From NCBI GenBank assembly GCA_002794775.1, contig NBAY01000011.1:310001-374000 (forward strand): 64,000 nt of DNA, read 5' to 3'. This DNA comes from Porodaedalea pini. Its lineage: Eukaryota; Basidiomycota; Agaricomycetes; Hymenochaetales; Hymenochaetaceae. The position numbers and the translations under genes were made by a program. Shown one piece after another: positions 1 to 64,000 of the stretch (positions are counted from its first letter, which is position 1; every line of letters starts with the position of its first letter). Below the pieces are notes generated by a model, which did no database searches, was not told where the DNA came from, and saw only the letters and a program-made list of their open reading frames with translations.

Positions 1-23
1 TCACCAGATGTCTATGGAAGATC

Positions 24-572
24 TCAACGACGAATACCGCGTGCTGCGGGTTGTCCGCGGCCACGTCGAGCTGCAACGAAAAATGGCATCAGTGCTGCGC
101 TACAGGGCCCAAAATGAACGACGTACCGTTTGCTCGCATGATCGTCGCACGACCACGAGCCGTACCGATACCTCTGCCCTTCATCGCATTCGGCCCGACA
201 CGTTTGAACCTGCAAGCCGTACGGTTGAAAAGTTGATCTTTCATAAATTGCCATAGGAGTAACTCACATCGGTGCGTTCTGCAACATGTCTGGTACGATG
301 AAAAAGCGGATCATACTTCCCCTAATGTAAACCTGGTCTAGTTGCGAGACACGGCCATCCCGTCCCGTCACAGTGATCTCCTTCAGGGAGATGTTGAGCG
401 AGTCTTCCGCTACATGACACGGGTTAGAGGTGTTCAAGAACCAGGTCCAACTATGCGACACACCTTCAGCGAGCTTTCCTCTGTAAAGCTGCCCCGTCTT
501 AAGCTCTACGGTTATAATGTGTCCGAGAGACTCGTGGAGAAGTTTGACAGGTACACCTAGACTGCTGGACAT
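24..572 (-). CDS. SMD3: Small nuclear ribonucleoprotein Sm D3
   Basis: Core Sm protein of spliceosomal snRNPs; with SmB, D1, D2, E, F and G it forms the heptameric ring on U snRNAs. Four exons read on the minus strand: 572-464, 409-268, 209-127 and 70-24, giving 126 aa with consistent phases. The Sm1 motif lies at about residues 10-42 and Sm2 at about 62-78 (core [15 protein letters not shown]). The tail is the Arg/Gly-rich segment typical of D3 and ends in RGIRR. The three introns are 54-58 nt with GT-AG ends, and the first has a CTCTAAC branch site. Reading straight through intron 1 keeps the frame open, so an unspliced call would wrongly insert 18 residues. The length matches the family (about 126 aa). 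The gene diverges from IES2. Confidence 0.96.
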
Positions 573-1019
573 CGTTGGCTGAGTTTTGGATTTGAGAGAG
601 ACTGAGCGTAGAACGTTCCGCGCGCCGAGGAATTGTAGTGTGGGAAACGCATCTCGCTTACTTACCTATTGCTATACTTGACCCACTGTTAAAACACGCA
701 GTTTTCGCCCTCCAAATCTATTTTTCTCTTCAAGAGAAAAATGGCGGCTACCTTCTCCCTTTTGTTACTCACTCATATAATTTCTCGCGAATTAATGAGT
801 GTATAACGGAGGGTATAAAACCAATTTTCAAGTGAGGATTTGTTTTGGTCCAAGTATAGTAACAGGCTACTATTTGACGGCCCTCGCTCAATTCACCACG
901 AACTCCGGAAGCAGAGGAAGCATCAAGTGTAAGAGTGTTCTCTATTAACTCCTTTGCTCGAACCGCCACGTTGATCTCGACCTACAAACGCTCCTCATTT
1001 CTCAAAAATCAATTCTAAT
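573..1019. promoter_or_regulatory. Divergent intergenic region SMD3 / IES2
   Basis: This 447 bp gap separates two diverging start codons and probably holds both promoters. A TATAAAA-like box is seen at 814-820 on the plus strand, about 200 bp before the IES2 ATG. A pyrimidine-rich stretch lies around 700-770. I see no conserved coding signal; the short open frames inside it resemble nothing I know. Confidence 0.5.
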
Positions 1020-2387
1020 ATGCCTCCCCGCAGAAAGCTGCCTGTCAGAAGGGCCAGGGCCTATCGGTTTCCACTTTCGCCGCCGGTGCCTGCCATCGAA
1101 ACAATGGAGGTCGAGGGAAGTGGCGAAGGTACGAACCATCCTATTGTGTATTTTGAACCTCTCATAAGCTCAAACCTGATTAGATATGGACGTGTCAGAG
1201 GAAGAAGTCCACGTTGAGGGAGACGGTGCTTCATCTGAGGCCGGCGGCGCGCCGGAAGACGAAGCCTCCGGGAGCGAGGAAGACGAAATTGATGTGGAAG
1301 ATAATGAACAGGATGCGTTAGTTGAGGACGATGAGGAGGACCAGGAAGACGAGGTGTGTCCCGAATTCGTGCTTGAGCTTTAATGTCATGGCGTGGGCTG
1401 ATGTTTGGGTAGCTTTCTTCATCTCCATCTCGTTCGCCTCCGCCAAAGCCGACGAAGGCAAAGCCAACTCCGACAAAACCTCGGTTGAAAATCAAATTAA
1501 AGTTCTCTGGCGTAGCGCCGTCAAATGCCACTCCAACGCCCAGTGACGAGATGCCATTGCGGCCTGGTCGGAAAGGTCATCCGAAGCGTAAGCACTTCGT
1601 ACCTCATAGATTGGTATCTTGAATGCAAACACGAGACAGACGTCGATGTGGAGTCTGAAGACGACGACGACGACGACACCTCGACGCCTTCTACATCATA
1701 CGCAGGACCTACTCGTTTAACACAGAGACAAGCTGCGCTTATAGGTCTAACAGGCGTAGAGGAACTTATCGTGCTAGGTATATTGATGCAACAATATCCA
1801 AGGGATGTGTTCACTCATCATTGACTGCAGGACAACCTGTTTCAAAGAAAAAGAAGCATCTTAACGAAACGGAATTGGCACTAAAGAGAGAAGAAACAGC
1901 GAGAAAACGCAAAAATCTATCGGCGAAGAAGCTTGAAGATGAGAAGGTTCGTCCTTCTTTTTGGAACAGATGAAGAGTGCTTACCATGTGCAATATGTAG
2001 ACAGAGACCATTAACAGATTACTTAAAAAGCAAACTCGTCCTCGAGGCAAGAAAGCCACTATCGTAGCAGCAGAAGCGGACGAGGAGGGAGAACAAGATG
2101 GAGAAGACACTTCTGTGTCCGCAGCCCCGCCAATCATACCAACACTTTTCCGTTGGGTCTCTTCCAGCAAGCCAGACTCTCCTACGATGTCTTTCTCTGT
2201 GCCCCCATCGTTCATGCCTGAGTCAACCGGAGCACATGGCACGCCGTTGGTGAAACCGCCTCCGTCCAAGTCGACACCACTGTGTGATGTGAGCGGATGC
2301 GCGCTTCCGAGGAAATACAAGCTGGTGAGGGACCCCTCCAAGGGTGGATGCGGAATGGAACATCTGAAAGCACTCCAAGTTGGCTGA
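1020..2387 (+). CDS. IES2: INO80 chromatin-remodelling complex subunit Ies2 (INO80B family)
   Basis: Subunit that stimulates the Ino80 ATPase in the nucleus. Six exons: 1020-1128, 1184-1353, 1413-1587, 1640-1777, 1831-1946 and 2001-2387, giving 364 aa with all phases consistent. The N-terminal third is acidic (Glu/Asp runs), followed by a basic segment containing KIKLKFSG, typical of the family. The PAPA-1/INO80B-like region covers about residues 205-255 (motifs ELALKREETARKRKN and ETINRLLKKQ). A HIT-type zinc finger lies at residues 331-357 (C-x4-C-x16-C-x3-H, with GCGMEHLK). The donor of the fifth intron (GTTCGT) is weak but is the only one giving the conserved junction. Divergent from SMD3 and tandem with COG2. 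Confidence 0.93.
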
Positions 2388-2699
2388 ATCATCCTGATGT
2401 GTCGAGATCTCACTCTTTTGTCTGCCCTCTATGATCGTTACAATGCTCTTCAAGTCCTCATATAGCTGTATTAGCATACATTTCGTTACCTTTTTCAATC
2501 TACTGACGTTCCCCGCCGTGAATCTTATGCCCTTTTGCCTGTGTAGTTTCCTTCATGATAAGCAGTCGTCTGGTCTGGAAATAAAGGTTTAAGTACTCAG
2601 CCGTCGATCGCTGAAGTCTTGCTCGCGTATCACGTTGGCCAGAGTGTGAACCAGCGCCGCAACACCTAATTATTCGCATCGGGTTTTATAGAACCCTCC
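2388..2699. other. IES2-COG2 intergenic region
   Basis: This 312 bp interval holds the IES2 3' end and the COG2 promoter. An AATAAA-like signal occurs near 2579-2584. Nothing coding is recognised. Confidence 0.5.
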
Positions 2700-5600
2700 A
2701 TGTCAACAAGAGACGCATCAACTACTGCACATTCCACTCGCGATCCTTTCGTGTTAGATAGGCTAGCGGAGGAACTAGCCGTTCGCGAAGGAGACTCTAC
2801 AGCTTCTCTCGTAGAGCGGCGCTCGACCTCGGTCGATCTGCTACAGTTGCAGCCATTATCTCATGACAACGAGTATCTGACTGCGCCGGACTTCAATGTC
2901 GAGGAATTTCTGCTGTCACGCTCGAATACTTCTTTGCCGGACCTTCGCACGGAACTGCGCGAGTATCTAGCAACGCTCAAGGAGGAGCTCGTCCGACTCA
3001 TCAACGATGACTATGAGGCTTTCATTAGTCTCAGCACGGACTTGCAGGGGGAGGGAGAAAGGCTAGAACGGATTAAATGGCCCCTTGGCGAGCTTCGTTC
3101 TCGGATACTGGTGAGGGATGTTGTTCTGGGCAGGTTGCAAAGCTTAATATTCAATCAGGAGTCGAGAAGTCAACTGCAAGGAGTCCAGGACAGTGTGAAG
3201 GATAAACTTGAACACAGGGCTGCGTTGCGGGAGGAGAAGGTATATGTGTCTCTCAACTATAAAACCACGAGCTGCAGCTTACACCATCTTTCAAGGCAGT
3301 GCTACAACTTCTGTTGAAAATATCAGATTCAATCGCTCGATTGGAGTCGTTGTTGCTCATATCGTCTCCCCAAGAAGGTGGTTCTCCAGATCAAAGTACA
3401 TACGCAGACAGAAGTTTCGCAGGCGACGACATTGCGGATGAAAAGTACGTGATCCTCGTACGTTGAAGATCCTTGCTCATCACTCTGTAATAGGTCACCG
3501 AAGGGAAATCGTGCCAAACACCTTCTCCGGATTGCGACGGAGTACAACCAGCTGCTTTACCACTCGAATAAGGCTTCTAATAACAATTGTGTCTTTGTAA
3601 CTGAAATGCAATGGGTTTGTGAGCTGCATAATCAATCCGTCGTTTTCCATCACTAACACAGATGCTGCAGAGAATAGAAAGGATCAAATCGACACTCTCG
3701 TCGGACCTCGAACATCATTTTGCGATTACCCTGCTTTCGTTAACCTCGTCTGACAAGGCCTATTCGGGAAAGGCTCGACCGCCAGAAACGGAGCATGCCA
3801 AGCTCATGTCAGAACTGGTCGATTGTCTTCGGGCGTATGACATGCTCGGGCTCTGGAGAGACGCAGAGGATGTCATACGACGTGAGGTCGTTCGAGGGTT
3901 CGTGAAGAAGGTACATCTAGCTCGACTAAGTTTAGCAAAACTCTCGTCTGACAAAATACATTTCACTTTAGACAATATATCCAGGCTCTCTCTCAGGTCC
4001 TCTCTCCCCAGTGGTTCCTCACACGCCTTTTCCCCAACAATCTACCGGAGCTTCGTTGTTTTCACGGCCGCCTCCCACGCCTTATACCCCGTATACTGCC
4101 TTCACGTCGCAGCAGAATCCTTTCTTTTCAAATCCCGCAGATTTTGATTCAAGCATCTATTTGTTAGACGATAACGACAATCCTCTGGCAAGCCTATATA
4201 ACCAAGTACTTCGATTCATTTCGAGAGATATGAAGGCTATTATGGAAGCTGCGGATCGAGTTGGAGTAAAAGGGCCTCGCAAATTGACAAGGTCTCCCGT
4301 TTTATCGGCAGGTATCGAAGACGACGTTAATGGCTCGGCGGAGTACGGCTTTGACATCTTGTCGAACGTGATCTGGGCTGAAGTGTCTCGGGCTATAATG
4401 GATGATCTGGGCTCGTTGGTTTTCGCGGCAGGAAAGCCAGATGAATTTCGCAAGGTAGGCAAGAAGAATATGTCCCTGGCTTTTCAAGGTTGACCATAAA
4501 CGTCTCCAGAATTACGAGACAACGCAGGCTTTCATTCGCTCCTTTGAATACCTAGCTCCTTCAATTCAGTCAGTCAAAATATTTAGACGGCATCCTGGAC
4601 TTGAGGCATTCGAACGACGGTGGCAACTACCTATATATTTCCAGTTACGCTGGAAAGACATTGTTGGTCGCGTCGAGGAAGCATTGGAATCCAAAACACT
4701 TTCTGCGACCACCAGTAACGCGAAGTCGGCCCATAACGAAGCTGCATTTGTCCTGAGTCAATCCGTGGCCATTTGGAATGCCTTATCTCAGTGTTGGAGT
4801 GCCGAGATGTATCTGCCTGATCTCGGTCCAAGGTTTTGGAAACTAACTTTACAGGCACGTAACTATCCCACACAGTATATCGATGCCTCTGATTTTGGAC
4901 CCTTTAGCTGGTAAAGAGATATCGCACCTGGGTTGAGTCCAGCCTACCGCCACTGGAAGCTTCGGTGAAGACAAAGACGCCTATAGTAGACAAGGTAGCA
5001 CCTGCTTCAAACTTCGAACACTAAACATAATAATTTGCTTTATTCATAGATATCTGGGCCAGGACTGCCAAGCTCTCGCTCATCTACTCCTGCTTCATCG
5101 CAGGACAATTCATCCGTAGATCGTACAACTGAGGACGACAGGTGCTTGCATCAGTGTGCAATGCTAATGCAGGACCTTAAAGAAATGGAACGCGCAGTTT
5201 TATGGCTTTGGAAAGAGCAAATCAGTGCGATGCTTCCACAGAATTTCGCGGATGAAGATCAGTCCAGCCAACCAGAGAGTAAGTATAATCCAACGGTTGA
5301 GATTTTGTCCTTTATCTAAACGAAGCGACCTTTTGCAGATGCTCTGAGATCCGCTTTGTCCTCCGTAACAGAATTCTTACCGCTATTATCATCCCAAGTA
5401 GAAGCGATACTCACTCGTCGATGCTGCGATGCGCTGGCACCTGTCAAGTCCCTTCCTGGACAATTCCGTGCAACCTCGCAGAAGCACATGCCGACGAAGC
5501 CTAGCTCGTTTGTGCCGTTAATTTTGAGACCAGTAAAGTTATTCTTCGGAGTGGACACGGGAGAAGGCGAGGCGAAAGCTTTGAGGAAGGACTTCTGCAA

Positions 5601-6106
5601 TCCGATAAGCACAAACATCGTTGACTCAGTCTCAAATAGGTAGATTGAATCATTTCATTCTGATGACTCTATCTCACATAACCTAGATATATTTCGCACC
5701 TTACAGGAATGCGCAAGACCGAGGAATCATTGCGACGTCTACGGATGGGAAAGAGGACTGGATTCTCATTGTTCGGTGGCTCGGGTTCCAGCACTGATGA
5801 TGACAGTCGGGATGAAGAGCGAGTACATGCTCAGCTGATACTAGATGTAAGGGCATTTGGAAAGGACGCGGAAGCTTTAGGGGTTGACCTCGATACTTGC
5901 TCGTCTTTCAAAGCTTTGGATCATTCTGTGCATGCCAATGCAGGGGACCCAGAGGTCTATTTATGATTATAGCCTTTCGGCTATCTATACTATGCCTAAT
6001 CATTCAGATGGAGGTAGAAAGAGAAAGAACAGCGTTTCATAGTCTTCTGATGATAAAAGACTGTCTACATAATATCGAAGATTGGCAGATACGAGTTGAT
6101 AAGTAA
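2700..6106 (+). CDS. COG2: Conserved oligomeric Golgi complex subunit 2 (Cog2)
   Basis: Lobe-A subunit of the COG tether for retrograde vesicles at the Golgi. Exons: 2700-3239, 3296-3444, 3494-3614, 3662-3910, 3972-4454, 4510-4854, 4908-4994, 5050-5278, 5339-5639, 5687-5954 and 6008-6106 (956 aa). The N-terminal COG2 domain is clear at about residues 60-180 (DFNVEEFLLSR; LVRLINDDYEAFISLSTDL; WPLGELRSRI). The DUF3510-type C-terminal domain covers about residues 700-900 (MRKTEESLRRLRMGK). The sixth intron (4855-4907) starts with GC, not GT. If the last intron (GTCTAT donor) is not used, the protein ends at 5966 with 927 aa. The 3' end lies only 21 bp from that of convergent VPS8. Confidence 0.93.
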
Positions 6107-6127
6107 CGAGGCAATTGCTGTTTTACA

Positions 6128-9100
6128 CTATGCAGAGAGTGAGTTGGAGGGGTAACATGCAAAATGGTAGACTCCGAAGCGGGATACGATAATTGGATTT
6201 CGAGAGGGAGTGGACTGATCGTTTGGGACTGCGCCCGCATAAACCTGTTTCCTACAGTTCAAGCACTTTGAAGAGGGAGCCGTCCACCCACTCGAGTGTG
6301 CCTTCGTCAGGTCCTCAAATGCGTCAAAAAAGTCACCGTCAACGATACGCTTGCTCATCGAGAGCAGATCGCCTTCTGAACGATAGGACTCGAGCATGCT
6401 TGTGAGAATGTTTCGAAATTCTGCATATTTCGTGCCAGAGTGGCTGTGCGAACGTTCGGTAGAAACAACTAGGCGCTTGAAAAGACGAGGGAAGGAAACG
6501 GCTTTTGTAGAGCTCACTGCAACAAGGCTAGTGAACGAGTCTTGAACCAATGCGCGTAAAGAGGTTATAATCTGTTCCTCCGTCGAAGTGCCTGATGATG
6601 ACACATCGCCAGATGACATGCTGGATGAAATTGCTTGAACCGTGTCAATCTGACTACGGAGCAGCTTGAACCATAGATCTTCCAGCGGGACGTCAGCCTC
6701 GGCTGTTTGCTGGGAGTCTTCTCTGCATATATCGATACCCATCCGACACAAGGCTTCAAGTTTGGCCACAAGCAGTTCCAAGTTTGGAGACATAGAGGAA
6801 GAGCCCTCTGTGCGTAGTAGCTCTTCCCCGAGTTCAGCTGTTAGCTCATAACTGAAACTCTCGAGCTTGGACAAGGAAGCCACTGCACTGTCCTCATTGA
6901 GCAGCCAAACAACCGCCTCGTACATCCTTGCCTCCTCACAAATGCCGACAATTTCGTCAACGTCCAAAGAATCCCTAGGAAGGTACTCAAGTCCCACAAT
7001 GACGTTTGATGGTTCCAATTGACAAAGGAGTTTCAAGTAAAGCTTTCGCAGACCGCTGTGGACTGACGTCGAAGGTCCACCCTCTCTAGTGTAGCCAAGA
7101 GACCCCTCACCAAGAGGCGGCGGTCCCAGAAGACACCGAAGGTAAGCGTATTGCTTATGAACATCCTCTTCCTCAAAACTGTTTATCACTCGTGAGTGCA
7201 TATCAGGCACATACTTATCGATAAGTAGCGCTGTGTGCGGTATGCTGCCTTGCAACAGCAGAGGAAACGAATCCTGAAGGCCAGAAAGAACGTCCTCCGG
7301 AAGTTGATTTCCATTTGTTCGGCATGCTTGCGATAGAGTCTCTTCCACACCCGGAAAAATCTCATCGGAGTGCAGCTCCGGGTCGTGAACATAGGTCTGC
7401 AGTAAGGAAGCCCATTGGCCTTCCTGGCGATACCAATTTCGTAGGATGCGGTAGAAGCGAGCTTCTTCAAATAGGCTTAAGATTTTTTCACTGTCGTGAG
7501 GCGTGTATGCAGAAAGAAGGAATTCCGCAGCGAGTTGACGATCTTCTCGCGTACTTTGATCTGTGTCGGAGGCCAAACCGATCAGAAGATTTTGCAGAGA
7601 GCTCGGGGCGATGTGAATGAACTGCGGGTATTTTGGCACATTTCGGGCGATGAAGATGTTGACAAACGTGACATCAGCCGGTGAAAGAATCGGACCAGAC
7701 GTCGACACTATATCGAGCAAGATTTTAATTATAATCTGTCTGCTCGTTCCATTTGCCTCGTCGTTGAGATAGCTTTGCTCAAAGGCAATGTCTAACACGT
7801 GAAGGAAGGCTTCGGCGTCGAAGCGTAGGAAGAGTCGAGCGTATGGATAGGTCGGTTCTATTCCCCCTTCTTCGTCTGCTGTAAGGACCAGTCTTTCACC
7901 CTCCCCGGCTGGCCATACACTGGAGCGACCATAGAATAGCAACGAGTAGACATCAGTCTGTGCTTTTAACGCATCCTCTGGCGATAACAAAGTTTCGCTT
8001 GGATATCTCAATCCCGATAGGATGTTCGATAGGTAAGGATAGATTTTGTACGCATTTAACACAAGGTGTTCCTCGTTAGCAGCATTATAAGACCTTGGCG
8101 AGTCGAGGCTGGTCGATCCAAGCGCCCGCTCCCTTCTGATTTGTTGTACTCTTCGCACCATTTTGAGGAGCTCAATAATGGGTGTGATATAGTCCTGGAG
8201 CGCAGTGTTGTAGATGTAAATGAGGGCGTCGTAGAGGCGGTATTTCTGACAAAGCGTAAGAGCCTGGTTGATGTCTAGACAATCAGGATCGATATGCCAT
8301 ATAATTCGTTCAGCGGCCTCATAATCACCGTCCTCGTCGTGCATGGCCACGAGACGCTGAGTGATTCGAGGTGGGATAAAATGGATAGTGCTATCCAAGA
8401 TAAAAGGCTCGAGTTGACGCAGGAAAATCTGCGAGATCCCAGAATCATCATAGTGCTGGAAGAGATCCTCGAAGAGGAAATCAAAATCATCCAGAGCTAT
8501 GCAGGCCCTAGTACATGTTGACACCAGGTCTTCGAACAATGAAGTCCGATCGACCCCTCGGTTGTCAGTGGTAACATGCGTCGAATCCGTCAATCGATCC
8601 TCTGAGAAAACATAGCGAGTGGAAGCGACCATTAGGTCGCTCATCTTTTCGCCGACCATCGTGTGCATCGAGTCAACATCGTCGGGAAGCCCATTCTTAT
8701 TGCCCTTCGCCTGGCCAATGTAATAATCTCTGGCCAGATTTATAGCACTCAAGAAGTCGCCAGCTTGAACATACAGCAGTATACGGTCTGCCCACGACAG
8801 CAGTGTGCCAACCTTCATATCTTTGTACTCCTACGAAAGATGAGATAAGAGAACCACGAGAAGCAATTCGATCTTTACTTACGAGGAAGAAAATCTTGCC
8901 TTTATAAACTCGCACACTATGCTGGATGTCCCGTACGGAATCTTGATAAGCCATGACACCATTTGAGGTATAGCTAAGAGTCGGTGAAACCAAGCTTAAG
9001 GCATCGTAAAGAATATTCTCCACGATTTTAGAAGTACGTATATCGAAGACTTCGAGTGTAGTATCCGTAAGAAGAATGATTTGCTGGCAAAGAGTGTGTC

Positions 9101-11165
9101 AGAAATCGACAACCTGAAATTTATCATAGGCTTACATTGAGGTTCAACCATTGAATAGCAAGGATGTCAGACCGAAGAGTGAAAAGACTGTGTTCCTCAA
9201 AGTTGACTCTGCCGACGTCCAACTTCTCAACTTTACCGGTCTTCTCGTTCCGAACAGTTTGGGAAAGTCGTGATTCGGAAACCCGAAGGATATATAATGT
9301 GCTGCCCCAAGAATATGCAAGGAGAGGACATATGACGTCATGCTGGTCACTTTGTCTTTTGTTGCGTTTTTTAAGATCGCTTATCGGATTTTCTGAAGTG
9401 GAGATGCTCGGAAACCACGCAAGACAGCCTCGCCATCTCGACTTTCCGCTGCTCCCGTCCTCACCCTCTCGATGGCGCCGAAACCAAGTCTTTGGAGTTG
9501 GCTTCAAGCCTACGATCACAAGTTTGATAGGGGTCAACATTGCGACAAGCTGGTATGAGTCAGTAGGGTGTTCAACCGTACCCAGAGGCAGTGGCCCCAT
9601 GGATAGAATTGTACTACCCTTGCGATGGACTTGTTGAGGAGAAAATCGTGGGGTAACTGAGCCGTTAGTCGAAGAGGTTGTCGACCCGTTTGGAGGTTCT
9701 GCGCGTTTCACGTGTTGCGACAAAACTACTAGCTCCTCTTCCGGATATTTGCCTAATAATCGTAGGCAATCGTTCGCTTCCATGAAAAGTACTTTCCCTA
9801 GACTGTGGAAAAATGTCAATCCCTGGTCGTCTGCAGAAACGAATGCTGTGTGCCGTCCAGATATAAATCCAAGCGAGACAACGCGTGAGCCCAAAAGATG
9901 ACCTTCTTGGCGACCAGACCGGACAGCAGCCAAGGTAGTTGGAAGGACAGTGCGTGCCGCAACGAGTGGATGTTTAATGTCGAAAAGCTGAATGTGACCC
10001 CGGTCATGACCAACTGCTACGAATGTGTGATCATGCGAAAGGGCCAAAGCCGTAACAGGTCCGAAAGATCTAGCTAACCAAACGAAGTCGGCGACGAGCA
10101 AGAACAAGAAAAAACAAGCCCACCTGAGTTGTCATCCCCGCATATACATTTTAGCTCCTGCTTGAAGTCAAACACAAACACACGTCCAGCATCGGTGCCA
10201 ATGCAAATCAACCCATTTGCTGCCATAACTGTCGGTGAACCTAAGACAGGAGATCCAAGGACAGCATTGGCCTTCTCCGATGTCTTATGGTAAACATACT
10301 CTTCGATAACCCGCAAAATCGTCCATCTAAAGGCCTCCTGCTGCTTTTCGTCCCTCGATGCAGACGAATAGGCCGCCCGTAAGTTGGAGGCGGATGATGT
10401 TCGTGAGATAGACGAGAAATGAGAGGGTGACGGAGTCATAGCATCTCGCCCAAGAAAATGTGCAGTACCTAGACTCGACGACGAGGCAATACGTTGCTGT
10501 TGAGCGTTAGGCAGACTTGACCGCAACCTTGAGATGCTGGGATGAAGGAAAGGTCGGACATCCCCAGTCGACATGCCTCCTACGTACGGTGAACCCATTC
10601 TGATAGGCGGCGCAATCGGTCTAGGGACAGAAGGATTTGACATTGATTCTTCAGATGCTGGAGTTTCTACCTGAACGTCTTTGCACGTGAGTGACATAGA
10701 AATGTGAGTTAATGAAGCATAAGAACGCACGACGTGGACATGTTCGTAAGTCTCATGGGAGTCATTCACTTGGCGCATGGAATCCGGATCAAAAGCACCA
10801 TCATCACTGTCCAATTCGTCGTCGTCCAACACATCCTTCAGTTGTTCGTGATACCCGCCTGAAGGCTCCTCGGCATCTTTGCCAGTGTACAGAAACTCTT
10901 CATCTTCCTCGTTTTCGCCGTCTTGATCTTCTTGCCCTGTTCCGTCTCCAAGCCAGTCCTGTCCGTCGTTGGAGCCATTTTCGCTGAATATTTCGTCCAT
11001 GCGCGAAGAGTAGTCGCCCTGCCCATTCAGGTCTGAAGCATCTTCGCTGGAAAGAGTGTCGCGTGAAAGATTCCTAATAGTTGTATAGTCATCTTCGTCA
11101 GTGCCATCTTCTTGGGTTGGGACATCTAAGCTGTCGGAGAATGACGCTGCCGACGCTGCCGACAT
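6128..11165 (-). CDS. VPS8: Vacuolar protein sorting protein 8 (Vps8, CORVET subunit)
   Basis: CORVET subunit that binds Rab5-type GTPase and tethers early endosomes. Exons on the minus strand: 11165-10124, 10073-9136, 9083-8883 and 8830-6128, giving 1627 aa in phase. The start is ATG at 11163-11165 (MSAASAASF); the reading frame extends slightly upstream only through a GTG. The N-terminus is acidic and Ser-rich. Beta-propeller strands follow (for example NGLICIGTDAGRVFVFDF and TFVAVGHDRGHIQLFD), then a long alpha-solenoid typical of Vps8 (KVGTLLSWADRILLYVQAGD). The C-terminus has a C-x2-C pair near residue 1583 but no complete RING. An in-frame 60 nt stretch (10730-10671, GTGCGT...TTCAG) may be an unrecognised intron. 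The 5' end now abuts the LINE. Confidence 0.93.
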
Positions 11166-11255
11166 TGCGAGAGCCCGGAGGCGCGAGCGGCTTTCTACCA
11201 CGAGGACACGTTTGAGGATCACCGATCAGCGTGCGAGTAGATTTGTGGAAACCAC
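11166..11255. promoter_or_regulatory. Remnant of the VPS8 half of the VPS8/COG3 divergent promoter
   Basis: Only 90 bp remain between the VPS8 start codon and the LINE boundary. The outermost 11 bp (11245-11255) are one copy of the LINE target duplication. The other promoter half lies at 55446-55550. Confidence 0.7.
11245..11255. repeat. Target-site duplication, left copy (GTGGAAACCAC)
   Basis: The 11 bp GTGGAAACCAC recurs exactly at 55446-55456, flanking the LINE on both sides. The word is itself an inverted repeat (GTGG, AAA, CCAC). Confidence 0.85.
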
Positions 11256-11326
11256 TTCCTTCCTACCATCATCACTGACCGTGGGAAAATCTTGCTCCAA
11301 GCCTCATCTCTTATCCTTTCCTCGCT

Positions 11327-13229
11327 ATGGATAGCAAAATGCTGTCTAAAGCGAAAGCGTCTCTTCACAAGACAAAATCTACCCGTTCCCTTGTTAATCC
11401 CAAGGACCCCACCAAGTGTGAGGAGTGTAAACAGGATCTCCCCTATCACAGTCGCAAATGTGTTAGTGGGACCGCCAAGTTATGTGCCGAGTGTGGTCGC
11501 GATAAGACCTACAACCACAACGACGCTGTCTGTGAACTGGCCAAAAAGAATTGTGCTGCATGGTCACCCGATATCGAGGCGGACGAATATGCCGCCAAAC
11601 TGTGCAAACAAGGGGATCTCCCCCCCACACCAGAGATCGATTCACAGAACAGTCTTAAGCGTTCGAACTCTGAAGAGGAGCATAGGTCAATTCCACCTCC
11701 TGCCCGTGTTGATGACGATAAAATGGACGACGACGATTTGTACATCCCAGACGAACATCCCAGTCAGGCTCTCCAACTCGACAATGACATGGACCTTATT
11801 GATGAACAGGAAGATCCGGCAATCGCCAAAAAGGTCAACAGCAATTTTAACGATCTTACCAAGGACATCATTCATAAGATCACCACGTTTGTCACTCAAC
11901 CCACGTGGACCTCCCCCACCCCCTGGTACGATGATCCTGTCCTCGCTGGACATGCTCTTGCCGACATTGGCTCCAATCTCGTGTTTTGGATCAACCAGGC
12001 CAACGCTCTCGACAATGAAACTACTCTTTCAAACCATGCAAACGATGGTTTAAGAGCATTCCATTCTTCTTACTGCATTCACTCACCTTCTTTTAAGCAC
12101 ATATTCGAGAATATTTATGTCAATGCCCAAACCATCTGTGACCAAGAAATCACCAACACTATGCACTCTATGTCCTGGTCTATTCAACAACTTTCAGCTG
12201 TTGTTTCTTCTATTTCTGAGAAAACTAACAAAATTGAAAAACAGCTATCTGACACTCCTGTTTCCACTTCTAAATCTTTTGTTCCTGTGAGTACTAACTC
12301 TAACAAAAATGTCAAATTCTTTTCAGACCCAATCGGTTCCCATTTCATACATGACCCCAGGTTCCCTCCCCCTGCCCCTATCATCAAAAAGCATGTTCAG
12401 ACCCCAAAGGATGGGAAGACACAATACGCCGAGGCTATCGCAAAAACCCATATACCGGGTTCAGGTTATCGCATGAATTCAGAGGGCATGATATATGCAC
12501 CAGATGGTTATGCCCATTCCACCCATAACGCTCCCCGTGGTTCACAGACTACAGTTTATTACCCCCCTGTCGAAGCCATTGGAACAGACAAGGATGGCTT
12601 TACCACTGTATCATACGCCAAAGCCACACAGAAAAAACCAAAGCCTACACCTACTAAAGTAGTTCGTGTCACAGAAGAGAACCCTCAAGGGGAAATTTCT
12701 ACTGTTCCAATTAACAGATCTAACAGATCTGTAAATACTCGTGTTCGCAATGTTCGCCGCATTTTCTTTTCACTCCCAGGTGACCTGGCAGTCTGTCCTT
12801 CCACCCTTTCTGTTAAAAATTTGGTCTGCGCAGGCCTCAAAAGCAACCCACTCTTTAAACATTTGGTCGTGCTGAATGTGGAATACACATCTAACTCCAA
12901 TCTCCTAGTAGCATTTACTAACATATGTTCTGACTTCGATGCCCAACACAGTGCGCTTGTCACCCAGTTAAACCAAATCATCAACATTAGCGGTGCTCGA
13001 GCTTTTACGCCATTGCCCCAATTTAAGATGGTTATCCTGGGTGTCCCTGTATATGACAAGGACACCAAACTAATCTATTCGGAGAAGGATCTTATTGACA
13101 AAATTTCAGCACTCCCTCAATTTGAAGGGCATGAATTCATGTTCCCCCCTTGTTTCATGTTGTCCATCAAACGTCTCAACCAACAAGATTTCTGCAATGT
13201 TTCAGTCATCCTCAAAGACAACAGCCAAC
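11327..13229 (+). CDS. LINE ORF1 (RNA-binding, gag-like), 5' part
   Basis: About 634 codons with no stop, from ATG 11327 to the gypsy-A insertion. The N-terminus has Cys pairs (CEEC, CAEC) suggesting a metal-binding module at residues 24-65. A Ser/Pro/Thr-rich middle and a conserved-looking globular region (about residues 470-630) follow. The frame resumes exactly at 51127 when one copy of the 5 bp target duplication is removed, and there encodes zinc knuckles. Its role in related LINEs is to bind element RNA and chaperone target-primed reverse transcription. The frame is intact, in contrast to ORF2, although as it lies now it is interrupted. Confidence 0.8.
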
Positions 13230-13676
13230 TGTTAGGCAGGAGTCTGGGAGACGACTCAGACTGGGCAGGCCTTGGCTGACTGTCGTCTGGGATGTGCTAT
13301 ACTCGAGCAGGAACTCGGGACACGCTGTACTCAGACTAGGTCATCATGGAGGTAAGAGGATTAATACAATGTACTCTACTACAGGAGGGGGACACAGTCT
13401 CACCTAGGTCATCACAGAGGTAAGAGGAAAAGCAGAACAGGTGTTCAGATGTGATTCCTCTTCCTTATATACAGTGATCACCTCGTGAGAACCAGTTGCC
13501 CCATTGTCTAAGATTACATAAAGGGAATGGAATGGAATGAATGAAGGTCATGTGGAGGGAGTGTGAGAAATGATTGAAAAGATGATTAAATATAATGAAA
13601 AGGAGCGGTTAAGAGAAAAGAAATGGTAAAAGAAAAGTAAAAGAAAAGGTGAAAAAAAAAAGTTCAAGTCCTAACA
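13230..13676 (-). repeat. gypsy-A 3' LTR
   Basis: 447 bp, TGTTAG...CTAACA. Adjacent on the inner side is the C-rich complement of the polypurine tract (TTACCCCCCC at 13677-13686). Confidence 0.92.
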
Positions 13677-16600
13677 TTACCCCCCCTTCAAGGTTGGGCA
13701 TCCCAACCAACCAAGATCACGGTCGTCTGGTTCGGTGTTGACGAAGAGTGGATGGAGTCGTTGGCGAGGAATGTCGAGCCTTCAAGGAGCGCTGGGGTGT
13801 TTTTGATAGAATTCCGTGATCGCCTCCTTTGCGTTCTCACCAAAATCCGTCTCAGGCTTCCAGGTTGGTTCGTTGTATCCGACCCACTTGACGAGATACT
13901 GTAGTTTTCCTCGATGTAGACGTGAGTCGATGACTTCTTTGACTTCGTATTCCTCCTCATTGTCGACAATCTCCAGTGGTGGTGGTGGCTGCTGCTTCTG
14001 ACCTTCGAAGGACGGTTCGATAGCAGGTTTTAACAGGGCTTCGTTGAAGACAGGGTGGACCTTTTTCCATTGCTTTGGGAGCTTGAGTTTGTATGCACTT
14101 GCTCCCACTTTGTCAACAACGTCGAAGGGACCATACCACTTGTCAGCAAGCTTCTTCGTTGGCGAGTCTGTACTGATGTTTCATCTGTCAAGGAAGACCT
14201 TGTCGCCAACCTGGTACTCCACCGCTGTTCCTGCTGTTCGGTCATGGTAGCGTTTCATGTCCTCTGCTGCCTTGACCAGGTTGTCCTTCGCAACACGATG
14301 AGTCTCCTTGATGTGCTTTGCGAATTCTTCTGCTGACATGTTGGTAGAGGAAGTTTGTACTGTGTTGAAGCTCATAGGGTGACGCCCGGTGTTCGCATAG
14401 AAGGGAGACATCTTTGTCGCCGAGTGTTTGCAGTTGTTGTATGCAAATTCTGTGAGGGGGAGCCAGTCCTTCCAGTCCGATTGTCAATGGTTAACGAAAA
14501 GCCTAAGGTACTGTTCGAGCTCTTGGTTAACGCATTCAGTTTGACTGTCTGTCTGTGGGTGATATGCCGTTGACGGGTTGCCTTCGATGTGCAGGAGTTT
14601 GTATAGCTCCTTCATCATTGACGCATTGAACTGTGTGCCGCGGTCATGGATGATCTTCTTTGGTAGGCTGTGGAGGCGGAAGACGTGGTCGTGGTACAAC
14701 TGAGCCATGCCTTCTGCTGATAGCTTTGTCATTGTCAGGATCACGTGCATCTGTTTCGAGAATCTATCTACAAAGACACAGATCACATTGTGTCCCTTCG
14801 AGTCTGGGAGCTCTCCGATGAGGTCGACCGTAACAATTTCCCAAGGACCCTCAGGGACTGCGTTCAGGTGGAGTGGCCTTGATCTTGACGCCCTCAGAGC
14901 CTTTGTTCATTGACAGTGATCACACCCTCGGACATACACTCGGATGTCAGAGAACATTGATGCCCACCAGAAATCTCGACGTACCAGTTCGACCATCTTT
15001 GACGATCCAGGGTGTCCTGCCAGGGTCGAGTCATGGCATTCCCTCAGCACCACTTCCTTTATCGTTGATGGCACGTACACCTTGCCTTTCATGCATTGTA
15101 ACCCGTCGACTTCTGTCAGTCCTGCCGGCCTCTCCGACTTGTCCTGCACCCTCTGCGCATCACCCACTTGCTCCAACAACTCATCACGCGATGTCCTCAC
15201 CACTCCTCAGGTCAGCCACTTCTCCTTGATGAACACGACATTGTCATTGTCATCCTTGCCTTCGTCATAGCCCGTCTTGCACAATAGCAGATCTGCCTTG
15301 CCCATTGTCTTCCCCGACTTGTGTTCGAGGTGGAAGTTGAATTCTTTGAGCTCAGTTCGCCAGCGAGCTTGGCAATAGCTCAGTTTCTGTGCCGACCTGA
15401 AGTAGGTGAGGTTGGCGTGGTCGGACCAGATCTCAATCTTGTGACAGGCGCCGAGAAGGTACTGTCTCCATTCCTTGAGTGCCGAAACGATCGTGAGCAT
15501 CTCCTTGTCGTAGATCTCGTAGTTTCGTTCTGCCAGCAGGAGCACTTCTGACCTGTAGGCGACTACCTTCCACTTGCCTTCCTGCTTCTGCAACAGCATG
15601 CCTCCTAGCGTGAAGTTTGATGAGTCTGCTTCAATGCAGAAAGGGCCCTCATCATTCGCGATGGCCAGGACTGGAGGTGAGCAGAGACGTCGTCTCAACT
15701 CCTCAAATGCCTCTTGCTGTTTGGTCTCCCATACCCAGTCCTTCTTGCCTGTCAGCGACGTCAGTGGATGGACCACCTTGCTGTAGTCCTTGATGAATTG
15801 TTGCAGCCAGTTGCCCATGCCGAGGAATTGTTGCAGCTGTTTGAGGTTTCACGGGACTGGCCAGTCTGCAATTGCTTCTGTCTTCACCGGGTCCACCCTG
15901 ATCTCGCAATTACCGACAATGTGGCTGAGGTACTTCACGACCTTGGCATCGAACTCGCACTTTTTGGGCTTCAGGTATAGACCATTTTCTCGCAGGATCT
16001 GAAGTACTTGTCTTGATGTCTCAATATGTTCCTCGAGAGTTTGCGAGAGAATCAGTATATCGTCGAGATAGACAATGATCAAGTTATCATAGATCAGTCC
16101 CTTGAAGATGTGGTTGACAAAAGCCTGAAATGTTGCCAGTGCATTGCAAAGGCCAAAGAACATGACCATCGGTTCGAAAAGACCCATGTTCATGCAGAAC
16201 GCTGCCTTCCATTCATCGCCTTCTCGGGTCCGGACATTGTAGTATCCCCAGCAAAGATCAAGTTTAGTGATGAACCTTGCCTTCTTGACCTTGTCGACCA
16301 GTTCGTCGATGAGGGGGAGAGGATACTTGTTCTTGATCGTGCCGTCATTGAGTTTACAGTAGTCCTGGATCGGGCATAACAATTTGTCAGCCTTTTTAAT
16401 GAAAAAGAAGGGTGACGCCATTGGAGAGATCGACTTTCGTATGTGGCCTGACTTCAGGTTCTCTTCAAGGAAGTCCTTCAGCAACTGCTGTTCTATCGGT
16501 GTCAGCGGATAGATCTTGCAATCGCTAGGTTTGAAGTCGGGTTTCAAGTTGATGACGTGATCCCAGGGGCGATGTTCAGGTAGTCTTTCAAAGCCTTTCT

Positions 16601-17291
16601 CACTGAAGACATTGGCAAAGTCATTGAGGTATGCGGGCCAGGACACCTTGTCCATTTGCACCTCTCTCACCCTCCTCATCTCCTCCACCATCTCCTTCTC
16701 GATCATACACTCCTCTGGGCAATGGGTGAAGTTAATTGAACCTGTCTTCCAGTTGACCTCTGGGTTGTGATGTCGAAGCCAGTCGTAGCCAAGGAAGATG
16801 TTTGAAGACGCCAGGGATGTTATGGCAAGAACAATCCTTTCTTTGTGGTGTCCAATCATCAGCTCGACATTGATGTATTTCTCGATCAGACCAGCCTCGT
16901 TGTGTGTGCCATCTGCGTTGAGCACTGCAAGGGGTCTGATATAGTGCTTGGTCTCCAACCTGTATCATTTGATGAACCTCACGTCAATGCACGATCCCGT
17001 ACACCCCAAATCCACGAGGGCATGCGCATCTACCTCCCTTGTCTCACCCTCCACACTATGTCCGACGTTCAGGAGGAGGTCCAGCTGGTGTCTGCCAGTT
17101 CCCCTCATGAACAGTTGCTCATATTCACCATTCTCGTTCACACCGGTGGGGACTTTGTAATTGGAAAAACCATCGATGTCGTTCACATCTATGTAATGTA
17201 CAGACGGTTGGTTATATTTTAACGGATCCGGATCCAAAGTCCCTTGTTCTTCTTGGTCAGTTGCCCCGATGGCTACGCCTGACCACTCGCA
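13677..17291 (-). pseudogene. gypsy-A pol (protease, RT, RNase H, integrase, chromodomain), decayed
   Basis: Polyprotein read on the minus strand from a -1 shift site at 17297-17291. In order it shows an aspartic protease (LVDLGCTGSCID, where copies have DSG), reverse transcriptase (VYLDDILIL), RNase H, an integrase HHCC finger and D,D,E core, and a C-terminal chromodomain (LQYLVKWVGYNEPTWKPE). The frame is cut into at least seven pieces by TGA codons (for example near 14178, 14481, 15846 and 16962), mostly at positions where intact copies have CGA. The catalytic motifs are still readable, so decay is by point mutation without large deletion. Confidence 0.85.
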
Positions 17292-17687
17292 AAACCCTGC
17301 GAGTCAACGACCTCTTTGTCATCTCCCTCCTCTTCCATGTAGTCCTCCACTGTCGACCTTCAAGTGTCTATGACTTCCTCGAATGCCGTTTCCTTCATTG
17401 CGCCTAGCTCATCGGTGAGGAGGTGACATTTGCCGGGCGCCATCATCTGCAGCATACACTGCACGATCATCTTCCCTTGCAGGCACGTGTCCTTGAAGTG
17501 ACCGAGCTGACCACAGATCCAGCACGCGTGTTGGTGTTGCGCCTCATTCATTGAGATGTCCATCAGCTGGCTGGTGCCTCTAAAGGTAATGCCGGTCGCA
17601 TCGCATTTGTCGACGTGGGGGACTGCTGCCTGGTGATGAACTGGGGGTGCATGTTGCTGCTGCGGGTGTGGTGGGGGTGGAAATGCT
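17273..17687 (-). pseudogene. gypsy-A gag, C-terminal part
   Basis: Contains the CCHC knuckle (CWICGQLGHFKDTCLQ) and the acidic tail of Gag, ending near 17273. The rest of gag lies at 49304-49970, beyond element B. The Gag end overlaps the pol frame. Confidence 0.8.
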
Positions 17688-17692
17688 TGGCC

Positions 17693-18131
17693 TGTTAGGT
17701 GGGAGTCCAGGAGACGGCTTGGACTGGGCAGGCCTCGGCTGACTGTCAGCTGGGATGTGCTATACTTGAGCGGGGACTCGGGACATGCTGTACTCAGGCT
17801 AGGTCATCATGGAGGTAAGAGGATTAATACAATGTACTCTACTACAGGAGGGGGATGCAGTCTCACCTAGGTTGTCACAGAGGTAAGAGGAAAAGCAGAA
17901 CAAGTGTTTGGATGTGATTCCTCTTCCTTATATACAGTGATCACCTTGTGAGAACCGGTTGCCCTATTGTCTAAGATTACATAAAGAGAGCAGAATGGAA
18001 CGAATGAAGGTCATGTGAAAGGAGTATGGGAAATGATTGAAAAGATGATTAATTATAATGAAAAGGAGCAATTAAAATAAAAGAAATGATAGAAGGAAAA
18101 TAAAAGAAAGGAAAAAGTTCGAGTCCTGACA
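17693..18131 (-). repeat. gypsy-B 3' LTR
   Basis: 439 bp, TGTTAG...CTGACA, followed inward by the polypurine-tract complement at 18132-18142. Confidence 0.9.
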
Positions 18132-21100
18132 TTACCCCCCCCTCAAGGTTGGGCGTCCCAACCAACCAAGATCATGGTCGTCTGGCTCGGTGTCAACGAA
18201 GAGTGGGCGGAGTCGTTGGTGAGGAATGTCGAGTCTTTGAGGAGTGCTGGGGTGTTTCTGATAGAACTCAGCGATCGCCTCCTTTGCGTTCTCACTGAAG
18301 TCCGTTTCAGGCTGCCAGGTCGGTTCATTGTATCCGACCCACTTGATGAGGTACTGCAGTTTTCCTCGATGCAGACATGAGTTGATGACCTCCTCGACCT
18401 TGTATTCTTCCTCATTGTCAACAATCTCCAGTGGTGGCGGTGGCTGCTGTTTCTGACCTTCGAAGGACGGTTCGATAGCAGGTTTTAACAGGGCTTCATT
18501 GAAGATGGGGTGGACCTTTTTCCATTGCTTTGGGAGCTTGAGCTTGTACGCGCTTGCTCCCACCTTGTTGACAATGTCGAAGGGACCGTACCACTTGTCA
18601 GCAAGCTTCTTCGTTGGTGAATCTGTGCTGATGTTTCGTCCATTGAGGAAGACCTTGTCGCCAGTCTGGTACTCCACCGATGTTCCTGCCATCCGGTCGT
18701 GGTAGCGTTTCATGTCCTCCGCTGCCTTGACCAGGTTGTCCTTCACAATGCAATGAGTCTCCTTGATGTGCTTTGCGAATTCTTCTGCTGACATGTTGGC
18801 AGAGGAAGTTTGTACTGCGTTGAAGCTCATAGGGTGACGTCTGGTGTTCACATAGAAGGGAGACATCTTTGTCGCCGAGTGTTTGCAGTTGTTGTATGCA
18901 AATTCTGTGAGGGGGAGCCAGTCCTTCCAGTCCAATTGTCGATGGTTAACGAAGAGCCTAAGGTACTGTTCGAGCTCTTGGTTAATGTGTTCAGTCTGAC
19001 CGTCTGTCTGTGGATGATATGCCATTGACGGGTTGCCTTTGATGTGCAGGAGTTTGTATAGCTCCTTCATCATCAATGCGTTAAACTGCGTGCCATGGTC
19101 ATGGATGATCTTCTTTGGTAGGCCATGGAGGTGGAAGATGTGGTCGCGGTACAACTGAGCCATGCCTTCTGCTGACAGTTTTGTCATTGTCAGGATCACA
19201 TGCATCTGTTTCGAGAATCTATCTACGAAGACGCAGATCACATTGTGTCCCTTTGAGTCTGGGAGCTCTCCGATGAGGTTGACCGTAACAATTTCCCAAG
19301 GGCCCTCAGGGACTGCATTCGGGTGGAGTGGCCTTGACCTTGATGCCCTCAGAGCCTTTGTTCACTGACAGTGATCACACCCTCGGACATATGCTTGGAC
19401 GTCAGAGAACATTGATGCCCACCAGAAATCTCGACGAACGAGCTCCACTGTTTTCAATGCTCCTGGATGTCCAGCCAGTACTGAGTCGTGACATTCCCAC
19501 AACACAGATTCCTTCATCATCGACGGGACGTATACCTTGCCCTTCATCCACCACAAACCGTTGACCTTTGTCATCCCTGTCGGCCTCTCCGACTTGTTCT
19601 GTGCCCTCTGTGCTTCACCCACCCGTTCCAACACCTTGTCACACGACGCCCTCACCACTCCACGATTCAGCCACTTCTCTTTGATGAACACGACACCATC
19701 ATTGTCATCCTTGCCTTTGTCATAGCCGGCTTTGCGTGACAGTAGGTCCGCCTTGCCCATCGTCTTCCCCGACTTGTGTTCAAGGTGGAAGTCGAATTCT
19801 TCAAGCTCAGTTTGCCAGTGAGCTTGTCGATAGCTCAGCTTTTGTGCCAACCTGAAGTAGGTGAGGTTGGCGTGATCAGACCAGATCTCGATAGGGTGAC
19901 GGGCACCGAGGAGGTATTGTCTCCACTCCTTGAGTGCCAAAATGATCGCGAGCATCTCCTTGTTGTAGATCTCGTAGTTTTGTTCCGCCGGCAGGAGCAC
20001 TTCCAACCTGTAGGCAACTACCCTCCACTTGCCTTCCTGCTTCTGCAACAACACTCCTCCAAGCGTGAAGTTTGATGAGTCCGCTTCGACGCAGAAAGGG
20101 CCCTCATCGTTCGCAATGGCCAGGACTGGAGGTGAGCAGAGACGTTGTCTCAGCTCCTCAAACACTTCCTGCTGTTCAGTCTCCCATACCCAGTCCTTCT
20201 TGCCTGTCAGCAACGTCAATGGATGGACTATCTTGCTGTAATCCTTGATGAACCGTTGCAGCCAGTTGCCCATGCCAAGGAACTGTTGCAGCTGTTTGAC
20301 GTTTCGTGGGATGGGCCAGTCTGCGATTGCTTCCATCTTCACTGGGTCTGCTCTGATCTCACCATTGCCGATGATGTGGCTGAGGTACTTTACTACCTTG
20401 GCATCGAACTCGCACTTCTCCGGTTTCAGGTACAGGCCATTCTCTCGCAAGATCTGAAGGACGCGCCTCGACATCTCAATATGTTCCTTGAGAGTTTGCG
20501 AGAGAATCAGTATGTCATTGAGGTAGACAATGATCAAGTTATCGTAGATTAGTCCTTTGAAGATGTGGTTGACAAAGGCCTGGAACGTCGCCGGTGCATT
20601 GCAAAGACCAAAAAACATAACTGTCAGTTCGAAGAGACCCATGTTTGTGTGGAATGCTGCCTTCCACTCATCTCCTTCACAGATCCGGATGTTGTAGTAT
20701 CCTCAGTGAAGGTCGAGCTTGGTGATGAACTTCACCTTCTTGACCTTATCGACGAGTTCATTGATGAGGGGGAGAGGGTACTTGTTCTTGATCATCCCCT
20801 CGTTAAGCTTCCGGTAGTCCTGAATTGGGTGTAGAGACTTGTTGGCCTTCTTGATGAAGAAAAAGGGGGACGCCATCGGTGAGATCGACTTTTGTATGTG
20901 GCCCGACTTCAAGTTCTCTTTGAGGAAGTCCTTCAGCAATTGCTGTTCCATCGGTGTCAATGGGTAGATCTTGCAGTCGCTAGGCTTAAAGTCGGGTTTT
21001 AAGTCGATGATGTGATCCCAGGGTCTATGTTCCGGTAGTTTTTCAAAGCCTTTTTCACTGAAGACGTCGGCAAAGTCATTGAGGTATGCGGGCCAGGGCA

Positions 21101-21745
21101 CCTTGTCCATTCACACCTCTCTCACCCTCCTCATCTCCTCCACAACCTCCTTCTCGATTGCGCACTCCTCCGGGCAACAGGTGAATTCAATTGAACCCGT
21201 CTTCCAATCGACCTCCGGGTTGTGGCATCGAAGCCAGTTGTAGCCCAGGAAGATGTTTGATGATGCCAGGGATGTCACCGCAAGGACGATCCTTTCCTTG
21301 TGATGTCCGATCATTAGCTCAATGTCAACGTACTTCTCAATCAAACCGGCCTCATTGTGTGTGCCGTCTGCATTGAGCACTGCCAGGGGTCTGATGTAGT
21401 GTTTGGTTTCCAACCCATAGCGTTTGATGAACCTTATGTCAATACACGATCCCATACACCCCGAATCCACAAGTGCATGCGCATCTACCTCCCTTGTCTC
21501 ACCTTCCATGCTATGTCCGACGTTCAGGAGGAGGTCCAGCTGGTGTCCGCCAGTTCCCCTCATGAACAGCTGCTTGTACTCACCTTTCTTATTCACATCA
21601 GTGGGGACTTTGTAATTGGGAGAACCATCAACGTCGTTTGCATCTATGTATCGTACAGACGGTTGGTTATATTTTAGCGAGTCCAGATTCGAAGTCCCTT
21701 GTTCTACTTGGTCAGTCGCCCAATGGCTATGCCTGACCACTCACA
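18132..21745 (-). pseudogene. gypsy-B pol, three-quarters open
   Basis: Same domain order as the other copies. The integrase and chromodomain end is open over 369 codons (19241-18132), including DYQ-type D,D,E core motifs (HDHGTQFNA; NQELEQYL) and the chromodomain. Upstream pieces 20642-19362 (RT and RNase H), 21110-20703 and 21740-21111 (protease LVDSGCMGSCID) are separated by TGA codons at about 19359, 20700 and 21108. The last of these matches a stop at the same place in copy D (26370). The stop at 20700 is a TGG to TGA change, so it is not a CpG event on this strand. The -1 shift site is at 21751-21745. Confidence 0.85.
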
Positions 21746-22039
21746 AAACCCTGTGAGTCGATGACCTCTTTGTCATCTCCCTCCTCTTCCATGTAGTCCT
21801 CCACTGTTGACCTTCGAGTGTCTACGACTTCCTCAAATGCTGATTCCTTCATTGCACCTAGCTCATCAGCGAGGAGGCAATGTTCGCCAGGTGCCATCAT
21901 CTGCAGCATACGCTGCACGATCGTCTTTCCTTGTGGGCACGCATCCTTGAAGTGACCCAGCTGGCTGCAGATCCAGCATGCACGTTGGCGTTGCACCTCA
22001 TTCATCGAGACGTCCATTGGCTGGCCGGTGCCTCCAAAG
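21727..22039 (-). pseudogene. gypsy-B gag, C-terminal part
   Basis: Open 3' end of gag with the CCHC knuckle (CWICSQLGHFKDACPQ) and stop at 21727. It is cut off by element C at the perfect duplication GTAAC. Confidence 0.82.
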
Positions 22040-22044
22040 GTAAC

Positions 22045-22485
22045 TGTTAGGCGGGAGTCCGGGAGACGACTCGGACTGGGCAAGCCTCAGCTGACTGTCG
22101 TCTGGGACGTGTTATGCTCGAGAGGGGGCTCGGGACACGCTATAGTCAGGCTAGGTCGTCACGGAGGTAAGAGGATTAATACAATATACTCTACTACAGG
22201 AGGGGGATGCGGTCTCACCTAGGTCGTCACAGAGGTAAGAGGAAAAGCAGAACAGGTGTTCAGATGCAATTCCTCTTCCTTATATACAGTGATCACCTCG
22301 TGAGAACCAGTTGCCCCATTGTCTAGGATTATATAATGGGAGCAGAATGGAACGAATGAAGGTCACGTGAAGGGAGTGTGGGAAATGATTGAAAAGATGA
22401 TTAATTATAATGGAAAGGAGCGGTTAAAAGAAAAGGAAAAGGGAAAGGGGAAAATAAAGAAAGGGTGAAAGTTCAAGTTCTGACA
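22045..22485 (-). repeat. gypsy-C 3' LTR
   Basis: 441 bp, followed inward by the polypurine-tract complement at 22486-22497. Confidence 0.92.
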
Positions 22486-23496
22486 TTACCCCCCCTTCAA
22501 GGTTGGGCGTCCCAACCAACCAAGATCGCGGTCGTCTGGCTCAGTGTCGATGAAGTGTGGGCGAAGTCGTTGGTGAGGAATTTCGAGTTTTTGAGGGGCG
22601 CCGGGGTGTCTTCAATAGAATTCAGCGATCGCCTCCTTCGCGTTCTCGCCAAAGTCCATCTCTGGCTGCCACGTTGGTTTGTTGTAGCCAACCCACTTGA
22701 CGAGGTATTGTAGCTTCCCTCGGTGCAGACGCGAGTCTAGGACTTCCTCAATCTCATACTCTTCCTCGTTGTCGACGATGTCAGGTGGCGGCGGTGGCTG
22801 TTGTTTCTGACTTTTGAAAGACGGTTCAACTGCGGGTTTCAGCAGGGCCTCATTGAAGACTGGGTGGACCTTTTTCCATCACTTTGGGAGCTTGAGCTTG
22901 TACACGCTCACTCCCACCTTGTCGACGATCTCAAAGGGACCATACCACTTGTCTGCTAGCTTCTTCGTCGGTGAGTCTGTGCTGATGTTTCACCCATCGA
23001 GGAAAATCTTGTCTCCAGCCTTGTACTCCACCGAAGCCCCTGCTGTCTGGTCATGGTAGCGCTTCATATCCTCTGCCGCCTTGACCAGATTGTCCTTTGC
23101 TACACGATGAGTCTCCTTGATGTGCTTCACGAATTCTTCCGCCGACATGTTGGCAGAGGAAGTTCGTACGGTGTCGAAGCTCTTAGGGTGACGTCCGGTG
23201 TTCGCGTAGAAGGGTGACATTTTCGTCGCCGAGTGTTCACGGTTATTCTAAGCGAACTCTGCGAGGGGGAGCCAGTCTTTCCAGTCTGATTGCAGATGGT
23301 CAACAAAGAGTCGGAGATACTGTTCGAGTTCTTGGTTGACACGTTCCATCTGACCATCCGTTTGTGGGTGGTATGCGGTTGACGGGTTGCCTTCGATGTG
23401 CAGGAGATTGTACAGCTCCTTCATCATCAATGCATCAAATTGTGTGCCTCGGTCGTGAATGATCTTCTTTGGTAGGCCATGGAGACAGAAGATGTG
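22486..23496 (-). pseudogene. gypsy-C integrase C-terminal half and chromodomain
   Basis: 3' end of pol, in pieces. It includes the integrase E region (NQELEQYL), KMSPF-type segment and chromodomain, with TGA stops at about 22990 and 23245. It joins the piece at 29780 when element D (duplication GTCGC) is removed. Confidence 0.8.
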
Positions 23497-23501
23497 GTCG
23501 C

Positions 23502-23923
23502 TGTTAGGACTCGAACTTTTTCTTTCTTTTATTTTCCTTTTATCATTTCTTTTCTTTTAATCAATCCTTTTCATTATATTTAATCATCTTTTCAATCATT
23601 TCTCACACTTCCTCCACATGACCTTCATTCGTTCCATTCCGCTTGTTTATGTAACTTTAGATAATATAGTCCCACGGTCGCTGTTATAAGAGGTCTCAGG
23701 AATCGCATGAACTCCTTGTTCTGCTTTTCCTCTTACCTCCGCGACGACCTAGGTGAGACTCGCTCCCCTTGTATTAGTTTAGACTTGTATTAATCCTCTT
23801 ACCTCCACGACGACCTAGCCTGAGTAAGCGTGTCCCGAGTCTACACTCGAGTATAGCACGTCCCAGACAACAGTCAGACGAGGCCTGCCCAGTCCGAGTC
23901 GTCTCCCGGACTCCTGCCTAACA
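23502..23923 (+). repeat. gypsy-D 5' LTR
   Basis: 422 bp, TGTTAG...CTAACA. GTTCTGCTTTT at 23718-23728 lies about 25 bp downstream of a TTATAAG box. Confidence 0.93.
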
Positions 23924-23924
23924 T

Positions 23925-23935
23925 AAAAGCAGAAC
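23925..23935 (+). promoter_or_regulatory. Self-primer binding site of gypsy-D
   Basis: AAAAGCAGAAC starts two bases after the 5' LTR. It is the exact complement of GTTCTGCTTTT at 23718-23728 in the LTR, the expected transcript 5' end. Confidence 0.7.
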
Positions 23936-24633
23936 CTCCCCCAGGCTCATCCCCAGCGTATGTCGTCACTGTCGACTCGCCTTCACTCGGTCTAGAGGAG
24001 CGCTCCCCTCGACGGACTTGACGTGTAAACCCCCTAAACGACAACCCTCAACCCTGCCCAGACGTTTTCGGACGTTCGTGTATTACATAAACATTGCAAC
24101 TGACTTTTCCTGGCCCTGGCTCTCCGAATTAGCCTCTGGTGGAGCACGCACCTGATGTGGATGTGGGTAACCAGACGAGTACAAACTTCGACGGCAATCT
24201 CATTTGTGATCTCGCTCAGATCCTACCGCCTCGTCATCAACTTTGCCAACGAACCCGTTCAACGTTGGCGTAACCCCGGATCAAACGCACAACCGATCCC
24301 TGTCCCTCCACCTACATCAAGATAGATCTTACTGACGAACAGCAATGGGCCCTTCCTGCATCAGCCCGTTGGGATCCAGACCGACCAGGCTACGTTGCGA
24401 CCAATAATAGCGGCGTCACTCACAACATCTGGTGGAGCAAAATCCGGCGCAGCTGGTATTTGTCAGACGAACAAGGAAGGAGAGCCAGGTGGCCCCCAGC
24501 CGCTCCATTGTCGCCTGTGCCATCGACGTCTACGGTCAACCTACCACCGACCCCAGGTCCTTACCGCAAGACCAACAGAGACCCCTCACCGCTGACTCCC
24601 CCGGAACCTTTGACACCCGCACCTGAACCCGTG
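23936..24633 (+). other. gypsy-D leader
   Basis: About 700 bp between primer site and gag. It includes the ATG-less gag-like extension also present in the other copies; here the frame is interrupted. Confidence 0.6.
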
Positions 24634-25715
24634 ATGTCAGCAGAAGGTTTCAGCCAACATCAGATGGCGCAGATCGCGGCCATCATCGCAAATGCCTTTG
24701 CCCATCAGGCGAATAACACCCCGGCACCGGTCGCGGCAGCTAACCCCCGACCCCCAACATCAACGTCGCCCGACCATGTGAATTCACTGGTGGCGACAAC
24801 TATCTAGACTTCAAGCGCAAGGTCCTCCTCTTCGTCTCAGCCAACCTGAACAGATACCCCACGTCGGAAAGCAAAATCTATGTTGTGCTCTCCTACTTAA
24901 AGGGCGGTAATGCAGCAATGTGGGCGCAGAATTATGTAGAGGAATCAACGACAGCCGGCATCGTAACCTTCACCAACAGCTGGACAAGATTCCAGGAGCG
25001 CCTGGACGCCTCGTTCGATGATCCAAACCGGAAGGAAAAGGCACTGGCGAAATTCCAGACCAAGGTTCAGAAGGACCTTACCACCGATGAGTTCTTCCAG
25101 GATCTCGACGTTGTCATCACAAGAGCGGGTTTAACGGACGACAGCATCATCTGTGATCGACTGAAGTGGGCAATGAACATCGAAGTGGTGAGAGGGGTAC
25201 TACGGTCGACGCCAGTCCCAACAACGTATGAAGACTGGAAAAAGAAAGCGATCGAAATTGACCGGGGCGAGCAACAGATTCGTGCCATCCAACGAGGCCG
25301 CACCTTCCCACCCCCTCCACACCCGCAGCAGCAACATGGACCCCCAGCTCGTCGCCAGGTGGCTGCCCCCCATGTTGACAAATGCAATGCGACAGGCGTC
25401 ACGTTCGGAGGAGCTGGCCAGCTGATGGACGTCTCCGTGAACGAGGCGCAACGCCGACACGCATGCTGGATATGTGGCCAGCTCGGTCACTTCAAGGACG
25501 CATGCCCACAAGGGAAGACGATTGTGCAGCGTATGCTGCAGATGATGGCACCCGGCGAACATCGCCTCCTTGCCGACGAACTAGGGGTGATGAAGGAATC
25601 GGCATTCGAGGAAGTTGTAGACACTCGAAGGTCGACAGTGGAGGACTATGTGGAGGAAGAAGACAACGACGAAGAGGTCATCGACTCGCAGGGTTTTGCG
25701 AGTGGTCAGGCGTAG
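24634..25715 (+). pseudogene. gypsy-D gag
   Basis: Starts MSAEGFSQHQMAQIAAI. One missing C in the C-run near 24745 shifts the frame relative to copy E, after which the frame is open again from 24885 to the stop at 25715. That part includes the capsid-like region and the CCHC knuckle (CWICGQLGHFKDACPQ). Confidence 0.85.
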
Positions 25716-25733
25716 TCATCGGGGCGACTGACC
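25691..25733 (+). promoter_or_regulatory. Putative -1 ribosomal frameshift signal, gypsy-D
   Basis: The heptamer GGGTTTT (25691-25697) is in gag phase CAG GGT TTT. A 6 nt spacer follows, then GGTCAG (25704-25709), which can pair with CTGACC (25728-25733). The -1 frame leads directly into pol. Confidence 0.7.
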
Positions 25734-28700
25734 GAGAAGAACAAGGGACTTCGAATCCGGATTCGCTAAAATATAACCAACCATCTGTACAATACGTAGA
25801 TGCAAATGACGTCAATGGTTTTTCCAATTACGAAAGTCCCCACCGGTGTGAATAAAGATGAGGAGTACAAGCAGCTGTTCATGAGAGGAACTGGTGGATG
25901 CCAGCTGGACCTTCTCTTGAACGTTGGACAAAGCATAGCGGGCGAAGTGAGAGAGGTGGACGCGCATGCCCTTGTGGACTCGGGGTGTACAGGATCATGC
26001 ATCGATGTGAGGTTTGTCGAACGGTATGGGTTGGAGACAAAACGCTACATCTGACCCCTCGCAGTACTCAACGCCGACGGCACGCACAACGAGGCTGGGT
26101 TGATCGAAAAATACGTCGAAGTCGAGCTCATGATCGGCCACCACAAGGAAAGGATCATCCTTGCGGTAACGTCCCTAGCGTCGTCAAACATATTCCTGGG
26201 GTACGACTGGCTTCAACATCATAACTCTGAGGTCGACTGGAAAACGGGTTCGATTGAATTCACTCGCTGTCCAGAGGAATGTGCGATCGAGAGGGAGCCG
26301 GTGAAGGACCTAGGCACGGTGAAGGAGGTGGTGGAAGAGATGAGGAGGATAAGGGGGGTGAGAGAAGTGTGAATGGACAAGGCATCCTGGCCCGCATATC
26401 TCAACGACTACGCCGACGTCTTCTCAGAGAAAGGATTCGAGAAGCTACTGGAACACTGCCCCTGGGACCACGTCATCGACCTGAAACCCGACTTCAAGCC
26501 GAGCAACTGCAAGATCTATCTGCTGACGCCGACGGAACAGCAGTCGTTAAAGGACTTCCTCGAAGAGAACCTGAAGTCAGGCCGCATACAAAAGTCAATC
26601 TCGCCAATGGCTTCGCCCTTCTTCTTCATCAAGAAGGCTGACAAGTCCCTACGCCCGATCCAGGATTACTGAAAACTCAATGACGGTACGATCAAAAATA
26701 AGTATCCCCTCCCCCTCATCGACGAACTTGTCGACAAGGTCAAGAAAGCGAAGTACATCACTAAGCTTGACCTTCGATGGGGATACTACAACGTCCGGAT
26801 CCGCGAAGGCGACGAGTGGAAGGCAGCGTTTCACACAAATATGGGCCTCTTCGAACCTACAGTCATGTTCTTTGGTCTTTGCAACGCACCGGCAACATTC
26901 CAGGCCTTTGTCAACCACATCTTCAAGGGACTGATCTACGACAACTTGATCATCGTCTATCTCGACAACATCCTCATTCTTTCGCAAACTCTTGAGGAAC
27001 ACATCGAGACGTCAAGGCACGTCCTTCAGATCTTGCAAGAAAACGGCCTGTACCTGAAACCGGAAAAATGCGAGTTCAATGCTAAGACCGTGAAATACCT
27101 CGGGCACATCGTTGGCAATGGCGAAATCAAGGCTGACCCAGCGAAGACAGAGGCAATCACAGACTGGCCGGTTCCACGAAACCTCAAGCAGCTGCAGCAA
27201 TTCCTCGGCATGGGCAACTGGCTGCGACGGTTCATCAAGGACTACAGCAAGATAGTCCATCTGCTGACGTCGCTAACAGGTAAAAAGGACTTGGTATGGG
27301 AGACCGAACAGCAGGAAGCATTTGAGGAGCTGAGACGACGTCTCTGCTCACCTCCAGTCCTGGCCATTGCCAACGACGAGGGCCCTTTCCGCGTTGAGGC
27401 AGACTCGTCGAACTTTGCACTCAGAGGTGTGTTGTTGCAGAAACAGGAAGGCAAGTGGAGGGTGGTCGCCTACAGGTCGGAAGCGCTCCTGCCAGTGGAA
27501 CGGAACTACGAGATCTACGACAAGGAGATGCTCATGATCGTTTCGGTGCTCAAGGAGTGGAGGCAATACCTCCTCGGCGCCCGTCACCCCATCAAGATCT
27601 GGTCCGACCATGCCAACCTCACCTACTTCAGGTCAGCACAAAAGCTGAGCTATCAACAAGCTTGCTGGCGGACAGAGCTCGAAGAATTCGACTTCCACCT
27701 CGAGCACAAGTCGGGGAAGACGATGGGCAAGGCGGACTTACTGTCGTGCAAGGCAGGCTATGATGAGGGAAAGGATGACAACGACGGCATTGTGTTCATC
27801 AAAGACAAGTGGCTGAATCGTGGAGTGGTGAGGATGTCGCATGATGAGGTGTTGGAATGAGTGGGTGATGCACAGAGGGCGCAGGACGAGTCAGAGAGGC
27901 CGACAGGGATGACGAAGGTCGATGGTTTGTGGCAAATGAAGGGCAAGGTATACATCCCGTCGACGATGAAGGAATCTGTGTTGCAGGAGTGTCACGATTC
28001 TGTACTGGCTGGACACCCGGGAGTGTCGAAAACGGTGGAGCTCGTCCGTCGGGACTTCTGGTGGACGTCGATGTTCTCCGACGTCCGAGCGTATGTCTGA
28101 GGGTGTGATCGCTGTCAGCGGACAAAGGCTCTAAGGGCATCGAGGTCGAGGCCGCTTCACCCAAATGTGGTCCCGGAAGCTCCTTGGGAAGTCATCACAG
28201 TCGATCTCATCGGAGAACTCCCGGATTCCAAGGGACACAATGCGATCTGCGTCTTTGTGGACAGGTTCTCGAAGCAGATGCACGCGATCCCGACGACGAC
28301 AAAATTGTCAGCGGAAGGCATGGCCCAATTGTACCGCAACCACGTCTTCCGTCTCCATGGCTTGCCCAAGAAGATCATCCATGACCGAGACACGCAGTTC
28401 GATGCATCGATGATGAAAGAACTGTACAAGCTCCTGCACATCGAAGGCAATCCGTCAATGGCATATCACCCACAGACGGATGGTCAAACGGAACGCGTTA
28501 ACCAAGAGCTTGAACAGTATCTTCAACTCTTTGTTAACCATCAACAATCGGACTGGAAGGACTGGCTACCTCTCGCGGAGTTTGCATACAATAACCGCGA
28601 ACACTCGGCGATGAAGATGTCCCCCTTCTACGCGAACACAGGACGTCACCCCTTGAGCTTTGACACAACACGAACCTCGTCTGCCAACATGTCGGCGGAA

Positions 28701-29340
28701 GAATTTGCAAAGCACATAAAGGAGACTCATCGCATTGTGAAGGACAACCTGGTCAAGGCAGCGGACAACATGAAGCATTACCACGACCGGACGGCAGGGA
28801 CTTCGGTTGAGTACAAGGCTGGAGACAAGGTCTTCCTCGATGGGCGGAACATCAGCACAGATTTGCTGATGAAGAAGCTCGCTGACAAATGGTATGGTCC
28901 CTTTGAGATTGTCGACAAGGTGGGAGCCAGCGCATACAAACTCAGGCTCCCCAAGCGATGGAAAAAGGTCCACCCGGTCTTCAATGAGGCCCTACTGAAG
29001 CCCGCCGTCGAACCATCCTTTGAGAGCCAGAAACAACCAGCACCGCCGCCTCCTGACATCGTCGACAATGAGGAAGAGTACGAGATCGAGGAGGTTCTAG
29101 ACTCGCGTCTGCACTGAGGAAAGCTACAGTACCTCGTCAAGTGGGTTGGATACAATGAACCGACTTGGCAGCCTGAGACGGACTTCAGCGAGAATGCAAA
29201 AGAGGCGATCGCTGAATTCTATCGAAAACACCCTGGCGCTCCTCGAAAACTCGACATTCCTCGCCAACGACTCTGCCCACGCTTCGTCGACACTGAGCCA
29301 GACGACCTCGATCTTGGTTGGTCGGGACGCCCAACCTTGA
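25697..29340 (+). pseudogene. gypsy-D pol, decayed
   Basis: Domains in order: protease (LVDSGCTGSCID), reverse transcriptase (VYLDNILIL, with the second catalytic Asp changed to Asn), RNase H, integrase (zinc finger; HDRDTQFDA; NQELEQYL) and chromodomain. Six TGA stops occur at 26052, 26370, 26670, 27858, 28098 and 29115. Each sits where intact copies have Arg. A one-base A insertion near 25836 also shifts the frame. Otherwise the reading frame is preserved over 3.6 kb, so this is a recent casualty. Confidence 0.9.
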
Positions 29341-29351
29341 GGGGGGGGTAA

Positions 29352-29774
29352 TGTTAGGACTCGAACTTTTTCTTTCTTTTATTTTCCTTTTATCATTTCA
29401 TTTCTTTTAATCGATCCTTTTCATTATATTTAATCATCTTTTCAATCATTTCTCACACTTCCTCCACATGACCTTCATTCGTTCCATTCCGCTTGTTTAT
29501 GTAACTTTAGATAATATAGTCCCACGGTCGCTGTTATAAGAGGTCTCAGGAATCGCATGAACTCCTTGTTCTGCTTTTCCTCTTACCTCCGCGACGACCT
29601 AGGGTGAGACTCGCTCCCCTTGTATTAGTTTAGACTTGTATTAATCCTCTTACCTCCGCGACGACCTAGCCTGAGTAAGCGTGTCCCGAGTCTACACTCG
29701 AGTATAGCACATCCCAGACGACAGTCAGATGAGGCCTGCCCAGTCCGAGTCGTCTCCCGGACTCCCGCCTAACA
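29352..29774 (+). repeat. gypsy-D 3' LTR
   Basis: 423 bp partner of 23502-23923. Confidence 0.93.
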
Positions 29775-29779
29775 GTCGC

Positions 29780-32366
29780 GGTATAACTGAGCCATACCTT
29801 CCGCTGACAATTTTGTCGTCGTCGGGATCGCATGCATCTGCTTCGAGAATCTGTCCACAAAGACGCAGATCACATTGTGTCCCTTAGAGTCCAGGAGTTC
29901 TCCGATTAGGTCGACCGTGACGATTTCCCAGGGACCTTCAGGGACTGTATTTGGATGAAGTGGCCTCTACCTCGATGTTCTTAAAGCTTTTGTCCATTGA
30001 CAATGGTCGCATCCTCGGATGTACGCTCGGACATCAGAGAACATCAATGCCCACCAGAAATCGCGACGGACGAGCTCTACTGTCTTCGACACTCCTGGAT
30101 GACCCGCCAGAACTGAGTCGTGACATTCCCGCAATATGGCCTCCTTCATTGACGATGGCACGTACACCTTGCCTTTCATGCACCACAACCCGTCAACCTC
30201 TGTCATGCCCGTCAGCCTCTCCGACTCGTGTTGCGCCCTCTGCGCTTCACCCACTCTGTCCAACACCTCATCACACGACGTCCTCACCACCCCACGATTC
30301 AGCCACTTGTCCTTGATGAACATGATGCCGTCGTTGTCATCCTTGCCCTTGTCATAGCCCGCCTTGCGTGACAGTAAGTCCGCCTTACCCATCGTCTTCC
30401 CTGACTTGTGTTCGAGGTGGAAGTCAAATTCCTCGAGCTCTGTCCACCAGTGAGCTTGTTGATAGCTTAGCTTTTGCGCCGACCTGAAGTAGGTAAGGTT
30501 AGCGTGATCGGACCAGATCTCGATGGGATGACGGGCGCTGAGGAGGTATTGCCTCCACTCCTTGAGTGCCAAAACGATCGTGAGCATCTCCTTGTCATAG
30601 ATCTCGTAGTTTCGTTCTGCCGGTAGGAGTGCTTCTGACCTGTAGGTGACTACCCTCCACTTGCCTTCCTGCTTTTGCAACAACACTCCTCCAAGAGCGA
30701 AGTTTGATGAGTCCGCCTCAATGCGGAAAGGGCCCTCATCGTTCGCGATGGCCAGGACTGGAGGTGAGCAGAGACGTCGTCTCAACTCCTCGAACACCTC
30801 CTGCTGTTCAGTCTCCCATACCCAGTCCTTCTTGCCCATCAGTGACATTAGCGGATGGACTACCTTGCTGTAGTCCTTGATGAACCGTCGCAGCCAGTTG
30901 CCCATACCGAGGAATTGTTGCAGCTGTTTGACGTTTCGTGGGATGGGCCAGTCTGCGATTGCTTCCGTCTTTGCTGGGTCCGCTTTGATTTCGCCATTGC
31001 TGACGATGTGGCCGAGGTACTTCACCACTTTGGCGTCAAACTCGCACTTCTCCAGTTTCAGGTATAAGCCGTTCTCTCGCAGGATCTGAAGGACGCGTCT
31101 CGAGGTCTCGATATGTTCCTCGAGAGTTTGCGAGAGAATCAGTATGTCGTCAAGGTAGATGATGATCAGGTTGTTGTAGATCAGTCCCTTGAAGATGTGG
31201 TTGACAAAAGCTTGGAATGTCGCCAGTGCATTGCAAAGACCAAATAACATTACCGTCGGTTCAAAGAGGCCCATATTCGTGTGAAAAGCTGCCTTCCACT
31301 CATCGCCTTCCCAGATCCGGACATTGTAGTATCCCCAGCGAAGGTCAAGCTTAGTGATGTACTTCGCTTTCTTGACCTTGTCGACGAGTTTGTCGATGAG
31401 AGGGAGGGGATACTTGTTCTTGATCGTACCGTCATTGAGCTTACAGTAATCCTGGATCGGGTGTAGCGATTTGTCGGCCTTCTTGATGAAGAAGAAAGGC
31501 AATATAGACCTTCGGATGCAACCACACTTCAAGTTCTCGTCTAGGAAGTCCTTGAGCAACTGCTGCTCTGCTGGCGTGAGCAGGTAGATCTTGCAGTCAC
31601 TGGGCTTGAAGTCGGGTTTCAGATCGATGACGTGGTCCCATGGTTGGTGTTCAGGTAACTTCTCGAACCCCTTCTCCAAGAATACGTCAGCGTAGTCGTT
31701 GAGGTATGTGGGCCAGGATGCTTTGTCCATTCGCATCTCTCTCACCCTCCTTGTCTCCTTTACGTCCTCCTTCTCAATCGTGCACTCCTCCGGGCAACGG
31801 GCAAATTCAATCAAACCCGCCTTCCAGTCTACCTCTGGGTTGTGACGTCAAAGCCAATCGTAACCAAGGAAGATGTTTGACGACGCCAGCGATGTCACCA
31901 CAAGGACAATCCTCTCCCTGTGGTGCCCAATCATAAGCTCAACGTCAACGTATTCTTCAATCAACCCAGCTTCATTGTGCGTGCCATCAGCATTGAGCAC
32001 TGTGAGGGGCCGAATGTATCGTTTGGTCTCCAACCCGTAGCACTCGATGAACCTCACGTCGATGCACGATCCTGTGCATCCCGAATCCACAAGGGCATGC
32101 ACATCCACCTCTCTCGTCTCACCCGCTATGCTGTGTCCGACGTTCAGGAGAAGGTCCAGCTGGCATCCGCCAGTTCCTCTCATGAACAGCTGCTCGTACT
32201 CCTCCTCTTTATTCACACCGGTGGGGACTTCGTAATTGGAAAAACCATTGACGTCGTTTGCATCTACGTATTGTACAGACGGTTGGTTATATTTTAGCGA
32301 ATCTGGATTTGAAGTCCCTTGTTCCTCTCGGTCAGTCGCCCCGATGAATACGCCTGACCACTCGCA
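29780..32366 (-). pseudogene. gypsy-C pol, protease to integrase core
   Basis: A 615-codon open stretch (31814-29967) covers reverse transcriptase (IIYLDDILIL), RNase H and the integrase zinc finger (H-H-C-C). The protease piece is 32216-31848 (LVDSGCTGSCID). It differs from copy E by a small in-frame deletion before PFFFIKKADK (the SPMAS stretch is missing). The -1 shift site is at 32372-32366. Confidence 0.83.
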
Positions 32367-32802
32367 AAACCCTGCGAGTCGACGACCTCTTCGTCATTGT
32401 CTTCTTCCTCCACATAGTCCTCCACAGTCGACTTTTGAGTGTCTACAACTTCCTTGAATGCCGATTCCTTCATCACCCCTAGTTCATTGGCGAGGAGGTG
32501 ATGTTCGCCAGGTGCCATCATCTGCAGCATACGCTGCACAATCGTCTTCCCTTGTGGGCACGCATCCTTGAAGTGACCGAGCTGGCCACATATCCAGCAC
32601 GCGCGTCGGCGTTGCACCTCGTTCATGGAGACGTCCATCAGCTGGCCAGCTCCTCCAAACGTTACGCCTGTCGCATCGCGTTTGTCAACATGGGGGGCAG
32701 CCACCTGGCGACGAGCTGGGGGTCCATGCTGCTGCTGCAGGCGTGGAGGGGGTGGGAAGGTGCGGCCTCGTTGTATGGCGCAAATTTGTTGCTCGCCCCG
32801 GT
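32294..32802 (-). pseudogene. gypsy-C gag, C-terminal part
   Basis: Carries the CCHC knuckle (CWICGQLGHFKDACPQ). The usual TAG stop is mutated to TAT, so Gag reads through to 32294. Cut by insert F. Confidence 0.78.
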
Positions 32803-33571
32803 ATCGTGATGCAGACTCTTTTGTAGACCGTACAGTCGATTCGAGGGTGAATCTATATTCTTCCCAAGGGAGACTGTGGTGACTCGATAGTCGAGGAGGG
32901 ATGACCAAATAGAAACGGAGTGACCGAACGCTCGAGACAATGGCTCTTCTGGTTCAGAAACTTTGCCAAAGTGCTCGATCCTGACAGAATCGAGCTCTTG
33001 ATGCAGACCCTATAACTATAGTGATTGAAGTCTGAAGTTGAGGAAGGTGCGGGGCCGTGTCAGTCTGTTTTGGACGGTTCGAACCCCTGGATGGTGTTCG
33101 TCGAGCGTTCGAACACGCTCGAAGAGGTGCTCGAAGGCGTTCGAGCGTATCCCGTTGCAATCGAGTGACTTCTTAGTAGGCGGCGAACGTGTGGGGCAAC
33201 GGAAGTATGCAGGTATAATACCCTGTTGGGTTTGTTGGGTGCTCGGAGTTTTGGGATATTGGTTTCGAGCGTATGTGGTGAACTGAACGCGCTATTCGAG
33301 CGGTTGGCGAAGCTCACTAAGGCAGAGCAGAGATGAACTGAAGACAGGAATGACTTATGAGACTCGAAAAGTGTACTGTGCGGTGAACTGGGGGTGTATT
33401 CCCTCTACAGAATGAGTACAAAAGGTGTGCACTATTTATACTCTAGGCGAAACGAGCTCGGTACCGATGTCGAACGTACATACAGAGGTAAGGGAGTGCG
33501 TGCGGTGCGTATTCGAGTCAGAATAGTCGTATGTTAGGGATGGAATGACTCGAGAACATGATGAGTCATAA

Positions 33572-33960
33572 TGTTAGGCGGGAGCCCGGGAGACGACTCG
33601 GACTGGGCAGGCCTCGGCTGACTGTTGTCTGGGACGTGCTATACTCGAGCGTAGGCTCGGGACACGTTTACTCAGGCTAGGTCGTCGCGGAGGTAAGAGG
33701 ATTAATACAAGTCTAAACTAATACAAGGGGGACGAGTCTCACCTAGGTCGTCGCGGAGGTAAGAGGAAAAGCAGAACAAGGAGTTCATGCGATTCCTGAG
33801 ACCTTATATAGCGACGACCGTGAGACTATATTACCTAACATTACATAACGAGTGGGAATGGAACAAATGAAGGTAGTGTGGGAATGATTGTGTAAGATGG
33901 GTAAATATAATGAAAAGGACGAATATAATAAAGGAAAAGGTGAAAGTTCAGGTTCTAACA
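33572..33960 (-). repeat. gypsy-E 3' LTR
   Basis: 389 bp, TGTTAG...CTAACA. Confidence 0.95.
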
Positions 33961-34041
33961 TTACCCCCCCTTCAAGGTTGGGCGTCCCGACCAACCATGA
34001 TCGCGGTCATCAGGTTCGGTGTCGACAAAGAGCGGATGGAG

Positions 34042-37000
34042 TCATTGACGAGGGATGTCGAGTTTCCGAGGTGCACCGGGATGTTTGAGGTAGAACTCAG
34101 TGATCGCCTCCTTCGCGTTCTCGCCGAAGTCCGTCTCAGGCTGCCAAGTAGGTTCATTGTAGCCGACCCACTTGACAAGGTACTGTAGTTTCCCTCGGTG
34201 CAGACGTGAGTCTAAGACTTCCTCGAGTTCGTATTCCTCCTCGTTGTCGACGATGTCTGGCGGCGGCGGCGGCGGTTGTTTCTGGCTTTCAAAGGACGGT
34301 TCGACGGCGGGTTTCAACAGGGCTTCGTTGAAGACAGGGTGGACCTTTTTCCATCGCTTCGGGAGTTTGAGCTTGTACGCGCTCGCTCCTACCTTGTCGA
34401 CTACGTCAAAGGGGCCGTACCATTTGTCTGCGAGTTTCTTCGTCGGCATGTCCGTACTGATGTTTCGCCCGTCAAGGAAGACTTTGTCTCCAGCCTTGTA
34501 CTCTACCGAAGCTCCTGCTGTCCGGTCATGGTAGCGCTTCATGTCCTCTGCTGCCTTGACTAGATTGTCCTTAGCAACGCGATGAGTCTCCTTGATGTGC
34601 TTGGCGAATTCTTCCGCCGACATGTTGGCAGAGGAAGTTCGTACGGTGTCGAAGCTCATAGGGTGACGTCCGGTGTTTGCGTAGAAGGGTGACATCTTTG
34701 TCGCTGAATGTTCGCGGTTGTTGTAGGCGAACTCTGCGAGGGGGAGCCAGTCCTTCCAGTCCGATTGCCGATGATCGACGAAGAGCCGGAGGTACTGTTC
34801 GAGCTCTTGATTGACGCGTTCCGTCTGACCGTCCGTTTGTGGGTGATATGCCGTTGACGGGTTGCCTTCGATGTGTAGGAGTTTGTATAGCTCCTTCATC
34901 ATCGACGCATCGAACTGTGTGCCTCGGTCGTGGATGATCTTCTTTGGTAGGCCATGGAGGCGGAAGACGTGGTCTCGGTATAACTGAGCCATGCCTTCCG
35001 CTGACAGTTTCGTCGTCGTCGGGATGGCATGCATCTGTTTCGAGAATCTGTCCACGAAGACGCAGATTGCATTGTGTCCCTTAGAGTCCGGGAGTTCTCC
35101 GATTAGGTCGACCGTGACGATCTCCCAGGGACCTTCAGGGATCGCGTTAGGATGAAGCGGTCTCGACCTCGACATTCTTAAGGCTTTTGTCCGTTGGCAA
35201 CTGTTGCACCCTCGGACGTATGTTCGGACATCGGAGAACATTGACGCCCACCAGAAGTCTCGACGTACCAGTTCGACCGTCTTTGACAACCCAGGATGTC
35301 CTGCCAGGGTCGAGTCGTGGTACTCCCGCAATACCGCTTCCTTCATCATCGACGGCACGTACACCTTGCCTTTCATCCGCCACAACCCGTCGACCTTCAC
35401 CATATTCGTCGGCCTCTCCGACTCGTCTTGCGCTCTCTGCGCCTCACCCACTCGTTCCAACACTTCATCACGCGACGTCCTTACCACCCCACGGTTCAGC
35501 CATTTCTCCTTGATGAACACGACGCTGTCATTGTCATCCTTGCCCTGATCGTAGCCCGCCTTGCGTGACAGCAAGTCAGCCTTGCCCATTGTCTTCCCCG
35601 ACTTGTGTTCGAGGTGGAAGTCGAATTCCTCGAGTTCGGTTCGCCAGCGAGCTTGACGATAGCTCAGCTTCTGCGCTGACCTGAAGTAGGTGAGGTTGGC
35701 GTGGTCGGACCAGATCTCAATTTTGTGGCGAGCGCCAAGGAGGTATTGCCGCCACTCCTTGAGCGCCGAAACGATCGCGAGCATCTCCTTGTCGTAGATC
35801 TCGTAGTTTCGTTCCGCCGGTTCAAGTGCCTCTGACCTGTAGGCGATCACCCTCCACTTCCCTTCCTGCTTCTGCAACAACACACCACCGAGCGCAAAGT
35901 TCGACGAGTCCGCTTCTACGCGGAAAGGGCCCTCGTCATTGGCGATGGCTAGGACTGGAGGTGAGCAGAGACGTCGTCTCAGCTCCTCGAACGCTTCCTG
36001 CTGTTCGGTCTCCCATACCCAGTCTTTCTTGCCCATTAACGACGTCAACGGTCGGACCACCTTACTGTAGTCCTTAATAAACCGTCTCAGCCAGTTTCCC
36101 ATGCCGAGGAACTGTTGCAGCTCCTTGAGGTTCCGTGGGACTGGCCAGTTCACAATCGCCTCCGTCTTTGCCGGGTCAGCCCTGATCTCTCCATTGCCGA
36201 TGATGTGGCCGAGGTATTTGACGACCTTGGCGTCAAACTCGCACTTCTCCGGCTTCAGGTACAGGCCATTCTCTCGGAGGATCTGGAGTACGCGCCTCGA
36301 CGTGTCGATATGCTCCTCAATGGTTTCCGAGAGGATCAGGATGTCGTCGAGGTATACAATGATCAAGTTCGCGTAGATTAGGTCCTTAAAGATGTGGTTG
36401 ACAAAGGCCTGGAACGTGGCCGGCGCGTTGCAAAGGCCAAAAAACATGACCGTCGGTTTGAAGAGGCCCATGTTCGTGCGAAATGCTGCTTTCCATTTGT
36501 CACCCTCGCGGATCCGGATATTGTAGTACCCCCAGCGAAGGTCAAGCTTAGTGATGTATTTCGCTTTCTTGACCTTGTCGACAAGTTCGTCAATGAGAGG
36601 GAGGGGATACTTGTTCTTGATCGTACCGTCATTGAGCTTACGATAATCCTGGATGGGGCGTAGTGATTTGTCAGCCTTCTTAATGAAGAAGAAGGGCGAC
36701 GCCATGGGCGATATCGACCGTTGAATGCGACCCGACTTCAGGTTTTCATCAAGGAAGTCCTTGAGTGACTGCTGCTCCGTCGGCGTGAGCGGGTAGATCT
36801 TACAGTCGCTCGGTTTGAAGTCGGGCTTCAAGTCGATGACATGGTCCCAAGGTCGGTGTTCCGGCAGCTTCTCGAAACCTTTTTCGCTGAAAACGTCGGC
36901 GTAGTCGTTGAGGTATGCGGGCCAGGACGTCTTGTCCATTCGCATCTCACTCACCCTCCTCATCTGCTCCACCACCTTCTTCACCTCGCCTAGGTCCTCC

Positions 37001-37605
37001 ACCGGCTCCCTCTCGATCGCACATTCTTCTGGACAGCGGGTGAATTCGATCGAGCCCGTTTTCCAGTCGACCTCCGGATTGTGACGTCGAAGCCAGTCGT
37101 ACCCCAGGAAGATGTTCAATGACGCTAGGGACGTTACTGCGAGGACGATCTTCTCCCGATGACGGTCGATCATGAGTTCGACGTCCACGTATTCCTCGAT
37201 CAATCCAGCCTCGTTGTGCGTGCCGTCGGCGTTCAGCACCGCGAGGGGTCGAATGTAGCGTTTCGTTTCCAACCCGTACCTCTCGACAAACCTGACGTCG
37301 ATGCAGGATCCCGTGCATCCCGAATCCACAAGGGCATGCGCATCTACCTCTCTCGCCTCACCAGCTACTTCATGCTCGACGGTCAGGAGAAGGTCCAGCT
37401 GGCGTCCGCCAGTTCCTCTCATGAACAGTTGTTCATACTCTTCATTCTTGTTCACACCGGTGGAGACTTCGTAATCGGGAAAACCATCGACGTTGTTCGC
37501 ATCTATGTATTGTACAAATGGTTGGTTATATTTTAGCGGATCCGGATTCGAAGTCTCTTGTTCTTCTCGGTCAGTCGCCCCGGTGGCTACGCCTGACCAT
37601 TCGCA
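34042..37605 (-). CDS. gypsy-E Pol polyprotein (protease, RT, RNase H, integrase, chromodomain)
   Basis: Open for about 1187 codons on the minus strand from the -1 shift point at 37605. In order: aspartic protease (ALVDSGCTGSCID), reverse transcriptase (FFGLCNAPATF; VYLDDILIL), RNase H (VEADSSNFALGG), the integrase zinc finger (H-H-C-C, ending YVRGCNSCQ), the integrase core (TVDLIGEL; DRGTQFDA; NQELEQYL), and a chromodomain (LQYLVKWVGYNEPTWQPE) that in this group targets integration to modified chromatin. A TGA at 34042 replaces a CGA of other copies and removes about 26 residues after the chromodomain; activity may survive. There is no ATG at the start, as expected for a frameshift product. 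Confidence 0.93.
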   Translation of the reverse strand, partial: CEWSGVATGATDREEQETSNPDPLKYNQPFVQYIDANNVDGFPDYEVSTGVNKNEEYEQLFMRGTGGRQLDLLLTVEHEVAGEAREVDAHALVDSGCTGSCIDVRFVERYGLETKRYIRPLAVLNADGTHNEAGLIEEYVDVELMIDRHREKIVLAVTSLASLNIFLGYDWLRRHNPEVDWKTGSIEFTRCPEECAIEREPVEDLGEVKKVVEQMRRVSEMRMDKTSWPAYLNDYADVFSEKGFEKLPEHRPWDHVIDLKPDFKPSDCKIYPLTPTEQQSLKDFLDENLKSGRIQRSISPMASPFFFIKKADKSLRPIQDYRKLNDGTIKNKYPLPLIDELVDKVKKAKYITKLDLRWGYYNIRIREGDKWKAAFRTNMGLFKPTVMFFGLCNAPATFQAFVNHIFKDLIYANLIIVYLDDILILSETIEEHIDTSRRVLQILRENGLYLKPEKCEFDAKVVKYLGHIIGNGEIRADPAKTEAIVNWPVPRNLKELQQFLGMGNWLRRFIKDYSKVVRPLTSLMGKKDWVWETEQQEAFEELRRRLCSPPVLAIANDEGPFRVEADSSNFALGGVLLQKQEGKWRVIAYRSEALEPAERNYEIYDKEMLAIVSALKEWRQYLLGARHKIEIWSDHANLTYFRSAQKLSYRQARWRTELEEFDFHLEHKSGKTMGKADLLSRKAGYDQGKDDNDSVVFIKEKWLNRGVVRTSRDEVLERVGEAQRAQDESERPTNMVKVDGLWRMKGKVYVPSMMKEAVLREYHDSTLAGHPGLSKTVELVRRDFWWASMFSDVRTYVRGCNSCQRTKALRMSRSRPLHPNAIPEGPWEIVTVDLIGELPDSKGHNAICVFVDRFSKQMHAIPTTTKLSAEGMAQLYRDHVFRLHGLPKKIIHDRGTQFDASMMKELYKLLHIEGNPSTAYHPQTDGQTERVNQELEQYLRLFVDHRQSDWKDWLPLAEFAYNNREHSATKMSPFYANTGRHPMSFDTVRTSSANMSAEEFAKHIKETHRVAKDNLVKAAEDMKRYHDRTAGASVEYKAGDKVFLDGRNISTDMPTKKLADKWYGPFDVVDKVGASAYKLKLPKRWKKVHPVFNEALLKPAVEPSFESQKQPPPPPPDIVDNEEEYELEEVLDSRLHRGKLQYLVKWVGYNEPTWQPETDFGENAKEAITEFYLKHPGAPRKLDIPRQ

Positions 37606-37611
37606 AAACCC
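37569..37611 (-). promoter_or_regulatory. Putative -1 ribosomal frameshift signal, gypsy-E
   Basis: On the minus strand, GGGTTTT (37611-37605), a 6 nt spacer, GGTCAG (37598-37593) and CTGACC (37574-37569). The Gag stop lies inside the hairpin region at 37587. Confidence 0.72.
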
Positions 37612-38666
37612 TGCGAGTCGACAACCTCTTCGTTATCGCCTTCTTCCTCCACATAGTCCTCCACCGTCGACCTCCGAGTGTCTACGACTTCCTCGAAGGC
37701 CGACTCCTTCATCGCTCCGAGCTCGTCGGCGAGGACACGACGTTCGCCTGGCGCCATCAGTTCCAGCATGCGCTGGATGATCGGTTTCGCCTGTGGGCAC
37801 TTGTCTTTAAAGTGGCCCAGCCCACCGCAAATCCAGCACGCACGTCGTCGTTGTGCCTCGTTCATCGAGACGTCCATCGGTTGACCAGCGCCTCCAAAGG
37901 TGACGCCGGTCGCATCGCGTCTGTCGACGTGAGGGGCCGCTACCTGACGACGAGCTGGGGGCGATTGTTGTGGTAGGCGAGGAGGGGGAAGAAAGGCGCG
38001 TCCTCGTTGGATAGCGCGAATCTGCTGTTCGCCGCGGTCTATCTCAATCGCCTTGTTCTTCCAATCCTCGTATTTCGTTGGGACTGGCGTCGACCTTAGC
38101 ACTCCACGGACCACCTCGATGTTCATCGCCCGCTTGAGGCGATCGCAGATGACGCTGTCGTCTTTCAACTCGGCGCGCTTAATTATCACGTCGAACTTCT
38201 GGAAGAACTCGTCCGCGGTTAGGTCCTTCTGAACCTTATCTCGGAAATCCTTCAGCGCCTTCTCCTTGCGATTCGGGTCGTCAAACGAGGCGTCGAGTCG
38301 TTCCTGGAATCTTTCCCAGCTGTCGGTGAAGGTGACTATCCCCGACGTTGTCGACTCCTCGACGTAGTTCTGCGCCCACGTTGCCGCATTACCACCCTTC
38401 AGGTAGGAGAGAGCTACATAAATCTTACTCTCTGACGTAGGGTATCGACTTGGATTTGCGGATACAAAAAGGAGGACTTCACGTCTGAAGTCGAGGTAAT
38501 CGTCGCCACCAGTGAATTCTCGTGGCCGGGCGACATCTATGTTGGGGGTCGGGGGGTTAGCGGCCGCGACCGGTGCTGGGGCATTGTTCGCCTGATGGGC
38601 GAAGGCATTCGCAACAATGGCCGCGATCTGCGCCATTTGCTGTTGGCTGAAACCTTCTGCTGACAT
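37587..38666 (-). CDS. gypsy-E Gag
   Basis: 359 aa from ATG 38666 (MSAEGFSQQQMAQIAAIV) to TAG at 37587. The capsid-like alpha-helical region covers about residues 45-185 (YLKGGNAATWAQNYVEES). A Pro-rich linker and a CCHC knuckle (CWICGGLGHFKDKCPQ, about residue 275) follow, then an acidic tail. The same frame is open upstream for over 100 codons without an ATG, so the true N-terminus may lie further upstream through splicing or a non-AUG start. Pol follows in the -1 frame. Confidence 0.9.
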   Translation of the reverse strand: MSAEGFSQQQMAQIAAIVANAFAHQANNAPAPVAAANPPTPNIDVARPREFTGGDDYLDFRREVLLFVSANPSRYPTSESKIYVALSYLKGGNAATWAQNYVEESTTSGIVTFTDSWERFQERLDASFDDPNRKEKALKDFRDKVQKDLTADEFFQKFDVIIKRAELKDDSVICDRLKRAMNIEVVRGVLRSTPVPTKYEDWKNKAIEIDRGEQQIRAIQRGRAFLPPPRLPQQSPPARRQVAAPHVDRRDATGVTFGGAGQPMDVSMNEAQRRRACWICGGLGHFKDKCPQAKPIIQRMLELMAPGERRVLADELGAMKESAFEEVVDTRRSTVEDYVEEEGDNEEVVDSQGFANGQA

Positions 38667-39376
38667 CGCGGGTTCGGGTGCGGGTGTCGAAGGTTCTGGA
38701 GGAGTCGGCGGTGAGGGGTCTCTGTTGGTCTCGCGGTAAGGACCTGGGGTCGGTGGTAGGTTGACCGTAGACGTTGACGGTGCAGGTGACGACGGAGCGG
38801 CTGGGGGCCACCTTGCTCTCCTCCCTCGTTCGTCTGATGAATACCAGCTGCGCCGGATTTCACTCCACCAGATGTCGTGAGTGACGCCGCTATTATTGGT
38901 CGCGACGTAGCCTGGTCGGTCTGGATCCCAACGGGCTGAAGCAGGAAGGGCCCGTTGCTGTTCGTCGGTGAGATCTATCTTGACGTTGGCGGAGGGACAG
39001 GGATCGATTGCGCGTTCGATCCGGGGTTACGCCAACGTTGAGCGGGTTCGTCAGCGAAGTTGATGACGAGGCGGTAGGATCCGAGTGAGATTACAAACGA
39101 GATTGTCGTCGAAGTTTGGACTCGTCTTGTTACCCACGTCCACGTTAGGTGCGTGCTCCACCAGAGGCTAATTCGTAGAGCCAGGGTCGGGAAATGTCGG
39201 TTGATATATTTACGTAATACACGAACGTCCGAAAACGTCCGGGCAGGGTTGAGGGTTGTCGTTTAGGGGGTTTACACGTCAAGTCCGTCGAGGGGAGTGC
39301 TCCTCTAGACCGAGTGAAGGCAAGTCGACAGCGACGACTTACGCTGGGGATGAGCCTGGGTGAGGTTCTGCTTTTA
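38667..39376 (-). other. gypsy-E leader, with ATG-less gag extension
   Basis: 5' leader between the primer site (39365-39375) and the gag ATG. The gag frame stays open upstream to a TAA near 39030 and encodes a protein-like segment (HDIWWSEIRRSWYSSDE). A second frame just upstream (VINFADEPAQRWRNPGSN) is also shared by the copies. Confidence 0.6.
39365..39375 (-). promoter_or_regulatory. Self-primer binding site of gypsy-E
   Basis: In sense orientation AAAAGCAGAAC, starting two bases after the 5' LTR. It is exactly complementary to GTTCTGCTTTT within the same LTR (plus-strand 39572-39582), which lies about 25-33 bp after TATATAAG (39615-39608). Confidence 0.72.
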
Positions 39377-39765
39377 TGTTAGGCGGGAGCCCGGGAGACG
39401 ACTCGGACTGGGCAGGCCTCGGCTGACTGTTGTCTGGGACGTGCTATACTCGAGCGTAGGCTCGGGACACGTTTACTCAGGCTAGGTCGTCGCGGAGGTA
39501 AGAGGATTAATACAAGTCTAAACTAATACAAGGGGGACGAGTCTCACCTAGGTCGTCGCGGAGGTAAGAGGAAAAGCAGAACAAGGAGTTCATGCGATTC
39601 CTGAGACCTTATATAGCGATGACCGTGAGACTATATTACCTAACATTACATAACGAGTGGGAATGGAACAAATGAAGGTAGTGTGGGAATGATTGTGTAA
39701 GATGGGTAAATATAATGAAAAGGACGAATATAATAAAGGAAAAGGTGAAAGTTCAGGTTCTAACA
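39377..39765 (-). repeat. gypsy-E 5' LTR
   Basis: 389 bp, one base different from 33572-33960. The promoter has TATATAAG at 39615-39608 (minus strand). Confidence 0.95.
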
Positions 39766-40452
39766 CATAAACTCGAAGGGGAATAATGGTTCGACATCAA
39801 TAAAAAGACCAATGAAACCCGAGAAATTTATCATGTGTGCTTCCAACAACTCCATTTGAACGTCCTCGAATGTTCCTGGGGCGTGATGGCGATGAATGCA
39901 CCCCTGGAAGTGATAGACGATGATAAATAATGCTCGAGCCCCATGGAGAACGCGGCGAACGACAGAATCCGGTCGTTCGAGCGTGATACATTCAACGTTG
40001 ACGGCCCGGGAACCGTTCGAGCGACCCATGGTGGAACCTAATGTGTTCCCTGAGCCCAACCGCGTAATGTGGCTGTGCTATAAGCATTCGAACGAGTGGA
40101 TACGAAGTGGAAAGAGTGCTCGAGCGTGCATATAGTGGGATATGGAATGAATATAAAGGAAATGAAGTGTTCGAGTGTGACTAGGAAGTGGTATGAGTGT
40201 TCGAATGGGTGTATGAAAGTATTTGAACGTATTTATGAGGTTACTACTGCATCATATGAAAGATTTGAAGGTATATTGATGCTCGAATGGCCGAGTGTGA
40301 CCATTCGAGCGTGTGAAATGCGAAGTGTAAGATAGTCAGTGATGAAACGAGGTGCTTGACTGTGTTTATGGGGTTTGTATCTGTATATAATAATAAATAA
40401 AGCAGGTGATATGCTGGGACAGCTGGCACCTAAGCGCGAATCAAGCGCTACA

Positions 40453-41085
40453 CTGGTCAATTTCGATCGCTTTCTTTTTCCAGTCTTCATACGTTGTCAG
40501 GACTGGCATCGACTGTAGTACCCCTCTCACTACTTCGATGTTCATTGCCCACTTCAGTCGATCACAGATGATGCTGTCATCCGTTAAACCTGCTCTTGTG
40601 ATGACGATGTCGAGATCCTGGAAGAACTCATCGGCGGTAAGGTCCTTCTGAACCTTGGTCCGGAATTTCGCCAGCGCCTTTTCCTTCCGGTTCGGATCGT
40701 CGAATGAGGCGTCCAGGTGCTCTTGGAATCTTGTCCAGCTGTCGGTGAAGGTTACGATGCCGGCTGTCGTTGATTTCTCTACGTAATTCTGCGCCCACGT
40801 TGCCGCATTACCGCCCTTCAAGTAGGAGAGTGCAACGTAGATTTTGCTTTCCGACGTGGGGTATCTGTTTGGGTTGGCTGAGACAAAGAGGAGGACCTCG
40901 CGCTTGAAGTCTAGATAGTCGTTGCCGCCAGTGAATTCTCATGGCCGGGCGACGTCGATGTTGGGGGTCGGGGGGTTAGCTGCCGCAACTGGTGCCGGGG
41001 CGTTGTTCGCCTGATGGGTGAAGGCATTTGCGACAATGGCCGCGATCTGCGCCATCTGCTGTTGGCTGAAACCTTCTGCTGACAT
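40453..41085 (-). pseudogene. gypsy-C gag, N-terminal part
   Basis: Starts MSAEGFSQQQMAQIAAI at 41085. A TGA near 40938 replaces the CGA present in copy E (RPREFTGG), and the capsid-like region follows to 40453. Confidence 0.78.
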
Positions 41086-41795
41086 CACGGGTTCAGGTGC
41101 AGGTGTCGAAGGTTCCAGGGGAGTCGGCAGTGAGGGGTCTCTGTTAGTCTCGCGGTAAGGACCTGGGGTCGGTGGTAGGTTGACCGTAGAAGTCGATGGC
41201 GCAGGCGACAATGGAGTGGCTGGGGGCCACCTGGCTCTCCTTCCTCATTCGTCTGACAAATACCAGCTGCGCCAGATTTCACTCCACCAGATGTTGTGAG
41301 TGACGCCGCTATTATTGGTCGCGACGTAGCCTGGTCGGTCTGGATCCCAACGGGCTGATGCAGGAAGGGCCCGTTGCTGTTTGTTGGTGAGATCTATCTT
41401 GACGTTGGCGGAGGGACAGGGATCGGTTGTGCATTCGATCCAGGGTTACGCCAACGTTGAACAGGTTTGTTGGCGAAGTTGATGACGAGGCGGTAGGATC
41501 TGAGTGAGATCACAAATGAGATTGCTGTCGAAGTTTGTACTCATCTGGTTATCCACGTCCACGTCAGGTGCGTGCTCCACCAGAGGCTAATTCGGAGAGC
41601 CAGGGCCAGGAAAAGTTGGTTGCAATGTTTACATAATACGCGAACGTCCGAAAACGTCCGGGCAGGGTTGAGGGTTGTCATTTAGGGGGTTTACACTTCA
41701 AGTCCGTCGAGGGGAGCACTCCTCTAGACCGAGTGAAGGCAAGTCGACAGCGACGACGTACGCTGGGGATGAGCCTGGGTGGGGTTCTGCTTTTA
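41086..41795 (-). other. gypsy-C leader
   Basis: 5' leader with the self-primer site at 41784-41794. It resembles the leaders of the other copies base for base over long stretches. Confidence 0.6.
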
Positions 41796-42236
41796 TGTTA
41801 GGCAGGAGTCCAGGAGACGACTCGGACTGGGCAAGCCTCGGCTGACTGTCGTCTGGAACGTGTTATGCTCGAGAGGGGGCTCGGGACATGCTATAGTCAG
41901 GCTAGGTCATCACAGAGGTAAGAGGATTAATACAATGTACTCTACTACAGGAGGGGGACGCGGTCTCACCTAGGTCGTCACGGAGGTAAGAGGAAAAGCA
42001 GAACAGGTGTTCAGATGCAATTCCTCTTCCTTATATACAGTGATCACCTCGTGAGAACCAGTTGCCCCATTGTCTAGGATTATATAATGGGAGCAGAATG
42101 GAACGAATGAAGGTCATGTGAAGGGAGTGTGGGAAATGATTGAAAAGATGATTAATTATAATGGAAAGGAGCGGTTAAAAGAAAAGGAAAAGGGAAAGGG
42201 GAAAATAAAGAAAGGGTGAAAGTTCGAGTTCTGACA
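41796..42236 (-). repeat. gypsy-C 5' LTR
   Basis: 441 bp partner of 22045-22485. Confidence 0.92.
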
Positions 42237-42410
42237 GTAACGCCAGTTGCATCACATTTGTCGACGTGGGGGGCTGCTACCTGGTGACGAGCCAGGGGTG
42301 CATGCTGCTGCTGTGGGCGTGGTGGGGGTGGGAATGCACAGCCTTGTTGGATGGCGCGGATCTGTTGCTCACCCTGGTCAATCTCAATCGCTTTCTTCTT
42401 CCAGTCATCA
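42237..42410 (-). pseudogene. gypsy-B gag, internal fragment between C and transposon T
   Basis: Encodes the Pro-rich linker of Gag (KKKAIEIDQGEQQIRAIQQG). It is bounded by the C target duplication on the left and the TA target of transposon T on the right. Confidence 0.8.
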
Positions 42411-42412
42411 TA

Positions 42413-42441
42413 AGGTAGGGAAAGTATAAACTCGACCAACC
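42413..42441 (+). repeat. Left terminal inverted repeat of transposon T
   Basis: 29 bp perfect inverted copy of 46612-46640; begins AGGTAGGG and ends CGACCAACC. Confidence 0.95.
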
Positions 42442-42810
42442 GTGACAGGACCCTACTTGCCTTATTGGGTGGCACACGGTGTCGACGATATTGGCTCTTC
42501 TACCGGGCACAAACTCACATTTGAGCCTCATAGTCCTCTTTACATTCTTGTTAGCTACAGATGTATGTTTTTTATTTTCAAAAATATGAAGATTCAGTTT
42601 GTCTATTTAAGGAAGAAACTCTTTTTATGCCAAAGGCCTTATTTTTCAACAAAAGGCATTTTAACGAACTTTGAAAATTTCAGCTCGACAATTTTTGCCG
42701 CTCTCGGCTATTCCCGGTTGACAAATAATTGCTTAATATAGTAATTACAAGCTATTACTAATGTGCATATCTTCACCATTTCCCCTCTCTCACTACGCAC
42801 AAGACAAGCA
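42442..42810 (+). promoter_or_regulatory. 5' untranslated and subterminal region of transposon T
   Basis: About 370 bp before the transposase ATG, with AT-rich tracts. A segment around 42685-42702 (TCGACAATTTTTGCCGC) resembles one near the other end (46536-46552, CTCGATTTTTGCCGCC), a possible subterminal transposase-binding repeat. Confidence 0.5.
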
Positions 42811-45800
42811 ATGGGACGTCGTTCCAAAACAATCAAAGCCAGGATACAGAACCTGAGCAGGAAAAAACAATCTGTGAGTAATATTAGTTGCTTCAGGGGA
42901 ATATCCTTCATGATTTCGGACAGCTTGTGGAACAGAATCCTGAGTCGGATGTTGGAGAACAGCTTGCAGAGCAGAATCTTGTCTCAGAAAGTGAAGGAGA
43001 AGATTCGGATTACCCAGAAGCTACGGATGATATAGTCTCGATTGCAAGTGTCGAGTCAAAGGATAGCGACGATGATGCAAACATCGACCGTGCAAGTATT
43101 CTTGATGCTGAAGGCGCACGGTCCATCTTTCGAACTCTTTCTGACGGGCTCTCCAACTGGCTATCACACATGAAAAGCCGTGCACGACCAACTAAATACA
43201 AAAAGATTAGCCTTCCACCACAGAGACCGGAACGTACCCAGCGACACCAAAAAGCAAAGGTTGGGCAGCAAACGTCGGAACTTCGCAAGCAGGGTTACAG
43301 GGACATTCGCAGTTTCTTCAACCCCCCTGCTAAACCTCCAGCTGGAATCACCCACACAGATGTGACTCCGATTGTCATTGATGAAGCAGAGCGTGACATT
43401 GTCGATGGGTCGTGTGGACAGGATGTGCACACCGAGCGGGAAGTTCTGCGGCGTCGTCCAGAGCACGATCTGCACGAGCACCTGGTTCGTGAACGAGCAG
43501 GACATGACGAACGACGGGTGGCGCATTATCGCGAGCAGCGCGGGCTATATGTCGAGACGCGAGAGACGCGTGTGTGTGGCCGGCTCAGTATGTCTTGTGG
43601 GCAGGATGTGCACTCCGAGCGGGAAGTTCTGCGACGCCATCCGGAGAGCGATTCGCGTGGGCACCCGGTTCGTGAACGAGTAGGACATGACGAACGACGG
43701 GTGGCCCAACGGCCAGCTGGGGTTCACGAGACGGCCGGACGCGAACAGCAAGATGCCGCGACCGGACACCATGGTGAAACGGTCCACCTGCGGCTTGACG
43801 ACGTTGACGAAAACCGGACCCGACACCTATTCGAGGTTCAAAAGACGGTCAGACGCGAGCAGGATGATATGACGACCGGACGACATGCTGCACCGGCGGG
43901 TTGGGTAGAAGGGCGTGCTGCGTCGACAGCAATGGCCTCTCATATGTCCGTCGATGAGTCTTCCCCACCTCAGTCTCCAGTTTCATTCACGGAAGAGCAA
44001 GTTTCCGCCCTGTGCGCGCAGATTCACGCCTTTCGATCAATCCAGCGAGGTATTCCCATTCCCAAACATATCCAGAATGCTTTTCTTCCACAGACCGGTC
44101 GTTTAACGGCATCAGAACTGTCTGAACCATCTCGACCGACCGATGCACTCACCTGTGGCCGCGAAGTTACACCAACAATCCCGCCGCGTCCCGAACATAT
44201 CCAGAATGCTTTTCTTCCGCAGAACGGTCGACAAACAGCATCAGAACAGCCCCAACCCTCATTCGCCGAGACCACACCCATTCCCGAACATATCCAGAAT
44301 GCTGTCGAAAACACTCTGGCGATTGCGCCTCCCAGCCTCTCCTTCCCCGAGCCGGTCCTACTCACCTTCCAATCAATCCAGTGGGGTACACCCATTCCCG
44401 AACATACCCAGAATGCTTTCCTTCCGCAGGCTGGCCAATCCGATGTGCCTGCACGTATTGTCGATGCCACTGGACATCCGCCAGTCATGATGGGCAAGCA
44501 CATCGCGGTCGATCGACTTGAGGCTCTTGGATTCCCGCGACAAGCAGCTTTTGAGGCGTACTTTGCGTGCGATCAGAATGAGGAGATGGCTGCGAACTAT
44601 CTGTTCGAAAATGCACAGTCCCTCTCATACGCACCTGTACCCATTCTGATGCGAGAGGAGGAAGGAGAAGACACCGACGATGAGACAGTAAAGGAGACAC
44701 ATACCGCTGCGCGTGAACCTGACTTGAAGCACATCACCCCTAATCGTAGAGATCCTGCTCTTGACGACGCAATATGGCGGCTTCACTGTTATTCCAAGGA
44801 CAAAAATCTTGATTTATTGCTTCAAGGTCGTATTACGGCGATGCTTGTCTTTCTGCGGCTGTATGTTGAGAATAAGGAGTTGAGGTGGGTGGAAGCTTCT
44901 GTCGTTGCTTCCTCCCTGGCGGCTGGTCGTGGAAAACATTTGGCTCGGTGTATTCGTCGTTGGGTGCGAAAGCATCTTGTTGACCATCGTTATTTGCCCA
45001 TAAATCTGTATGGCTCATGGAAGAGGTCAATAATCAGTGATGAAGATTTTGCATCAGAAATTCATTGTCACCTTCAAAGCCTTGGGAAGGAATACTTGTC
45101 GGCGAAAGATGTCCAGGACTACTTGAATGAACCTGGCGTGCTATCTCGTCTGGGTCGTTCCAAACCTGTCACATTGCAGACAGCTAGGAAGTGGTTGAAC
45201 GCAATGGGATACCGATATGGAAAGGAGCCAAATGGGATGTATGTTGATGGTCATGAGAGAGAGGATGTCGTGGATTACCGTCAGCGCGTCTTCCTGCCTC
45301 TCTGGGCAGAACTTGAGAAGCAGATGGATTTAGGGAATATCGACAACGCAACACAAGCTCGCCTCATTCTTGTTACCCATGATGAATCAACTTTTTATGC
45401 AAACGATCAACGTAACACAAAATGGGTCCATAGCAGCACTGATGCAAAACCGCGGACAAAAGGTGAAGGATCATCAATCATGGTTTCAGACTTCTGCACT
45501 CCGCAGGCAGGCTGGTTGAAATCAGCAGATGGGTGCGTCTTTCTGCTCTCTCTTCAGTGGCAATAGACTGAAGTTATTTCTTGCAGTTCTCGAGAGGCTC
45601 GCATATATTTCAAAGCTGGCAAAAACCGAGAGGGTTATTTTGGCCACGAAGACCTCCAGAAACAAGTCACCGCTGCTATTCAAATTTTTGAAGATTGCTT
45701 TCCTGGCAGTATCGCTCTCTTTGCTTTTGATAATGCCACGACACATCAGAAACGTGCAGATAATGCACTTTCTGCACGCCATATGCCCAGAAATCCTGGC

Positions 45801-46472
45801 TGGAAGGCACGAGAGACATCTGGCGCTCCTCCTATGCGTCCTGGTGTGCTCCCTAATGGCTCTTCGCAGTGTCTTTATTTCCCTCTTGACCATCCACAAT
45901 TTTCTGGAAAATTCAAGGGCATGGCTCAGATCCTTCAAGAGCGTGGATTTGATGTGCGAAAAAAATTGGCTCAATGCGAGGGTTTCAAATGCAAGGACAA
46001 AACTCTCAATGCATCCTGCTGCTGCCGCCGCATTTTATTCAACCAACCAGATTTCCGTTCACAAAAGTCAGCCATTGAAGAACTTATCGAGAGCCATGGC
46101 CACAAAGCTATTTTTTATCCCAAGTTCCATTGTGAACTGAATTTCGTCGAACAGTGCTGGGGAAATTCAAAATATAATTACCGGATGATGCCTCGCCCTC
46201 AAAATGAGTTACAGATGGAAGAGAATGTCAAGTTATGCCTTGATTCTATTCCTGCTGAGCTTTTTAGAAAGTATACATTTTATTCAAAAATATTAAAGCA
46301 AATTCGCTGATTTCAGATACATTACAGGTATGCTGATCGATCCGCACGCTTTATGGATGCATATCGCAAGGGACTGACTGGAAAGCAGGCTCAGTGGGCA
46401 AATCGAAAATATCATGGCCACAGAACTCTGCCGGATAGTATCATGGCTGATTTGGAGGCTTCAGGCATTTGA
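42811..46472 (+). CDS. Transposase of T: DDE endonuclease with QLQ and UBA domains
   Basis: Four exons: 42811-42873, 42924-45532, 45587-46270 and 46328-46472, giving 1166 aa with introns of 50-57 nt and no stops. Residues 184-305 hold a 61-codon tandem duplication (SCGQDVH...). Residues 374-408 match the QLQ motif of SNF2 remodellers ([16 protein letters not shown]), followed by degenerate [10 protein letters not shown] repeats. Residues 547-587 match the second UBA domain of RAD23 ([17 protein letters not shown]). A helix-turn-helix-like region (residues 650-800) precedes the DDE core: D841 (THDESTF), D939 (FAFDNATTH) and E1079 ([10 protein letters not shown]). The 139-residue D-E gap includes a Cys-rich insertion. 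Exons 1-2 and 3-4 join only with the introns given. Confidence 0.9.
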
Positions 46473-46611
46473 TACATATGTATTTTGAATGAATATATAC
46501 CTCCTTGTCACTTTAAAAAAAAAGTCGACTCTGACCTCTCGATTTTTGCCGCCAGGGTCCTTCCAAATGGGGTAAGTGTGACATCAGGGTTCGTGACATT
46601 GATGTGACTTG

Positions 46612-46640
46612 GGTTGGTCGAGTTTATACTTTCCCTACCT
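46612..46640 (-). repeat. Right terminal inverted repeat of transposon T
   Basis: 29 bp perfect inverted copy of 42413-42441. Confidence 0.95.
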
Positions 46641-46642
46641 TA

Positions 46643-46735
46643 CGTTGTCGGGACTGGCATTGACCTTAGCACCCCTCGCACCACCTCGATGTTCATCGCC
46701 CTCTTCAAACAGTCGCAGATGATGCTGTCATCCAT
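46643..46735 (-). pseudogene. gypsy-B gag, internal fragment between T and solo LTR G
   Basis: Short gag piece (RAMNIEVVRGVLRSMPVPTT) that continues directly from 42410 once transposon T is removed. Confidence 0.8.
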
Positions 46736-47650
46736 TGTAGATCCTGACTTAGGGGTGTCTGGGATCAGCGGTCCTTTTGGGGACGTGATCGCGTTGCTCT
46801 GGGAGGTTAGGGGTTGACTGTGGTGAGATCACTCGACGTACCGGTACACGTCAGTACGCTTCAGTATGTGCCGGTACACGTTGATATCGAGTGCTAAGGT
46901 CGGGTACTCTTGTCGGCTCTGTACTTGACCGGTACAGAGTCGGTACGTGCAGGTAATCAACACCGGTACGATGTGATCACGACGAGCGACAAGGTTCGAG
47001 TTATGGAGTAAGAGACAAGAGACGGTTTTGAGAGACGAGATGCTAAGACGAGGACGGAACGACTACAGGTTTTATGAGAACTAAGACGGATTGCACTCAA
47101 GTTACCCTATCTGAGGGAGACTCTGCGGTAGAACTGACTTCTCCTCTACCTACGACATGGGGTGCATATTTATACTAAGTCCAAAGATCTATCTACAGTT
47201 AATATTTTCCATATGGGCATAATGTGCATATCAGTTGAAACATAGAGAAGTCAAAAGGAAAAGTCATAGGTCATAGAGGCACGCATAGAGTGCATAGAAA
47301 TCAGAAGAACATAGGAAAAACATAAATCATAATGAAGAAAAATGTCCGCATCGCGTCCAACCATACTGGTGCTCCACCAGAACTCAGATTGTCCAATCGG
47401 TACGTGGCTCCCGTCGTCGGACAGCAGTCCAGTACGTGTCTTGGCTGTATGCTCCATGTGACCACGTCCCTAATCATCCAGATAAGATCTCCGGTACATT
47501 CCGATATGCATTCAGAGGTCTCGGAACATGTTGCTGATGCGATCGCGGACCAATCGGATTCAGTCCGGTACTGATCGGTACGCATTGGAACCAGTTCTCG
47601 AGTGCTTCTGGAGCGATCGGCGGTGATGGGACGACCGGCACGGCTCTACA
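46736..47650. mobile_element. Solo LTR G in gag of B
   Basis: 915 bp foreign to gag, beginning TGTAGATCC and ending GGCTCTACA (TGTAGA/TCTACA inverted ends). It contains a TATTTATA box near 47166. Repeated GTAC-centred words (CCGGTAC, GGTACG) are dense in its first 250 bp. Flanks CCAT and CTGT may be a decayed 4 bp target duplication. It has no coding capacity and is unrelated to the gypsy A-E LTRs. Confidence 0.65.
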
Positions 47651-48154
47651 CTGTTAGTCCCGCTCTCGTGATAACGACGTCGAGATCCTGAAAGAACTCA
47701 TTGGCGGTGAGGTCCTTCTGAACCTTGGTTCGGAATTTTGCTAGCACCTTTTCCTTCCGCTTCGGATCATCAAATGAGGTGTCTAGGCGCTCTTGGAACC
47801 TCGTCCAACTGTCGGTGAAGGTCACGATGCCAGCCGTTGTTGATTCCTCCACGTAGTTCTGCGCCCATGTCGCCGCATTACCACCCTTCAAATAGGAGAG
47901 AGCAACATAGATCTTACTCTCTGATGTGGGGTATCGGCTCAGGTTTGCGGAGATGAAAAGGAGGACCTCGCGTTTGAAGTCTAGATAGTTGTCACCGCCA
48001 GTGAATTCACGTGGCCAGGCAACATCGATGCTGGGGTTGGGGGGTTAGCTGCCGCAACTGGTGCTGGGGCATTGTTTGCCTGATGGGCGAAGGCATTTGC
48101 GACGATGGCCACGATTTGCTCCATCTGCTGTTGACTGAAACCTCCTGCTGACAT
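47651..48154 (-). pseudogene. gypsy-B gag, N-terminal part
   Basis: Starts MSAGGFSQQQMEQIVAI at 48154 and includes YLKGGNAATWAQNYVEES. It has a frame break near 48020 and is cut at 47651 by the solo LTR. Confidence 0.8.
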
Positions 48155-48864
48155 TGCGGGTTCAGGCATGGGCGTCGAAGGTTCAGGAGGGGTTGGCGGT
48201 GAAAGACTTCTACGAGTCTCACGGTAGGGTCCTGGAGTCGGTGGTAAGTTGACGGTAGACATTGACGGTGCAGGTGATGATGGGATGGCTGGGGGCCACC
48301 TAGCTCTCCTTCCTTCTTCATTCGTCGAATACCAGCTATGCCGGATCTCACTCCACCAGATGTTGTATGTAATGCCGCTATTGTTGGTCACGATGTAACT
48401 TGGTCGGTCTGGATCCCAATGGGCTGATGCAGGGAGGGCCCGTTGCTGTTCATCAGTGAGATCTATCTTGATGATGGTGGAGGGACAGGGATAGGTTGTG
48501 TGTTTGATCTGGGGTTACGCCAATGTTGAACAGGTTTGTCGGCAAGGTTGATGATGAGGCGGAAGGACGCGGCAGAGATAACAATCAACAACAATGTTGA
48601 CGACTGAACACGTAATGTCACCCACGTCCAGGTTAAGTGGCTCCTCCACCAAAGGGAAATGTGGAGAGCCAGGGTCGGGAAAAGTCGGTTGCGAAGTTTA
48701 TGTAATACACGAACATCTGAAAATGTCTGGGCAGGGTTGAGGGTTGTCATTTAGGGGGTTTACACTTCAAGTCCGTCGAGGGGAGCACTCCTCTAGACTG
48801 AGTGAAGGCAAGTTGACAGCGACAACGTACACTGGGGATGAGCCTGGGTGTGGTTCTGCTTTTA
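48155..48864 (-). other. gypsy-B leader
   Basis: 5' leader with the self-primer site at 48853-48863. It has an upstream reading frame (48750-48463) and an in-frame, ATG-less gag extension (IWWSEIRHSWYSTNEEGRR). Confidence 0.6.
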
Positions 48865-49303
48865 TGTTAGGCAGGAGTCCAGGAGACGGCTCGGACTGGG
48901 CAGGTCTCAGCTGACTGTCAGCTGGGATGTGCTATACTCGAGCGGGGACTCGGGACATGCTGTACTCAGGCTAGGTCGTCATGGAGGTAAGAGGATTAAT
49001 ACAATGTACTCTACTACAGGAGGGGGATGCAGTCTCACCTAGGTCGTCACAGAGGTAAGAGGAAAAGCAGAACAAGTGTTTGGATGCGATTCCTCTTCCT
49101 TATATACAGTGATCACCTTGTGAGAACTGGTTGCCCTATTGTCTAAGATTACATAAAGAGAGCGGAATGGAATGAATGAAGGTCATGTGAAAGGAGTGTG
49201 GGAAATGATTGAAAAGATGATTAATTATAATGAAAAGGAGTGATTAAAATAAAAGAAATGATAGAAGGAAAATAAAAGAAAGGAAAAAGTTCAAGTCCTG
49301 ACA
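48865..49303 (-). repeat. gypsy-B 5' LTR
   Basis: 439 bp partner of 17693-18131. Confidence 0.9.
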
Positions 49304-49970
49304 CGGCCTCGCTGGATTGCATGGATTTGCTGTTCACCTCGGTCGATCTCGATAGCCTTCTTCTTCCAGTCGTCATACGTTGTCGGAACCGGCATTGACC
49401 TCAGTACTCTGCGCACCACCTCGATGTTCATTGCCCTCTTCAGGTGGTCACAGATGATGCTGTCATCTGTCAGCCCCGCTCTTGTGATGATGATGTCAAG
49501 GTCCTGGAAGAACTCATCAGCGGTGAGATCTTTCTGAACCTTGGTTCGGAACTTCGCTAGTGCCTTCTCCTTCCGGTTCGGATCGTCGAACAAGGCGTCT
49601 AAGCATTCTTGGAACCTCGTCCAACTGTCGGTGAAGGTTACGATGCCTGCCATCGTCAACTCCTCCACGTAATTCTGTGCCCACGTCGCCACATTGCCTC
49701 CCTTTAAGTAGGAGAGAGCAATGTATATCTTACTCTCCGACATGGGGTATCGGTTCGGGTTTGTGGAGACGAAAAGGAGGACCTCGCGTTTGAAGTCTAG
49801 ATAGTCATCGCCACCAGTGAATTCACATGGCCGGGCGACGTCAATGCTGGGGGTCGGGGGTTAGCTGCCACGACTGGTGCTGGGGCGTTGTTCGCCTGAT
49901 GGGCAAAGGCATTTGCGATGATGGCTGCAATCTGCTCCATCTGTTGCTGACTAAAACCTCCTGCTGACAT
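49304..49970 (-). pseudogene. gypsy-A gag, N-terminal part
   Basis: Starts MSAGGFSQQQMEQIAAI at 49970 and carries the capsid-like region (YLKGGNVATWAQNYVEE; DDPNRKEKALAKFRTKVQKD). A lost C in the C-run near 49850 shifts the frame. It continues at 17687 with the duplicated target CGGCC/TGGCC between the parts. Confidence 0.8.
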
Positions 49971-50681
49971 CGCAGGTTCAGGCATGGGCATCGAAGGTTC
50001 AGGAGGGGTTGGTGGTGAAGGGTCTCTACAAGCCTCGCGGTAAGGGCCTGGAGTCGGAGGCAGAAGGACCGTGGACATTGATGGTGCCGGTGATGATGGA
50101 GCAGCCGGGGGCCACCTCACTCTCCTTCCTTGTTCATCTGATGAATACCAGCTGTGCCGGACTTCACTCCACCAGATATCGTGTACGACGCCGCTGTTGT
50201 TGGTTGCAACGTAGCCTGGTCGGTCTGGATTCCAACACGCTGATGCAGGAAGGGCCTGTTGCTGTTCGTCAGTGAGATCTATCTTGACGACAGTGGAGGA
50301 ACAGGGATGGGTTGTGCGTTCGATCTGGGGTTACGCCAACGTTGAACGGGTTCATCGGCAAAATTGATGATGAGGTGGAACGATGCGGCAGAGATTACAA
50401 TCGACAATGATGTTGACGACTGAACACGTAATGTCACCCATGTCCAAGTCAAGTGGCTCCTCCACCAAAGGGAGATGCGGAGAGCCAGGGTCGGGGAAAG
50501 TCGGTTGCAAAGTTTACGCAATACACGAATGTCTGAAAACATCTGGGCAGGGTTGAGGGTTGTCGTTTTAGGGGGTTTACACTTCAAGTCCATCGAGGGG
50601 AGCGCTCCTCTAGACTGAGTGAAGGCGAGTTGGCAGCGACGACATACACTGGGGATGAGCCTGGGTGGGGTTCTGCTTTTA
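49971..50681 (-). other. gypsy-A leader between primer site and gag
   Basis: This 5' leader reads on the minus strand. It holds the 11-nt self-primer site (50670-50680), an upstream reading frame of about 104 codons (50593-50279), and an ATG-less in-frame extension of gag (encoding for example PPTPGPYREA). Confidence 0.6.
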
Positions 50682-51121
50682 TGTTAGGTGGGAGTCTGGG
50701 AGATGACTCGGACTGGGCAGGCCTCGGCTGACTGTCGTCTGGGACGTGCTATACTCGAGCAGGAACTCGGGGCATGCTGTACTCAGGCTAGGTCATCACG
50801 GAGGTAAGAGGATTAATACAATGTACTCTACTACAGGAGGGGGACGCGGTCTCACCTAGGTCGTCACGGAGGTAAGAGGAAAAGCAGAACAGGTGTTCAG
50901 ATGCAATTCCTCTTCCTTATATACAGTGATCACCTTGTGAGAACCGGTTGCCCCATTGTCTAAGATTACATAAAGGGAATGGAATGGAATGAATGAAGGT
51001 CATGTGGAGGGAGTGTGGGAAATGATTGAAAAGACGATTAAATATAATGAAAAGGAGCGGTTAAGAGAAAAGAAATGGTAAAAGAAAAGTAAAAGAAAAG
51101 GTGAAAGTTCAAGTCCTAACA
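50682..51121 (-). repeat. gypsy-A 5' LTR
   Basis: 440 bp partner of 13230-13676. It contains the proposed transcript start complement AAAAGCAGAAC at 50880-50890, downstream (in sense) of a TATA-like box. Confidence 0.92.
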
Positions 51122-51126
51122 CCGAC

Positions 51127-51461
51127 TTTGTTTCGACCACTTCTTTTTGCATAATAATTGTTCTGTTCCAGTGTTCAGAGTAATCCATTGGCTGGAGGAA
51201 ATGAAAGCCCATCCTACGATTAACCAATGCAACAATTGTCATCACCTGGGACACCCAGCCTCAAGGTGTCGCTCCATTGCCCATTGTGCAATATGCTCCA
51301 AACCCCATTGCACTGCCATACACATTGCTAAATGTGCTCCATGTACCGCATCCAACAATCTACAATGCAAACACTTTGCCCATTGCATCAATTGCCAGGG
51401 CAACCACAGCGCCAGGTCAATGGAGTGTCCAGCTCGCCACAATTATTGGTCTCTGTACTAA
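51127..51461 (+). CDS. LINE ORF1, 3' part with CCHC zinc knuckles
   Basis: This is the in-frame continuation of the ORF1 part ending at 13229. It carries a CX2CX4HX4C knuckle (CNNCHHLGHPASRC) followed by further Cys/His pairs (CAICSKPHC; CINCQGNHSARSMEC), as in I- and Tad1-type ORF1 proteins. It ends with TAA at 51459-51461, five bases before the ORF2 ATG, an arrangement that suits termination-reinitiation. Confidence 0.8.
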
Positions 51462-51466
51462 TCCTT

Positions 51467-54400
51467 ATGATGGATACCATCTCAGTTTTTTCTCTTAACC
51501 TTCGCAATTCCAAACCTTCATTTGACTTTCTTTTATGTGCCTTTTCTTCCACTCATTCAAGCCCAGACATTATTTGCTTCCAAGAGATCCCCGTTATTCA
51601 ACAAATCCTCCCATCCAAAACCTTAACTCAAGGCTCCAGGGCATTTAACACCTGGAATTCCACTCCTTATATTGTGTTTTTGCCCCTTTCTACCAGCAAA
51701 CCTCGGTGTTGTACTTATGTGCATCCCCACATCATTCAATGGGTCACCATGCACCATCCTAGTTCACCTTCTCTGAATATTTCTGTTATTTCAATTTCAC
51801 ATGATAACTTATCCCCTCTTTTCCTTTGGAACATCTATAGCTCCCCCAGCCTTCATGAATTCAAAAATCCATTCCCTTCTCTTAACTCTCCTTCTCATAT
51901 TTTTATAGGAGATTTTAATCACCATTCAGAGCTATGGTCGCTACCCGATCATTCAGGCTCCTTTTCCCAATCTCACACCCTCATTGACTGGATCAATGAG
52001 AATGGCCTTTTAATTTGCAACCCCCATGAACAACCCACCTACTTCAACCGCACAAACAATTTGAAGTCCATAATTGATTTAGTTATCACTTCTGAGGACT
52101 TTGCCCCTCAACTCATCAAATCCACTTTCATTTCAGACCCTTCCCTCAACATTTCTTCTGACCATTTTCCTTTACAGTTTTCCTTCGATATTGATATTTT
52201 GGCTTCGGTTTCCCAGCCCTCTCTTTGTTCAATTTGTTCACATGACCTTCCTTTATTTGTCGCTGAATTTTGCAAATCTAACGCTTTCCCTTTCTCTTTA
52301 AATGGCATTCAAACTTCACAAGTGCTGGATGCCCTTTTACTTTCATTCCAAACCTCCTTTTCTGATTTCGCTTCATCTTTCCTCAAGAAATGAAAACCCC
52401 ACACTTACTTTGGACCAAACTCATGGTGGTCTGAAGCTTGCTCAAAACTATACCATGCGCATTGTCGTAACTCCAATCCTGACTTGCTTAAGCGCTTGCA
52501 CATCAAGTTGACCCAAGCAAAAAACACCTTTTACAGCACCCACCTGCAGCATTCTGACACTCGTAGCATATGGCAAAACCAGTTTTTAGGCACCATGTGT
52601 TGTCGCTCTCCAATTGGAGTGCTTCACATGCCCAATGGATCATTTACCCTCACTGAACACGACAAAGTGTCCCTCTTCTGCGACACGTTCTTCCCCCCCT
52701 TGTCGTCTACACCAAAGTTGCCAGAGCTTCTAGCACTGGGCGACTATAGACTGCTTACTATGAATGACATACACATTGTGTTTCACAGTATAGATTGAGA
52801 GACGAGCCCTGGTAACAACCACATCTCGTACAAGCATCTCGAGCTCCTAATCAAGCACCATGGCCAGTTCTTCATGGACCTATTTTCATTATGCCTCACT
52901 TTGGGTTATTTTCCTCTCTTATTCAAAACTTCTCTTGTTACATTTATCCCCAAACTCAAGCGGTCTGACTTCTCAGTGCCTAGAGCATTTTGCCCCATTA
53001 CCTTGGTCAATACCATTGGTAAACTTTTTGAACGCATCCTGTTTAATTTTCTTCAACCTTTCTTCGAACTTAACAATCTTCATCCAGACACTCAACATGA
53101 GTGTCGGAAAAACCATTCTTCTCTTATGGCAGGCTACGAATTACTTTCTTTTATCCTTAATGACCCTTTTATTCGAGCTGGCAGAGACGGCTCTAGTGTT
53201 GTTTCCAAGTGATTCTGATACCCCATAACTTTGCTTCTCACCATTGACATTCAAGGTTTTTTTGACAATATTTCACATGATCGCCTTCTAACCAAACTTA
53301 TCTGTTCTAACATTCACCCCAATCTGATCCACATTCTCCCATGCTGGCTTAGAGATAGGCCAATCTCACTTCAGTTCAATAACTTTCATCCCAATCCCTT
53401 CATCAAACCCAATCACAGTGTTCCGCAAGGGTCCCCTTTGTCTCCTCTAATTTCTATTTTCAAAGCTGCAGATGTCATCACAGCCTACAACACTCGTTTC
53501 AGCCCACATTGCCCATTACTTGCTTATATGGATGACCACCTTCTCTACACGCATTTGCTTAGTATACAAACAAATCTAGTTCACCTTCAAAATCAGTCCC
53601 AATTTCTCTCCTTTCAATTTCAATCCATTGGCTTATCCATTGACCCTGATGCCATTGAACTTTTACACATTCTCCCACATTCTTGCATCGCTGCATTCAC
53701 CTTCCACTCTTTTCTACAAGACTCCCCTTCCTCCTCTTCTGCGGCATTAATCCTTTCTAATAACCACATCATTCCACCTTCAAGACATCTTACTTGGCTC
53801 AGTATAATCTTTTCATATGATCTTTCACCAAAACTGCACTTTGAAGCCTGTGTCAACAAGGCCATTTCTACATTTTATCAACACCATTTTCTTTTTAACA
53901 AGTCGAATGGTGCTTACTTCCAGTACGCCTGATCTTTATATTTTGGTCTTATTTGTTCAGTAGCCATTTATGGCACAATCCTTTTCCCCGAGTCCCCTTT
54001 TATTCATATTCTCCAAAGGCCCCAGAACCTTTTCCTTCACTCAATTCTTCATAGCAGAGTCCAACCCTCTATCGCTGAATCTTTCTTGTCTATTCCCCTG
54101 ATCCATCTCTTCATTCGAGCCCTTTCACAACGTTTCTTATTGTCATACTTCACTCATTCTAAATCAAATCCCCCCAAAAATCAATATCTTGTTTCATCTC
54201 TTCTCTCTAATATTGTCATTCCTAAGTCTGTTTCATTCCCCACCTTTACCCAGATTCATTCTTGACTCGTTATGACTCCTATCCCTTCTGAATTGCAACA
54301 TATTCTTGCCATTCGCAATTTTGATTCGTTCTTTTTACACCCCCCCCCCTTACCAGTACTTTATCTTCACAGATGGCTCCATCATCCCTGACACCAACAG

Positions 54401-55292
54401 TTCCTATAATGGAGGCCATGGTTTCGTCATTATACACAATCACCACGAACTAGCTGTCTTTTCTTCAGCAGTGCACTCTCGCTCAAACATCTTGTTTGAG
54501 GAGCAGGAAGCGCTCATCGCAGCAATGCAACGTATCTCATCCCTTCTCGTGAAATGCTTCACCCCAATCCACATCCACATCATTACGGATTCGCTTAATA
54601 GCACTCAGCTCATCTTTACGGATGACATTCGACATGCGGAATTCATCATCAGTTTTCACCATCTGTGCAGAATTTTTCTCGCCCTCCACCACAACTCATC
54701 ACACATTACAATTCAGTGGCTCCCATCGCACCGTGGGGTCCTGGGCAATTCCAAAGCTGATAAGCTAGCCAAAGATGCAGCCACTCAACCGCAATGTGAA
54801 CCCATACCCGGATCACTCCCTAATATGAATGCGCAAGTACATCTCGATCTACTGCGAGATTGGAAAGCAAACCTAGTCAACCTCCGTGGACATCGCTCAA
54901 TTCTCGAGCCGTCCTCGTTCATTTTACACCCCACGCGATCTTTTCGCCCATTCTTGAAGCTTTCTCCTAGGAAACAGATACATCACTCAGTTCAGTCCCG
55001 CGCAGCATGCCTAATGCTTAACGCGCTCGATCTACATAACCGGAACCTGAAACCCCGTTGTACCGACCCTCTCTGCGTTAAACACGATGTCCATCATGTT
55101 CTTAATCATTGTTCTTTTTTCTCGCATGTACGTAACAGCCTTTTTCACCAACGCTTACTACCCCTCTCCTTTTCGGAATGGTTCCGACCCAATAACTTTC
55201 TCTTATTACTCAAGTTTGCATACTTTTCATTTCGTCATCCCCCAGATGAGATGCCTCTATTATCCGATCTCCCTTTGTCATATTATCTTTAG
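51467..55292 (+). pseudogene. LINE ORF2 (endonuclease, reverse transcriptase, RNase H), decayed
   Basis: The start is ATG 51467 (MMDTISVFSLNLRNS). The APE-type endonuclease covers 51480-52200 with its catalytic signatures visible (SLNLRNS, CFQE, GDFNHH, SDHFPL). The reverse transcriptase covers about 52900-53700 (DIQGFFDNISHDRL, VPQGSPLSPLI, YMDDHLLY). RNase H begins near 54360 (FTDGS, then a later D and H) and is followed by a Cys/His-containing tail. One frame runs from 51467 to about 54340, broken by TGA at 52391, 52796, 53210, 53216, 53930 and 54263. A run of ten C at 54340-54349 then shifts the frame into the RNase H part. All six stops fit a former CGA arginine codon. Confidence 0.88.
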
Positions 55293-55445
55293 TCACATCC
55301 CTTACCATACCATTACGCTTTACCATTTCAGCTTCAAGTAACCTACCACATCATTTACGCTCTACGTCCGTTTGTTTCGTTTTGTTCCTGTTTCTGTTCC
55401 TTAGCGGTTGGCAGTCTGTTAGTAGTCGATAGCAGATATTATAAA
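55293..55445 (+). other. LINE 3' untranslated tail
   Basis: About 150 bp after the ORF2 stop, T/C-rich and ending in TATTATAAA directly before the target duplication. There is no long poly(A). Confidence 0.6.
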
Positions 55446-55456
55446 GTGGAAACCAC
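55446..55456. repeat. Target-site duplication, right copy (GTGGAAACCAC)
   Basis: Right copy of the 11 bp duplication at 11245-11255. It follows the AT-rich LINE tail (TATTATAAA) and precedes the COG3 promoter. Confidence 0.85.
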
Positions 55457-55550
55457 GTGCTTTCAAGTATATAATTCGCGTTTCGCTGCTAACTCTCGCT
55501 TAACGTCGTGCTGCGTACTTAGCGGCGTCTCTCAGGTCCGACTCTCTCGA
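55457..55550 (+). promoter_or_regulatory. COG3 promoter remnant
   Basis: 94 bp between the LINE target duplication and the COG3 ATG, with a TATATAA-like box around 55470. The other half of the ancestral divergent promoter is at 11166-11255. Confidence 0.6.
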
Positions 55551-58500
55551 ATGGCTGCTACGACCTTGAAGATACCGGCCAGTCGGACGGGAACCCCAAC
55601 CATCCCATCTCCTCATCCCAAGCACATCACTTCCCTTGAGGATTGGGAAGCTAAGGCGCCTCTTTCGGATTGTGAGCTAAGAAGCGTCACTATATTCCAG
55701 AACGCTTTCAAGGAGAAGCCATGGCCGCTGAAGGTCGGCACAACCCTATAATCTTTGGCTTGCAGAGTTGAAAAATTCTTTGTTCTGTCAGGAGTCTGTT
55801 GGCGATGCCGTTCCATCTCGAGTTGCGTCTCCTGTACCGAATCACGCGGTGGATGCTGCAGATATATCACAACGGTCAGGGACGCCTGGGTTGGAAATCA
55901 AGAAACCACATCGAGGGACCCGGCACATGCGTCCTGACCGGCCTGTACAGACCATACAAGAGTTTTATGACTGGTTCTCCATGATTGAACGTTCGGTTGC
56001 GCATAGCCAAGAAGCTCATTACAGAGATCATCTTGCAGTCGTGGAGAAGTATTTAGACACGTGCGGAGACCTGGCTGCGGATGTGGACTCCGTGCATCAG
56101 AATGTAGACGACATGCTCGATGGTTGGAGAAGTGTTGAATCAGGAGGGAGGAACCTAAAGGATGCTTGCGAACAGCTCCTAGATGAACGCGTGCGTTCTT
56201 TCCCTAGCCTATGCAGTTTATTCGTGCGGATCTTAGTTTGCTGCAGGACAGGTTGATCAAACTCACTGAAGACATCGGAGTACGCCTGGAGTATTTTCAG
56301 GAATTAGAACGCGCTATTCGAATGCTCAATCATCCGGGAGAGTCTCTCGTTCTACAGGCTGACTTTTTGGAAATGGTAGAACGCGTCGACATCTGCATAG
56401 ACTTCCTTCATGCTCATGTGAGTGTATAGTCTTAGTTGTTCAAAATCAAATGTCTCAATAGAATTATAGCGACACTATCGTGAGGCAGAGGTCTATCTCC
56501 TCCGTTTCCAGCAGTGCTTGACGCGCGCCATGACGTTAATCAAGATGTATTTTGTCGGTTCGCTCAAAGCACTAACATCCGATATCTTGCGGCGAATGCT
56601 GGACAAAGAGATTTCCTCAACGGCACAGATGCATCTTCTCTATACACGCTTCCAATCCGTCGCAATGCAGGTGGCTCCACTAATCGGCGAGCTTGAGCGA
56701 AGAACGTGGTCACATCGCGAAGAGCTGTCGGCTCTCCTAGCAGAATGTCATTCAGCATATTTCAATGCTCGCAAGTCTCTTTTGATTGGCAGACTAGCGG
56801 AAGAGATTAAAGGGCTTGATCCAAGTAGGGCAGATCTAGTTGAGCTGGTGCGTGCTGCTGAATCATGCAGCACTCTTTTATACTCATTTGGCGCAAGACA
56901 AGGGCTGGCTGCAGCTATCTTAAGCAACTCTGTATAGATGAGTTCTCAATATACAGATGCTTTTTCAATTCTGGAAAGGAGCTGCTCTAGTATGTTCCCT
57001 TTCTTCCTCTCGCTGAACTGAAGAGCCCAGCTGACGTCACTTAAGTGCATACCTAGAGAGCCTGTGCGATTACCTGTACGACGATCTTAGGCCTCGTATT
57101 CTTCACGAGCCTCGACTTTCAGTCCTATGCGACGTGTGTAAGGTTTTACAGGCACTTATGGTTCTCGATGTACCTGAAGTAGAATCTTCATCGGACGAAG
57201 AGGATAGCTACGAACGGAACGTAACATCACGTCAAGAGGATAAGCAGGGCCTCGGAAGGCTTCACATTGGTCATATGCTGCAGAGTGTACTGCAAGATGC
57301 GCAGACGCGCCTTTTCTTCAAGGCACAGACCGTTGTGCAGGCGGAAATAAGATACTATGTTCCCAAGCCTGAGGACTTAGACTACCCAAAAAGACTGAAA
57401 GGTATGTTATAGCTCTAGACAATGATTTCGTCTTCACTAATTTCTGCTTAATTGAAAGATGCATATCGACGAACACGCCCAGCCGATAACAAAGAACGAG
57501 GTGATAGCCCATTTTCTCAAATATCCTCGTTTGGAGAACGTGGGACGTGGTACACAGCCTTACAGACGACGGTAGCAGTGCTCACCCAGCTCCACGAGTT
57601 CGTTCAAGTACGTGAATCCACTGTTTTTTATTTTCGACTAAAAAAGTTTAAATGTTCCATCGGTACCTAGCCTTCAATTTTTGATGATATCGCACAAGAA
57701 GCCATCGACTTCTGTCGAGTAAACCTCCTCACCGCAGCAAACATGATCGCCACACGAGCATCTCCGCCCGAAGATCTTGATGCTCAACTCTTCCTTATCC
57801 GACACTTGCTCGTGTTGAAGGAGATGATTGGTGTGCTAAATCTTGCAAACCGCGACGCGGACGGCCCGTTCGAGTTTCGACATGTCACAGGTAGGCAATT
57901 CTCTTCTTCTAATGTACGTTGCTGAAGCCTGATTACACCCCAGAAACGTTGAGGGACATGTTGCGTACTTCGAACTTCATGCCATATGCGTTCGCAAGCT
58001 CACTGTCGAAGGCACGAGACGAAGTAATCACCACTGGAGCTAGGGAGGTATGTTCAATTATACAATGCAGCGAACAGTTCTCAGTTCTACGATTATAAAG
58101 GGCATCGATGGAGACCTCAAACGCGCATGCGAGTTCGTCATCCAGCTCTGCGCGCGCACCGCTACACAACCGATCCAGGATTTCATACTTTCGCTAGATG
58201 GATCTTCAGCGACTGCGTCCGCTGGGTCGAAAGAGACTTCTATGGCCAGGCGCGATAGCAAGCCAGCACCGCCGACGCGAAGTGCTGCTCTCAACATTGA
58301 GGCTGCATTCCGTGCTGCGCTAGAGCGCGAAGTGCCTCAAATAGCAGAAAAGCTAAGGCTGTATCTCGCTGACGGCGAGCCGAATATAAAAAATGATGCC
58401 GGCACTCCCAATGATGCCAAAAGCGGCCCGACAGCCAGCGCAGGGGCGGGTACTGTCGCGGTATTACTAGGACATGTGCAAGAGCGCATTGCCGATGCGT

Positions 58501-58643
58501 ATGTCGCATTTCGACGGGCGGCCGAGTTCTTGCCGGTCGAGGAGAGCGGAAGTGCCGGAGTGGATGTTTCAACTGACAAGCAAGAAGAGCGAGCGTTCGC
58601 ATCGCCTGAGGATATCCGGACGTTGTTCAAAGCCTTGTGTTGA
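55551..58643 (+). CDS. COG3: Conserved oligomeric Golgi complex subunit 3 (Cog3/Sec34)
   Basis: Lobe-A COG subunit and direct partner of Cog2 in tethering at the Golgi. Exons: 55551-55733, 55768-56190, 56247-56417, 56470-56847, 56898-56989, 57046-57401, 57459-57607, 57671-57890, 57944-58047 and 58101-58643 (872 aa, phases consistent). Family signatures are plain: EDIGVRLEYFQELERAIRML, VERVDICIDFLHAH, RAMTLIKMYFVGSLKAL, and DYLYDDLRPRILHEPRL near residue 430. The first junction is the least certain (acceptor GCAGAG, phase 0). Several acceptors end AAG rather than CAG or TAG. Its 5' side is directly truncated by the LINE block, but the start codon and coding region are untouched. Confidence 0.93.
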
Positions 58644-58917
58644 TATTGCTCATGCTCATGAATAGTGCACGTTACTTTGCTTATCGAGTGTTCGAGAATA
58701 TTCCTAAAAAAACTGAGTCATGAATGCACGAGTGAATACAGAAAGATAGGGACAAGTATTGCAGACGTAAACAGTAGATACGAAGGAGGGGAAGATGAAG
58801 CGAATCTCAAACAAAGCAGAACAGAAAAGACATTATAATACATGATAATAGCAAGCTTTGAACTTAGGACGGGCGATTATTCGCTATACTGATCGGCTGA
58901 TCCACATCTCAACGACC
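58644..58917. other. COG3 / SNX3 convergent intergenic region
   Basis: 274 bp between two 3' ends. No coding signal; AT-rich stretches could serve as polyadenylation signals. Confidence 0.45.
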
Positions 58918-59634
58918 TCACACCCACTGAGACTTGTCCCAAGCAGGGTCTTGGAGGAACGCACACAAAACCTTGCTCCCAGTCTGTTCAGATATCTGAT
59001 CAGTCATCTGAAATGGTGCGTGAGGAAGCTGTGACAAACCTGGAGGAGAGGGTGGCCGGCGACGATGGTGAGGAAGCGCTCAAGACCCTCGCGGCGAGCC
59101 TCAATGACCTCATCAGAGAAGCGGTTTGTGAAGACCTTGCCGGGAAGTGGCGGGATGTTGACACGCGTAGACTCGCGCTCGAGAATGTCACGAAAAGCCT
59201 CAAAGTCACTATAACGCCTACGCACAACCGAATGCCGCAGTTTGAATGCAGGTATGTTGGTCTAAATATAGCTGTAAGTATGCCACATAGAACTCGCAAC
59301 TTCAGATAAAAGGGCAGACTTTGCAGATTATCTCGTAGTCAGTGTACATCTTGCGGTTGAAGCCTGCAGGGTTGATTCGTAAGATACGCAGCGCAGCGGA
59401 GACGGGCACAAGGGCACGTACCATGTGTCTGGGGATTGCACACCTCGATCTCGAGGAAGCTCTCCGGCACTGAGTACATCTCCTCAATCTGCGTTGCCAT
59501 ATGGTGAATGAGCCTTATGTCAGTAGAGGAGCGAGATATGTGCTCACCGTTTGCTCGCGGAACGCGAGGCTGTTGCCATCGAGTGTGGTGCCACTGAAGC
59601 TCTGGCTGCGCGCGAAAGGCGAGACGGTTGACAT
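58918..59634 (-). CDS. SNX3: Sorting nexin-3 (SNX3/Grd19)
   Basis: PX-domain protein that binds PI3P on early endosomes and works with retromer in recycling. Exons on the minus strand: 59634-59548, 59488-59422, 59363-59320, 59261-59040 and 58983-58918, giving 161 aa, the usual size. The PX domain fills about residues 30-150, with the PI3P-binding RRRYSDF at residues 80-86, the PPLPGK loop, and the C-terminal [16 protein letters not shown]. All four introns are GT-AG, 56-59 nt. The conserved IEVRNP is IEVCNP here. It diverges from the PHD-protein gene across 165 bp. Confidence 0.95.
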
Positions 59635-59799
59635 GTTTGTATTCAGTCCTTGAACGGATGAAGTTATTACTAGTATCAGTATGAGGGGCAGAGTAGTGCA
59701 ATCTTACAAAAGCTAAGTCACGTGCGGGCCATAATGGACAGAAGTCCATTTCGTGCTATGGCTTTCAAGACTCTCCTTCAACTTGCAACCTCGACTCAG
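59635..59799. promoter_or_regulatory. Divergent promoter SNX3 / CTI6
   Basis: Short region between opposite start codons. It shrinks further if CTI6 starts at ATG 59734. Confidence 0.5.
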
Positions 59800-62162
59800 A
59801 TGGCCCCCACCTCGCCGAAAGAGAAGCGGCGCTCAACTCGACGCTCCGCGCACTCTTCTTCCAAGTCGTCTGGTTCGTCTGGTTCACCCTCTCCCGACGC
59901 TGCCCCGCTGCTCCCTCCCCCCGCCTTGTCCGACGCTGCTCGCTCAGCCGCTTCCTCATCTTCCACTTCCACTACCCGCGGGAAACGCGCCAAGGATGAC
60001 GCAGACGATTTTCACGTCCCCGCGCCCCCGTCTCACCGAAGGACCACCTCCGTCACGTCTACTGTCAACGGGGCTTTCAGCGCGCCCGCGCCCGCTCCTT
60101 CCAAGCGCACAAAGCGCAGGGGCAAGGATATCGTCGTCCCCACTGATGATCTAACTGACACGGCTTCAGCGGGCGCCATGGACTCAAAACTTTCTGCAGC
60201 AGGCGGAGAGAAACCGGAGGAGGATGCGGGCGTTACCCGCTGTGTCTGTGAGGGTCTAGGTGCGTGACGACGGTCTCAACTAAAGCTGGTGCTGACCGCA
60301 TTTCCCTTTCGCTTCTTCACACCAGATGACGACGCTGACGCGCCAGAGTTCATGATTCAATGTGAGCTATGTATGGCCTGGCAGCATGGTCCATGCATGG
60401 GCTTCCCCCAAGAGAGCGAAATTCCCGAAGGTGACTATTATTGTGAGCGGTGCAAACCGGAGGATCATGTCGAGCTTCTCAAGTATGTTCCTACCCTCTT
60501 CCCTTTCTCCACCCCCCATCTGAAAAGTGCGCTCTCAGGAGACTATCACGACGCCAGCGCCAAAGCTCCGAGAAGTCTGTGCTCGCCTCGCAGCGATCTC
60601 GGACGTCGCGCTCGCACTCCCCAACCCACTTTCTAAAGACAGCAAAGCGGCGAAACACAATGAACAGTCGTGACGCAGCATATGAAGAGAGCATACAAGA
60701 GCTTCTAGACGCGACGGCTGCAGAAGCGGCGCCCAACGCGGATACACCAGGAAAAGATAGGGCAGAGAGTGTGGCGAAAACGGAGGAAGCCTACGAGGAG
60801 ATAATCGAATTAGGCCCCGGAGGGCGAAAAAAACGGAAAAGAGTAGATGACGAAATGTATGCATACTCTCTTTTTCTTCCTTGCGGCGACTATCTCACAA
60901 CGCCTCACAGTATGTCAACGAAGAGAAAACGCTCTACTTCTATAATCTCGGAGGGCTTTGGATCTGCGGTTGCTGCACTTGACAAGCCAGAGGTGACTAC
61001 GCCGATCACCACTACCCTTTTGCCCCCACCAGCACCAGTCGGCAAATCACGTGCTCGGCGCGGTGGGGGCCGGAAGAGTGCTGCTGCTCAGGAATCCTCT
61101 GTAAACGGAGAGGGTGAAGATGGTGCTTGTCCTTTTACGACGACTCATTAAGACAATGTATACTCAGAAGTCATTTTAATAGGAATATCGACGACCAAAA
61201 AACACCCTAACCAATACACATACCGTACCAAATCCGGGAACGGGCAATCACGACGTGCGCCTCAATCAGCTACCGGTCAAAATCAGCAGAATATTAGCAC
61301 GCACGATCACGGAACGCGCCGAAATGCGAACAATGCGGCAAATGCTGGTGGAGCGTCAGGCGCTGGATCGCGAAGCGGTCACAACGCGTATTACAACAAC
61401 ATGCAGCTGCCGATGTTCGCAACGTGGGGTCTCCCTGACTACCTTGCTCATCTGCAGTCTATCCTTCCCACGGAGGTACCGCCGCCATTGCAAATACGCG
61501 GTGCAACAAGTTTCCTTCGCGAAGATCTCGGTGACGTAAGTGCCGGGTCAGGAGAGGCCTCCAGCTCAGCTTCGGGCCTGCGTGGATCCATAGGCCCTCC
61601 CCCTAGCGAGACCGCTGACACACAGAGCGCACCGATGGCGACTGTGTTGGCAAACGCGACAGAATCTGTCACTGAGCGCGGTGTCAAGGTGAAGTGGCCC
61701 GCAAAGCGCATGAGCGTCTCGGACATGAATAAGCGCGTGCGTGCTCTCGTGGAGTGGGTTGGTCGCGAGCAAGCACTTGCGCTCGACCGGGAACGGCGGA
61801 AGGTTGCACTTGAGAAGGTGCTACGAGGACACTTGGAGACTCGTCGCTCGGATTCAAACTTGTCATTTACGTTGGGGGACCCGGAGGCGACCTCTGCGAA
61901 TGCTGACGAGCCCTATGCAATGATTGTGGACGGTATACCGCCTGTCAAGTCACCTGAGCAGGAGCGAAGCGTGGCACCGGAGCCGGTCCGTGCAGGTACC
62001 CCGAGGCATTTGTTTGCCTCGGGACTCGGCGCGTCTGAGGCGCGTCCCTCGACATCGAAGATGATGGAGGAACTAATGGAGGAGTTGATCAATTTCCAGG
62101 AGCGGTTTGGTCCAAGTGCGAAAGGACAGTCAAGAGATCGACGCGTCGCTGCACTGTCCTAG
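59800..62162 (+). CDS. CTI6: PHD-finger protein, Cti6-like (Rpd3L histone deacetylase complex subunit)
   Basis: Nuclear chromatin reader; yeast Cti6 recruits the Rpd3L deacetylase through H3K4me3. Exons: 59800-60259, 60326-60482, 60539-60856, 60911-61122 and 61183-62162 (708 aa). The PHD finger lies at about residues 147-203 (CVC...; IQCELCMAWQHGPCMGF; GDYYCERC). Family motifs follow: NTMNSRDAAYEE with flanking KRR, a KRKR nuclear signal, KHPNQYTYR, and WGLPDYLAHLQSILP near residue 470. A coiled region with REQALALDRERRKVALEKVL and an acidic Glu-rich end complete it. Introns are 54-66 nt; the third is in frame. An ATG at 59734 in the same frame would add 22 residues. Confidence 0.85.
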
Positions 62163-62489
62163 CACTGGCAACGTGTACTACATTCTTTCCCATTTATTTG
62201 CCTTGACAATGTTTTTGTACCCTTATACTTTTTGACTGTTACTCCTGCCCTGCCACTCATGCTTTCATTACTTGCTGTTCTACTAGTACTAGGCTCTTTT
62301 GTGCATTCACTAATACCGTTTATAATGGTTCTTCTGTACGCGGTTCCGGCTGTACTTAATTGCATACCGCCCTCGCATGAGTCTCAAGAAAGGGTTTCGT
62401 TTTTGTACATAAGCAAGTGTTCTGAGTTGGCGACAATGGTCACTTATATAGATACAGTTAGAGTCAGTAAATATTCTTACATATAACTG
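62163..62489. other. CTI6 / VPS15 convergent intergenic region
   Basis: 327 bp holding two 3' ends. It is T-rich on the plus strand, with no coding signal and no recognised RNA gene. Confidence 0.45.
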
Positions 62490-64000
62490 TTAGCTATACG
62501 AACTGCCCACAGGCTCCGCCATTCCATCCACTCGCCACACCTTAAGCACGCCTGCTCGATCGGCTGTCAAGATCCCTCCGCGGAATGGTGCGTCCAAGCA
62601 AGCGACGGCACGGACGCAGTCCTGGTGTGTGCGTAGCAGGTTCGTCTGGTGCCCCATGATGAGCGACGCCCGCTGCCCAGCGCCTCCATGTGTCACTCCA
62701 GCGGAGGGCGTTTCAACGTACATTGTTGCGCCATCCTTCGAAACACAACTAGGAGAAAACATGCGATAAGTGCTTTAGGACGGGACAAAAAAGGGCTGGG
62801 ATGAACTATCTACTCACGAGAAGCTCGTACGCTCACGTTCCTCATCACGTTCGCTCAACGCAACAGAGCACTCAAAGTGCTCCAGGTCGAGCAGCTTTAC
62901 GCTGCAGTCCTCGCTCCCGACAACGAGGAAGCCAGCCTTTCCGGTGCCACGCCCGGCCCGCTCGGCGTCTACCGACAGATCAACAAACGAGCGCAACGCA
63001 CTCGCATGACCGCCGAAATCAATGCCAGCGACCATAGACGTTATAGTCCGCGACGGTCGGGCGAGCATCGGATTGCCGGATTGTCCGGAAGTATCGCTGA
63101 ATGGCGTAGCAGGAGAGTGCTCCCCGTACTGACGCGCTCTGACAAGCGCCGAAATCGCAGCAGCCGCGTTAGATTCAGCAGGTGCACCTTCCACAGGTTT
63201 CATGGGGAAAGAAGATGATTCTGAAGTGGAATCGGCGGTGGCATCGCGAGAAACAAACCATTCAACCAGCAAGGCTTTCTCGACATCCCAAACCTCAATT
63301 AGGACTGCGCCGGGTTGATCTTGGAGCATTTCTGCGCCATCGAGTGCCACCATGATCCAACGACCTCGACCCTTCGATGGGTGAAGGGCACACTGACGGA
63401 TACGCACGTTGTTGATGTTGCTTATAGACGCCCCGACAGACCATGTTCTGAGAAGCAGGCCGAAGCGGAGATCCCAAAGTGAAAGAACACCAGAAAACGC
63501 AGCCGTCACGAGCCATGTCCGCTTTCTGTCGAGGCAGAAAGAGACAATAGGCCCGTGATGTCGAGGGTTTTCCATGGACAGTAGTGTTCGCATCGTGCTT
63601 AGGTCCAGAAGGACAATCGATGAGTGGTTCGTTGCATAGATCAAGTTCGACGAGGAGTCTGAGGAAATTGAGAACATAAAAAAAGACATCCCATTACGAT
63701 ATGCATAAATCACTCACCGGAATTATAGTGCATCATATACTGTATGTATTCTCCCGGCTTTTCAATCCTGTGCTCCCGAACTACCTGTAATTTACTGTAT
63801 TTCGGAAGGGCGCCACTTTGATTGATATGCACACGAATAACATGGAGACTTCCGTCCTCTGCAGCACTTGCAAAAGCATGATGACTCTCAAGCATGCAGA
63901 CACATTTCACTCGTGCATGATGCTGTCCGTATGTATACCGAGGCTTGCTAGTAACGTTCCGCTCTAGTCGAGCGGTGTCCCAGACTTTGACGGTCTTGTC
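62490..64000 (-). CDS. VPS15: Vps15 (PI3-kinase regulatory subunit), C-terminal WD40 part, incomplete
   Basis: Vps15 is the pseudokinase scaffold of the Vps34 PI3-kinase complexes on endosomes and autophagosomes. Only the 3' end is present: exon running in from the window edge (64000-63718), then 63658-62818 and 62748-62490 (stop TAA). The window edge falls exactly on a codon boundary. WD40 repeats are visible (DKTVKVWDTARLERN; TAAFSGVLSLWDLRFG; GSEDCSVKLLDLEHF; ILTADRAGVLKVWRV), matching the C-terminal propeller. A low-complexity insertion (Ala/Ser-rich) sits between blades. The kinase and HEAT parts lie outside. Convergent with the CTI6 gene. Confidence 0.9.

Follow-up and report, generated by a model that had tools for sequence, protein, structure and literature searches.

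Host-gene fragments inside the transposase gene of an apparently autonomous TA-inserting transposon of Porodaedalea pini

Coding sequence of cellular type has been found on several kinds of transposon, among them plant Mu-like elements with an Ulp1-type domain, that is, a protease domain. These elements (KIU and non-TIR MULEs), like the one described here, are DNA transposons with a host-type domain, the conservation of which has been read as advantage (PMC13317346). They are a plant superfamily for which the excerpted text of that source describes no multi-donor mosaic, whereas a multi-donor mosaic is what we report here. In Pyrenophora tritici-repentis, excerpts of the published account describe transduplication giving a hAT element with a histone H3-like open reading frame (ORF) and a Tc1/mariner element with an extra ORF (PMC3538342). 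As in our case, these are fungal DNA transposons with terminal inverted repeats (TIRs) and cellular coding sequence between their ends, and an in-frame chimeric protein, there in shortened form, also occurs (PMC3538342). However, the H3-like ORF lies separately beside the transposase; in the present genome, by contrast, several families together carry pieces of six genes built into the transposase frame itself. Between the TIRs of plant Pack-TYPE elements there are likewise host gene fragments, but these elements are defined, in the part of the source cited, as non-autonomous (PMC8903248); the element studied here, family 1 (fam1), falls outside that definition, its fragments lying inside the transposase frame itself. 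Gene-fragment capture in a mushroom-forming fungus is also known from Pleurotus Helitrons with captured genes (PMC4289320); Helitrons are rolling-circle elements, whereas family 1 is a TIR/TA element.

Family 1 is a case of transposon gene capture (transduplication), with three donor loci for family 1 and six over all element groups found elsewhere in the genome, and it is new in that the capture lies inside the gene of an apparently autonomous transposase. In the literature compared, as far as the excerpted texts go, DNA captured between TIRs is cargo of non-autonomous plant elements or, in fungi, a separate ORF; here captured host DNA became part of the transposase in an element with near-identical copies. 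A literature search, which was not exhaustive, found no description of a mosaic within a transposase's own frame and no published element joining QLQ to a DDE transposase or UBA/RAD23 to a transposase.

Ends, copies and gene model of the element

The window analyzed here is the whole stretch of 64,000 nucleotides, and the genome searched comprised 53.3 Mb in 201 contigs. The following features, in window coordinates, define the element and its gene; all transposase introns are GT/AG predictions.

42413..46640, + strand: whole transposon, the family 1 copy on contig C11 (inverted ends, TA flanks, full copies elsewhere in the genome)
42413..42441, + strand: left 29-bp TIR, TA target at 42411-42412
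46612..46640, - strand: right 29-bp TIR, TA target at 46641-46642
42811..42873, + strand: predicted transposase exon 1 (GT/AG model; 11 N-terminal residues resemble those of relatives P0002 and P0008)
42924..45532, + strand: predicted exon 2, with the conserved N-terminal part, the host-derived linker and the start of the catalytic core with the first D (open frame, Pfam)
45587..46270, + strand: predicted exon 3, with the second D, a cysteine cluster and the E (DDE_3 below cut-off; 258 core homologues)
46328..46472, + strand: predicted exon 4, transposase C-terminus (GT/AG model; like the C-termini of five relatives)

A first-pass annotation had proposed a transposon with perfect 29-bp TIRs and a TA target, and this was borne out, the two TIRs of family 1 being perfect with TA on both outer sides. 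Its limits for the gene, 42811..46472, were also right, with an ATG at 42811 and a TGA at 46470-46472. Two other full-length copies, 99.5% and 98.9% identical to the window copy, were found in the genome, and TA flanked both ends in 3/3 full copies, each at a different TA site. Because the copies are near-identical, family 1 appears to have moved recently. Judged from its sequence, we class it as a TA-inserting DDE transposon that looks autonomous.

The annotation had further placed both modules in one uninterrupted reading frame. QLQ, UBA and the first D do share the open exon 42924-45532; the predicted intron at 45533-45586 separates the first D in exon 2 from the second D (D2) and the E, so that the catalytic core itself is interrupted. 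The D2-E spacing is 139 residues (45729-46151). In classic Tc1/mariner transposases this spacing is short, about 34 to 41 residues, and we therefore call family 1 Tc1/mariner-like and not a member of Tc1/mariner. The DDE_3 profile matched predicted exon 3 at 22.3 bits (E 1.3e-4), against a curated cut-off of 28.6 bits. The catalytic part had 258 homologues among 7995 scored candidates, the best-scoring among the matches listed being a Tulasnella protein with 50% identity. In the 120 homologues listed of these 258, all organism-named ones were fungal, and Pfam at E 0.01 placed DDE_3 in 116, HTH_33 in 3 and Transposase_21 in 1. QLQ, UBA, RRM, XPC-binding and Aft1 domains were found in 0/120 of these relatives at the same threshold, in a scan that would overlook captured pieces lacking a Pfam domain. 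A cysteine cluster (C..FKC...CCCRR) that is largely common to the aligned relatives lies in the D2-E interval.

Four short derivatives of family 1 were also observed (on C20, C2, C26 and C80; L004-L007 and L017-L019). They are about 780 bp long, MITE-like and without transposase, have one common internal deletion junction, and are 95-97% identical apart from one 110-bp piece at 92%. One of them (L006) is missing the TA at one side, and in the derivative on C2 about 6 kb separate its two parts.

Host DNA in the linker and in related families

The linker of family 1, from the conserved N-terminal part to the catalytic core, is largely patched from host DNA. Nine pieces of three host genes account for 768/1199 bp between 43415 and 44613, and no match was found in the host genome for the other 431/1199 bp.

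43415..43522, - strand: host SAHH (adenosylhomocysteinase) fragment, antisense, 108 bp, 94% (donor C22:372600-374000)
43598..43800, - strand: host SAHH fragment, antisense, 203 bp, 84% (donor C22)
43834..43895, - strand: host SAHH fragment, antisense, 62 bp, 89% (donor C22)
43968..44099, + strand: host SNF2 fragment encoding QLQ, 132 bp, 86% (donor C5:776000-781500)
44189..44228, + strand: host SNF2 fragment, 40 bp, 100% (DNA match)
44274..44303, + strand: host SNF2 fragment, 30 bp, 100% (DNA match)
44365..44429, + strand: host SNF2 fragment, 65 bp, 89% (DNA match)
44442..44472, + strand: host SNF2 fragment encoding 10 residues, 31 bp, 97% (DNA match)
44517..44613, + strand: host RAD23 fragment encoding UBA2, 97 bp, 87% (starts at a predicted host exon boundary)

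The proposal, made from the letters of the window, that host coding segments were captured is supported by these DNA-level matches, with the donor loci in the same genome. Neither outcome named beforehand as refuting it was observed: both modules gave significant profile hits, and neither occurred in the 120 relatives scanned. The SNF2 donor on C5 carries QLQ and HSA domains, and the SAHH donor was recognized by Pfam at E 3e-74. Several captured pieces are smaller than a domain. Among 25 compared proteins, those of Coniferiporia, Phellopilus and Fomitiporia were nearest by score to the host RAD23, a partly joined sequence. Host RAD23 was seen in two closely similar places, L072 (C7:20800-24000) and L073 (C11:887800-891200), about 21-22 kb from contig ends; this doubling is either a contig-end duplication or an assembly duplicate.

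Both modules were recovered by profile where the first reading had put them, in exon 2: QLQ (PF08880) at about residues 375-407 of the gene model (E 6.3e-11, 42.2 bits, cut-off 23.8) and UBA (PF00627) at about residues 550-581 (E 3.3e-10, 40.0 bits, cut-off 22.4). Three further copies of a 10-residue motif, also reported there, are real and correspond to three SNF2-derived pieces (65, 40 and 30 bp); the 31-bp piece, a fourth, also encodes 10 residues. The element QLQ has 84% amino acid identity to host SNF2, and its match among PDB chains was weak (SMARCA4, E 0.009). For the UBA module, the first match among PDB sequences was RAD23 UBA2. At 15 columns of the UBA region the element and the 24 aligned RAD23-type proteins all have the same residue, and the element has Q where the RAD23 consensus has a nearly invariant K. 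An AlphaFold model, predicted on the alignment with these 24 RAD23-type proteins, gave a three-helix UBA with a mean pLDDT of 72 (79-89 in the helical blocks). Its best PDB match was an hHR23A UBA2 chain (rmsd 0.7, probability 1.00, Foldseek E 0.04); 0/113 matches reached E 0.001, which is to be expected of a domain of 40 residues. In its profile, its RAD23-type residues and its predicted fold, the module has the features of RAD23 UBA2. Searches of public proteins, which restricted candidate length and shared words, returned 25 matches for the UBA region, none of them a transposase (Pfam identified 24 as RAD23-type, and the remaining one is a UBA protein named as a lysophospholipase), and 34 candidates for the QLQ region, of which 0 scored.

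We compared 17 element copies, drawn from many matching places and split by core identity into six groups. Over these groups the donors, identified by Pfam and PDB sequence comparison, were SNF2, RAD23, SAHH (antisense), CDC5, an HTATSF1-like gene and an ATF1-like gene; QLQ is present in 4/6 groups. The four fam2a copies (C6, C77, C5 and C4) are 98.8-99.6% alike over the core and lack UBA. Both fam2a and fam2b (C33 and C157) hold SNF2 and CDC5 pieces, the latter measuring 250 bp at 90% in L075 and 243 bp at 84% in L045, with the remaining copies matching L075 there. Alignment located SAHH pieces in L075, L040, L021 and L045, and L075 also has a RAD23 linker piece. A search for more donors in the parts of L075 and L076 that were still unexplained found CDC5 alone as new. 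The single C1 copy, with an interrupted reading frame, combines SAHH, SNF2 and two RAD23 pieces with 299 bp, at 91%, of the HTATSF1-like RRM gene. In fam3 (C75 and others), 1031 bp at 93% of the ATF1-like gene are joined by RAD23 XPC-binding pieces; its six copies are 95.6-99.5% alike and have neither QLQ nor UBA. C29b holds ATF1 and RAD23 pieces. We take C68 to be the host ATF1 gene, since the frame there runs beyond the shared block and no transposase match was found there. About 6.3 kb interrupt one family-3 copy (C27:85669-91949; L030 and L024), and by eye one side looks like a retrotransposon integrase.

Route of capture

The CDC5 piece of fam2a retains the predicted host intron (57 nt in the element and 58 nt in the host, frame-neutral either way), and across the exon junction the spliced host CDC5 sequence can be aligned with Cdc5 chains. 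Retention of the intron indicates that the CDC5 piece came from genomic DNA, and the other donors presumably did so too. A spliced-RNA or cDNA origin as the general route, hinted at by the start of the UBA piece at a predicted host exon boundary, was rejected because CDC5 keeps its intron. Antisense SAHH and intron-bearing CDC5 together indicate that capture was not domain-directed. The native frame was kept in at least 5/6 donors; given the open frames per fragment (P 0.15) this is within chance, and we dropped it as evidence of selection. Nor do we claim short-patch conversion from the host, which was clear in 1/8 mismatch-clustering tests: family 1 UBA gave P 0.009-0.010; fam1 QLQ, L075 QLQ and SAHH copy 2 reached P 0.053-0.061 for gap variance only; and the other 4/8 were not significant.

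These elements very probably captured genomic DNA with open reading frames acting as a filter. Repair with template switching is the likely mechanism. An excised or nicked element would be repaired with template-switching or ectopic repair synthesis, by which host pieces would be inserted, and such pieces would persist solely where the transposase frame remained open. Divergence from the donors differs, with dS of 0.12 for ATF1, 0.19 for RRM and about 0.5 for family 1 QLQ. Between fam1 and fam2a (L075), QLQ has a dS of 0.07, whereas their cores are saturated for synonymous change; this implies that the cargo postdates the split of the families and was exchanged, or that its synonymous sites are constrained.

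Selection and possible roles of the modules

Changes on the element branch were counted on the assumption of single captures, the sole references being the host gene and the C1 copy. The test covered 17 changes, with three-way-differing sites (3 UBA, 1 QLQ) left out. The fam1 UBA branch (31 codons) had 5 synonymous and 1 non-synonymous changes, and the QLQ branch (42 codons), mostly shared with fam2a and read from the per-site majority of the three fam1 copies, had 7 and 4. Combined and set against neutral expectations weighted by transition/transversion (ts/tv) ratios of 0.5-3, the 12:5 ratio gave P 7e-5 to 1e-3, a value that is one of several tests run and uncorrected; the ts/tv of 2.9 in the SAHH pieces puts it near 1e-3. 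Two controls looked neutral: antisense SAHH compared with the host in the element frame (9:30 synonymous to non-synonymous, a pair comparison that pools both branches) and the C1 copy (3:10). On its latest tips (fam1 vs fam2a), QLQ also looks neutral, with 2 synonymous and 5 non-synonymous changes. Pairwise dN/dS with the host was 0.15 (fam1), 0.12 (L075) and 0.26 (C1) for QLQ, 0.08 (fam1) and 0.28 (C1) for UBA, 0.38 for RRM and 0.60 for ATF1. On these counts we regard the chance that the QLQ and UBA modules are under selection in the element as about even.

We lean toward an account in which a recently mobile transposon, its linker patched with host DNA, has kept modules for their benefit; that the RAD23 UBA2 and SNF2 QLQ of family 1 would have been retained as useful to the transposase is moderately supported, with the departure of the element UBA from the nearly invariant K of RAD23 speaking against it. 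The first-pass suggestion that the captured segments are put to use is supported only in part, in that UBA and QLQ have fewer amino acid changes than neutral sequence. Speaking against use are a capture that is not domain-directed, frame retention within chance, and the near-identical copies of fam2a without UBA and fam3 without both modules, from which the modules seem optional for moving. The same points, with the sub-domain fragments, the neutrality of SAHH in the element frame and of QLQ on the latest tips, suit a reading in which the linker is a permissive spacer that tolerates any in-frame DNA, QLQ and UBA being incidental to it and in decay. We put its probability somewhat below even, as it does not account for the mostly synonymous changes of UBA and QLQ on the element branch, unlike those of SAHH in the same frame, or for the 15 UBA residues held in common with all the aligned RAD23-type proteins.

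Capture may instead have taken place in a related fungus and been followed by horizontal transfer, the low dN/dS then reflecting selection in that fungus's own genes. The unequal donor divergences fit such a history, as does a QLQ far closer between fam1 and fam2a than their cores. However, fam1 and the C1 copy have in common their UBA junction and four departures from host RAD23; at one of the four the host has the consensus residue of RAD23, so that some UBA divergence arose in the element; and the 1031-bp ATF1 block matches this genome at 93%. We consider this history quite improbable. The pieces could also act as RNA rather than protein, exact host-gene stretches making it costly for the host to silence the element through RNA; the excerpted text of a review describes such a conflict between essential-gene capture and silencing for plants (PMC13317346). 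The identical SNF2 runs (40/40 and 30/30 bp), a 43-bp run of SAHH identical to the host, the antisense orientation of SAHH and the use of the same donors by several families are in keeping with this, but it predicts no synonymous bias in UBA and QLQ. The donor genes, moreover, may not all be essential, and we give this shield a slim chance. Very improbable, too, is the role in part put forward by the first-pass annotation, in which QLQ is retained for engaging chromatin remodellers and opening the chromatin of the target. Its profile score, its 7:4 synonymous bias and its presence in most groups speak for it; the absence of QLQ from fam3, the weak SMARCA4 match and the partial SNF2 repeats, which show the block duplicating without domain logic, speak against it.

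If the modules are indeed kept for benefit, the role that we prefer, possible though doubtful and argued by analogy, is that UBA2 stabilizes the transposase: it would shield the protein from the proteasome, as in RAD23, and so prolong its life. RAD23 UBA2 is described, in the excerpt cited, as an intrinsic stabilization signal, and UBA fusions as a means of increasing protein stability (PMC7253670). Likewise, in the excerpted reports, UBA is fused to another protein with the aim of greater stability in Cas9-UBA (PMC7253670) and APOBEC3G-UBA2 (PMC2535603); those fusions are laboratory-made, whereas stabilization in family 1 is putative. Should it hold, the transposon would have co-opted a part of the host ubiquitin pathway, and its transposase would be a natural counterpart of engineered UBA-fusion nucleases. 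A broader version, which we think unlikely, would make the transposase a natural exon-shuffling machine that repeatedly samples the genomic DNA of a few host genes, swaps cargo between families and keeps helpful modules, UBA2 giving family 1 proteasome resistance. With identified donors, genomic capture shown by an intron for one of them and SAHH as a neutral control in the same frame, domain theft as a functional gain becomes testable.

As a separate observation on the transposase itself, the motif LRxQGFxDIRxFF is conserved in the N-terminal part of several families (window 43284-43322; L075, L076 and L008), and we take it to resemble a PCNA-binding box.
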